Origin: Albifimbria verrucaria
Taxonomy: Eukaryota; Ascomycota; Sordariomycetes; Hypocreales; Stachybotryaceae
NCBI GenBank assembly: GCA_020081605.1
Contig: JAHREC010000062.1
Span: forward strand, 3,343,758-3,407,757
Length of the DNA: 64,000 nt
Direction of reading: 5' to 3'
A program made the translations under genes and the position numbers. How positions within the stretch are numbered: position 1 is the first letter of the stretch; every line of letters begins with the position of its first letter. Below, one piece after another: positions 1 through 64,000 of the stretch. The notes below the pieces were generated by a model. The model did no database searches and was not told where the DNA came from. It saw only the letters and a program-made list of their open reading frames with translations.

Positions 1-1430
1 GGCCCTGGCTCCTATATGTTGATGCTAGGTGTGCTATACTAGCGAGAGTATAGGGATGATTAGCCCTGAGCTTTGTTTGAAAAATCTTCAATACCTGCAG
101 GTTCAGCTGCTCCGTCTCTTCCCACCGGCCTTGGTTACTATACGTCGATGCTAGGTTATTTATACTGATAAGTGTATCCGGATGATCGGCCCCGAGCTTT
201 ATCTTGCGAGTCTCCATCACTTGTACCTGCAGCTTCTCTGCCTTTTTCCACCGGCCTTGGTTGCTATACGTTGATGCTAGGTTAGCTATGCTAGTGAGAG
301 TATAGGGATGATCGGCCCCGAGCTTCGTTTGAAACGTCTTTGATACCTGCAGGTTGAGCTTTTCCGCCTCTTCCCACCGGCCTTGGTTGCTATATATTGA
401 TGCTAGGTTGGCCATGCTAGTGAGTGTATCAGGATGATCGACCCCGAGCTTCTTCTTACGAGTCTCTAGTACTTGTAGATTCAGCTTCTCCGCCTCTTCC
501 CACCGGCCTTGGTTGCTATACGTCAATGCCAGGTTGGCTATATTGGTGAGTGTATGGGGATGATCGACCCCGAGTTTTGTCTGAGAAGTCTCTATCACTT
601 GTATCTCCAGCTTCTCTGCCTCTTCCCACCGGCCTTGGCTCCTATATATTGATGCTAGGTTGGCCATGCTAGTGAGTGTATCAGGATGATCGACCCCGAG
701 CTTCTTCTTACGAGTCTCTAGTACTTGTAGATTCAGCTTTTCCGCCTCTTCCCACCGGCCTTGGTTGCTATATGTTGATGCTAGATTAGCCATGCTAGTG
801 AGTGTATCGGGATGATCGACCCCGAGCTTCTTCTTGCGAGTCTCTATCACTTGCAGGTTCAGCTTCTCCGCCTCTTCCCACCGGCCTTGGTTGCTATACG
901 TCAATGCCAGGTTGGCTATATTGGTGAGTGTATGGGGATGATCGACCCCGAGTTTTGTCTGAGAAGTCTCTATCACTTGTATCTCCAGCTTCTCTGCCTC
1001 TTTCCACCGGCCCTGGCTCCTATATATCGATGCTAGGTTGGCCATGCTAGTGAGTGTATCAGGATGATCGACCCCGAGCTTCTTCTTGCGAGTCTCTATC
1101 ACTTGCAGGTTCAGCTTCTCCGCCTCTTCCCACCGACCTTGGCTGCTATACGTCGATGCTAAATGGGCCATGCTGGTGAGAGTATAGGGATGATCGGCCC
1201 CGAGCTTTATTTGAAAATCCTTCAGTACCTGCAGGTTCAGCTTCTCTGCGTCTTCCCACTGGCCTCGGTTACTATATGTTGATGCCAGGTTACCTATACT
1301 GGTGAGCGTATCGGGATGATCGGCCCCGAGCTTCGTCTTACGAGTCTCCATCACTTGCAGGTCCAGCTTCTCCGCATCTTCCCACCGGCCCTGGTTCCTA
1401 TATATCCACGCTACCATGGCCATAGCCCAC
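1..1430 (-). repeat. Coding TPR array, 126-bp unit, in NLR1
   Basis: A 126-bp unit (42 codons) recurs about eleven times, with the GRWEEAEKL segment at regular spacing (near 124, 250, 376, 502, 628, 754, 880, 1006, 1132, 1258 and 1384). Units encode kinesin-light-chain-like TPRs ending in LGxDHPxTLTSMANLA. There is also a higher-order copy: about 220 bp from position 509 recurs almost unchanged from 887, an offset of 378 bp or three units. Such near identity suggests recent duplication or gene conversion. The frame stays open to the window edge. Confidence 0.9.
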
Positions 1431-3169
1431 AACACCTCTTCATCATCTGCTTCAAATAACTTTTTCTCGCCTTCATCGCTAACACCGATAGCCTCTCTGC
1501 CTCTGCCCCGTTACCTATTTCCATGCAGTACCATGCCGCCCGATATAGCACAGTAGCCCATTCTCGTTGCGAGTCCCGTATCTTCGGTAGATATGCTGAG
1601 GCCGATTGTGCATGCGGAAAAAGCATCCGACATCTAGCCCAGTTCTCATATTTTCCTATCGGCATCTCCTTACAGAGTTTCGTAAGGAACCGATGTCTCC
1701 ACTGCTCTTTCTGTTTATGAAGCTCAAGCCATTCTAGCGTCGCTAACTGTACCAGTCTATGCATCTCAAAGGTACACCCATCTTCGTTCGCAGTAAGGAA
1801 CGAATAGTTCCGTAGCACTAAAACATCATCCTCAAACCCATTATTCTCACTCTTGTCGGGTTGTATCTCTGTGGAGTTATCATCACTCCATTCATTTTTA
1901 TTATCCTCATCTTCAATCTCTATTGTATCTTCGGTTTGTACCGTTCGAAAAGCTAGTTTATTTGTTGGACCTTGATCGCGCAGTAGGATTTCAGGAATAC
2001 CTTGCCGATCGCAGAAGCTCATAAATGAGAGCAAATCTGCCGCTGACCGTCTAACTTGCCGAATATGATCGAACGAGATCTGCCACGTAATCAGGATCGA
2101 ATTCTTCGCGTTCGCATCTCGACGAAGCTTTCCACCTTCATGTCTGAGGAGGCCCGCCTTTTTCGATCGCTGGCCTGGTAGTTATCGAGGTACTGCTTGA
2201 AAGAACATCGGGGCCATCTCTGGGAGATATAAGTAGCTGCCTGGACGATAGCCAGCGGCATATACTCTAGTGAAGTGACGAGTGTAGTAATAAGCTTGAA
2301 TGCATCGTCACTTATAGGCCGACTAAACTTCTTGCCGAACAGGGTTACCGCATCCTTGATATTCATCGGCTCGACGTCGATGATGTCTGCTTCTTCGACG
2401 AGCTCTGATGCTGCGCTCCTGTTCCGCGACGTGATAAGGATCGATCCATGCTGGCAGTGCGGGATGTACGATAGAAGCGGTCGCGATCCGGTGTTCTCAG
2501 CCTCGCCTGCCTGCAACTCACTCCCACCGCTATACCCACCGCTCGAGGACGTTAGGAAACTGGCGTTGTCCAAGTTATCTAGTATCAGCACCCACAGCCC
2601 CTTCGTCTTATCGTGTAGCCAGCCATACACTAGCTGGAATATATTGGCTTTTGGGTTCTGCCGTCCATAGATCTTGGCGCAGTCAGCAATGTCTCGGATA
2701 CTTTGCTCGAAGCGGGCGGCGCTGCTCGCGTGGATCCAGAAGACCCATGTTTGGGGCGACTGCTCTCGGATGCGGTAAGCATATTCAATGGCGAGTTGCG
2801 ATTTGCTGGCCTCTGTTAGTAATGAGATGGTCTGTACAAGGACTAACCTACCCAACGCCACCGAGTCCGACGAGCGCCGTCCGAGACCCGGGCCGTCTGC
2901 ACTTCTGGATGATCTGGTCGATGATGGTCCCTCATCGACGGTGTTCTTGCGGTCGACGAAATCTGGGTCCTGACTAAACGGGATGACGATAGACGGACAC
3001 GGTGGGGTTTCGGCCCGTTCTTCAGGTGGCATATTGATTTAGCTGATCAGTTATTAGACTCCGGCCGAACCTACAACTTACCAAAAGTGGCGTAGTGGTT
3101 AATTGGGCCATTAGCGATGCCGACCTGGAAGCCAGTATTGGCGTGTCCAAAGTTTATTTCGGTTGCCAT
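1..3169 (-). CDS. NLR1: amyloid-motif / NB-ARC / TPR receptor, 3' end outside window
   Basis: This is a STAND-type receptor of the kind that controls programmed cell death and non-self recognition in fungi. Exon 1 (3082-3169) encodes a short glycine-rich N-terminal motif with core GFQVGIANG. The NB-ARC domain follows: Walker A is LVGLGGVGKS, split by a 46-bp intron at 2806-2851, Walker B is near LWVLILDN, and the arginine sensor is ILITSRN. A winged-helix-like linker lies at about 1500-2080, and a 42-residue TPR array then runs off the left edge. The reading frame breaks near 2939-2941, 2159-2163 and 1461-1465, always at a base run, and each break is healed by one added base. I therefore treat the gene as probably intact. 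The first intron (about 3043-3081) is short and its acceptor is uncertain. The gene is divergent from the effector at 3390, which ends in the same motif. The ligand is unknown. Confidence 0.85.
3082..3169 (-). other. N-terminal amyloid-signalling-type motif of NLR1 (exon 1)
   Basis: The first coding exon starts at the ATG at 3169 and encodes about 29 residues. The segment NTGFQVGIANGPINHYATFG is rich in G, N and Q and weakly palindromic around Q-V-G. Fungal NLRs are known to carry such motifs (HRAM, sigma and PP classes), which template folding of the same motif on an effector. I cannot assign the class with certainty; sigma or PP fits best. A GTAAGT donor follows at 3081. Confidence 0.7.
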
Positions 3170-3389
3170 CGTAAAACATTAGCTCCAGACAATCGCGGTA
3201 GGAGCCAACTTTGATGGCAGTTGACCTGTTGCGTAAATGGTCATGGATCAAACGCCTCGCCTTGCCGGTTATATGTTTATCCCTTCCGACCCCGAAAGAG
3301 GGGAAGTGATAAGCCTAAAGATGGCTGTGTTTATTCCTGAGCAGCTTTGTCATCCTATCCACCCCGAATGATCCACGTAACACTCAACA
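3170..3389. promoter_or_regulatory. Shared divergent promoter of NLR1 and HeLo-like effector
   Basis: Only 220 bp separate the two start codons, so the genes probably share control. An AGGGG (STRE-like) element lies at 3299-3303, forming an imperfect inverted repeat with CCCC just upstream, and a GATAAG box follows at about 3308-3313. These short matches are suggestive only. No clear TATA box is seen. Confidence 0.5.
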
Positions 3390-4282
3390 ATGGCAGAACC
3401 TCTTAGCATAGCTGCTAGCATCGTTGGAGTCACTGCTCCAGCTTTACACGGAACAAGACTTCTTATGGAGGTCTTAGGGAGATCAAAGATGCACCGAAGA
3501 CCATTATGCGTCTATCGGACGAAGTCCGCTCAGTTAATGCAGCGTTGAACTTGCTTTATGGTGTGGAAGAGCGAGAGTGGGTATCGCTTGGCACTACTGT
3601 TGCCGAAGAGTCCAAGACGACAATCAGCAACTATAAAAAAGCGTGCGACCTTTTTAAGGCTAATCTTGAACGGTGGACGAAGCACTCGGAGGATGGGAAA
3701 CTAGCATGGCAGGACCGAGCAAATGTAGGATTTTTCAAGAAGACTCAAATCAAAGCTATGTCGGAACAGCTGCAAAATTGCAAGCTCTCGATCAACACCG
3801 TCATCAGCATAGCTACTCTGTACGTTGGTGAAGAATAAATCCTGTTAAGTAGAGAGCAAGCTAATGATGCTTATAGATATAGCTCCGTTCGTAATAGTCA
3901 TTTGACAGAAGAGATAAAGAGGTCTATCTCGGTAAAACAAGACGAAGTCAGCGAGGCTATTATTACTACAGATAATCAACTCGTGGTATTGGAGGACAGG
4001 CTCAAAGACCTTGGACTCAGCAGTGACGAGGAAGAAGAGACTATATCTGCACAAGGCAAAGCTGAGGTAGTACAGCGATTAAAAGACGAATATGATGCGC
4101 TTGATGTATCTCGGAAACTTCTGCAGGAGTTATTGGCTAAATCGCAGGAGGAGTCAGTTGCTAGAGCTGCATTAGGCAGCCAAAATACTTCCACGACGAT
4201 AAGCTTCGGCGAGAAGAACTCAGGCTTCCAGGCAGGGATAATTAATGGGGCTGTTAGTGGCCTGACCTTTGGAGGAAAATGA
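3390..4282 (+). CDS. HeLo-like cell-death effector with C-terminal amyloid motif
   Basis: The N-terminus (MAEPLSIAASIVGVTAPALHG) resembles the HeLo-like/PigL_N family of fungal N-terminal domains, which can act as membrane-active death effectors. It is followed by a helical, coiled-coil-rich body of about 200 residues and a C-terminal tail with GFQAGIING. That tail matches the N-terminal motif of the divergent NLR1. An intron at 3820-3876 (GTACGT donor, GCTAATG branch, TATAG acceptor) joins the two long frames cleanly. The frame breaks once at 3477-3479 (a GGG run), and one added base heals it, so the break may be a sequencing error. The expected length of about 278 residues fits this family. 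By family knowledge, the partner NLR would oligomerise and convert the tail into an amyloid that activates the HeLo-like domain at membranes. This role is inferred from the motif and gene order. Confidence 0.8.
4217..4279 (+). other. C-terminal amyloid motif of the effector, matching NLR1
   Basis: The last 21 codons encode a tail that starts NSGFQAGIINGAVSGLTFGG and ends with one lysine. Aligned with NTGFQVGIANGPINHYATFG of NLR1, positions N, GFQ, G-I, NG and FG agree. The likeness sits at opposite ends of two divergent genes, as in known NLR/effector pairs. Confidence 0.75.
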
Positions 4283-5943
4283 TTTAAGTGTTGGTATTAT
4301 ATATTTTACCTAGCCATCGGATAGCTAACCGGTAGAAACAAAGCGGAAGGCCTAGCGCCTATCTCCTTGAGTCCGGAAAGGCATAGAATAAGTAGCAAAC
4401 TAGTAAATTAACTAATTAGAACCGGATAAAAACTAGATATGTTAACGGCCTGGTAAATTCACCAATGATGTATCAGCATTGCCCCGTGTTACATATAGCT
4501 ACATCCCAGTAGTGATCATAGCCTATATTTATTAGCTTAGCTATTGTTGAGAGTGATATCCAAGTCGACACCTTCGTTAGCAGCGGCGGCGGCAGCGGCA
4601 GGGGCCCGGCGCCGGAACCGGCCCTGCTCTTAGTTCCTTCGTATGTTGTCTTCCATTGATGTATCCGCTGCCTTATTGTTACGACCCGAGCTGACATCAT
4701 GATTAAGCCCTCGGAACAACTATGACCCGATCCGGATACAGCGGAAAGTTCACGGGAGTAGGGAAAGACATGTGCCTAGAACCAACCGAACCAGAGCCAC
4801 TACCGCCTACGGTCAGACCAGCACCAGACGGGTACGTCCAGATCAATCGGAAGTACTACTTAAAATACAGAGGTCTCAAGGCAGACACGGACCGGAGCTA
4901 TTGTTAAACCGGCGCAAAAATGCACACGTGGTTCAAATGACTAAGACAAACTGCGTTGAATACATTCAGATAGTTATATTTATATTAAATATGCTTTACG
5001 CTAATTAACCTATATAAATCCTACTAGAAGAGGGAGAAAAGTTATAATTTAATTAAGTATTATCTCTTTTAGCTATAAGGTTTAATAGCTATCCTATAGG
5101 TAAATATACCTAAATTAAGGTTCTTATTTATTATATAGTTTTCTTTTATAGCTTAACTTATAGATATAATATATATAGTAGGTTATATTCTTTAAAATAT
5201 AAAATATATGTATAATATAATAATAGTTTATATTTTATTTTTAGAATTTTAAAATATTTATATTTTAAATATATTATAAAAAATTCTATAATTTATAATG
5301 ATTTAATAAAAGAATTTTATATTAATATATTATAAAACTTTAATTTATTAAACTTTTTTATATAAAGTTAATAAAATATTAAATAAAAAGTTATATTTTT
5401 ATATAATTATTTAATAGAGTAACTTAATATTATATATTTTATTACGAAATATCGTAGGGTCTAGGGTAGTCAGGTAGGAGAAGGTGGCATCAGTGTATTA
5501 CAAGACTTCAACTTGCTGAACCTTGCTACGCAAGGTCGGCGAGTTATTAGCTAAAGGGTGGTGTTCCTGTGGGGTCACGTGGTGTGGTAGCCTAAGGCGC
5601 CCCACCTCTACTTTTTCCGTAACATATTTATACTTTTTTATAATAAAATAAATATATATATATTAATTATTTTATTAATTTATTAATTATATAATTTATT
5701 AATTAATTATTAATTATTTTAATTATTTTAATTATTATAAAATTATAATTTATAATATATAAAATTATTTAAATTAATTATTAAATAAAAATAAAAATAT
5801 TAATTTATTAAAAAATATATATTTAATAATTTTATATTTAAATTTTATAATCTCTAAATAAGCTTATATCTAAGATAAATATAAAATAAAAATAAAACTC
5901 TATTATTCTATTCTTATTATAATATAGCTATTATATAATAGCT
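4283..5943. other. AT-rich intergenic block, probably RIP-mutated
   Basis: No gene is seen. From about 4950 the DNA is almost pure A/T to 5450 and again from 5625 to 5940, with many TA-rich runs, as expected of RIP-degraded repeats. A GC-normal island at 5450-5620 interrupts it. A short GC-rich stretch lies at 4575-4625. Short open frames here look random. Confidence 0.7.
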
Positions 5944-5974
5944 TCAAGCGCCCCACCTACATTTTCTCCATAAT
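5449..5974 (-). mobile_element. Remnant of repeat element (LTR-like end motif, two copies)
   Basis: On minus, a motif of the form TTACGGAAAAAGTAGAGGTG followed by GGGCGC occurs near 5597-5628. A close copy, with TTATGG and one gap, sits at 5947-5975, about 350 bp apart in the same direction. The right copy abuts the point where the NLR2 TPR frame stops matching the repeat, so an inserted element probably cut the gene. TG at the start and the long degraded body suggest an LTR, but no target duplication or internal domain was seen. The class is uncertain. Confidence 0.45.
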
Positions 5975-8900
5975 ATAAGCGTATCAGGGTGCTCTAGCCC
6001 AAGCACCTTCTTTCGTCCTTCTAATGCTCGCCAGTGCATTGCCTCTGCCTCTTTATACCTTTGCTGGCCGAAGAGCAAAGATCCAAGTTTACTAACGCTA
6101 GTAAGCGTATCAGGGTGATTTAACCCTAGTACCTTTTCTCTCCCTTTTAGTGCTTGCCGGTGCATTGCTTCTGCCTCCTCACAATTACCCTGGTCTAATA
6201 GCACCGACCCCAGTTGGCTGATACTAGTGAGCGTGTTAGGGTGTTCTTCCCCAAACACCTTCTTTCTTCCTTCTAATGCTTGCCGGTGCATTGCTTCTGC
6301 CTCTTCGTATTTACCCTGGTCTGATAGTAATAACCCAATCTTACTGATACTAATAAGCGTACTCGGATGTTCGAGCCCAAGCACCTTCTTTCTTCCTTCT
6401 AATGCTTGCCAGTGTATTGCTTCTGCCTCTTCGTACTTGCCCTGGTCTAATAGCACCGACCCAAGTTGGCTGATACTAGTGAGCGTATCAGGGTGTTCCA
6501 GCCCAAGCACCTTCTCACTTCCTTCCAGGTCTCGCCGGTGCATTGCTTCTGCCTCCCCATACTTGCCCTGGTCTGATAGCACTGATCCAAGGTTGCTTAT
6601 ACTAGTGAGCGTGTCAGGGTGCTCTACCCCAAGCACCTTCTCCCTTCCTTCTAGTGCTTGCCGGTGTATCCCTTCTGCTTCCTTATATTTACCCTGTCTT
6701 GATAATACTGATCCAAGGGTGCTAATACTAGCAAGCGTATCGGGATACTCTAACCCAAGCACTTTCTATCTTCCTTTTAATGCTTGCTGGTATATTGCTT
6801 CCGCCTCTTTATACTTACCCTGATTTAATAATACCGACCCAAGTTGGCTGATACTAATAAGTGTGTCGGGGTGATCTAACCCAAGCACTTTCTCTCTTCC
6901 TTCCAGTGCTTGCCGGTGTATCATTTCTGCCTCTCTATACTTGCCCTGGCTTGATAATACTGTTCCAAGTTGGTTGATGCTGGTTAGTGTGCCAGGATGT
7001 TCTAGTCCAAGTAGTCTCTCCTTCGCCCCGATCGCATCTCGTATAAAAACTGCCGCCGTTGCATACTCTCCTATATAAAATAGGTACTATCCTGTATTGG
7101 ATGCAATCCTTATCCAATCTAATGTTGCCCTCCTTTCTCCTGTATTATACTCAAGGACCTTCCGCGAGTGCAGAAGGAGCTGCCGACAGTCCGCCCATAT
7201 CTCGTACTTTCCGCTTAGAATTACCTTGGCTAGCATGCATACCGATTCTCTTTTCCACCTGTCTAGCTGACTATTAGCGTCAAGCCATATCCGCATCGAT
7301 AGCTGCACCAGATAATGCATCTCGAGGGACTGCTGGTTAATCTCCATCCGCACTAGGGAAAAACTCAGCAACGGCGCCACGGCGTCTCGCCAGTCCAGCT
7401 GGCTGGACTGGCCTTGCAGTAAGGGTAACAGAATTCCCTGCCTATTAAACATACTCATAAGCGCAAGCAAGTCTGCCGCTACCGGCTATGTCTTCTGGAT
7501 CTGATTAAAAAGATCTTCCACGTTACAATAATCGCATGCCTTATGCTGGGGTCTCGCCGAAGGTCTCTTAGCCCTTCCGCATCCAAGAGACGTGTCTGGT
7601 TTACGTCGCTCATGCAAAAGAGCTCAAGGTAGCTTGAGATCGTCGTAGGAGCTCTTATCTTAATGTAAGCTGAGGCATGGGTGATTGCAAGCGGGATGAA
7701 TTCCAGAGCTTGCATAAGCGCTTTTGCATCGTCTACCTTAGACCCGCTGATGGACACCCGGGTCCTTAGCAACGCCAGTGCATCCTCTACGTCCATCGGC
7801 TCTACTTTAGCAATATTACCGTATATTCCTATAAGGTTGAATACAGCAGTAGAATTATATAAGGTGATAAGGATCGCTCCGTTCAGGGTCTGAGGAAGGG
7901 GTATTGCCAGCGGCTTTTTCTAGCGTATAGCCTCGCTTGCCTGCGCGGTGTCTCCAGGATCCTGGTCAGCGGAGAAGAAAATATCGTTATTATTGGTATT
8001 ATTGAGTACCATAAGCCACCGCCTGTTTCTCTTATCGTAGAGCCAATTATGCACCAGCCATAGTATATCAGCCTTCGGGCTATTGCATCCAGGGAGTTCC
8101 AACTTAGCAGCAATATTACGGTACGCTTGCTTGAATCAAGAAGCATTGCTTGTATACACCTAGAATACCCAGGTCTGTGGGGCGGACTCTCTGACTCGGT
8201 ACGCATACTCTATGGCGATCTGGGACTTCCTGGACAAGTATAAGCCTAACTTGATGCTAATATAATGTATAGAGATGCTTACCCAATACCCCTGAGTCCG
8301 ACGAGGGCCAGCCGGCTGTGGTTCTATAAGGCTGCCTGCTCGAGTTTCTTATGGATCTTTGTTAGGATATCCTCCCAGCCTATGAATATACTGTCTTTTT
8401 AAAACAGGATTATTATAAACGGTTTAGGTCTATTTGATGCTTACACTAGAACCATTATTGTTAGCTATAAGCTAGCTTAGAGATAATTGAGTGGGCTGAA
8501 TCTTGATATAGTATATTTAACAGAAAGGCTGTATATAGAACCGGGCTGCCACCACCTTCAGAGCATCCTGCTTAAACTGCCTAAGCTTATCTCATATACT
8601 AGTATACCCTTCATTATTCCTATTATTAAACTTAATAATCATTGAGTGGTCGGTAGCTAAAGGGATCTTATCCTCCATAGAGTCTAGTAGCTAAAGAAGA
8701 GCTAAGTCTGTATCTACCGCCGTAATAAAGTCGCCTATCCTCCTCCAGTATCTGCTCTTATTATCCTATTATACGTAATTAGCGATATGCTACTGCTATA
8801 TAAAATCGTGAGTATTATATAAACTTAAGCTATCTTGTTTAGCCTGTCTTATAGAAGCTTATCACCTTTCGGTCGTATATAAGATTCTTAAAATCCACTA

Positions 8901-9915
8901 GCTAATATACTAATAGATTCGATTAGGACTTAATCTCCTACAGTAGCCTATCCTGCGGATAGTTAATTTCTCCTGCCAGCATCTTCTAGATATTGTCTAC
9001 TATAAGACCCTTATAAGGGATACTAAACAGGAGTATACCATAAGTAGCTTTATACAAGGACGCTATTGTTGGGTAATCGTATTCATCCGCCTACACTGCC
9101 CTGACGAGATACTATACTATTACTTAACTTTGTATATATATAATATAGGGGCTAATATATATGAGCAAGGATAATGCTACTAAAGCTATATACGACGAAG
9201 AATAAGGGTCGCTTTCTTAGCTGGTTAGAAATAAACCGTTAGCCTAATACCATTAATCTAACGTTGATCTTTATAGTAGCACTTACCTTCTCGGTATTCC
9301 TGATCTTCTTAAGCTCCTCTATCAGCTATCGACCATAATCTAGGATTATATTGACTCCATGCATTAACAGCTTCGCATTATAGCTGTAAGTCATCGTGCG
9401 ACAGCGTGGCAGGTCCTTGCATAGAAAGTCGCATAGCTATATACGCCCGAGGTTTCCCTTTCCCTCCATGAGCCGTATACATAGCCATCGAGACCCATAA
9501 TAGCAATTATACTAGGCGGTCATTAAGAAGCATATATTCCCGTATAAAAAAATAACACCTACTCAGCAATAGCCGGCGAAGCCGGCTCTGGTGTATATAG
9601 CTAGATGAACCCGAAGAAGTGCTAATCGAAATTAATATCTATATCGCCTATCTTGACCTGCCAGTCGCCCAGCGGATTTGCCACTAGCTCGGACAGGAAT
9701 ATAGGTACGCCATCGTGGAACTCGACTAATGCAACCTTTTCTGCATTATTATAGCAGGAAGGCATAACGGTTATAGTAAAATCCAGCTTCGGCTGCCTAT
9801 CCTCCGCCAGGTTATCGTCAATGGCAGCCTTCAGCGATGCAATCAGCTCCCCGTCGGCCTGCAAGGCTAGGAGGCTAGTAACAGGGAAAACAGGGCCCTT
9901 CTTTCTAGCGACCAT
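5944..9915 (-). pseudogene. NLR2 relic: alpha/beta-hydrolase / NB-ARC / TPR
   Basis: The order of domains is still readable. An intact 97-codon head (9622-9915, starting MVARKKGPVFPVTSLLALQ) is followed by a SERAC1-like alpha/beta-hydrolase region (about 8560-9620), an NB-ARC (about 7100-8350) and 42-residue TPRs (5975-7060). The hydrolase nucleophile elbow, normally GHSFGG, reads VYSFSS. Many sense codons have become TAG or TAA, and the Walker A reads LVGLRGIGKS. Changes of the C-to-T/G-to-A kind fit RIP. A 53-bp intron at 8230-8282 splits Walker A exactly as in NLR1. The NB-ARC has further stops and a frameshift near 7490. The last TPR is cut by an element remnant at about 5975. The gene is dead in this strain. 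Confidence 0.85.
5975..7060 (-). repeat. TPR array of NLR2, 126-bp unit
   Basis: About nine 42-residue units of the type LGLEHPDTLTSISQLGSVL..QGKYEEAEAIHRQALEGR follow each other at 126 bp. The frame is open from 6776 to 5944 and broken once by TAG at about 6775-6777. The array is far better preserved than the hydrolase part of the same relic. Confidence 0.8.
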
Positions 9916-10987
9916 CTCGATTTAGAGGTTCATCGTCCAACGCAGCTTTTACAGGGACCTTGAGTGGTGGGTAAGTAGCAGCCGACAGAGACTTGGCTGC
10001 ACACGGAGGGAAAGCAGTTGGGGAAGTAGATGGGGAAGTGATTACGGCAAGCTCTCAAGACACGGCTGAGCGCAAAAGACTATCGAAAGCCAACTGCGGG
10101 GGCTGAAGTACAGGCATAAGGATGCAGCTTGCTGACGCAGCTAAACTGCAGATCGTTTTTCGGCCTAAGATCAGCACCACCAATCGATATGTCTTCTTCC
10201 GAGCCATATAGTCACCCTGGCCTAGGAGATGCCTGCATACTGAGAAGTCAACATTCATCCCATACTAGAAGGCCTGAAATATCTTCATTATCCGTACATG
10301 GAGTGCGAACTGGAGAATGCGGGGGTTCCTTAATTTTCAAAGGGAGGGGATGAAGACTGCATGAAACACAGATAAAAGCTTCAAAAACAATACCTCAGGT
10401 ATATAATGAAAAAGTTCATACGTGATAAAATTGCCAAGGGCGAGGATGTCAGCCTCTGGCTCCTCAGATGCGGCTGAGAAAAGGGTGCGGCTTAAAAGTC
10501 GTGGCGCAATAAAACCGGCATAGATCGTCAAGGGAGGCATGCGTTCGGAGTGAAGAGGGGTCGGAAGGAAGATCCTTTGGAACTTAATGTTCCTCACGCA
10601 AATACTCAGCCTGGATGCCACATTATAGTAGGGTTTCGGAGCTTCACAGTTTGCAGCCGGCCCTATCCCTCATTTAATTACTATCTTACCACCGACTTAC
10701 AAGTACAGGCACGGGTGAGCTTTTCAAGCACGGATTTTGTGCTCGCAGCAATGCAAAGTCACTTAGTGTTTAACCAGAATGTCTTGGTATTTCTTGATGG
10801 TTACAAATCGGTTGTTCCGGAATATTAGAGTACTAATGTTACTACCTAGTGCCTTTCTTATCCCACAGCCTCAACTCACAATATGGTTGCTTCTATAACA
10901 CAGAAGTCAACACTTAGATTATATGGAGACTGAAAGATTCCACTGTAGATTATAATATAAAATGGACTCTGATATTATTCTTTAGCC
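9916..10987. other. Intergenic, gene scraps only
   Basis: Apart from a possible kinase scrap at 10337-10621, no gene is recognised. Several short frames exist on both strands without family features. Confidence 0.5.
10337..10621 (-). pseudogene. Possible protein-kinase fragment
   Basis: A 94-codon frame contains IAPRLLS and then EEPEADILALGNFITYELF. This resembles the APE loop and the following D-x-x-ALG-x-x-x-YELF segment (subdomains VIII-IX) of degenerate fungal kinases. APE is changed to APR, and no ATP-binding or catalytic loop was found nearby. The likeness is short and the call is weak. Confidence 0.3.
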
Positions 10988-12778
10988 CTATCTGTGTAGC
11001 TCCTTATAATAATCACCCCGTGGCGTAAAAACCAGGTTCGGCCCGTTATGTGTTGATGCAAAGATATCATACAGTTGATATTCCCTAACCTTATTCCCTC
11101 CATGTTTTTGTTTAAGACTCCTTAGCCCAACCTCCTCAGTTTCATCCCGTGCTACCTGAAAATCTGTATACCATAATGTTCGGGCGAGCACCAAGGCTAT
11201 CTCGATATAGGCCATTGGCTTACCTGGGCAGGCCCTGGGGCCAATGGAGAAAGTTGCGAATGCACTTTCCATCCTCTGTAAGTTAGTTTCATCATGGGTT
11301 AACCACCTATCGGGCAGAAACCTATCTGGCTCCGGAAAGTATTCTGCATTATGATGCAGGGCATAGATACTAACACCAACCTGCGTCCCAGGTTGAATAA
11401 TATAGCCGTCGATAACAATAGGCAATGCAGATGACGGATCTTGCTCGCGCCAAAGTGCCCCCGTCACTGGCGGAGAAAGACGCAATGTTTCGTTTATGCA
11501 GGCACGGAGGTATGTACAACCGGAAAGTATTGAACCTGCCCGGATATCTGCTGCACTCTTGAAGCCAGCTCCGCGAATCTCCGCTGCAAGCTTATCATAG
11601 GCCTTGGGATTTTCGGCAAGGTAAAAAATAGAGCGCAGATGGCGGATGTAGTAGTATCACTTCCAGCAGAGAAGAAGAAAATACCATCCCACCGAAGGAT
11701 ATCTATAATCTCTTTAGGATCTCTGACAGCTTCGGCTCCAAACCCTTCAGCCAGGAATGACACAAAGTCCGTCTTAGCATGAATATCCTGCGCTAAGCGT
11801 ACCGCCAGCATCTTATCTACCAAGGAGTAGTATCGGACACGCTGCTTGCGTGTTAGCAGAGTGAGGACATAGTCAATCTGAGCTTTCTTCAGTGTTGGCC
11901 ACTGCATATATAGATTGGCTCTAAAGTTACCTGCTACCAGGCCGGGTATCAGGAAGCGATATGTATCATCTGTTTGAGTATTGAGCCCAAATCCGAAGGC
12001 AAGATAACCAACAAGATCAACGCCCAGGCGTTTGCATAACGTTGTAATATTGACAGCTTCTACCTTTCTAGCCAACAAGGGGTTGTAGGACTCAAGGAAT
12101 AGCGATATCATAATATCGATTTGCTCGATCATTGTGGGTTCGAATAATCTCATTGCTCGGTCGGAGACGGCTTGCCCGATTAGCTTCCGCTTCCGCTTAT
12201 GCTGCTGTTTATCGACAATATTAAAAATATTGGGATATATTGTGGCATTAGGAAGAAGTGTATAAACAAAGGACTTTTGTAGGTTGTTATTGTTATAAAT
12301 ATCTATTTTATGCAGTTCGGGATGTATTAGTATCGAGTTACAACATGCGAGTGAAAGCGTTATCGTAGAGACACTTACCTCGTAATGCTGTTGCTGAGTT
12401 GAAAAGGAGCTTATTCGGCCCTGCCCGCAACACCGGGCCTTATAACATCACCATTTAGCATCCGTGGTTAGACCTCGTGGTAGACAGTGACCACTTACCA
12501 TATTTTTCGTGGTCACGCAGTGTTACCAAATGTAGGTGCATGCGGCTAGCATGAATACCCGCGTATGCATTGGTCAATTTTGCAAGGAGTGGCCCTGGAT
12601 AGTGTCGTAGTGGATGGAAAAGTATCCGATATATAAACACAGCAAGCAGCTATACAGTATAGTCATGTGCTGTCAGAAAGACCGATAAGTGGAATAGGGG
12701 CTGACTTTTACGTACACAAAGCAATCCAAGCACCAGCACTTGCGCAAGATATCTTGCCATAAAACTAAGGATAGCCAT
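10988..12778 (-). CDS. Cytochrome P450 monooxygenase
   Basis: This is a membrane-anchored, haem-thiolate monooxygenase, probably in the ER. Exon 1 starts at the ATG at 12778 and encodes a hydrophobic anchor, followed by the proline-rich hinge FHPLRHYPGP. The I-helix motif is AGSDTT, ETLRL is the ExxR motif, the PERF-like segment is PDRFLPDRW, and the haem loop is FSIGPRACPG with its cysteine ligand. Introns are seen at 12650-12715, 12439-12498 and 12303-12378, all with good donor and acceptor sites and clean phase. The frame breaks at an A/T run at 11623-11628, just after the I-helix, and one added base heals it. It lies on the same strand as the flavin oxidase at 14078. The substrate cannot be told from sequence. 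Confidence 0.9.
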
Positions 12779-14077
12779 TTTGCCTTGGTGCTGAATGAAT
12801 CGTGCGATGGACCCAAGGTTGAAACAGAGAAGTCAACGTCTTTAAGCGGCGAGAACCACTCTACCTATGGTTAAGATTGGCCAGGTTGCCTTTGGATGCA
12901 GTCTCGATTTTGGTTGAGGGTTTTCTTGTACGCAGCAGGAAGACCTTTCAGAAAGTCAAAACACGGGCGAAGAGTGCGGCTACGCCTGGCAGGTTGTTGG
13001 CTGCCCGTCTGAACTACCCCTTTCGGGCTCGTTACTGATGATCCTGACGCATTTATTACCCCTCACGCCGTCTCCAGTCTGCCGGCGCATCAAGCCGCAA
13101 AGCACAGAGTGACAATGCAGGTTGTGTCAACCCTTCCCTTTTGGCCCCTTGCAGTCTGTCAACTCTTCTTTTCCTTGACATACACAGGCATGCTCCACAT
13201 ACTTCAACTGCCACGTACCAACAGTTGATTCTGCCGCTAGGTATGGCAACCAATGACAGAGCTTAAAGCCGAGCCATGAAGACAGCTAGAAAACTGCAGC
13301 GCTGCGAATGCTGTTTGCAACGGTCGCTTATCTGCTCACCGGTGTAAAAGAAGACAGTTTTGGTAGTATTAGAATAGCAGGCAAGCAAAGGCCAGCGCTG
13401 CTACAAAATGATCATTGCAAGTTAGTTCCCTCCTTTTCGTCTACATGGCGCAATGACCGTAATTCATGATCATTAGGTTTCTTAATAGGATCCAGTTCTG
13501 TTGGGTTTCAGAGACTGGAGGAAATAGGGTGGTATGGATAACAGACTAAGAAGCTTTTACCTTGCTCGAGCATACCCTAGAAATAATGACCAAAAGTGCT
13601 CCAGTATTGTATCTTGGGAGCCGTTTAACCCCACCTAACAGGCTGAGCTTTCATGTCGGAGAAGCTACGAATGCAGTCTACAGTATGACTGGCGAATATC
13701 GCACAATGTTCCCGCTAGCAATAGCAACTGTCCAATGTACAACTCTCTCATACGAAACCACATGAAGAGGTTAGCAAGTCAGCCGTAACGTCAAGAGCTA
13801 GTACAAGACATGTCAGTTCAGAACTAGTGTTAACTCGATTATCCCAGCCTACCAGATACGCTAGGTTGGTTCTTAGGATGTATTGATCTTAACGACGCAT
13901 TGGCCCACAATAAGATCCAGTATAAGTGATCCATCACCTCAGTAGCTATACTACCTCGGCAAGGATGATACAGAATATAGACCAGTGCAGGTGAAACCAC
14001 GGGATAAGATAACTATACCCATCCAGCTATATCACCTCTCTAAACTAAAACCAGCTATGCAGCTTTCATTGAACTTC
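12779..14077. other. Intergenic region between P450 and oxidase
   Basis: No gene or clear repeat is seen in 1.3 kb. It should hold the P450 promoter (right of 12778) and the 3' end of the oxidase transcript. Confidence 0.5.
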
Positions 14078-15688
14078 TTAAACGATAGGCACGTAATACC
14101 TCATCTTGTTCTCCGGATCCCATTGAGCCTTCAGCTGCTTCAGCTTCTGCAATCTCCAATCTTCCCATCCGTAGACCTCCCGCAAATCTTCGTCGCCATG
14201 CGCATAGTTCACATAAGCACGCAGACGCTCCGGGTCGTCGCTGGCCTCCAGCAAGATTCGGCGCAAGGTCCTCCTGTACTTGTCAGCAAGCTGGTCAATC
14301 CTGGGGTCTGGCTTGTACTGGACGTATGATGTAACTAAAATATTATCATTACGGTGCGGAAATGCTGTGGTCGTCTCGTCGATTGCCTGCACAGCTTGGG
14401 TTGAGTAGCCTTCTAGCAAGAAAAATGAGCCAGCAATCTCGGGGATCTCCTGAAAGCTTTTATCGATGTAGTCGTACACTTTCCGGACTGCCGGCACGTT
14501 GAAAGTTTTCAGTCCAATCGGATACCGGAGGGAGGTTAAACCGTAGGTGCATCCGGGTCCATCCACATCTTGGAATGTGAGAACTGCTAATTCGTGGGTT
14601 GACGCCACACCAGCCTGGATCGATATCGCTTCGATACTATGCAGAGGCTTGGCATATTCCCGTGCTTCAGCTTCAGGGCCGTCGTAGATAATACCATACC
14701 AAATAATAGGCTATACAGGATTAGGTTTTTGTTGTAAATTAGTCAATATTGTCGAATGGCATAGACTTACATGGTCTGGGTTGATCTGGGCGACTCTGAT
14801 AATGTAACTCCAATGGATAGCATGCGCTGGTTGGTTCTTCTGCATTTCATTGTGAAGAGTATAAAGGGCTTCAAGCTTATCTCCTGAGAATATGAATATC
14901 TCATAAGACCATTTCGGAGCTTGAGGGTTGACATCGTATATACGGTATGTCCATTCAGCCACAAAGCCAAAATTATGGCCAGCGCCCCTGATAGCCCAGA
15001 AAAGGTCTGGGTTTGAGTCTTCCGATACGGTTATAATATCGCCGCTTGGAAGAATAAACCTCGCTGAGACAATCTGATCGGCACCAAGACCGTATTCACC
15101 TTGCAGCCAACCATGACCGCCGCCGAGAACATGCGCAGAAATTCCCACACACTCGCATATACCGGTGACTGAGAGCAGTTAGTTTCCTTCTTTGTAATAC
15201 TATATCTCGTGCAGGATGGTCGACTTACCTGTTCGTTTCCCAGCTTTCTCAAGCGCCTCGACGACTTGCTTAACGGTCGCACCGCCTCCAATCTTGGCTG
15301 TCTTACCATCATCGGCCACGCTTACGTAGTTGATTTTACGGAAATCAATCTGTAGCGCATTTTGCGCTAAAGCCAGCGCTTCAGTCGCACCGTGACCTCC
15401 AGTCCTTCCGAAGAATGGCATATTAATCTCATTCGCATAGCGAATCTAATAAGGATATAATAATCAGCAGATAAAATAATAGGAATGCATCAATTTTTAA
15501 GTATGCATATTTACTTACAGCCTCCTGAATATCGCTCTCAGTCACGACTTGCACCAGTGCAGTAACGGTCGGTGCATGGTATTCCCTCCACCGGCTGACA
15601 AGATTAGGAAATTCCTGTCATGGGGACCGAAGATAGCGGCATTGGATGAAAGCCGCGGCTTAAGTTCTGCTACTACCCGGGAACTCAT
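14078..15688 (-). CDS. FAD-linked berberine-bridge-type oxidoreductase
   Basis: This is a flavin oxidase of the PCMH/BBE family, common in fungal secondary metabolism. The FAD-binding part has GRTGGHG, whose histidine is the usual flavin attachment site, then GICECVG, with a cysteine where bicovalent members bind FAD, and LGGGHGWLQG. The C-terminal BBE segment has YVNYAHGDE. Introns at 15446-15518, 15169-15228 and 14711-14770 join all exons in frame. The start at 15688 gives a short leader; no strong signal peptide is seen. One frameshift at an A/T run at 15609-15611 is healed by one base. The neighbouring P450 and ABC transporter on the same strand suggest a common pathway, but no synthase is present nearby. 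The product is unknown. Confidence 0.88.
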
Positions 15689-18600
15689 GGCTAGGCTTCT
15701 TAAAATTGATGCTTTAAGAACGGAATCTCTTACAACAAAAGTTGAGTAGACATAAGGCAGCCTACCCCAAACGCAACTAGAGGCAGAGTCTATAGTGTTT
15801 ATCTTAATATGGCAGATTCTAAGAAATGAGGATACCCTTCCATCTTTTAAAGAATCTTTTCATATACAGCTGAGATGTAACCCTAAATTACGCGGCAGGC
15901 TGCATAGGTATTCGTCATCCCTGCATTGTTGGTCGATTCATTCATGCAATAATATGTACATGGTTCGGCTGAAAACGGCCCCATTGTGGGATTGTTGCTT
16001 CACAATGTCGCCAGTAGTGTGGCATTCGTTTATTCGGGATATCCGGAGGATAAATATGCGATGTACTCAACATCCATGTCAAGCTTAGTATTGACAAAGA
16101 CATTATCAATTATTATACTATATCAGGTATTTGCAAAAATGGTACCTTACTTTTTCAACCGAGAAATACGAAACCTAGTGGTAATCTACAGGGCCATCGA
16201 GGATTTTAGCTTCTCCAGGTAAGGAATCAATCGACGCGTAAAATGCGGGAGTGACATATGGCCCGTCTATATCACCCATAAATTTGAGCGTTGCAATAAG
16301 CCTTTCCTTCCTTCTATTCTTCTTCAGTAATCTTATCCTCTTTATAAAGCACTGTTTATAACCTCGCATGTCTCCTAGTCTACTCACTAGCCAATATCTA
16401 CATTCTCTATACGCGAGGCTACTTACGGTCCTCACTTCTATTCACATGGGCTTTCCACGAACAACTCCAGCAGCCAGGAAACCAAGGAAGTCCTCGAATA
16501 TAAATCGGGCATTCTTATATGCACCTATATCTTTACCACATTTGAGGAGAGCAATCTCCGCACGGTTTAGCCTTACAGATGCCTGTTAGAAAAAGATGGA
16601 GAGAGAGAAATGACCATGAAGAAAATAGCATTCATTGAAAGGCAGACTACCTAGTTAGTATCATACAAAGTGCCTTTGACAAAGGGAAAATGATGCCAGG
16701 GACACGCAAGCACAAACATTGCCCATAGAGTGCAGTGCATTGGTAATATTTACTTAACTGATAGCTTTAATTATTATTCCCAAACCTCGAGACGTTTGAT
16801 ACTTAATACAGAATTGACCTAATAAGGTCGTCCTGTGTCTACGCACGAATGCCCTTGCCCACGAGATGGGCACCTACCTATCTTCCCGCTCATAGCTCTT
16901 GTACACCGCCGCAAGTCGGGCAAGTCCTCAGCGGAGAGTGCATGATTCTTCCTGAATAGTGTGCGTAGCTTCTGAGTGGTGAGTACTAAGATTCGCACAT
17001 CAGAAATGGTCAGGAATGTAGGCATTTGATTGGAGATCAACAGCCACACCTGGCACAGCCTAGTGACCATGTTTAATTGTTGTTGGGAGTGTGTCAATTC
17101 TTACATTGACGTAGCGTAGCATGCAGCGGACGGGTTGGGTCAGGACCACCAACAGTCAACAATACATTTGAGACACCTGTCCAATAGACAATACACTGCC
17201 GGATGCCCGGCACAAATAGCGTGCACCATGCAACCACCGACCTGCCCCTTGGTCATACAGAATTGCATTTGATCCTTGCTACATAATGGCCAACTTAAAA
17301 CCAACTGCATAAAATGCCCTGTGTAGTCGCATTTGATGCTGACATGGATTCAGCCCAAGCCAATCCTCAGCCGTTCTTCATGCTTCTGGCTTGCCTCACC
17401 CGCGTCTCGCTCCTTCCACATATGAGGTTATCTTCCCCATCCGCAGGGTAATTTGAAACCACATGTCACAACTCCCCTAAGACTCCGTGATTCGTGCGCT
17501 TTGTTTGAACCATTTTTGAGAATCCAAATGAACAGGGTTGATGTAATATTATGCTCAGAGTTCCCCACCCACCATTTTGCTGGAGTCACGTCACACCTTA
17601 CTGAAACCCTGTAATTTCGTCAACATTAACACCAACCAACAACATAAAGCAGCCAGCTACCTCTTCCCCGTTCAAGATGGGACTGTGTAGCGGCCCAACT
17701 TTCGGTCAAGGCCATGGTGAATGCTGGCCAACAAACTTGCGCATTGGCGGCCAACACCCCACCACACACGGCGTTTAGGTCGGCCGAGCAGGCTCTCTGC
17801 ATCCTGGCTCACGCATTACATGGGTACGTCCTGGATAGAGGAAAGTATTGCTTAGGGTATTCGCGGTTGGCTGATGGCGCAGTTGCCTTAATCGATGATC
17901 AATAACCAGCAGTACAATCCGTACAGGCTGTCAATATCCAGTGTTGTATTCGATACCCAACGCCGACTGCGCATTCACTCTACCGCCTGGCAGTCCACAA
18001 AGCATATTCTGGAGTATCCACCTAAGCTCTTACACGATGCCCATGATCACAGAAGCCACACTATCGTGCCACTGAGCACCAGCACGTACGTTCGAGATAC
18101 TGCCTCCCAGATTTTTGGTCTTTGGGGAAGTTGTAAATAGCCCTTCTTAACTCAGCCAATGCTTGCGCCGCTACAGTGAGGGTTCAACGGGAGCATCTAC
18201 AAGGGCTGTATACCGTGGTCTATGGACATGGCCACCGGTTGATTAATATTCAAAGATGAGAGGCGGCTCCTGGATACTAGAATAGAGGCTACCAGAAATC
18301 AGGAATATAAAGTCGTACCTAGTGTCTTCAAAAAGGACCTTGGCGACGAATGAACAAAATTGTGACTGTTGCTGCAGCCTCTATAAGCCCTTTTCTCCTG
18401 CTTATGGACACTCAACACCGGCCGATCGACTCACTCTATGCCAACTACAAAGTAAAACCTAGGTTGTCACATGCTAACGCTATGAGATGGAGGGCAGCTG
18501 TATCTTTAAATCTAGATCTAAGTCTCTCACCATTAGGGCCTAATGAGCCAAGGGACTACAGCCTATATTGGGCGGTATAGCTCAGCCGATCATCCAACGA

Positions 18601-18881
18601 CTCGTAAGCGATTGGCCCAATCAGGTGCTTTTCGCAAAGCCGACATCTTCAATCTCCATCCCACGGAGTGACAGTTCATTGGTGAATACTATCCAACTTT
18701 TATTATTGCTTTTATTCTGATTTTGTGTATATGTGATAGGTATTATAATGCGTGTGGGGAAGTGGTGCGCAGACTTCTGGATTATAAGCCATCAGCACAG
18801 CAAGAGAAGATAATAGAAATGATACACCAGGTCGGGCTTCAAAGTTGTCTACAGTACAGAACTGGAAAATGTTTTCTCTGT
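15689..18881. other. Gene-poor 3.2-kb stretch
   Basis: I see no convincing gene. Frames at 15986-16222, 16819-17097 and 17714-18140 are short, lack family motifs and have no plausible splice partners. The first bases next to 15689 should be the oxidase promoter. Confidence 0.5.
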
Positions 18882-21800
18882 TTATTTCTTTAGCATTGGT
18901 CCTACAACCATCAATATGAACGCCACAGCCCTATATACTGTCCCAATAACCAATAATGCAACCATGTCTATCCCAAGGTGCTCCAACTCAAACCCCATTC
19001 TCTCTGCTCCCATATCAATATCAAAAAGTTTTCCTACCGGCAATAACAATTGTCCAATATACAACTCCGCCATCCATGTTGCAGGTGACAAACGCCACAG
19101 CCACTCCACGTTCCACTCCTTTACCCGCTCCATCGACGGTGCGCATCCCCAAGAATGCCTGTGATCAGAGCAATCATGGTGGAGAATAATGGAGCATCCT
19201 CACGGCTCACAATCATGCTCACGCAACTGGCCAGGCCATATATGCAATAGAAATAAAGGAAATTTGCAACATAAGCAATCCACCATGGCATTACTGGAGC
19301 CATAAGTAGAAATAGTGGCGCCGTGAAATGTAGGCATGTTAATGCCATCCGGGGTATCACTGAAAGAACCTTTGCAATAAAATATGCAATGCGTGAGTGC
19401 CCAGCTTCAGCCTCACGCCGATATAGTAATCTCTCTTCCGAGAATGTCCTTACGCCAGGGGCACCAGCCACCAGTCCAATCGCGATTGAGACTAACAATG
19501 ATACTTCTGGTGCCGACTGGAAGTCATGGGCACGAGACAGGATCGAATATGGTCCGTTGTATTCTCCGACAAATAGCACACCCTTTTAGCTTCCTGAGCC
19601 AGCCCCAAGAGCACACCGGCTAAAGAACAAAGGCCCAATTCAGCTGCTATTGTCCCAGACGAACGGTATTGCTGCAGTAGTGCACGTTTTAGAGACAGCC
19701 AAATTTGAAAAATTCGTCCAGCGCCTTGACCTTGAACCCTTCGAGATATGTGAGTTGAGACTAGCGATGGTAACTTCTGTATAAAATAGCCCAATGTGGT
19801 TTTGTTTGTGCAGTCGACGTCAAGAAAACTGTTATTTGAGCGATTGGCTGACCAATGTGATACTAAAGCTTCCGTTGAAACTTCTTTCTTCTTCTTGTAT
19901 GCACCACCGTTACCCGTGATAATATCCGTAATAATATCAGCATGGTTCATATACTCTGGGAAGGCATAGCCGATATTTTCAAAGTAACCGCGTGCATCCA
20001 TTTGCGGTCCTTCATATATTGTCTGTCCGCCACCCAGCAGGATCAAGTCATCGAGCATGTTGAATATTTCCATACGCGGTTGGTGGATGATCACCACAAT
20101 GGTTATGCCTAACCGTGCCAGCTCTTTGAGTATCCGCATCACGGAGGATGCAGCTGCAGCGTCGAGACCACTCGTTGGTTCGTCCAGGAAGATAGCCATT
20201 GGTGCTGCAGCTAATTCCAGGCCGATACTCACTCGTTTCCTTTCGCCCCCACTAAGAACAGGTTTTGCGACGCTACCAACAAGGGAGTTGCGGACTGAAG
20301 ATATCTGAAGACAATTGATTACAGAATCAACATGTGACTGTACGTCTTGCGCTGGCCAATGTTTCGGTAAACGTGTCTTAGCCGAGTGAAGAATATTCTC
20401 ATATACGGTTAACTCTGGAAGCACGATATCATCCTGAGGTACGTATCCAATAAGCTTCTTAAAATGCTTCACCTTGGCTGCTTCGTTATTAACAGTGACT
20501 CTGCCACCCGTGTGATTAAGCTTGCCCATCAGCACATTGACGAATGTGGACTTGCCAGCGCCAGAGCCTCCCATGACAGCAACAAGCGAACCTGCTTTAA
20601 TATTTCCTGTCATGTTTTGTAGAATGGGGTTTGCAACGCCCCGGGGCATGTAGGTAAGTGCTGAATATCCAAACGATAACCCAAAACCCATAGTGTCCGT
20701 TGCTCTGCGTATTGATTTTATAAAACTATCAAGATTCAGGGCATCTTCATGCATGACTTGGAGTGTATTGGTAGTGGAAGCTGTTTCAAATCCACTAATT
20801 GCATCTTGCTCGGGTACGTAGGATCGGCCAATGTATGATAAGCCTTGACCATTCGATGATTCTTTCTCGTTGGCGTCTTGGTTTTTGAGACTCGATGTCG
20901 TAGATACTAGCCGCTCTTTGGATTCTCTGACATTGGATAAATGTGTTTTTGGTGAGGCTCGCAGCTTGTGGCGAATTTTGAGGCTACAAAAGCCTAATAT
21001 AAGCGAAATATCAATGGCAATTAGAATGATTAGAGGCAGTAGTAATAGCTGGCGCATTGAACCCTCAGGACAGTGACTCCCAAAATCACAAGGAGTTGGA
21101 GATGCGGCACCTGGTTGGCAATAGTAACCTGGAGGACAACGGAAGGTTTGGTTACCGTTAAACTCTGATGGGCAATACCAGCCAGCCTCACAAATAACAG
21201 GTTCAAAAGGGCCCATTGGGATATTCTTGTGGTTTTCACGGCAGGTTGCGCCGGCAAGCCTAGTTGTTTGGCAGAAAGGGAGGGAGGACAGTACTGTGGG
21301 AGTGAGTTCGCCGTATTGTTGATACCTTTCCGTTGTGTTAGTAGATATATAGTTGGATACAGGATAATACCGATTGTGACTAACAGAGAAAACCTGGGCT
21401 GCAACCATTATGCGACCAGTCATCCACAGTCTGGATCACTATTGATGCAGCACCGGATTGCCAACAAGGAGCGGCATCCACCATGGTTTCATTCTGTGCC
21501 TTCTGTTTGACAGCGTTATAGTATGAAGTTGAGAAACTGGTGTGGTTGATACCAGTACACGCATGATCCCAGACCTGGATGGATTCTCTGTTATATTCGT
21601 CCTCCAGTATAAGGGCCTTCTGTTCACTGTCCCAAAAGGATGCGTTGCTGATTTGTGGGTAGTTGGAGGCATCATATATGTTTCCTGTGGAACTACTCCC
21701 ACTATTGCTTGATTGAAACCATTTCCCATGACTGGTATCTTGTATACTGACGCTTTGGTCACCGATGCATTTCCATGCAACATTATCCCCATGCTCCGTG

Positions 21801-21968
21801 TCTCGTGGAATCGGCTGAAGAGAGCAGAGGCAAGCGCCGGTGTCAAGAAATGCGGGCCCAGTCAAGGCTTCTTGAGGAAGGAAGGGATTCTGACGCCGTT
21901 CTCCTGGAAAGGACTCCATGTTAGTCGAAAGAGCTACAAGAGCTCTGAGTCACGACAGCAATTCTCAT
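18882..21968 (-). CDS. ABCG (WBC/ADP1-like) transporter with Cys-rich ectodomain
   Basis: This is a half-size ABC exporter of the type ectodomain, membrane segment, nucleotide-binding domain, ABC2 membrane domain. The N-terminal lumenal or extracellular region has many cysteines and N-glycosylation sites (about 21070-21920). A membrane helix follows (LLLLPLIILIAIDISLILGF). The ATPase has Walker A GGSGAGKST, signature LSGGERKR, Walker B IFLDEPTSGLD and an H-loop IIHQP. The C-terminal part has about six hydrophobic segments. The architecture recalls yeast ADP1. The frame breaks at 21275-21277, 19581-19583 and 19147-19150, all base runs, each healed by one base, and an intron is likely near 21320-21380. 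The start is uncertain: an ATG at 21968 would add a short hydrophobic leader but needs another indel; 21919 is the next ATG. It probably exports a small molecule. Confidence 0.88.
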
Positions 21969-24900
21969 CGTAGGATATGTTGTTAGACAATCTGGAATTT
22001 AAATAAAAGCAACGAAGGCAGTTCCCGTGGATCCACCAGACGAAGCCTTCCCTGTGTCAGGACATAAAATAAATCCATGGATCTTAGGTATCTTTAGATA
22101 ACTTCATGATTAGATGACGTCGCCGCAAGCCTTTTGCAGCGACTTGAATAGGGGTGGATATGCTGTGCCACGAACGTGGTCTGAGCGACTGCGAACTTTG
22201 GCCAATGGGATTATTGAGATTATGGGCGCACAAGTAAGGGCCAAAAGGAAGTCGCCGATACTCTCCATGCAGTATCGGTTCCACATTATCTTCGCAAAAC
22301 TCAGGCACCCATCATTTGCACGTCTTGCATGCAGCGCATTCCGCTTCCTGCCTCCGGATATATCTTTCCAAGGTGATTCAAGCCAGCGACTCACCTAATC
22401 AGCTGCCTGGCAAATTGATACCCATTGGGAAGGAACCCACTATTCTGTTACACAGGACGTCAAAAAGCGCACACAAAGCACATTGACCAGGGGTTATAAT
22501 GGGAATACGCGTCAGCCGTGACGTGGGAAAGCTCTCGTCATCGTCCAATTTTGTGAGCGATATTAAAGTGCTTCTAGGGTCTACCCTAGGATAGACGCGT
22601 GGCAATGAATATTGTTGGACACTTTATACGTCTTCACGCTGAGGCGGTGATAGTATGTTCGAGAGAACAGCAGCCTCATAAATACTAATCTCATCAGAAA
22701 AAGAGCCGGTACTAATGTGGATCTCAGTCGCAAGGTCATGATCCAAAATCATTCGATTTCCCATACAGCTTTTTGGAATGATTTCTTTCCTTTTATGGCC
22801 GAGATCACCATCTTGATGAGTAACAACGTTCAGACGAGTGACATTTACAGCCTTACCTACATGTCACAGTAGTATAGACCCACTCATGACAATGCCACCG
22901 AGAGTGAGACGCATCATGCAGTAGAAATCGCATATTTACGAAAGCGGAGCAATACCCGAGGTGCTGTATATCAGTTGTAGAACCGAGAAACAGTAAGACA
23001 TGGTATATTCATTAACTAGTAATCTTTCTCGAGAACAAGTTATATAATTAGCCATTGGCGGCTTTCATTCTCATGCCTATACTTTTGCTAGCTTAATCAG
23101 AGGTTCTTGATCTTCAGATGTTATCATAAGCGAACCCTGTGTCCCTGGCGTGACTGTTCTTGTCATGAATGGCTTTACTTTGGAACACTCACAGCTAGCC
23201 AGCGTAGGAAACAGTTTGGAGACATGTCATAAATCTGGCAATTCATAGTTAGATGGCTGGCTGCAGAGACCTTGAACTTCATGGAGGGATGCAAAGCAAA
23301 CGCCATACAGCCACCTTTCCAGTCTCCGAATCCTTGATTTCTTCCTGCCTTTGGCTTTTGGAACCATAAGAGTAGCCGCCTTTTGGATACTTGTCTATTC
23401 TGACTTGAGCAGATCTTCTGAGTATTTCGTTCGATCTACCGCCTTCAAAATGGGCGAGTACCTATGAGCTGCTATCAGCCCACAGCTGGATCATATTGAG
23501 ACCACGGTTATCGACACTTATCATGAACTTTTTCGAATAAAATCAGCTACCTTTTAGCCTACCCATGTAGTAGTCTGTCGACTCCTCCTTGTATTATCTT
23601 AAGCGGAACTGACACTTCCTATGCTTATTACAAACAATTTTCTGCAAATAGTGCTGTGCCTTGCCTGCTTCTTTGAGAGTATTGACGTAGGAAGCTATTG
23701 AAATCATTCCGCTTCATTGCATGACGGCCCCAGCAATGCTGTAAATCCCTCTGTGGCTTGATTAAGGTGGAGGTTTGCCTCACTAAGTTTCCTATGTCAG
23801 CAGTGAGTTGTCCACTGCCCCTCAAACTGATCAGAGTAGATCGTTGCGATTCAGCACTTATTTATGGCGGCAATAGCCCTTAGTAGAAGTTAGGAAGATA
23901 CTGACACATATCGATGATTGTAGGCTGAGCCACGATTTAACTGCATAGGTTCCTTCTTCAATATTATCCTTGTCCTCCGAACTATCTTTTAATACATTCA
24001 ACAGAGGTTTTCTTCAATAGTCGACCAGTCTTTGATGTTCCAGCCAGAAAATACCCCAGTAGTTATCCTTGTGCGGCTTTGCGTAGGTAATGGCAAGATA
24101 AGTTTTCCAAATATTAGCCAGGCCGTGCAAGACGACAACGCGATGAGTGCCATCGCCCTAGAGTGCCTGTCGAATGTGAAGAAGTTCTTTACTTCTGCGC
24201 CACAAATTTCTCTATTTTAGGCACTCCTACCAAGCTCAAAAGAATGAAAACCCCTATGGTAGGCTCCTATTATTTGTAAGCATTAGAAAGCTGGCTTAGC
24301 TGGCGTTAAACTTGCCTTGTGCAGTCCTCTCAATCTCCTCCCAGGGTTGACTGCGCGCATTACCAAGCTCTTTACCATATATTGGCGGTATTTGGATGCT
24401 GGAAATTCCGAGGAGTGAGTACGCTTTGTCTTCCTCACGTACGATCTCGGTCTTGCTATCCAGGAGAGCCGCTCTATAACGCTCTGGTAGGAGATTAGTG
24501 GCCTCGAAAAACCGAGATGAGGATACTGGTTATTTTACAGAGCCGCGTTTTCAGAGATCTTCGTACCGACATGCCTATCCTGCTAAGAAAGAATCTCGAC
24601 TTGTGCAAGAACCAGAAGCCCTGAAGCGTCTAGCTTCGAGTAAAGCTACGACTGGCGTGGATGGGATATATCATGATGTGATTGCGACATGCCAAAATCG
24701 CATGCACTAGCGGCTAGTCATGTCCAATAAGTAGACAAAATATCTACTAGTGCTTGTTAATGTCATTCGAAGAACTATGTTTTACAATTGCCGGGTTTAA
24801 TCACCTACCTGCTATCCAGGGTACCCTGAAAGGTGACCTCTTCATCCTTCTTACCCGGGTATACGAAAGAACTGTGTGGGGCGGAGTGTCACAGTCTGGT

Positions 24901-25600
24901 GATCCTTTGCTGGGGCTAGCTAACTATCCGATTTGAAGTAAAGGAGCCGCATAGTCGGTCTCATGGGTGAAGAAGCGGACACATACAAATATAGCAGGAC
25001 AACAAGTTTGTGAACTGTAATCGTGCGGATGCAGCTTTACGATCAACACGATGGGAACCTGCCCTGACCACAGCATGGAGGATATCGACCGGGAGGTAAC
25101 AATTTCATCCAGAACCTGCTGTCAAGCCCGGATGAATCACCACTCTTCAGCAGATATTGCCTTGTTGATCTGCATGAGTGGTTTGGAACGGCTTTTTGCG
25201 CTCATCGGTGAGAAAGCGTCAGCATTAGAGGCAACCAATCGACTCTGCTGCACTGCAACTGGGGTCATGATAGATACTTGTCTTTAGTTCAGACCATTGG
25301 CTTCAAAACAAATTGTAACGGTAGGAGGCAACTTGGGGTGTCTGCGCATCTGGGTAGTATGCTGTCAGGGCTATCCAGGTCTCGAAGCTTGCCGACTTAT
25401 GTTTATTCCCACGTCTTCCCTTTTCATGAATTTCTCTGCTGCAACCAAACCGCCCTGACTGCAAGGGCCAAGTGTCAAATCTGATTGCGAGTTTATGAAC
25501 GATTGCTTGCATCTATGAAAATGGTATTTACAGGTCTAGAAGTTAAATAACTAAGCCAACTTGCAGCCGTGCTCTCAATCCCAGAAGACTCAAGCCTGCG
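21969..25600. other. Mostly gene-free region with a HET scrap
   Basis: A cysteine-containing frame at 22084-22394 (minus) could be a lost 5' part of the transporter, but no junction was found. A plus-strand frame at 25051-25287 has many cysteines and no recognised family. A HET-domain fragment lies at 24296-24520. Nothing else is supported. Confidence 0.45.
24296..24520 (-). pseudogene. HET-domain protein fragment
   Basis: A minus frame contains REEDKAYSLLGI followed by IPPIYGKEL and EEIERT. This is the conserved end of the HET domain (usually R-x-EDxAYSLLGIF-x-x-x-PLIYGEG). The upstream HET core was not found, so this appears to be a leftover. HET proteins act in heterokaryon incompatibility, as the neighbouring NLR genes may do. 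Confidence 0.5.
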
Positions 25601-26558
25601 TCAAAGCAGACCAACCGTTATAATCGTGCACAGCAATACCCCAAATGACGCATGGGTGGTACTTGATGCAGCGACTTCTGTTAAATCAGCCCAAAGAGCA
25701 CTCGCGCTCTGGCCAAAGTAGGAGAGGCTCTTGTCTTCGAGATAGATCGTTTCCATAGCCATCCAGACAGGTGTACCTGTTGCATCTCCGGCTGCCAAGA
25801 TTGGAGCTGCGAGACTCTCGATTCCGCCCGCCGTATTGCGGTAGGTCATGAAAACAGCATAGTCAAGCAAGTTCAGCATCCAAAGGTCGACAGTTTGACC
25901 TGGGACTGTGCTGTTGAGCGTATTCGCCCAGAAAGGAAGATCAGCGGCAAACGATATGCTCAGAGACTTAGCAGCCGAAGCTACACTTTGAGCAACAGCC
26001 TCCCAACCCGGAATGTAGGCGTCCTTCTTAGTTTCCCACTCATCGAGACCCCATGGCTATGTACAATTAGTATCAAACAAGCTGGTTCTTGGCAAAAGCG
26101 GTCTATACCTCAACGTCCATATGTATGCCAGTGAAACGACCATCGGCAGTTGCGACAGTCTGATATTGGGTAATCCAATCGAGTTGAGATTGAAGTGATG
26201 GTGTACCATTGCCAAGGACCCATTCTGGGTTGCCTATCAAAGCCTCGACAATGATATTATAGGTGCGGCACTGGCGTATGAAGCTGTCCCACACGGTAGC
26301 GTCAATATCAGGATTGATTTGCGCAAAAATTCGGTTGACGCTTTTTGTTTGGGCAAAACTAAGGAGTTGCTGGACTTTAGTGGAATCAGATATAATCTCC
26401 GATTCCCATAGCCATGTTGCGATCGCTGGTGTGGTTTGTTGCTCTGAAGAGGTGCTCTGTATACTGCCACTTGATTGCAAATCTATGCGCCGTTGCGGGG
26501 TAGGAGTACACAGGCAGCGTGACGCCAAGCTAACAAGAAAGAAAAATGACCAGTGCAT
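25601..26558 (-). CDS. Secreted TIM-barrel-like protein, glycoside-hydrolase-like
   Basis: The start at 26558 gives a typical signal peptide (MHWSFFFLVSLASRCLC). The mature part has the pattern of a beta/alpha barrel: ATWLWES, RIFAQIN, VEALIGNPEW, then FTGIHMDVEPWGLDEW, where D-x-EPW could hold acidic catalytic residues, and later AVFMTYRNT and AMETIY near the barrel end. A 52-bp intron at 26057-26108 falls right after the D-V-E codons and joins the exons in phase. Total length is about 300 residues. I cannot name the exact family; glycosidase-like function is an inference from fold-like pattern. Confidence 0.7.
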
Positions 26559-27851
26559 GGTTTAGAGAAACCCGTCTCTGCAATATAAAATATGGTACTT
26601 TGAAAGAAATGACACTCAGCATGCTAATCAAGCGAGAGATGGGCGATTTTCAATCTATATGTACACTGTGAATTGAGCACTCATCCGATTTGTCCGATGT
26701 CGATGGGCTGGTGTGGGGCAGTAAACTCAATCAAGTATCAGCCGACAAAATTGATTGGCATCTCGGACAAGACCAAGCGGCTCTCCTCTTAAACTGAGTT
26801 ACTATTGGATCACAAACGAGAATAGGAACAAGAAAAAGAACAGGGGTTGTGTTTCATGCAGTCCTACGGGGCTACTCTTCTATTATTACTTAACACATAA
26901 TCTAAATTAGGAACATGTCGTCTTTTACCCACTGATTTGCAACTTGTCGCTGCCGTCCTAGATTTCCTAGACATAATATTAGGGAGATAAAAAACGGGAA
27001 CATTGTTATTAGTCGAGTGATATTAGTAATCTTTATTTTCAATAAGGAACTTCCCTAAATTGAAATTCAGCTTTGGTTCCATGGAATCTGACTCTGCAAT
27101 AAATACACGAAAGGATATCATTGTACTCACTTGTAGTTAGCCAGAAAATGAGATTAATACCTAGAGGGGCTAGCTAAACTTCCGCAGGAACCTAACTAAT
27201 AAGAATGCTATAAGAAGACGAAGTCTCATGATGCCAAAATTCAGCAGAGGCTATGACCTCTTAACAATAATTAAGGTCGAACTGCTGACAAACGAGGAAC
27301 GAACCATCAGTGAGTTTGAGTTAAAATCTTGGGTAAGTCCAGTTTCACCACCTTGCCAATCTCCACTTTGGAATGGGACCCAAGGCGGAGACCGTTGCTA
27401 CTTTGAGTAGGGACCGATCCTCTGTCACGGCCTGCGATAGAATTCTGCATAAAACCTGGTATTCATAACCGACTTTGTGCAATCGTATCCTATCAAGCCT
27501 ATTCATGGATTCTCGCTTCTAGCCTTAGCAGCAGCAAGGCAGAATCCCACCGGAGAGGAAGCTTCAGTGACAATACCAGTTGCTAGCAGGGGTTGGATAA
27601 TTGTCGTAGCACTTGTGTTTATTGTCAGATATGTCAGTAGTCTGTCTTTTCAATTCGCAATACAATTTCTAAGAACGCAGTGTTTTATTCACTTCCAAGG
27701 ACAGCATGTCTAGTATGTTTCATTATTCATGTATAATGCTCTCGTTGGGAGTGTTCTATTTGTCTTAGGGGAAGTAAGCTATGAATGACTTTTCCCAAAT
27801 TCATGTCGACCTTCGCAAAAATGAAGTGTCCATCAATCGGAAACTGGCTGT
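26559..27851. other. Intergenic, nothing recognised
   Basis: No gene is supported in 1.3 kb. A 78-codon plus frame at 27477-27713 has one hydrophobic stretch but no other support. Confidence 0.5.
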
Positions 27852-30800
27852 CTAAACTCTTCCATCTGCACGGTACGCCCTTGCGAGTTCCTGCTCGGAG
27901 TATATGCGTTCAGGATCCTTCTCATTCAATGTCTCCTTTCGAATTGACACAACGCGTTCCAGTATCTCAATCGCATCTTTGATCCGTCCATCATCGACAT
28001 ATGCCCTTGCGAGGACATGCTCTGTTACGAGTCGGTCATGATCTTTCTCGTTCAGAGTTTCTTTCTCAACCGCCACCACATGTTGGAGGATCGCAATAGC
28101 ATCCTTGGTTCTCCCACTGTTAAGGTATGCCCTAGCAAGTTCATGCTCTGAAGCCAGCCGCTCATGATCCGTCATATCCATTGTCTCGGCCGTCACTGCC
28201 ACCACATGCTCGATTATCCCGATTGCGTCCTCATTCCGTCCGCAGTCAATATATGCCATGGCAAGAGCATGTTCTGATGCTAGACGTTCATCGTCCTTTT
28301 CTTCCAACGTGTCCTTTCGACGTGAAACTACATGCTCGAGTATTTCAATTGCATCCTTGATTTGTGAATTATCAAGATATGCCCTTGCAAGCTCATGTTG
28401 CGAAGTCAACTGCTCCGGGTCCGTCTCGTCAGATATATCTTTCCGAACTGACACTACATGTTCCAGTATGCTAATTGCTTTCTTGATCTGTCGGTTTTCG
28501 ATATAAACACTACCAAGCACTTGCTCTGATGTTAAACGAGATGCATTTTGTTCAGAAAGATGTTTCTGTTTATAGTGACACACCTCCTCATAACATTTCA
28601 TTGCTTCTTTGAATCGACGTTGAGATTCTAGATAATCCCCGACTTGGCTAAATAGATTGTACAGATCATCTGTCTCCGGTTTCTCGTTCTCATAAAGCAC
28701 TCGCAATGCATGCGGAAGATAGTATCCCCATGAATCTCGAGCAGCGTAACTGGTTGAAGACAGGACGTCTCGCAAATGGTGCATGGCATCTTCAATAACT
28801 TGATGTCTTCGGTTCTGTTTCATAACCCATTCTCGCATGGCAAGGTGTACGAGACTGTGCATATCAAAAACATCACTATCCCCTCTGCGAACGAGGAATG
28901 AATATCCGCAAAGGGTGCCAATTGCCCATTCCTGCTCCTCCAGGTCTGTCATGGGTAGTATTGACCGCGGAATCGCTTTCGGCTCGATGCAGGATATGAA
29001 TGATAGTAGAGAGACTGCCAAAGGGTCAGACTTCTCAATCTGATCGAAAGACACTAGCCAGGTTGTTGCCACTGCATTTCGTGAGCCTCGATATCGAGTG
29101 TTGTCCTTGAACTCTCTGCCTAAGATCCTGGCAACATTATTTCCTATTCCTTGTAAGTGTTGTAAATATGCTTGGATCGGTGCCATAGTTTGGTTCAGAT
29201 ATGCTGCAGCCTGCGTAATTGCCAGAGGAAGATAAGCTAATTGCATGAGTAGCTCCTTGACAAGAGTTGTATCGTGAAGCAGTTGCTTTCGAATCAATGA
29301 TTTTTCTAGTAAATGGGATGCCTCTTCTTGTTGCATTCCCTCGATGTCGATAATGTCAACTTGCGCAAATGTTACCCCTATTTGCCGAGATCTGGTGGTT
29401 AGTAAAACCAACCCGTTCTCACTTTCTGGTAAAAACTGGTCTATGCCTGATTCATTCTCGGATCCAAAAACAAGCTCCGGATCGTCAGCATTATCCACAA
29501 TCAACAACCATTTTCCTGCCTCGTTAGAACTTAAGAAGCGGCAAACTAGCTCTTTGAAATTTTCATCATCGTTGCTTCTCTGAAGGCCGAGCTTCTTGGC
29601 GATTTCCACATAGGCCTGCTCAACACTCTCGTTACTGAGAACTGGCACCCAGAAGATCGAATAATCCGGCCGTTTCTCCTTGATGAGATAGGCATAGTAT
29701 AAAGCTATTTGTGTTTTTCCTACTCCGCCGAGTCCAACAAGGGATAATTTGCGGCTGGGTTCCTTGCCGAAAAACTTCGCTTCCAGTGTATTCAATATGG
29801 AGGTACGGCCAGTGAACCGAGAGTTCCTAGTAAGTTGAATATGATAGCATGGTTGGCGAGTTGTGGCTTGGAGACTGTTAGCCGTGTCTGTGGTCGATCA
29901 TCTTTGTACTCACAAGTCAACCCAGAGGTATTCGCAAGCTCTCTATTTTGTTCTTCTGTTTTCCCTGATATTGTAGGTCTTGAAATTGGGCTGCACTCCA
30001 CCTCAGGAGCATCATGACCGCTAGGATTACGTGGCGGTATTTCATGTAAGACTGCCTTGGCATATGAGGCCGCCATTGCTGCTGCATATGGTTGCCATAT
30101 CTTGTTTTTATGCTTGTCGCCGTAGTCACACACCCCTCGGATGACGCTGACTGGTATTCGATTCATAGTCCCTGCAGCCTCCATTTCTAAGCCAATCAGA
30201 CCATACGTATCCCTCAGTTCATTTCTCTTTTGCGCATTCTTTAGTAGTTTGTCGCCCGATCCAATCGGGCCATACCATACCTGAGTGCGTTTCGACTCTG
30301 GCCTTGAATCCGCTCAGCGACTTTTTCAAATTCACTGTCTTGAGCCACATATAAGATGTCGCGGTCCTGACCAGGGTCGGCAAAAGTGCCTGTTGCGTGT
30401 TCCTTGTCACGGATGGCTTCATAATAGGGCAGGAAAATATCGGCGTCGTTTGGTGCCTCAAGTTTAATGCTCCCTATTGCAGCTCGTACAATTGGTTCGG
30501 ACGCACCAAGCGCATGACCTATTCGAAGGGGCTGGAATCCATCTTCAGTCTCCTTGCCGAGGTCATAGGCAATCAGCTCCGCATTATCGCCGTTGGGGAG
30601 AGCAACGAGAACGTCGCCGAGTCGGATATCGCGGGCTGGGCTTTGTGAAAGGTCGGGTAAGCCCGCCGCGACACCCACGAGCAGGCCAAACCATAGGTTG
30701 GGAAAGAATTTCTTTAGCTGACTAGCAAGAGCAGCCGCAGACCCTGTCCCATATTCTTGCCCGGCCGGCAATGTGGCAATGACAATATTATGGCCATATA

Positions 30801-30984
30801 TGCTACCTGCGTGAAATACGTAGTCATCGCCACGGCCCACCAAAAACCGGCCCCGATGTCGTTCGTCCAGTGAGTGCAAGGCAGCCTGAGCCTCAATTTC
30901 CAGAGGAGCAATCCAGGCCACTGCATAGTCACCAGGGTCGAGTTTAAGAGAGCGGTCAGGGTATATTGCTCGCGTTCTAGACAT
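27852..30984 (-). CDS. NLR3: nucleoside-phosphorylase / NB-ARC / TPR protein
   Basis: The N-terminal PNP_UDP-type domain (about 30100-30960) starts with DYAVAWIAPLEIEAQAAL and has the family segment GLEMEAAG near its end. The NB-ARC has Walker A LVGLGGVGKTQIAL, Walker B KWLLIVDNADD, sensor LLTTRSR and LPLAITQAAAYL. Degenerate TPRs of about 42 residues (EHELARAYLDNSQIKDAIEILEHVV type) end the protein. A 47-bp intron at 29867-29913 links head to NB-ARC in phase. The head has one net frameshift near 30310, healed by one base. The apparent start at 31002 is a GTG, so the ATG at 30984 is preferred. In such fungal NLRs the head is thought to be an enzymatic effector released on ligand binding to the TPRs. 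Unlike NLR1 and NLR2, Walker A has no intron. Confidence 0.88.
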
Positions 30985-31521
30985 TTTGGTGCTGAGCGCC
31001 ACATCCCATGAACCCGACAGTAGCGTGTATGGAAGCCATAACTTGTGTGCAAGTCAAGTGACTCCACGTCAGCACGATTACCCTGGCACTAGAGCTCATA
31101 AGTTACAAGACAGTGCTGAGCAGGAACCCCGCACCTGTAACAGGGAGTTTGTTATCCAATAATGATCTAGCAAATCGAGCATGTCCCCTCTGGTTCGAGA
31201 ACCTGCGACACATGGCAGGGTCTAAGATTAGACGAATTCTCGCTATTAATTGGGCATAAGGAAAAGGGCTAATCGCAAAGTTCAGAAGCATTTTTCAGCG
31301 TCGTTATTAGCTAGCCACTTCTATATCTTGGTCTGGCTGTAATTTTGATAGTCATTTGTTGCATTTGTCTCCATCAGCCAATATGACTGCATAAAACACT
31401 GATCTAGACCTCTTGCTTATTGTTTGGTAGATCCTCCACTATCGCTTTACACAAGGTTGTAGACGCTGGATATGGCTACTCTCTGATGTTTCAAATATCA
31501 GATTTCCATTATGCTCGAGAT
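30985..31521. other. Intergenic, presumed NLR3 promoter
   Basis: No gene or repeat is recognised in this 0.5-kb stretch, which lies upstream of NLR3 and downstream of the minus-strand membrane protein. Confidence 0.5.
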
Positions 31522-32805
31522 TCATAGCTTTAAACCCTCAGTTACGTCAGCTAGGCTATTCCAGCAGTCTGTTCGGTATGTCGAGGGTAGTATAGGGTGA
31601 AGATGCTTCTTCCCATATAGGTTGCCATCATTGTCTTGAAAACGGTTCAGTTCCATCATTCCTATTTCTTCTTTCGTAGTGATCTTGTCGTGTTTCGTGT
31701 ATATAGTCTCATTCTTCAAGCTTGAAGAATCCTTGTAAATACCGAACCGTGTTTCGCTGGTCAGAACTGTAGCATTTAAAACAACCCAAGAATGTGTAAA
31801 TTGTATCATCTTATGAAGACCACTTTCTTTCGAGAATAGTTTAGGTAGAGCAGGCAGGCAGAACACCAGCATGACACATGTGACTTCTGCAAAGGCCCAA
31901 ATATAGGCTGGAGATAAGGTATAAGTCATATCACCTTTGTGGTCGACGCCAATAGTCGTGATCAGACGGCCAGTCGCACAAGCAATAGCCAACAGACCGA
32001 TTGAGAATACTGCAGAAACCCCAAATTTCCGTGTCGAAGTCATGTGCAAAGTCCAGATTATCTTTTGTGGAAGTATGAGGATAATAATATCCATTACAAC
32101 GTTAAATGAAGCTTTCGCAAGCCAAAGAGACTTGAAGTGAATGCACTTTCCTGGTATCCATGGTGACCAGATGCTCTCGTGTGGAAGACATGCTATTGAT
32201 GTAGCAATGATACTTGAGATGAATAAAATAGCGTTCAGCACGATCATCAGATAGCTAATCCAGTAGAATGATTGATGAATGCGGTGAGGTGTGAAGATTC
32301 GGACCCACTCTAGCAAGATAGCTGTTTTCGCGAAGAGTAGGATTGCTGCATAGCTTATCGGGAATGCAAAGGTCATATTCTAGATCCGAGTAAGCATATT
32401 TCAATCGACAAGGCCAGAATAATGAGACAGACTAGCATAGCAGCCTCCAGATTCCTGAAGCGCACATTCCATTGATGCATAAAAAGCCAGTTCCGGTCAG
32501 GAAGTCCAGATAGGCCCAGGCCAGGGCAACATAAGCTCCTGATGAGTATTGTTAGGATAGATTATACTTTGCGTGCACGAGATCATACGAGTGCTGCTAG
32601 CCTGAGATCTGACACCAAACTAGTCAGCAGATGAAGGCATACAAGATGTGATCAACGCACAATCCTGAGCTTGGACCTTCTTGAGAAGAAAGACACGTGT
32701 GTATACTCTGCCACAAACTGCCATGGTAGTCATAATCATGCAAATGGTGAATACAGTAATTGATTCGCCATTGCGCGTGGGTGCGCTTTCAAAGATGGGT
32801 GTCAC
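31522..32805 (-). CDS. Rhodopsin-like fungal integral membrane protein
   Basis: This is a seven-helix membrane protein of the fungal rhodopsin-domain (Pth11-related) group, without a CFEM head. Exon 1 from 32805 holds the first helix (ITVFTICMIMTTMAVCGRVY). The last exon (to 31522) holds at least five more, including ILLFAKTAILLEWVRIF, a family-typical segment, and VVMDIIILILPQKIIW. An intron that begins GTCTGT and ends ATCTAG at about 32378 precedes NMTFAFPISY. The middle exon contains HQWNV, also family-typical. Exon borders between 32380 and 32650 are uncertain. The long hydrophilic tail is cytosolic if the topology is usual. Ligand and role are unknown. Confidence 0.75.
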
Positions 32806-35800
32806 ACCTTCTGGGGTCGCAACGCAGGTCCTTCCAAAATTGATTGCTTATCTTGAGGAGACAGCGTAGGGAACCGTAGGATGGCATCAGACATGGTGCT
32901 TGAAGAGCTCAGAGGTTAGTAACGAAGCCGTTGTTGGGGATCAAGGTACGGCCTCATAATGAGTTAACATATACAGTGAGGATTTGACGAGTTCAGCCCC
33001 AGGTAGAATGGCAATGCTGGAATCTTAAAAGAAATGTAGGGATGCGGCGTAGGGCTTGCTATTGCACTGTACTCGGTATAAATAGGGCGTATGACCAATG
33101 TTAGTGAATTAAGTCAGTCGACCAAGCGCGATAGGCCAGGTTCTGTGTACGCTGACAAAAAAACTCTGGAGCCTAAAATAAACCAGGCTGTGACCAAGGC
33201 CTGTATCTCAGCTACACTTTTCACTGTAATGTGCGTCTAGCACCGTCTTGGTAAACGTGGCTTCAGGTAGCATGCTAATCAAGGGCTTTATGGTTTTACA
33301 GAAGGCGCCAGGAAACAAGGCGTCCAATAGTTTTCTCAGTTCAGCATTCAATTGTCTAATAGCAGGCTACGGAGGCTTTCCCTTGATAACAAATGTCCTT
33401 TTGATTATTTCCAGAAGATCCTTCATATGCTCTGGGTGGTTTAAATTGCGAGAGCATTTTCCTATTGAGGAACGCACATATCTGGCAAATATAGTACGGG
33501 ACAAGACAACCTGAAGTGCGATGACAACTGACACATTGACCATTTCAATTGTAAATACCTCCAATCTTTATCATGGCTCTGGCAGGAGGCCTCGCCAGGA
33601 ATCACGTCTTATATTGGTACAGACGACGATCCTATCATTAGAATCCCATGCATGCTATAGTCGAATCGCGAAAGCAGCTGGTACCTTTCGCACGCTTCAT
33701 GTGAATACCACATGAACTTGTCCGCAATTTGAGTTCTAAACGATTGTTGGGCTAATACTAAGTGTTCTAGCCACTTGATGATGCCCTAAGCGATTGTCCC
33801 ACGATGATGACACTGTACATATTTCGGCAGATAATGTATCGATCTTGAACACGCTATTCTCGACTCGGCCAGAGGGCTACATGTTACCTAAAACCTCAGA
33901 AATAGAATCAGCCGCACAGGATCTCCTATTTTTCCTGCTCCACCTCTCTCCACCCCTGACAGGGGTTTGATCAATCAGGGGTTAATGCCTAAAGGGGTTG
34001 TAAAAATTCGGAGGTGAAACTCCGCCGAAGATTCAGCAGGCGTTCCTGAAATTGTACTTTGGAGTCGAGGATTCTTCTCAACTTTCCACTATCGATCTGA
34101 ATATTCCTAACACTTCATGCAACATGGGTTCTGTGTGTTGCTGTATCCGAAAGATTTTGACATAGTCCCACATTATATTCATCGCCAATAAGCTGTCGAG
34201 TCTGCACTGTCGTAGCTGTTAAAATGCTGTCTTGGTTAACCCTGGATCAAACACGAAGAAATGTACCACCTATTCAAGACTCAAAGCCTTATAGGTGGTA
34301 GTACAGGACAGGCGGTGAGTTTTAAATATTATTGGCAAGTAAAAATTAGCTCCATTGCGAGCGGAGTTTGTACTATACCACTTGATAACCTGTAACTATC
34401 CAAAATCTGAAGGTCCTTGTATGTATAGATATCATGAACCATTTCTATGAGAAATTTGAATGCAGTCTTATGCCAGGAAGAATTTAATCCCTAAATACGA
34501 GTTTTTGGGGCTGAAATCCTCAAACTACTCACACAACGGTAGCGTTAGTAGTGCGATATGTTCGAGATTAAATGATCAGACTTAAAGATTGGAGAGAAGT
34601 TGTCGATTGATTAAAAGAGACGTGAAGCCAGTGCTCTTTTATAGAGATCGAATGATCCTTGGATCAGCTATGGCTCTAGCGGAAGTACAAAATGAAGTAA
34701 AGAGCCCAGTTATTCCATTCCAAACGCACGAGCAAATAAATATCGAGGCTTTGTTCGACAGGATATGTATAGTTGCTATAGAGTTTTTAAGCAAGTGATA
34801 GGTTGAATAATACAAGCAAATGGAACATTCACGCTATAACTCTAGTTAGCAAATCAGTTATACCTGATTTGTATAAATTGGTACAGGCAAAATATCTCTG
34901 ATATTTCTTTCATATATAGGAGTCGTGGCTTGAAGGATGATTAAGATAAATATATTATCCAAGCATTATGGGATGAAGCTCCATTACCCGACATGTTCGG
35001 TTTTCGGAAATGATATAACCATTCGGATTTCCGAAACAGGCTGAGTCGATCCCGACAGTAGCACAAGAACAGGCAAAGTAAAGTAAGCCATTATCACCAT
35101 TCATATATTCTCTGCCGCTTTCATTTGACTGTTCATTACCTGGGGTAGCTCATGGTTGCAACTGTCCAAACATGTTTCTGTTGGTGTCAAACATGTTTCT
35201 TTCAAAAAGATCATGAACAAAAACCAAAATAAAATAAATCTAGATATATAAATGAAACTCTGAACTCATGTAATGGATATGCACGGTCTATTAAAGTGTC
35301 CCAACAAATACATCTCCAGTCAACAATTAAAACATTGTTTACACTACTAAAGGTCTCCTTATTAAAGTTCACCTTCTGATCCGTGGTTCTACTTGAGTTG
35401 CGGAAAATGTCCCTTACTGAGACAATTAATCCAGATTGGGATCCCAAATGCTATCAGCTATCATTGGCGTATTACTATCCACTTTGTTATGAATATAATA
35501 AAATTATACTTATACTAACTGGGTCTGAAATGAATTTTAGTATATCGAATACGTTTATCATAATTCCCGAAATGAGTAATTCATTAAAGTTTAGTGATTC
35601 AAACTAATAACACGGGAGGTCTGCCGATCACGAATGCATACTTCGTAAAATTTCTGAATATCTAATCCGACAGATAAATCTAGATCAGTAATAGTTGTCG
35701 TGAATTACTAATTAATGTGAGATGTCACCAGTAGAGGTGGTCAGCTGTAACATGGTTCACTAATCAAAATATCTAAGTTTATGTGTTAGAAGGGCATCTT

Positions 35801-36058
35801 ATAGTGCATTTTTCGTACATTTACCCGGGTAGGCTCTCTCGGGAAGACTCATTGATTCAGATCAGTAATCAAAAGACGAATCTTGGAGCATTTGTAAGCT
35901 CTTGAAATGTATAGAAGTGCGTGCTTCAATAAAGTATAAAGGACACAGCATCTATGCTATTACCCAGTGACGATGCTTTACGGAAACTAATTTCTACCAT
36001 ATCATATTTATTCGTGCCCAAAGTCTGTAACTGCCAAGACGAAAAGTACTGGATCATC
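32806..36058. other. Long gene-poor region
   Basis: In 3.2 kb I find no supported gene. A minus-strand stretch at 33240-33565 reads for two adjoining pieces (NHPEHMKDLLEIIKRTF, then a broken frame) and may be a gene scrap, family unknown. A region near 34850-35000 and 35200-35600 is moderately AT-rich. An upstream in-frame ATG at 35954 precedes the NmrA-like gene. Confidence 0.45.
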
Positions 36059-37155
36059 ATGCCAAATCCATCTCCTTTAGTCTTTGTCGTAGGAGGCACA
36101 GGAGCTCAAGGAATTCCAGTCATTCGGGATCTAGTAAGCGATGGGGCCTATCGCGTGAGATTCTTGACGCGGGATACTTCATCAAATAGAGCCAAGTCTC
36201 TCCTTGCGTTGGGAAATGTGGAGGCTCTGGAAGGAACATTTGCTAGTGAAGAAGATTTGCGGCGAGGTTTTCACGGCGCAACTTATGCTTTCATCAATAT
36301 CGATGGCTTCAACAGCGGCGAGAAGACGGAGATATTTTGGTCCATCAGAGCATACGAGCTCGCTGTTGAAGAGGGAATTCAATTTTTCGTTTTTGGCAAT
36401 CTTGATTACGCTTATAAGAAGGGTGGCTATGATCCGAAGTTTAGGGCTGGTCACTATGACGCTAAAGGCAGAGTTGCTGAATGGATTCTGCAACAAAATA
36501 AGGACACTCTAAAAAGTCAGAAAATGGGCGCAGCGGTTTTCACTACTGGGCCCTATATTTCTATGGCCATTGGCCTTGGCACGCCAATGACTCCAGCAGT
36601 TGAGGATGGCGTGGTGACTTGGAGGGTTCCCTCGGCCAGGGTGCAGTCGCGCATGTGGATTTGGATGACTGTGGTTATTACGTTAGATGGCTCTTTGACA
36701 ACCAGAATGAAGCTAATGGGGCCAATTTGGAAGTTGCAATCGATTTGATTGCTTATGGTGACCTAGCAAGGGCTTTTGAGAAGGTCACTGGCCATCCCGC
36801 ACGATTTATCGACGTTGATCTGGACACTTACTGGACTTCTGGCCCAATGGGCACAGGTAACATCAGCAGTGCTTACAATTCCGACATTTCTGACCCTGCA
36901 GCAATGACTCTGAGACAAAACTTTACAGGTTTCTGGAACATCTGGAAGTATTCAGGGAATAACCAAGGCCTCATCCAACGAGATTTTCAGAAGCTAGACA
37001 GCATTCATCCTAATCGAATCAAATCGGCAGAGGAGTGGTTCCTGCGGGAGGAGGAAAGAGGGATTAAGTTGGGTCTTGGTAGCCTCTGGGAAAGAGTTAA
37101 TAATCTCAAGCCTGTCTTAAAAATAGCCGAGGACGGCCGGAAAGGACGGTTGTAG
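36059..37155 (+). CDS. NmrA-like NAD(P)-binding protein
   Basis: This is an atypical short-chain dehydrogenase of the NmrA/HSCARG type. These proteins bind NAD(P) and often sense redox state or regulate nitrogen genes rather than catalyse. The Rossmann glycine motif is VVGGTGAQG at the start, preceded directly by the chosen ATG at 36059; an ATG at 35954 would add 35 residues of no family likeness. FLTRD after beta-2 fits NADP contact. YDAKGRVAEWI occupies the place of the usual Y-x-x-x-K region. The frame breaks at a CCC run at 36629-36631, and one added base restores GQGAVAHVDLDDCG, typical of the family. No introns are seen. The product would be about 365 residues and probably cytosolic. 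Confidence 0.85.
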
Positions 37156-37335
37156 AGTTTACGAAGACCACAATATGCTTAGCGATTTCATGCATAGAGG
37201 GTAGATAAGACAAATTTAGTCAAAAAGGCTTCTTTTATACTTGTTTCTTCATAAAAGACTAATTTAATAGGTTTATCTAGAACTACATCCGTCTTTCTGT
37301 GCTGGGGATCAACTGTTACTTAAACATCCTTGTCA

Positions 37336-38851
37336 TCAGTGGGGGCGTGGGCTAACGTGAAAGAGGCTCATCTCATCGCCTTCCTCATGATGATCCTGAC
37401 GAGCGAAGGCGGCAGGATACTGACCATCGCGTCGATGCGGTAAAACAGAGGATGCCACGATGACACGAGTACTATTACCAAAGCCCGGTTTAACTGCGCG
37501 GTGCTGGCTATTGGTCCCGTTGTGATCTTGGCTATGATACTCGTAGGGGCCACGTAGGTTATCGCCGTTGTCACCAAGATAAGGGAACACCTTTATGAGC
37601 AAGAGTCGTATAGTTGGAAGACACGCGCAAACGATGCCGATGCAGATTTCAAGTCCAGACCAGAGCGCGATTTCCCAGAAATCCCAGGTGATGTTTTGCG
37701 AGGTCTCAAATCGAACGAGAGAATGTAAGCGGACAATGCTAACGATGGTTACACTAGAGCCAGATTAGTATCCATTAAGACGCTTCTAGAAGCAGGAATT
37801 TCTTACAGCGCACCAACCACGAGCATGACTGTCACAGCGACCTTTTTCTTCCAGTGGAGTTGAAGATGCCGTAGTTGCCACAATGGAATGCCCAAAATCC
37901 ACAGATCAAGTACGATACCAATGATTGCATTTGACCAGCCAACGGCGTTGGCGTCCAAACAAGTGCCGTGATGAAGACCATCCCACTTTGTCCAGAAGAA
38001 ATGAACAGGGCGGCAATTGAAGATGGCCGCAATAACAAATATGACACCGTAAACGCTAGTGAAGATGAATGTCCCCATAACAAACGCTGAACTTTGGTGA
38101 CAGTAAATATCCGCATGTAGAAAGCTATCATCGCCAGTTTTAGTAAAGCGGAAGCCATAAAATATACCCAGCAAACGTTATAGAAGTATAAGCCGAACTT
38201 GGTGATCTCTGTTGCCTCCAATGTCCAGATATCTCTTCCTAAACCATGCGGTATAGTGCCAAAAGGTGAACAAAGCCCGCAGAAACACCACTTGCGAGAG
38301 TGGCGAAAGTAAGCCAGTCGTCAAGTCCAGGGGTAACATGCTTCACAAAAAGCTTGTAAATGAAACGCAAGGCAACAACCACAATCGACAATATTATTGA
38401 CACTATAAGCGTTGCAGTAAGCTGATGCGACCTATCTCGGGTTGGAACGCCACAGCTTGCAAGGCTGATATTTTGGGTTACTGTTATTTCCTTCCAGTCA
38501 GAGTTTTTGAATAACACATTGTGTATAGAGCATGGAAGGGGATACGAACGTAAAGCTTCCGGTATGGAACATAGCGTATTAACGCAGTCAGTCACGTTAC
38601 GTTGGAAAATATCGTTAGTGCATTGGCATGTCTGGTCAGTTGGAAAACAAATGCCTCCCAAAAGCGCGGATGCCATGCATTCTTGCTGTAGAAAGTAAGA
38701 TGTCAACCGTGATATCCTTATTCCAAGATACCATGATACTGACCGCGCAGCCCGGTAGTTCCATTCCATCGGTTAGAGCAGGTTCTGCCAATACTAAGTT
38801 GCTGAAAAGCACCAGAAATTTGAGCAGATCGAGAATTAGTGACGACTGCAT
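37336..38851 (-). CDS. Pth11-like receptor: CFEM domain plus seven-helix rhodopsin domain
   Basis: The start at 38851 gives a signal peptide (LILDLLKFLVLFSNLVLA). The extracellular CFEM part has eight spaced cysteines (GCA, QEC, GIC, TCQC, DC, LC, SCG) around TDQTCQC. Seven hydrophobic segments follow, with LDDWLTF, HGLGRDIW and FYMRIF-like landmarks of the fungal family, and a long polar tail (37336-37600). Introns at 38686-38743, inside the CFEM, and 37754-37806 join in phase. Frame breaks near 38248 and 38082-38084 are each healed by one base. Pth11-type receptors in plant pathogens sense surfaces and nutrients; here the ligand is unknown. Confidence 0.85.
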
Positions 38852-40385
38852 GGTCCCGAGTTGACGGAGTTGAACGTGGGCAAGATAAGTTGAGGGTTTA
38901 CCGGAGAATGCGGAAGATAAGTGCTAAGCATATAGCCGACAGTAAGCACGAGTGCGGAGACAAGACTGGATAGGACGGCCGCAGGTTGAGACGACTGTGC
39001 TCCAGTATCAAAGCAGGCTTGCGGCACAGGCATTATAGCCTTTTCCTTCAGCCCGCATATCCTCGTTTCGGAGATGGCTGCGTCGTACTGGATGTAACCT
39101 AGTCCATTCATGGCCACAATGGGGGCCAAATGCTGTCGAAAGGATGTCAGATGCCTGACGGCAATCAGTCGGGTATCACCTGCAAGGCTGCTCCATGCTA
39201 TTCAGCCTGCTCTGCCACTACACAAGGAACAATAGGGTTACATCGATGCACGTGCGGTGCAGCCTTGGGTAAATGTTCAATGATGTGATTCGACAAAAGG
39301 CGGGCGTTGAGGCTGTGAAGGATGAATCACAGAGAAAGCCACAAATGTACAGAAGTTCCATAGCAGCACTCAAAAGGCCCAAATTCAAGAAAGATCATCA
39401 CCATCTTCCCTACGCATACCGGTCATAGATAGGCAGGCCGCTGCTTTATTTCCCATAGAGGAGCTAACACCTCGCGCATGTTTCCGTTTGACCGTCCTTC
39501 TAGAAAAACTTCAAACTAACACTTGAGGTTCTAATCATTGTTCGAATCATGAACAGTCAGTCCTGTTCACCTGGGTGACGATGTGTCTCCACCAATAGAA
39601 TGGAGGAATATGTTTTCATTGAGCAATAAGTATAGACTCCATTACCGAATAATTCTCTGCCGTTGAGGCGACGATGGAAAGGATTGCAGTCCCTATGTGT
39701 TTTCGAATAAACGAAGGTAGAAAGAACCCCATCAACTCCTTCCAGTCATTGTGTTCTTAGGGTACTAAGTATCTTTCACGTTTCCGGCAAGTCCGCGCAC
39801 CCGGCATACAAGGGGTGAAGTATCTGACACGCTTGTGACATGCTGCGTGATAAAGCTCCTGCTACAATGGGTAATGAACTACGTAATGCGTCCTGTGTTG
39901 TTGAAACTAGCCAGAAAGAATCCCTGTTGTTTCTCGCATTATTACGATTCTTCCGTAGAGGATGTGGACGGGGAACGACAACATAAATCGACAGGAGAGG
40001 CAACCTATTAGGGAGTTCTGAAGGCTATAGCTTGTATAATCCATGGATCCCATCCTTGACCTACTTGATCTATAGGCCCAGCCGCCTTTCTTATAGCCAC
40101 AGACAGTTTGACTGTGGCCGAAAACTAGCTCCTGCTTATTGCGGAGCGCTAGTCATTTTTCTTACGTCTTTAACTGCAAAAATGCAGGTCCCAGACGTCT
40201 AGTCGCCAACAGTATAGACCTCTTCCTAATGGAGATTGCTTGCCTTGTCAACTGAGGAATAAATGCTGAATGGTGGAAAATTATTCTGAAACTGACTATT
40301 TCCCACAGGCAGTTCTGTACTCTGAGCCCACTGGATAGCAAATCTGGAAACTACGGGAGCTAGCTATTGAATTGTTCCTCGAAAA
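38852..40385. other. Intergenic, nothing recognised
   Basis: No gene is supported in 1.5 kb. Minus frames at 38836-39129 and 39776-40003 lack family features. The part near 38852 should be the receptor promoter. Confidence 0.5.
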
Positions 40386-43168
40386 CTATGATCCATAGCG
40401 AATTCCAAAAGACTGAGTTTCCTTCACGATCCAGTCATTCTCATTCTTCTCGTCGCCAAAAATTCGTAGAGCCCTCATAACAACCTTGTATCTTCCAGGG
40501 GTGCGTAATCACCATTGCCAAGTTGGCCTACAAAAATCTCATCCATGGATTTTTCGGGAACCCACCGCTTGGGAAACCCATAATTTGCCCAATAGATCCC
40601 GTGCCAGTTGCTGCCCTTGTGAAGTTGGAGCACGAGGCGACGGGTACAAGGTCGGCGTATACAAGAGGAACTCCCCACAGATTCCTCGCCCAGAACAGTG
40701 GTAGTTTAGCACTCTGTATGTCTTCTGGAATAGGCTTACCAGGTGCAGGAACAGTAAAAGTATGGTTGTATAGCGGATTATCATCCAAACTATCTGTGGA
40801 ATATATTTTTACGCCTTCTTCATCAAAGTAAGTCGAGTTGTAAAGTGATCCTTCAACACCAAGATAAGGCAGAGACAGTGATGTTGCGTCTGACCCATTG
40901 AGGGTGATATAACCAGACCATATGGGGTACCGGATGATGTCCAGGCCTTTGGGGGCGTGGCAGTGACTGAAATAGTTGCAGAGCCGCCAGGGCGTAGAGT
41001 GACTTTTGATGAACTGAAGTCGATTTCTGCGTGGCCCTCGACAGGGCTGTAAGGAGCGAATTCATGAGCAACAGAATTCTCCTGGAGAGTGTTGAAGCTA
41101 TGCGTAACAGGTACATGTGAGATCTCATAAGTGATATCTTTGCGACCTTCGTTTGAAATTGTAAAATTGAGTGTTTGAGTAAAATGAGCTGTATCGTTGA
41201 ATGACAAGCTTGTCGGCTTCAGCGAGGAAGTCAGCTGGAGAGCATCGTAGACTTGAATGATCCCGTTGCCTTGTTGCATAGGAGGCGCCAAATAATCTTG
41301 ATATCCTCCTTCATAAGGATTAAAAAAGACTGCTGCTTTGAGGTTGCAGACAGAAGACTTTGAATGATGGCCGGATTGAGAATGCCTCTAGCCTCAGCAA
41401 TGAGTGCATAAGCGCCAGCAACCATTGGAGTGGCCATCGATGTACCCGACTTGAGAGCGTAGCTCTCGTTTAAGAATGTAGACAGTATATAGCCGCCTGG
41501 AGCTCCAAATTGAGGCTTGATGGAAACCTCATATGTTGGGCCCCAGGAAGAGGCTTCACTAACAGCACCAGGCGTCTCCGTATTTGGCAAAAAGACCATG
41601 TTTTTGTTTCCATTGTCTGGGTGGGGAAACTCAATACTGACATTGTACCCGGAGTTCAAAGCCCTCTGAAATGTCTTTGCTGCTTCGAATTGCAAGAAGG
41701 TAATAAATTTGAACGCTTTAGGACTTGCGAAAGTCCAATAGCCAATCCCTCTAGGATCTAGACCCTCACCGTCATAGTAAAAACTAATGGTGCGGCCCCT
41801 TGGCGAAAATGTTCTCGGCCTGAATCTCTGCTCCGCAGTCTGCGAACGCCAAGAGGACGTTATAGTTGCTTAAATCAGGAGAGTCCTTAGGCATCTCCTG
41901 GCACGCGTCGCTCTCTGGTACGTATACGGGTCGACTAACGCCATCAAAGTCAGGTTTATATCTGCCGTCTTCGTAGAAGCGGAATGGAATGCCAACGCGA
42001 GAGCCTCCATTAAGTTGATAATAAGCCTCATCATACTCAGTGCCCTGTAAAACATTGTCAAAAGAAGTCACAGAGGTGGCTCCGTAACCTGCTGCTGCAC
42101 CACCTGTCAGAAATAAACCCTCATACCGTCATTACCAGCAGACAATGTGCAAGGGGTGCCTTTCTCGACAATTCGGCTAACTGTGTCGATCCAAGGACCG
42201 TGAGGCCACCCGTTTGCGCCCCAATAGATGCAGTGATTATATCAGCACCATCCTCGTAGGCTTTGTTAAAAGCAGCAATTAAAATATCGTCTCCAACGCC
42301 GCCTTTGCACCCAAACACGCGGTAAGCACCGAGCGTGACCCCGGGGCCGCTCCAATCATGCCCATATCACCTTTTGTTGCAGCTAAGATGCCAGCGACAT
42401 GGGTTCCATGACCGTCGCAATCCATTGGATCGTCGTCAGGCACGGGGATTTCGTTCTCTTCGTAGTCATCGCCGACAAAATCGTAGCCAAAACTGACCTT
42501 GCAACCTTGACCAAAACACCCACCCAGTGCCGGGTGTGTATAATCAATCTACTGGCGTTAATCTTTTGCTTCTGATGTTGTGGATGAAATAAGCTAACTT
42601 ACACCGCTGTCAATGACTGCGACTTTAATGCCTTTGCCGGTGAATCCCATGGCATGCACTTTGTCAACTTGGGTCATAACATGGGGAGAGTAGGCCTGTG
42701 TTGTTCCGTTGCCTTGTCGCTTGAGAATACCGCCAGTCTTCAAGCCACCACCTGATTTTCTCACCCAGTGATTCTCAGTTTGAGGACGATCATACACCCT
42801 AACGGGCCATATATTCTTCACAGCTGGGAGGGATCGAAGCTTGGAGGCCTGTTCCTCGGCATTCTTAGCATCTTTCAGCTGGATGGAAACTCCATTAAAT
42901 AGCTTGAAGTTGAGATCTAGCCTAGTCGTGAACTCAGGTTCGGCTTGCCGGCGCAATACTTTAACGTCCTTACCAATTATCATTAGAAAAGTCGCCATGA
43001 AAGCGTAGAATAGCATACCTGGCCACCTTCAAACTCGATGATGAAAGCTCCTGGGACAATCTTATCGTAGCTGAGTGTAGGTTTGTCTCTACCTTGTTCC
43101 AGTCCATTGACCTTAACTGCAGTGGTGATCGTGGCAAAGAGCACCGCGATCAAAGCGGAGCGAACCAT
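40386..43168 (-). CDS. Secreted subtilisin-like serine protease (S8)
   Basis: The start at 43168 gives a clear signal peptide (MVRSALIAVLFATITTAVKV). An inhibitor-I9-like propeptide follows, then the catalytic triad: Asp in VAVIDSGIDYTHPALGG, His in DGHGTHVAGI and Ser in SGTSMATPMVAGAYAL. Between His and Ser lies an insert that resembles a PA domain (about 41700-42070). A beta-rich fn3-like C-terminal part follows. Introns at 42969-43018 and 42549-42602 are clean; the second splits the Asp motif. Several single-base breaks occur (near 42202, 42117, 41803 and 40498-40501, among others), nearly all at base runs. With these mended the frame runs to a stop at 40386 and the protein is about 890 residues, usual for large fungal subtilases. 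It presumably degrades external protein. Confidence 0.85.
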
Positions 43169-45877
43169 TATTCTGATAACAAAGTGATTGCCAGTTATTG
43201 AGTGCGAGGCCCCATACATAAGGGAGTGTTGGAACAGTGGGCTACTGGCCTAAACTCTCGAAATGGTGATTGGGACATGATATCTTTAATAGGATTTTGA
43301 GGCACTCTATCTTTTCGATCCAGAGCCACGGCCTGTCCATTCCTAGACTTGGTAGTTTGCACTGTGAAATCATCTAGGGAGGCTTAGTACCCTGCACTGT
43401 TGACGCGGCTTGCGATGTCTAATTGGCACGTATAGAAAGTGCCCCAAACTGGCAAGGGTTCGTAAAGATGATAGGATCGAGCTTAGGGCCAAACTATGGG
43501 GTCATAAATCCTTTGTCCCATAAATAAATAAGCGTTGAAAAAACGACAAATCACAGTGGTGAATGTCTATACGAGGTGGGTGGTAATGCAGAGAAAAATA
43601 CGGGTCCCTTCTCCAGCCTGTGTAACCTTATGCCATGGATTCTGGCGCAGAAGGAAGTGAAACGTACCAACCGATAGTATTCCCATTTCATATGTTGACT
43701 TCTCCTAGCTTTCAACCCATTCTTGATCTCAATAGCCTATTGTCATCGCAGCTTTCCCTTTACGCGTCACCATGTACTCGTAACGATCGGGGCGGAGCAA
43801 GTGTTCTTCGTCTCTCTACAACTTCAGGAAACATTAGATCATGCCACTTAATGGCCCTGTCATCTGCTGCCTCCTTCTTCCTTTGCTGTACCGAAGCATT
43901 GTTCGTGCAAGGACACAGAGATGACCACAAATGCTCAATCCTTTTCAACGGCCCTCCCTTTTCCCAAAGTGCCATCTTAGTGCATGAGCTTCGGTAATAC
44001 AATCTCTAATCACGCCTCTGGTAAAAATTAGGGTCAATTTTTCATCGACAATCTCACACGCATGAGCATATATTCAGTTAGCATAGGCTGCTGAAAAGAA
44101 CTCGTCAAGAATATGGTAGCTGGGTCGTTCCGAGATTAACATGCCCGCGCACCAAGAAAACAACATGAAATTTGTCATGAACTCCGGCATTAGTAGCCCC
44201 AAGAAATACGATATCGTGAGTTTATTGCAAAGTTGCTGTTTTTTTCCAAGTGAAGCTATCTCCCTCGTTCGCTCTAGCCACAGGCTTGACCAAAGTATTG
44301 ATATTTGAGAGTACTGTGTTAGAAATAGGGAAAATCTTGTATCATTGTCCTAGCTACAACGAACTAGAATGACTAGTCATCTGGTCCAAGTTTGCAAACG
44401 CATACATGACTCTACAGTGCCATACAGTATCATCTTGATATACAAACGAATTCAGAAATTCCCGAGGATTTCAGGCATAATTCATGGAGTAGTTGGTCTA
44501 TCCAACATTCTGAAAGTTGGAAGCAGGAGCATCGTAGCCCATGGCAATGACACAGCCCGTGGGAATTTCTTTTGGTTGTAGGGTCCCAGGCCACAGTGCA
44601 TGTGCACAATTGGCCCCAATGCCCGCCCAGGGTGGTCGTTCAAGTCATTGAACGAACGTAATGCTGATACATGAGGTGATTAGAACATTTTATTTATTCG
44701 TTATGTTTGATACGAAGGCAAATTCTGTATTCCGCTCTGTGCTATGGAAATTTGATCCTAGTAGGAAGTTTGGCTGCGGTGTGATCTCAATAAAAAGCCC
44801 CTGTTGCTCAATTGGGGCAATATTCAGCCATTTCAAAAGCAAGCTTTCGCGTGCTCGTTTCCTATGTTCTGCGTCTCGCGCCCAAGGCAAATGGTTCAGA
44901 CCCCAGCCCAGCAGGCCGGAGTGGGGCGGGATCCTTGAAGTTGGCTATGGGCTAAAATCTCATCATCACGTAATTCAATCATGAATAGTTGGATTAGGTT
45001 CTGAGTCAGATCCAATCGCGTTAATTGCCCATCCCTCGGCTAAGATATTTTTTAGGGCTGCTTCTCTTGCCGAGCATAGGTGGTGATTATGAGTAGCTTG
45101 CTTGTTATAGGGGATCATGACATGAGACTAGAATAGCCAAAGTTGAAGCATTCTCCACGTGCTTGCACCGAGATCCTTTGGGGACGCTAAGCCCTGTCAA
45201 TTGTAACTAGAGATTTAGAGGTCTTCAGGTCTAAGCAAACTTTGGGGACGGAATCCTGTAACTACCATAGTATACTGCTGAATATGAGTGTTGGCTTGAA
45301 GAATTTACATCTAGGCTTAGTGGAGCGGGCTGACAAGGTCATCTCGCGATCTCCAAGGGGCTGATTGTCTTGTCGCATGGGTAGGTGTTACAAAGAACCC
45401 GGATCGCTACAAATGGTATTATGTATCCCGTATATGGCATGGCATCTTACCCCCTGTAACGGCACGACGCCCTAGGACAATCAGGTCAGACTGGAGTCTG
45501 GGGCTGCATCGTGGAAGATAGAAAGACACACTCTATGCATGAAAGCCCTATCAGAAATAAACAAGCGTCGAGCTCTTATGCAAGATGTCGGGCGTACATC
45601 TGGCAATACCTCCCTAAAGCTGGGCGTGTCACTCACTAGTTACGGCATTAATTGACCTCCACTCGCGGAAGCCCCACGAGTTCCTTCCGGTTGGCTGTTG
45701 TTGGTTGATCCCTGCTGCAGCACGGGTCAAAAGGCGCACAGTATATCCCGTCGCTCACCCTGTTCCCAGTCATCCCTTTGACTTTTATCATACTCTGCTG
45801 CATAGGTAATAACGGCACAGAGAGATTGACGAGCGTCAGCCAATGAGCGAGCCATAATAACTTCTGGGACTTAAACC
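43169..45877. other. Gene-poor region
   Basis: In 2.7 kb no gene is recognised. Frames at 43635-43997, 44369-44581 and 44661-44984 have no family motifs. A CTCAATTGGGGCAA-like stretch near 44805 was checked for tRNA and rejected. Confidence 0.5.
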
Positions 45878-47558
45878 ATGACGGGAACCAACTTCACATT
45901 CGTCGAAAACCACCCGGCGAAGCGGGAGCAAAAACATTCACGTTTATCGACAATGCCACAATTGATCCCTTGACGAGGCAAACGATCCGGAGCCGTGTGA
46001 TGATAGGTCGCAATGCCGGTCGTGTACTTCCTCCTAGACCGAAACGCCGCCAGGCCCCAAGCCTGTCGATACAGACGCGGAAAATGCAATTCGAAGAAAA
46101 CGCGACAGGTCAAAGGTTGTTGAGCTGCCACCACGAGTGTCATCCTTTGACCTGCTTGGTGTCCCTCATGCCGGTCAGATATCTCCCGAGGCCAAAGGAG
46201 TATCATTCCACTGTATGTATAAGAATCTGAGCCAAGGCCTTGACAACTTCTGACCATGTTGATTTTCGCCGGCAGTCCTACGCCTGCACTCTGAAGTATG
46301 TTATCCATCCGACATTTGCCATTCTACCAATGAAGACTACTGGTGGTTCGAATATTTCTTTCACGAAGAAGCTTGTGAGTAATCGTTTCACCGGCCGTAC
46401 TTGTACAAAATGGTATAGCTCACCACCTGACTTTTTGCCAGTTTACCATGTTTGGGCCGCATCTTCACAGTTGGCGATGAATCTCATTTTCGGCAAAGGA
46501 ATAGAAAAGATGGGGCACAATTTCGATCGGCATTTTACCACAGCCTTGCGTCTCACCAACAAGCGCATATCAGAAGACAGGTGCATATCTAACGTAGCCA
46601 TTGCTTGTGTCGAAGTGCTCTGCTGTATCGCTTTGAAGTTTGATAATAGAGAGCAGAGCAAGATGCATCTGGAAGGTCTGAGCCGGATGATACAACTCAG
46701 GGGTGGTTTGGAACACCTTGAAAAATCTTGGTTTTTGGCGCAAGAGGCACAGCTGTAAGTATCTTGCGCTCCAATAGATTACCCAAGTAGGTCTAACAAT
46801 CTTACAGCTTCGATATAGCAATTGCTTTCCAGCAGGGCTGGCCGCCTCTTCTAAAGCCGAAGACAAAGCCGCTCGCCGCTACACTGCCTTATCTGGCCGA
46901 CATCTCGTTAGAAACTCTTGGCAATACTCCTCTCCTGGATTTGTTAAAGGATCTTGATCAAGAGGTTTACGACGCGACAGAGGAAGTCCTCAAGGTGTCA
47001 TATCTATTCAACTCAAGGACACACGAAACGAGAATTAAAACTTACGATTTCAGAGAAATATCCATTCAGTTGCGTTATCGCCTCTTGGAGGTGTACACAG
47101 ATTCTACCTTCCATCTCAAGGATCGCATATCCATGACTATCTTCTTGGGCCTGTGTGCCCACACAATATCGTACGACATGCATCCCCATCCTGTTGGAGT
47201 ACCGTTCAAGAAGCTCTTCAAATCCGTGAAAGCCGCCCTTTTAGACCCCGTGTTCGTCTACAGCATTGACCTCGGGACTCAGCTTTGGCTCTTGATGACA
47301 GTCGCCATCTCTGTGACTGTCATTGAGGACCGTGATTGGCTCATCCCGCAGATCAAGGCTGTTGCAGCAGAATATGGGCGTGACGATTGGGAGTTCGTAC
47401 GGGAGGTGCTTCGGGCTTACCCTTGGGTGGGAGGGCTTCACGACGAGGCTGCCACGGCATATTGGAAATCGATCTTCAAGCATCCGACCTTCAGCGAGGA
47501 ATCAAGCAATCCTGGTATATTGAGACTTCAACAGCACATGATGAAGCATAACATCTGA
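45878..47558 (+). CDS. Transcription-factor-like protein (fungal_trans_2 / DUF3468 type), copy A
   Basis: The N-terminal part has TFIDNATIDP followed by IRSRVMIGRNAGR, the basic leader seen in members of this group that lack a zinc cluster. After an intron comes EDYWWFEYFF, and then the helical body with SNVAIACVEVLCC, QLRYRLLEVY and YPWVGGLHD. A 53-bp intron at 46755-46807 is certain. Another probably starts with GTGAGT at about 46375 and ends near 46425. The start is uncertain: the ATG at 45878 is out of phase with IDNATIDP by one base. Copy B at 52598-54153 has the same layout on the other strand. No Zn2Cys6 motif is seen, so DNA binding is not shown. Such proteins are usually annotated as regulators in secondary-metabolism regions. 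Confidence 0.65.
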
Positions 47559-48094
47559 AGGCGACAAAATTCACGTCTACAGATCCTTTCACCGTAGCTC
47601 TTGCTGGTTGACAGGCAAATCCGGCATCTGCCCAATCTACCCGTCCGTTCAAAAACTTGACGGAGACCTTATGTCAACTCTTGAGAACTGGAGTGGGCGC
47701 CAGCTATACCCCACCACCCTCCATCTTTCGCCATCTTCACATTATGGTTACTCAAATAACGATAAGTCTGACCAAAGTTTACTCTGCTGAAAGAATGTCT
47801 GGTTTTTCGGGTGAGTGGAGCATCCTTGTTCTTGTATATTTTCACGAAAGTATTGGCTAGTCACTACACATCTGAGTGATTATTTCATAGCTAGCATCGG
47901 CGCGGTGTTTCCGGAATTTGCTGGTTGGAATTATATTGTTTCATAAAATAGCGTTAGAAAAATTCACAACTCCAGAGGTATCTATTTTTATATGAAAACA
48001 TACGACCGTCTACTGCAATTGCTCCCAAACGTAAATACCCGAGACCTACACTCTACGCATGCTCCATCCATACTCATAAATAACAAGCTGGTAA
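47559..48094. other. Convergent intergenic spacer
   Basis: Two genes converge here (copy A from the left, the double-zinc regulator from the right). No gene is seen; the space should hold both 3' ends. Confidence 0.5.
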
Positions 48095-50521
48095 TCATTC
48101 AATCGTCGCTCCGCTAAGAAACTCCGGGTTCATCCAATCGGCATTAGAAGCGGCAAGGTTCAAATCCAGGCCCATGGCAAAGTCTAATCCATGGTCCAGG
48201 CCCAGCCCTTCCATGGCACCCTCGTAGGCATTGTTTAATTCGGATAACCCGGGTTCGCCCCGGGGTTGTGGGGCTGTTGTCGTCTCAGTCATATCGACAG
48301 CTCGAGTCGTACGCTGCATATCAGGCATGTTGGGTGGTATGTCGGCTGGAGGGAAGCGTGCGTCGCCACCGGGGCCGCCATTGCCCCAAGAGTCGAGGTT
48401 CATAGATGAATGCAGAGAGTCTGTGGAGCGGTGGGTGGAAGCATATGTTTCTTGGGACTTGGTGTTGATGTGGTGAGTTGTGTCAGGGGCGGAAATAACG
48501 TTAGGACCCGAAGTATTCTCGCTGCTCTTATGCAGAGAGTGGTTGACCAGCAACTGGTAGATTTCTGAACTGCCTGTCTTGTTGGCTTCCTGAACTGCGC
48601 GACGCGAGAGTACGGCCGACGTTTTAAGACCTTGCGAGAGCAACTTCTCAAGGTCATGGCGGATTCCAGCGGCAGCGGGACCTGCGCAGCATTGCTTGAC
48701 AGCTTGTACACAGATCTTTGCGCGATCCATGACTGTTTCAGCAGTGATGTCGTAGCGCCCAGAGCTTGTATAATAGGAATATGTGAGCATGCGAACGCAC
48801 TGGTACGCGCATATGGCAAGGTCGAGGTCTGCGACAGGACGAGCGTTAAGCTTCTGCATGAGCGAGAAGATGTTAGCCATGGCAAGAGAGTGGTCGAAGC
48901 ACTGGCGTTGGCAATGTTCGAGGAAACTGTCGTCAATGTTGGCAAGAGCTGTACGTGGCAGTGCCTCGCGTAGGCCAACAAGCCCAAGTCGGTAGAGGTC
49001 GCAATGACACTGGCGCCACCAGATGTGGATCATGACAAAAGCACATATTCGGGGAGTAGGCTCGAAGACGTAGGGAGTTTTCGGAGAATTGGAAGGACGC
49101 GGGTAATTGAGTAGCGAAATCGTCGAGCTCTTTGTGCAATTCCAGAGAACGTGTCTGGAGGGCAGCTGAGCTCATGTTGCGGCTAAGTAGGACGCCTTTG
49201 GTGAATTCAATGATTTTACGGCGGATATATAAGATTCGGATGTGGAGGGCTAGGCTACCGACATCCTCAATGTGGGAGGGTCGCGGTTCGTTCGTGTTGT
49301 GGATAAGCTTCTCTGTCTGCTGAGGTAGATCAAATTCGAAGTTGCGTTCGTTGCAAGGAAGGCTGACAACAATCTTCTCGGCGTTCCATAACCCAAAATC
49401 GGGATAACCGCCGGATATGCTCGAGTCCATGCAGTAGATGGCCCACATGAGCCGTCGACGCGACTCCTGGGCAAGGAAGCAGACGTTGGGGCTGTCGTGG
49501 TTCAGGCGCAGCGCGGCAGCGTAGCGAGAGGCTATACTGAGTAGCATAAACGCGCTGGGAAAGCGACTGCAGAGGACGCGATGTTTGATCATGAAGACGA
49601 GGGCTTGAACTTTGATGGTAGAAGGGCGAGTGTAGTCGGCGAAGATGAGGGCCTCGGCATCGTCGATGCAACGGCTTCCGTACTCACGCATACCTGGACC
49701 CATGTCGGTAAGACAGGAGGTGATGCCAACGAGAGCGAGAAGCAGGGCCCTGTCAACCTTGCCAGCGTGATATTGCTCCATTAAAGAAGCGCGATGGAGA
49801 AACGAGTACATGGGGATGTGGTGGACATGGCGGAAGAACTTTTCAAAGGTGCGGCCGATAAGGGAGTTGAAGGACTCGTCTAAGCCAGGTCTGGTAGCTT
49901 TGTCAGTATGATAGGCTGGGTGTGTTGTTTTCACAAGGGACAGTCTCACATTTCGTAGTTGTAGCCGGTAGGGGTGGTACTACTGTTGGGGTCTGTTAAA
50001 CCTTGGTCACTGTCATTGTGGCCATCGTCACGATCGCGATCCCCGTCGTGGCTTTGAGGGCTTCTCCTGTCACCAGGGAACTTTGAGGTTCGCACGCGCT
50101 TGCTCGGTCTGTAAACGCACTCGATGCCTTGGGCACGGCAGCGCTCACAGGCGGGGACATGACCGGAGCAGCGGGCTTTGCGAGAGTGGCAGCTCAGGCA
50201 AGCCTGCTTCACGCGGCGACGCGGGAGAGAGACGGTCCAGGCGGCCGAGTCGGCAGCGTCATCGTAGGAGCAGGGAAAGCCAAGGCGCTGGCAATTCGAG
50301 CAGAGAGGACGAGCCCCGTCGCAGCGGACCTTACGTGCGCGACAAGTAGTGCAGGTGGAAGAGGACTTGCGCGCGCGACGGTCGGGAGAAGTGAAGTCGA
50401 AGGCGTCGGGGCCAGAACCGGAGAGAGGCCGGGGTTGGTGTTGGTGTTGGGAGGAGGACTGGTGTTGTTGTTGTTGGCCTGTTGAGTCTAAAGGACTCGT
50501 CGAGGAGGAACCTAGGTCCAT
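48095..50521 (-). CDS. Transcription factor with two tandem Zn2Cys6 clusters
   Basis: The start at 50521 leads to a Q/H/S-rich leader. Two complete binuclear zinc clusters follow, each C-x2-C-x6-C-x6-C-x2-C-x6-C: C57 to C84 and C108 to C135. Each has the basic loop (RARKVR, HSRKAR). The middle has the fungal regulator domain (MHR), with SLIGRTFEKFF, ESRRRLMWAIYCMD and FGLWNAEKIVVSLPCNE, typical landmarks. The C-terminus is acidic and glycine/asparagine rich, a likely activation region. A 59-bp intron at 49891-49949 joins the zinc exon to the body in phase. The frame breaks at a T run at 49078-49081, and one base restores it. One cluster is the rule in this family, so two are unusual. Targets are unknown. 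Confidence 0.9.
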
Positions 50522-52597
50522 GACGTGACTGGCATCGGGCCCAGCGGGATGCGCAGAGGCGGGATGGGGATAGCGGAGGGAATGGGCGGCGTGCTGGGCG
50601 GGAGAGCTGGGACGGCATGAAGCAATGACGAGGGAGGAGCTGGCGATGGTGGTTGGATGGATGGTGGGGAATTTTGGGTGCGTCTCTGCAATTTTCGGCT
50701 TATCGGGCGACGTAGAGGATGGTGGGACTGACGTAGCGGAGCCGACAGCCCGTAGCGCAAAACACCCGAGGCAAAGCGCAGCACCGCTCTGATAAGGCAG
50801 AGTTGGTGAAGGATATGGACAATTTTAAGCTGTACGACTCTTCATAACCAGAGTCCTTGCTGGAGGCCATCAGTCGGGTGTGAACTCAAGGTGCGTGGCC
50901 ACAACCAACCCGGATACACCACAGCGCATGGTCTGATGTTGCGGATTGTCGGGGCGCCAAGCCACTGGCTGGTCCCTGTTGAGTCATGCTCACGCGGACA
51001 AGAGAAAAAAAAAAAAAAAAATAGAAAACGCTCTTGGCTTCGGTTAAAGTGTTTGTTGCTTTCTTTATACAGTATCAACAACAGCTTCAATCGCAACAAC
51101 AATCACATCACAACAACCCCTGCCCCTGTGCAAACACCCCCAGACGGCAATTCTTAGGTCCAGACCCTACATTAGTTTCCCATGGGGCTTCAAGCCTCCC
51201 GAGCGCGGGGAGCCAATCACCCATTAGATTCCACCAAGCACGTCATCGTGGAGCTGGATTTCGAAACACATCTGGGGAATGTGGCCAAAGGAAAAAGAAA
51301 CCATACCACGGCTGTCAACTTAAGGTTAATTTGATCGATCCTCGGTCCTCTCTATTCTGCTTAGCTACATGCCGTAATTCCTGTGGCCTTCATTACAGTA
51401 CCGTCCGTCATCACATCTGTCCATTAAAGACCAATCCCTACTCATAGGGTAGTGGTGCAAATCTCCTGGCTGTCCCTTCTTCCCATGAGTAGCAATCTCG
51501 GCCCAATATAAAGCGAGATACACCGGAGAAGTGGCATTTCATTACCGAGCTATCTACGTTTTTGCCATGCTCCTATGATGTTTGGTAGCTAGCCTCCTTC
51601 AGTTCCGACGTATCCGTCACTCTCAGGCTTTATGAGCTTTCCTTTCCCAAAACACATTCATACCCACTTTATGTATATTTACTTCCATGTTGGTTTGTAA
51701 CCCAGATGTGTCTGATGCTGCATCTTAAGCCCCCAAGCGCCGTGCCAAATAGGTCCAGAACCAAGTCTGGCCCTCTAAACAGCCAATGCTTGTGCAGCGT
51801 TAAATAACATCGTCTATGGTGATATTAAAGCACCTGTACGCTCGAAAGAGCTATGTCTTAATTTTCCATGGTCATACTGTAAGCCCCGGGGTTATCCCAG
51901 CAGGTTTGCTGACCACTACATGCCCCAATTGTATTATTCCGTTATCTGTCTCTACTGTGACACCTGCGATACCCACAAGCAGATCGCAACCGAGGTTTTG
52001 ACATGATGCTCACATCTCCGTAGACACCACAGTCGCTGCAGAGTTACCAATCTAGGGAAGTCCGGCAATTGCAACATTGTGACCATTAACGCTGCCAAAT
52101 GTATACACATTATAGTCATATAATGGTTGGATCAGAGGTATATGCTCTTCGTCCCACATCTTTACCATTGTGATCTGCTCAACCTCTGACAGGCAGATCC
52201 ATCCTATTCTGTAGCGATCGTAGTTGAACTTTCGTAATGGTATTTTTAATACACAAGGGTTATTTTATTCCAATCGAAAGACAAGGGACGTCACAAGCCT
52301 TATTGACATGCGTTGAAACAATATTCAAGGTAATATTAAAGGCACTAAATCAGGTTTAACATGCTGCAGTTCGATTCAGTTCGAAGATGGGTTGACGGGA
52401 AACGTCCTCATCTTGCGTGATTAAATACATTTCGCTCCCCGCCCCTTACTACTCCAAGGTAGCTGCATTAGAAGGCAGCTAAAACAAGAGGAAAGGAATT
52501 AAGGAATTATATTTCCGTTTTTCGCCAAGTCCGTTTCAATCCAGGTTTCTCTCTATAATGTACTGAAATAGGAGGCAGCTCTAATGCCTAGCTCGCT
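50522..52597. other. Promoter side of the zinc regulator; otherwise empty
   Basis: No gene is supported in 2.1 kb. It includes a 17-base A run (51005-51021) and CAA-rich DNA at about 51070-51130. Frames at 50891-51447 arise from low-complexity sequence. Confidence 0.5.
51005..51021. repeat. Poly-A tract, 17 bp
   Basis: Seventeen consecutive A follow GAG on plus, in non-coding DNA about 480 bp upstream of the zinc regulator's start. It could exclude nucleosomes, or it may simply vary in length. Confidence 0.9.
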
Positions 52598-54153
52598 TTA
52601 CATCCTCCCCATTTGGTCCAGGATATTGACCCAGTATTCAGACGCAACCCTATCATGCAAGGATCCAACCCATGGATACCCTCCTAGAACTTGTCTTATA
52701 GAAGCCCAGTCCCTCACTTCATACTTCCCAGCAGTACTTATTATAATAGGTGCAAGATAAGCGCGCCCCTGAGGACCAGCTACGGAAATAGCTGTCGTCA
52801 TCAAAAGCCATAGATGGGTGTCTACATCGACTGTGGCTTGAAATGCAGGATTGCTCAATGCAGCCTTTAATGAATCGAAAAATCTGTCAAAAGCGCCAGC
52901 TTCGGGATTGAAGAAGCTGTCAAATGACATTGCGGATGCTAGAAGCCCCAGATGAATGGCCGCTGCTATTGGGTCTTGGAAGCGCGATTCTCCATTCTCA
53001 TACATATTCATCAAACGATACCGAATATGGACAGTAGTTTCCATATATTGGAGAGTGGTGAGTTTCGTCTTGTCCTTTCGAGAGTTGAATAGGTGGCTCA
53101 GCTTGAACATTTCCACGGCTGCCTCATATAATTCCTTTGGGCCGTCCCATGTTAGGATTAATAATGGGGACTCTACCTTAGGCGAGGTATCAATGGAGAA
53201 CAGGACGATTTCATCGATCGGTTTTATTTGCTTCTTTAAACGGGTATTACACCCGAGTTCAAAGACAAGGGATATGTCAAAACTATCAAGTTGAGATATT
53301 AGATATATCCATTTCTGACAAGAATTTTGTAGTTGAGGCAGGTGATACTTACATTTGAGCCTTGAGGACCAGATACTTGTCCTTTTGAGCTCCTGTAAAC
53401 CGCCACGGATCTGTACCATGCGCACGAGTCCATCAAAGTGGATCTTGGCTTGCTCAGGACTTCCGGTCATTAGTGAGTTGCAGCACAATATCAGAACACA
53501 AGCGATAGCCACATCAGATACATCTCTGTTAGCTGATATGTTGTGGTTGACAAGGCGCAATGCATTGACGATGTGCCGCGTGTAGTCATCACCCCAGCGT
53601 TCCTTTTGTTGCCATAAGCAAAGTTTTCAACTAGCATTGATGATGCCACCCAACCATGGAAGACTAGAAAGAAGTAAGTATCAATTTGACTCTTAACATA
53701 AATGCTATGGTACTCACAAGCCTCATGGGTGAAGAAACTCTCAAACCACCAGAAGTCTTCTGTGCGAGGAGCACAAATATGGGACAGGTATGCATGATAC
53801 ATGTACCTGTAAAGATCTGTGCTTGGTTGTTAGAACTGACCAGCATGGTAGTCGCGTGTCATAGGTTGAGAATTGAAACATACTGGTATAGCCATATGCT
53901 TTGTCTATGGTGCTCATTTTACCACCATTCGCTAAACCTGATAATTCATTTCCTATCTGACAGGGCAGCCTAGGAGCTTTCTTCGAACGATTCTCATGCC
54001 AGAAGACAAATTTGATGTCGGAATGGGATGCCTTCTTGGGCTGCCTTTTGGTAGTACTCTGCCCGAGTTCTTCCCTCTCATCACTCGGCTCCGAATCGTA
54101 TGTCTTGAATCAGGATTCTTGATATCGTCGTTGTCCATAAAAACAAAGTCCAT
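52598..54153 (-). CDS. Transcription-factor-like protein (fungal_trans_2 / DUF3468 type), copy B
   Basis: This is a paralogue of the gene at 45878. From the ATG at 54153 it reads MDFVFMDNDD, then IRSRVMRGKNSGRVLP, as copy A does. Later exons carry TEDFWWFESFFTHEA, VFHGWVASSMLVENFAYG, VSDVAIACVLILCC, HIRYRLMNMYENG, TTAISVAGPQGRAYLAP and YPWVGSLHD, each with a counterpart in copy A. Introns are likely at about 53660-53720, 53810-53900 and 53285-53350 (GTAAGT to GATAG). Single-base breaks near 53585 and 53285 are of the base-run type. No zinc cluster is visible. Copies A and B flank the double-zinc regulator and point towards each other. A regulatory role is inferred from the family only. Confidence 0.72.
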
Positions 54154-54878
54154 TTTGGCCCTAGTGACTGTCGTAAGCAACCTGGTTCAATCGCATCTAT
54201 GGCTCTTGAGCCTTCAGCTTTGCCTGCACTGCAGAGCGAATGAATATTTTAATGAGAAAATAATGCGTATGGCCTTTCAGGTGCACCCAGTCCAAGATAA
54301 CAGTTACCAAGGCGCCCCTCGGACACTAAATAATTTATCAGGGGCTGTACGGGATCTGGCCGCCTTGCCGCGACCGCAACCCAAGATTCCACATGTACTC
54401 ACTAGAAGTAATCTAGGACTTCCGATCAATAATATGGGATATGGTCAATTAATTCCGCGCGGAAGGTAGGCTACTCAAGAAAAGTGATGAACTTAATCGA
54501 GAACTGGCGAAGTATCCAACGTGATCCCACAAGGCGCATTGCGCGCCAAGCCAGCAGGGCATCAACATCGGCGGATAGCGGTGTTTCGCCCGAGCGCCCA
54601 TCGGTTTGCTTATGTTAATTTCCACACACTGGCGAATCAGATGCCCACTATAGGCCCTTGCTCAAGTCCTGGACGATGCTAAAGTGCCTGGGATCCATCC
54701 TCCACAGCACACCACCACATTGATCCATCCATGCTTCATCGTCATCATTGAGAGTGTGCCTACAAGCTATCGCGACCGATGTACATGATATGGTCTAATC
54801 CCCAGAGAATTGCTACACAATTACTTTGCTCGCGTAACCATACAATTTGGCTGGTCTCGAGCCTTCTCTACTTTAATC
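54154..54878. other. Divergent spacer between copy B and GH31
   Basis: No gene is supported. It should contain the promoters of both divergent genes. A minimal GGCGCC/GCGCGCC-rich part lies near 54530-54560. Confidence 0.45.
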
Positions 54879-57800
54879 ATGCTTCTCGTTTATACCCTTG
54901 TCGCTGCCTTCGCTTACAACTGCTGTGCGCTCGAGGTTGCTAGTGATCACTCATCTTGCCAAGGATATTCAGTCCACAATATTATTAGAAAGAAATGGGC
55001 CCTTGAAGCCGATCTCGACCTCTTAGGCCACGGCTGTGCCATATATGGCCCTGATGTCCCAAAGCTCCGACTTTCAGTTGAGTATCAGACAGGTATGGTG
55101 TTAAGTCTCTTATACAGTTAATTCTCTGGCCATTACTGATAATGTCATTTCCTCAATCAAAGATTCCAGGCTGCACGTCGTGATTCAAGACCGTGGGGAG
55201 AGCGCTATCAAGTTCCTCAATACGTCATCCCTCGCCCAGCCCAATCCTTGCTAGATGCCGACTTGGATTCCGAGTCTTTACTCGACTTCTCCTTGGAAAA
55301 AACCCATTTAGTTTCCGTGTAACCCGAAGTGACACTGGAGAAGTTCTGTTTGACACAAAAACACCCAGTTCGTCTTCGAGCGCCAGTTCCTGAAACTGAA
55401 GACATGGCTACCCCGCGATCCAAACATCTATGGCCTCGGTGAGCACACCGATCCCTTCAGGCTGCACAACAAAGATTATCTCAGGACTTTCTGGGCTCGC
55501 GATTCTGGTGCGGTTCCTTATAGGGAAAATCTGTATGGGTCACATCCCATCTACTTTGAGCACCGCCGTACCGGCACCCATGGCGTATTTCTGCTGAACT
55601 CCAATGGCATGGACATCCGGATAGACCAGGACGACAATGGCAACCATTTCCTCGAGTATTCTGTTATTGGAGGTGTTTTGGACTTGTACTTTTTGGCAGG
55701 ACCGAGTCCAGTCGAAGTCTCAAAGCAGTACTCCGAGTTGGTAGGCAGGCCTGCAATGGTGCCATATTGGAGTTTAGGGTAATTCCCTCCCTCCCTCTCT
55801 CTTTCCAAATTATTTGGTCTGACGTATGCATCAGTTTCACCAGTGCAAGTTTGGCTACCAAGACTGGTTCCATGTCGCGGAGGTCGTACACAACTACTCG
55901 GTCGCCGGTATTCCTCTGGAGTATTAACCCCAGTCACCATTCTTTGCCTGCACATATTAACACTTCAATAGAACAATGTGGACTGACATAGACTATATGG
56001 ACCGTCGCCGAACCTTTTCACTCGATCCTGATCGATTCCCTGTTACTAAAATGCAGCAACTTGTAAAATATTTGCATGATCGGCAGCAGCACTACATCAT
56101 GATGGTAGACCCGGCGATTGCGGAGTATCATTATCAGCCATATACACGTGGAAAAGAAATGGATGTCTTCATGAAAGCCAAAGGCTCATCCGAACCTTTC
56201 CGTGGGGTTGTTTGGCCTGTGAGTCTAGTGATAACGCGATCGTTCAACCTGAAGCCAATTAATCCTAGGTGAAAGGCAACTAATTCGTGCACGATTAGGA
56301 GTCACTGTGTTCCCCGATTGGTATCACCCGAATGCCTCAGAGTACTGGATCGAGAGGTTCCAAGAAATGTTCAATCCTGAAACTGGTGTTGACATCGATG
56401 GCGTATGGTGAGAATGATCACCTTTCATGATGCATATGATGGTTTCAATACTTATGCGCGGAAGGATCGATATGAATGAGCCAGCCAACATGTGCGAGTT
56501 CCCATGCGAGAACCCCGAAAAGGAGGCTGAGAGGAAAGGATTTCCACCTGTGCCTCCGCCGCTGCGAAAACCTCCCCGCCACATACCAGGTTTCCCAGAG
56601 ACTAGTGAGGACAAATCCAGATATCTCGAAATCGATAATGATGCTGAACAACATCCACTTGAATACCTTGCTGCCCGCAAGAGGCGTGGTCTCGGTGCTA
56701 TGTCCAAGAGCACGATTAGCGATCACATAAATGTAGATCATGAAGGGGATAATCTTCTTGATCCACCTTACAAGATCCATAACCATGCGGCAGGCAGCGC
56801 TCTGAGCAGTCACACAATGAACACAGATTTGAAGCACTCAAACGGACTGTGGGAGTATGACACCCACAACGTGTACGGCACAAGTGAGTTGACAATTATC
56901 CATGACGAGATCAGTTGCTTATTTCCATGAACCAAACACTAACTTCTCACACAGCTATGAGCATGTTGACAAGGGACGCCATGCTTATGCGTCGGCCAGA
57001 ACAACGTCCCTTTGTCGTGACAAGGAGCACCTTCGCCGGCGCAGGTCGCTATGTTGCAAAGTGGCTGGGTGATAATGTCTCGCGATGGGATCACTAGTAG
57101 GTGCTCACACCAGTCTCTAGCCATTGCCGTTAACATGATTTTGCAGCCGGGCATCGATAGCTGGCATGCTGGGCTTTGCCTCAGTGTTCCAAATACCCAT
57201 GGTAGGAAGCGATGTGAGTTAAAATCATATTCATTAGTCCCGACAAAGACTAAAATTGAGTCTCAGGTTTGTGGTTTCCTGGGCTCTAGTAACGAAAAGC
57301 TCTGTGCTCGCTGGGCTACCTTGGGCGCTTTTCACCCTTTCTTTCGCAATCACGCAGACTACAACTCGCGACCTCAGGAATTTTACCAATGGCCACTTGT
57401 AGCAAGTGCCGCCAAGCATGCTATCTCTATCCGATATAGATTACTGGATTATTTTTATACTGCGTTGTATAAGCAGTCCAAGGATGGAACCCCGGCCATC
57501 AATCCTATCTGGTATTTGTATCCGCACGAGGAGAAGGCTTTACCGATTGATCTACAGTACTTCTACGGAGATTGCGTCCTCGTGTCTCCGGTGACGGACG
57601 AAGATGCTACAAATGTCCGCTTATACCTACCCGATGACATATTCTACGAATTCGAAACACAAAAGCCAATCAGAGGACATGCGGATTGGATCGAGTTAAA
57701 AGATGTTCCTTTCGACCGCATCCCATTGCATATTCGCGGTGGATGCATTGTTCCATTGCGTACGAGCAGCGCCAACACGACGACAGAGCTGCGCAAGAAG

Positions 57801-58058
57801 GGGTTCGAGCTGCTCGTGGCTCCAGGCCTAGACGGCACCGCGCGCGGGTCTTTATATGTTGATGACGGTGTCACATTGGATGGCGGGCCGAAAAGGACTG
57901 AGGTCACCTTCCAGTATCGAGGTGAGAAGTTGGAAACCGTGGTCACTGAGGGCTTGGTGAGCATGGGGAAGCTGGTATCAATGTGGAGAAGGTCACTATT
58001 CTGGGAGGACCTCCAGGTGACGATGGTAAGAAATGGAACCCAGATGAGTTGTGATTAA
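54879..58058 (+). CDS. Secreted GH31 alpha-glucosidase
   Basis: This glycoside hydrolase probably releases glucose or related units from alpha-linked sugars outside the cell. The ATG at 54879 gives a good signal peptide ([17 protein letters not shown]); an upstream ATG at 54810 would add 23 polar residues. The N-terminal beta-sandwich is seen in [13 protein letters not shown], then [19 protein letters not shown]. The catalytic barrel has [11 protein letters not shown], nucleophile WIDMNEPAN and acid/base [10 protein letters not shown]. The proximal C-terminal sheet includes [11 protein letters not shown]. Introns include 55093-55162, 55922-55972 and one from about 56407 to 56467, whose join restores W-I-D. 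Several single-base breaks (near 55199, 55305, 55370 and 55781) are mended by one base each. Length, about 880 residues, is usual. Confidence 0.88.
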
Positions 58059-58462
58059 TTAATCCGTGCATTGGTTGAAACCTCTGTACATAATCACGAG
58101 TCTTGTCCATTGTTGGCCAATCACCTGCTCAATATTCGACAGCTCAACACCACAAATTTTTGACAGTAAAGCAAAATATTGTCTAGCATGCAAGGGGCGC
58201 ACCAATGACTTGTGAAGAGCATGTGTTACTGTACGATTCTTTACGTTAGCCGCCCCTGATCTACGACGCTTTCGTTATTGTGCCACCGTGAAAGTCCAGA
58301 CGTCATATCCGCATCATGACCTAAGCTCAGGTGTCATCGACTAGACCCTTGAACCTACCCTCGCATTATGATGCAAAAGCGCCCAGGTTCCTTCAAAAGC
58401 TGTCTTGTCTTCCTTTGTTTCTACCATTTCATTATCAAGATTGCAAAAACTGTTCATACACA
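58059..58462. other. Short intergenic spacer
   Basis: About 400 bp between two plus-strand genes. No further gene is seen; the right part presumably holds the promoter of the small mitochondrial protein. Confidence 0.5.
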
Positions 58463-58853
58463 ATGTCTCTGCTACGCACGTCCACTCTCGCCATCGCCCG
58501 CTCCGGCGTCCGCTCCGTACGGGCCCCACAATTTCGGGCCGGTAGCGCGTTCTTGCAGACGAGAAACCTCACACACGACAAGAACACGAACGATCTCGGC
58601 GGACCATACGGACAGACACCACGACCGGAGAGGCCAGGCGGCGTCGATGCAATTCGCCGTAATTGGTATGCAATCCCAGTCAAATTGTCGAGGATGCCCT
58701 ACGCTGGATATGAGCTAACCCTGGATACACAGGATGCGAATTGCTGCCGGTGTTCTTCTCGTAGTCGGTTTGGTTACATACGCAGGAAAGAAGCCCGAAA
58801 AGGTCCAAGGAAAAATCGAAGATGGAAAGCAAGCGGTTGGACTGAAGTCATGA
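58463..58853 (+). CDS. Small mitochondrial single-pass membrane protein
   Basis: Two exons joined over a 67-bp intron (58666-58732) give a protein of about 107 residues. The N-terminus is basic and hydroxylated (SLLRTSTLAIARSGVRSVRA), the look of a mitochondrial targeting peptide. After PRPERPGG comes one hydrophobic helix (IAAGVLLVVGLVTYA), then a short lysine-rich tail. The ATG at 58463 directly follows CACA and starts the targeting peptide; an upstream frame from 58331 is out of context. I do not recognise the family. Its neatly conserved gene structure suggests a real inner-membrane protein of unknown role. Confidence 0.7.
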
Positions 58854-59137
58854 ACGCCAAATACTCAGGTTGGTTGAATGGAGATACGGAGGTGGCATGT
58901 GTTAATGACATACGGATTGCATATGATATAATGGCGAATAAATGTATTTAAAGCTACCAATTATCAAGAAAGACCTCCATACGTAAGTATGTTAAAATAC
59001 TTCGTGTTGGTTTACTCCAAAGAAAAACATGCTCGTGGATTAGATCTTGAGCAATTCTATGTTACAGTCTACAATTATCCTCATCGGGTTTCTTCCATTA
59101 CATCCACCGAAGCAATCTCCTCCTCTGTTTACATCGA

Positions 59138-60681
59138 TTATGCGGTCTTGGGCTTCTCTGTCGCCTGGCTCTTAGTATCCCGCTTTTGCAGGAGATAGTC
59201 GCCACCTAACACCGTTTTATACACACCATACAGGCCACGCACTGGCCAGACAGAAAAGGCACGGCTCTTTACGCGGCCCTTCATAGTCGCCCTTGCAGCA
59301 GCTTCTTCGGCGTCGACGTCAACCTTGACCTTATCATAAACGGTCGGTAGGTGCTTGGCGTTGTATTTTTCTCTCAGTGCGTCGTACGACGTACGATCGT
59401 AATGCGCCCAGAACTCCTCCTCAGTGTAGAAGGCCTGTGCATAAAGCCACTTCTTGCCACCACACTCTTGCACCTTGTGCTCAAGTGCACGGTTCTTCTG
59501 CACCACTTCGCGACGGTTTCCGGGCACGGGGCCCCAGACGCCAAAGTTCATGAGCATTGGGAGGTTGGGTTTGCAGAACTCGGAGTGCAGCCCATGGCCC
59601 GAGTCCGGGTCGTCACGCTGCACACGCAAGGGCAAAGCCACAGCGGGTAGATGCCGAACTCCTTGTCTAGCCAGCTTTGGAACTCGACGTGCTTGTCGAA
59701 GGGAACACCTACGTCCTGCACAATGTAGAAATCCTGAAGACCGCTCTTGTGCATGGCCTGGTACATCTGACCAGTGTGCAGAAGCGGATCAAGAATATAC
59801 CGGGTGATGCGGTTGAATGGTGTGATAAAATACTTGAAGGCATACTTGGCTACGAAGAAGCCGCCGCGATCCCATCGGAAGATGTAGTCAGCCAGTGGGA
59901 TATAGTCGGTCACAGTGGCTTCCGGCTTGGTCTTCAACTTTTTCTGGACCTTTTCAACGTGCAGGTAGAACCAAGGATCGGATCGGCGCCGGAACTGGCA
60001 GGGCTTGGTCCCGGCCGGTAAGTCGTCCGTTAGGCGTCCAGAGCAGATGATGGTTGCATCCATTGAGTAGACAATGCCATCGACATAGTCGTTTTCAGCC
60101 TTGGCGCACTCTTCCTTTGTGATTTCCAGAGCGTCGGCTGCTGAATTTGCAAGGCGATATGTTAGCTGCACGTACTGCCCGGCGTCGCGCAATTGAACCT
60201 CCAAAAGTGTGACCACGCCTAGCGTTCCAAACGCCGATGCTGCGCCCCAGAAAAGATCCTGCTTCTCTGTTTTGGACGCCCGCGTCACGGTTCCATCGGG
60301 GAGCACAATCTCAATTGAGTTGACAATGCTGTCGAACGCGCCGTGGCGGAAGGAGCTGCTCTCGCCGGAGGTACCGGAAAAGCCGCCGCCGACGGTGATG
60401 CCCGGGAACTCCATGACTACCAAAGGCACCAGGCCATGGCGCGTCGATTCCTCCAAAAGTTTGCCCATGCCGACATTGGGCTCAACCAGGGCCGTCTTGG
60501 TCACTGTATCAACAGATAGAACATGGTTGAGGCGGCTGGTGTCGATGGTGTTGTCCGCATTGCGCTGGGAGCGGCGCGTGCTGTTGGTTGACCCATGGTA
60601 GAGCCGGAATGGCTTCTTTTGCTCGTAGAATTGCTTCACGCGTCCGGCGATGGCCGTGACAGCAGCGTTGTGAGCCTCCAT
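59138..60681 (-). CDS. DHCR24-like FAD-dependent sterol reductase
   Basis: This is a single-exon FAD-binding (PCMH-type) protein of the DIMINUTO/DWF1/DHCR24 group, enzymes that reduce the C24 side-chain double bond of sterols. The FAD part has VLSVDTVTKTALVEPNVGMG and FPGITVGGGFSGTSGESSSFRHG. The middle has DLFWGAASAFGTLGV and YVDGIVYSMD, and the C-terminal part GGKKWLYAQAFYTEEEFW, all typical of the group. A break at a GGG/CCC run at 59630-59632 is mended by one base and gives about 515 residues, the usual length. No membrane anchor is obvious at the start. Fungi make ergosterol with another Delta24(28) reductase, so the natural substrate here is open. Confidence 0.88.
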
Positions 60682-61726
60682 AATGACAGCTTGGAATGTG
60701 ATCAGGTTGGTGACAGCTTAACTAGACGCGCGACCTGGGATGAAAGAGTGACAGAAATTAGGAACTCGGAATGTCATTAAAGAGAGTTACAAGGACGGAA
60801 CAAAAGAATTGACAACAGGTCTGCGGTAGGCCCTCAAAAGGACGTGAATTGGCTGTGTGATGAAGGAATCTTCATGTCCTGAATGAGCTTACGAAGCTTG
60901 TCGTGCTTCCCTGTAATTTGGCTTGGCTCACTTGATGGGCTGACGGGCGAACAACTCTTTGCCCCACACGCGTCGCAGAGGAATCACTACCAACGTCCAA
61001 CCAGTCGGATGAGAATCAGCATCACTAAACCAGCGCGTCGTGCAATGCGATTCGCCGCCTTCGCATCCAATAACTATTTATAAAAATTAATATAAATGCA
61101 ACCATGAGCCCTCATCTGCCAGCGTTGTCTTGGCAGCTGGATCTCATGCGAGCACCAACGTCTCAAAACGCGGCTTGGCCAATAGTCAGCTATGAAACTG
61201 GATGGGACACTCGGAAATGGTGGCTCCCAGAGAAGAGCAGACATAATAAAGACCAGACCCCGTGGAGTACAACAAGCAGTTTGGCATGTTCTCTTCTTGC
61301 AAGGTCCAACCTGAGCAGCACACCTACTAGTCTCAAGGTGTTCGTCCAATCGAGCAACGCAAGTAATGAACTCGATTCCTCGTAATCTCACCACCCATTG
61401 ATCTACTTGGATGGAGTTTGCAGGCCTGGCAGGCTATATTCAGCATCTTCTCCATCAGCGGCAATGATCGTGAAGATATCTGTGTTTTACATAGACCCTG
61501 TTGCATTGAGTTGTTGGTCAAGATCCTGGCCGTCCTGCAGGATGTAAAGTCGACCAACCCACTGGACTGAATGGTATGGCACGCATCGCATATCACGGAC
61601 GCAAAAGGCGATCAATAAAATATAGCAGTAAACATGTTCATTAACTTAAAACAATTCCTGCCAGGAAGATATCCCTACGCCCCAACGCAATAATGCATGT
61701 ACAGACCAAATCTATCATCACTCCTT
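60682..61726. other. Intergenic, nothing recognised
   Basis: About 1 kb between two minus-strand genes. No gene is supported; the frames at 61074-61394 and 61333-61596 are of random character. Confidence 0.5.
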
Positions 61727-63646
61727 TTAATACTTCTTCTTGTTCTTGAAGCCGCTGCCTTGCCTAGGCTGGCTGCCATACGCCCTCCTGCCTTGAACCT
61801 TATCCCTACCCATCGACTGACCTAGGGCAATGTCCACACGAGGGGCGTGGTGAAGCCGAAGCTCTTAGCAACCTTGGCCAAGTCCAGCTTGTGTACGTCG
61901 TACACTGACCGCAGACTGTGGCTGGCGTACGCGTGGAGGTATGACTTGAAGGCCTCCTTGGCGCTCTGCTGCAGGTAGTAGTTCTTGCCGATGAGCTTCT
62001 CGAGCTGTGACTGCACGTTGACAATCTTCTTGGTCGGGAACTCGAACTCGACAACGGGGACACGAGCGGCCTTGAGGTGGCTAAGGAAACCAACTTCGTT
62101 GGGCTGCAGGAACATCAAGCTCCGTCCCTTGGTATCAGTGCCTCGGGCGGTACGACCAACACGGTGAATGTAGTCCTTGGCGTTGTCCGGAGGATCAAAT
62201 TGAACGATGAAGTCGACAGCAGGAATCTACTCATGTTAGTATCGCAGTACAAATACCAGGGTATTCACCGTACTCACATCCAAGCCTCGGGCAGCAACGT
62301 CTGTGCAGATGAGGATACCGTGCTCAGCGTTGCTGAACTCGAAGAATGTGTTGGTTCGCTTCTGCTGCTTCTGCTTGCCGTGCAGATCCAGAACGGGGCA
62401 GTCAATGTAGTTCAGCAACTCAGCGTAGTACTTGACAGAGTTACAGCTGCTAAAGAAAACAATGACCTTCTTCTTCTTCTGCTGCATCCTCCTCAGGAAA
62501 GAGAATAGAAGAATGAATCGCTTGTCCGCGTCACAAAGGACGTATCCTTGCTCTAAGCCGTCCACTGTGCTGAACTGCTTCTCCTCGTCGACGTTAATAT
62601 ACAGGGGGCCGGGTCGCAGCGAAATTCGTGCAAGATCCTCTGTAAAGGCCATGGTTAGCATGAATCCCCAAAGCGCAAGGTTAGATTGCTACGCACCGAC
62701 TTTGGTGGTCTGAGTAGCAGAGAACAGCATCGTCTGGCGGTCCTCATTGGACAAAACCTTGACAATCTGACGAATCTCATCCTCGAAACCAACCTCCAGA
62801 ATGCGGTCGGCCTCGTCAATGATCAACGACTTCAAGTTCTTGAAGACGAAAGGAGTGTTGAGAAGGTGATCCAGCAATCGTCCGGGAGTAGCAATCAACA
62901 GATTGACACCCTTGGACAGCTTCTCGACCTCAGCTCTTCGGTTCGCGCCACCAATGACGATGCCATACGTTTGCGAGTGGTGCTTCATTAACTCGCGGGC
63001 GACGCCAAAGATCTGCAGGGCCAATTCTCTTGTGGGCGAAACGACAATAACTCCGGTACCGTTACGAGGCTTGAATCGCAAGGAGCTCAGAATTTCGATC
63101 GCAGGAATCAAGAATGCAAGGGTCTTTCCGGAACCGGTCTTGGCAGCACCAAGCACGTCCTTGCCTGCCAGCAGAGGTGGGATGGCCTAGGGAATCCAAG
63201 TCAGCAGGAGATATATGGTGCCAGAGACAAAAGACATACGTGACGCTGAATGTTGGTCATCTTCTCGAAACCCATCTCCTTGATGGCCTTCATGGTTTTC
63301 TCGGAGAGGTTGAGTTCTTCGAAGAGCTGCGAATCGGTGGAAGGGGCGAGGAGGGGCCGCTGCTTTCAGCGAGTTCGTCACCGGCTTCTTCATCGTCTTC
63401 CTCCTCCTCATTCTCTGCGCCCTCGTCGGCATCCGCTCCATTCTCAACCTCGTCGCCTTCTGATTCTCCATCGACCTTGTCGGAGACAGCCTCGCTGTCG
63501 TCGCTCTCGACCTCGTCGACCTCTTCCTCGGGCTGAACCTTGGGGGTGGGGTTCTTCAGCTTCTTGGACTTCTTCGAAGAGGCGGCGGCGTCAACCACGG
63601 CCTCGGCGGACTTGCGCTTGCGCTTCTTGTTCAGAGTGGCATCCAT
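61727..63646 (-). CDS. HAS1: DEAD-box RNA helicase of the HAS1 type
   Basis: An essential nucleolar helicase for 40S and 60S ribosome assembly. The acidic and lysine-rich leader (63290-63646) is followed by [19 protein letters not shown], typical of HAS1/DDX18. The helicase motifs are AAKTGSGKT (I), PTRELALQ (Ia), TPGR (Ib), DEAD in [14 protein letters not shown] (II), SAT (III), RGLD (V) and HRVGRTARG (VI). The basic tail ends in KNKKKY. Introns at 63187-63239, 62640-62696 and 62227-62277 are all in phase. Two breaks occur, near 63339 and at a GGGG run at 61842-61845, each healed by one base. As HAS1 should be essential, these argue for sequence errors. Confidence 0.93.
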
Positions 63647-64000
63647 TGTGACGAGCGGGTGGGTGGAATGCAGATGGTCGAGAGAAACTTGCTGTGATTC
63701 TCTTGCAGATGCTCAGCCGACACCGAAAAGAAAAATATGGTCCCCAGCCTGCGATTAGAAAAAGATAAGAGAGAAAAAGTCGAGACCCACCAGGTGGGAT
63801 ACAAAAGCGGGGCGTGCGCCACAGGCTGGTCTTGACTGTGCACGAGCCACAGAAGTTCGGGAAACTGTGGCGGCCACGTCACTGGAGAGACAAGTCCGGT
63901 TTTGGGATTGCGACACGGGCTTGCGTATCATCTGCTTCTGATCTGATCTGATCTGATCTGGCTTCTTCTTCCGCTTCATATATTTAAACCTGATTGCTCT
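63647..64000. other. HAS1 upstream region
   Basis: This stretch lies upstream of the HAS1 start at 63646 and holds its 5' leader and promoter, rich in pyrimidine runs. No other gene is supported. Confidence 0.5.
63938..63960. repeat. Pentanucleotide microsatellite (ATCTG)4
   Basis: Four perfect ATCTG units in a row with a partial unit in front, about 290 bp upstream of HAS1. It is a likely length-variable marker. Confidence 0.9.

Follow-up and report, generated by a model that had tools for sequence, protein, structure and literature searches.

A divergent NLR and HeLo-like effector gene pair with a shared PP-like motif in Albifimbria verrucaria: a probable HELLP/PNT1-type signalosome

Organisation of the gene pair

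The window, that is, the whole stretch of 64,000 nucleotides of Albifimbria verrucaria DNA that was analysed, is part of contig C41 in an assembly of 48.4 Mb and 41 contigs and holds an NLR gene on the minus strand and a small effector gene on the plus strand that diverge from a short intergenic region (Table 1). Among the named proteins found, those nearest to the NLR and to the effector tail belong to Paramyrothecium foliicola (Hypocreales, Stachybotryaceae), and the NLR search returned one relative, P0165 (named 'Kinesin light chain'). By its domain content the NLR is a predicted nucleotide-binding and TPR receptor. Its nucleotide-binding piece scored 17.4 bits for NB-ARC and 17.2 bits for NACHT, each below its own Pfam cut-off, and NB-ARC is above the cut-off in P0165, to which this piece is 73% identical. 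The TPR array is built from a 126-bp unit in 11.1 copies with 78% matches, giving about 11 similar TPRs (TPR_10, E 2.4e-153).

The effector head matched Pfam family PF17111 (E 1.8e-8, 34.5 bits, cut-off 27.2), which bears out the HeLo-like head that the sequence-only reading had assigned to the small divergent protein. Two structure models were made, the first from 46 sequences (pLDDT 61) and the second from 121 sequences (pLDDT 81), and with either of them Foldseek gave no match at E <=0.001; the 50 entries listed include no HET-S HeLo structure. In addition, a PDB sequence search with the head profile gave three weak matches (E 0.26-0.8), and one with the motif profile gave no match. Regarding the effector intron, the relatives P0134 and P0142 show VATLYSSVRN across the intron point, supporting the acceptor at 3876 (ATLYSSVRN); the acceptor at 3882, which leaves the phase unchanged and yields ATLSVRN, was replaced given this reading.

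Table 1. Features of the NLR and effector gene pair, in window positions.
Feature	Position	Strand	Remark
NLR C-terminal TPR array	2..1510	minus	TPR_10 in 11 stretches; continues past the window edge
NLR middle piece, different frame	1414..2181	minus	DUF7779 above cut-off; 78% identity to P0165
NLR nucleotide-binding piece, open frame	2094..3038	minus	73% identity to P0165; mismatched stretch before the P-loop
Probable NLR intron 2, 46 bp	2806..2851	minus	Inside the P-loop codons GLGGVG/KSQLAIEY; hand reading; P0165 has GLGGVGKSQLAIEY
NLR intron 1, 62 bp, GTAAGT...AAG, phase 1	3081..3020	minus	Spliced ...ATF-ERAETPPCPSIV resembles APPERVETPPCPSIV of the P. foliicola NLR P0165
NLR exon 1, PP-like motif peptide MATEINFGHANTGFQVGIANGPINHYATF	3169..3082	minus	Phase 1 intron directly after
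Intergenic region, 220 bp, divergent	3170..3389		Separates NLR and effector start codons
Effector start piece MAEPLSIAASIVGVTAPALHGTRLLMEV	3390..3473	plus	3390-3488 has 73% identity to P0004 residues 1-33
Effector exon 1, HeLo-like head	3470..3819	plus	PF17111; frame differs from start piece
Effector intron, 57 bp, GTACGT...TTATAG, phase 2	3820..3876	plus	Junction SIATLYSSVRNSHLTEEI
Effector exon 2, acidic linker and C-terminal motif	3877..4282	plus	Stop 4280-4282
Effector PP-like motif TISFGEKNSGFQAGIINGAVSGLTFGGK	4196..4279	plus	C-terminal end of effector

The motif shared by receptor and effector

When the NLR peptide was aligned locally with effector exon 2, the score was 69; 20,000 shuffles of the exon peaked at 45 and 20,000 of the peptide at 48, none of them reaching this score, and the same peptide scored only 22 against the effector head (mean for exon-2 shuffles, 18.5). 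Furthermore, a degenerate DNA pattern of the core was found at three sites in the 48.4-Mb genome, two of them those in the window and the third in an NLR paralogue on contig C21, compared with none for a control pattern, and a looser pattern was found at 19 places compared with five for its control; frames were read at nine of these 19 (L001-L004, L007, L010 and L016-L018). One of them, L004, looks by eye like chorismate synthase with an accidental GIQGGITNG. The shuffles, with not one success in 40,000, and the rarity of the core across the genome rule out a chance resemblance, and the earlier claim that the NLR N-terminus and the effector C-terminus carry nearly the same motif while the other parts of the two proteins are unrelated is upheld.

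The motif cores, NTGFQVGIANG in the NLR and NSGFQAGIING in the effector, both contain GxQxG with flanking Asn and Gly, as in the core of the PP motif. PP has been described as a Q-centred motif of about 20 residues with GxQxG, present in HELLP, SBP and PNT1 (PMC5485727), and its short form as the pseudopalindrome NxGxQxGxN (PMC9815663); the latter account places PP/NLR07 in 296 ascomycete NLR N-termini, with PP mostly at positions 5-9, and reports for 37 of them similar stretches in the C-termini of adjoining proteins (PMC9815663). The window cores depart from the strict short form, with the left Asn at -4 and the right Asn at +5 from the Gln, and with Ala (NLR) or Ile (effector) at +4. Of 43 aligned tails, 41 have G.Q.G, in a few rows possibly outside the motif; among these 41, position +5 is occupied by Asn (21 tails), His (seven), Ser (six), Thr (five), Gly (one) or Arg (one), and +4 by Ile in 35. 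Additionally, Pfam Ses_B (PF17046), which has been employed for PP (PMC8086366), gave no match in the NLR peptide and only 11.7 bits in the effector tail and 12.5 bits in the relative P0134 (cut-off 23.2), scores that may be sub-threshold because the right-hand Asn is shifted to +5. Since the right Asn lies one residue further out and Ses_B stays below its cut-off, the motif is filed, by its residue pattern, as PP-like and the pair as HELLP/PNT1-type.

Two other views of this peptide have to be weighed. The pair could belong to the sigma (SesA/HET-eN) or HRAM amyloid types, and sigma systems likewise couple a helical-head protein with an NLR (PMC5485727). Sigma motifs, as published, comprise about 40 residues with threefold submotifs and lie most often at NLR residues 50-99 (PMC5485727, PMC9815663), whereas the window has a single GxQxG at NLR residues 13-17 and a PF17111 head, for whose relative P0004 SesA reached only E 0.046. 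Length, repeat number and position, set against the published descriptions of the classes, led us to reject both types, and such an assignment is very improbable. The shared peptide could also serve in docking without forming amyloid, or be a relic left by the fusion or fission of genes, and in either case template no fold, and the evidence for amyloid behaviour does come from other species. Against this, the GxQxG core, the Asn and Gly flanks and the terminal place in both partners are those of the prion-forming motifs of Podospora anserina as described (PMC7885112), which makes a docking motif or a relic very unlikely.

On the effector side, the exon-2 search returned 42 proteins, of which 36 keep N.G.Q.G and 30 keep NSGFQAG; the six that lack N.G.Q.G are P0128, P0138, P0141, P0144, P0148 and P0149. 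The commonest residue at a column has a mean frequency of 0.78 over the 28 motif columns, 0.75 over the upstream part and 0.86 over the 11-residue core, taken over the rows spanning each column, and it is the core that stands out in conservation; the remaining motif does not. A previous count that had made the motif far more conserved than the linker (0.77 vs 0.67) was skewed by fragmentary rows and was dropped in favour of this recount. Among the relatives, P. foliicola P0143, a 79-aa HELLP tail (HJFPF1_10742), shows 87% identity over 60% of the effector-tail query, and P0163 has a HELLP-like tail with three PP-like copies, not one. On the NLR side, the motif was compared across three sequences, from the window, the C21 paralogue and P0165, the last of which carries it at its start with the core GFQGGIGNG. 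P0165 is nearer to the C21 paralogue, with identities of 98% for residues 387-689, 88% for 174-392 and 74% for 23-188 (the last spanning a frame break), than it is to the window NLR, whose matched pieces reach 71-80%.

Frame breaks, the second receptor and other loci

Neither gene forms one open frame in the assembly, even allowing for introns, a caveat absent from the sequence-only reading. The effector has one frame break near 3473-3488 and the NLR has three, between about 2960 and 2851, near 2154-2169 and near 1453-1492. A decayed signalosome, of the same origin and with both genes now pseudogenes in this strain, would account for these four breaks, and it is favoured by the C21 NLR copy, likewise broken when its P. 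foliicola relative P0165 is unbroken, by a neighbouring NLR remnant with internal stops (5944-8430), by a segment at 5-6 kb with 19% GC and a RIP-like index of +0.69, and by an HSP70 match on C15 that runs unbroken over 571 positions (profile 28-598), indicating that not every gene is affected. Chaperone genes, however, are expected to be intact, and the HSP70 genes contain four frame switches without room for an intron, in three genes on C15, C8 (twice) and C10 (e.g., C8:3626749, C15:4866337 and C10:5393794), while a CCT chaperonin gene on C8 appears in overlapping match pieces; since these genes are broken as well, assembly errors explain the breaks without decay. In addition, 1-kb steps over the pair show no clear RIP signature (-0.45 to +0.09), and the NLR has a low dN/dS of 0.26 between the window and C21 copies (dS 0.38), calculated over 345 of 386 shared codons; the other 41 agreed poorly with P0165 locally and were left out, a step that lowers dN. 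Assembly error is the likelier explanation of the frame breaks, gene death being rather unlikely, and single-base indel errors seem to be present in the assembly, for which reason the breaks in the window need careful reading.

The NLR paralogue on C21 (C21:107919-110391; L001, L051) has a core, GFQVGIANG, identical to that of the window NLR. Its alignment with the window runs from the TPRs across the promoter and stops at 3394, by the effector start codon (3390-3392), and no effector adjoins it. Other HeLo-like heads exist in the genome, with 27 matches to PF17111 genome-wide; among the seven matches to a head relative, only those in the window are of high identity (79% and 73%), the other five being at 23-27%, and both matches to a tail relative (2/2) are in the window. 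Thus, one clear effector copy was found in the genome search versus two NLRs that have diverged at synonymous sites to the distance given above. The identical core in the two NLRs, together with the one clear effector, suggests that the receptors may share it. Both the activation of a single effector by different NLRs (PMC5485727) and branched pathways with unlinked genes (PMC7889193) have been proposed earlier in the literature. We tentatively raise the possibility, which we hold to be less than even, of one executioner with two receptors, where the unlinked C21 NLR would signal in trans to the single effector via the common PP-like seed, in a branched pathway of a shifted-Asn PP subtype.

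Several other loci were noted in the genome. A second PP-like cluster lies at C6:2856222-2861888 (L047, L053), where a PNP_UDP_1 protein (E 4e-9) ends in NYGAQTGINHGTINN and a TPR NLR relative about 2 kb away has a first frame that reads MASGTNYGSQVGNNYGAINNEF. These two motifs align with a score of 65, reached by none of 5,000 shuffles, and fit NxGxQxGxN; Ses_B gave 23.5 bits for the PNP_UDP_1 tail scanned with its neighbours (cut-off 23.2) versus 19.1 bits, under the cut-off, in another scan. Fragments between both genes look lipase-like by eye, although the one piece scanned matched no Pfam family, and they may have a weak motif tail, with a score reached by 32 of 5,000 shuffles. Within the window, the remnant downstream of the effector is a second NB-ARC/TPR NLR with its own 126-bp TPR array and 30-40% identity to P0165, and the segment of low GC content and RIP-like dinucleotide index (5001-6000) sits between it and the effector. 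Lastly, an NB-ARC/TPR gene is found at 27852-31053 (NB-ARC E 1.4e-13), and upstream of it lies a frame that by eye is PNP/UDP-phosphorylase-like and matched no Pfam family.

Comparison with known pairs and proposed working

The sequence-only reading had likened the locus to known fungal NLR/effector amyloid signalosomes, and domain order, motif places and intron phases fit the PNT1/HELLP pair. In P. anserina, PNT1 is described as an NB-ARC/TPR NLR with the motif within its first 31 residues and HELLP as a 271-aa HeLo-like effector carrying the motif C-terminally, encoded by a gene adjoining pnt1; the GxQxG 'PP' motif is prion-forming ([pi]) and triggers cell death (PMC7885112). The reported introns, at nt 429-475 of hellp and nt 95-148 of pnt1 (PMC7885112), are of phase 2 and phase 1, and the window pair has likewise a phase 1 intron after the NLR motif and a phase 2 intron at about nt 430 of the effector, with junctions that agree with P0165, P0134 and P0142; the window NLR has in addition a probable second intron in the P-loop, whereas PNT1 is reported with one (PMC7885112). 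Hand translation of the published primers gives a HELLP start of MDPLSITA (MAEPLSIA in the window), a HELLP end of TFGRRG (LTFGGK) and a PNT1 start of MSDSYRFG (MATEINFG), and the likeness to the P. anserina motif is one of the published pattern description, not residue by residue (PMC7885112). A HeLo-like effector and an NLR also share PP in the three-gene PNT1/HELLP/SBP cluster of Chaetomium globosum (PMC5485727); unlike that cluster, the window has no third site of the core pattern, and hence no lipase partner was seen there. The NWD2/HET-S pair of P. anserina (HRAM) follows the same logic, an NLR and an adjacent HeLo-type effector with a common amyloid motif, but its motif class differs, consisting of two 21-aa repeats in a beta-solenoid (PMC4518210), and NWD2 has WD repeats where the window NLR has TPR (PMC7885112).

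According to these accounts, the further suggestion that this pairing of head and motif may be new has to be given up, as HELLP/PNT1 of C. globosum and P. anserina are in print (PMC5485727, PMC7885112). A head with a PP-class motif is already known, and the departures seen here are small, namely the Asn shifted by one and the sub-threshold Ses_B score. Among the papers searched, none joined any two of GFQAG, GFQVG and amyloid, and no title on NLRs stood among the matches listed for P. foliicola.

All these data suggest, with a probability of roughly 0.85, that the two genes make up an NLR amyloid signalosome of the HELLP/PNT1 type; what the analysis shows directly is how the genes are laid out, the motif common to both beyond chance, the family of the head, the phases of the introns, the tail in relatives and the low dN/dS between the NLR copies. 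In such a pathway the TPR array of the NLR would detect a ligand and the nucleotide-binding domain would oligomerise, so that the N-terminal PP-like peptides, brought together, could fold into a cross-beta seed. This seed would template the corresponding tail at the C-terminus of the soluble HeLo-like effector, and the refolding would release the four-helix head to the membrane and kill the cell. Ligand sensing, amyloid formation, templating and membrane attack are carried over here from published pairs (PMC7885112), and by this analogy the shared amyloid-type tag probably lets the NLR switch on a candidate membrane-attacking cell-death effector. The motif of the HELLP/PNT1 pathway has also been reported to cross-seed in part with mammalian RHIM (PMC7885112).

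If true, the HELLP/PNT1 amyloid pathway would gain a hypocrealean case, with the known picture left unchanged. Beyond this, the genome would offer a natural series of PP-like motifs, in receptor and executioner versions, drawn from two receptors, the one clear executioner and, elsewhere in the genome, the second PP-like cluster, and this series could be used for asking which residues determine seeding specificity.
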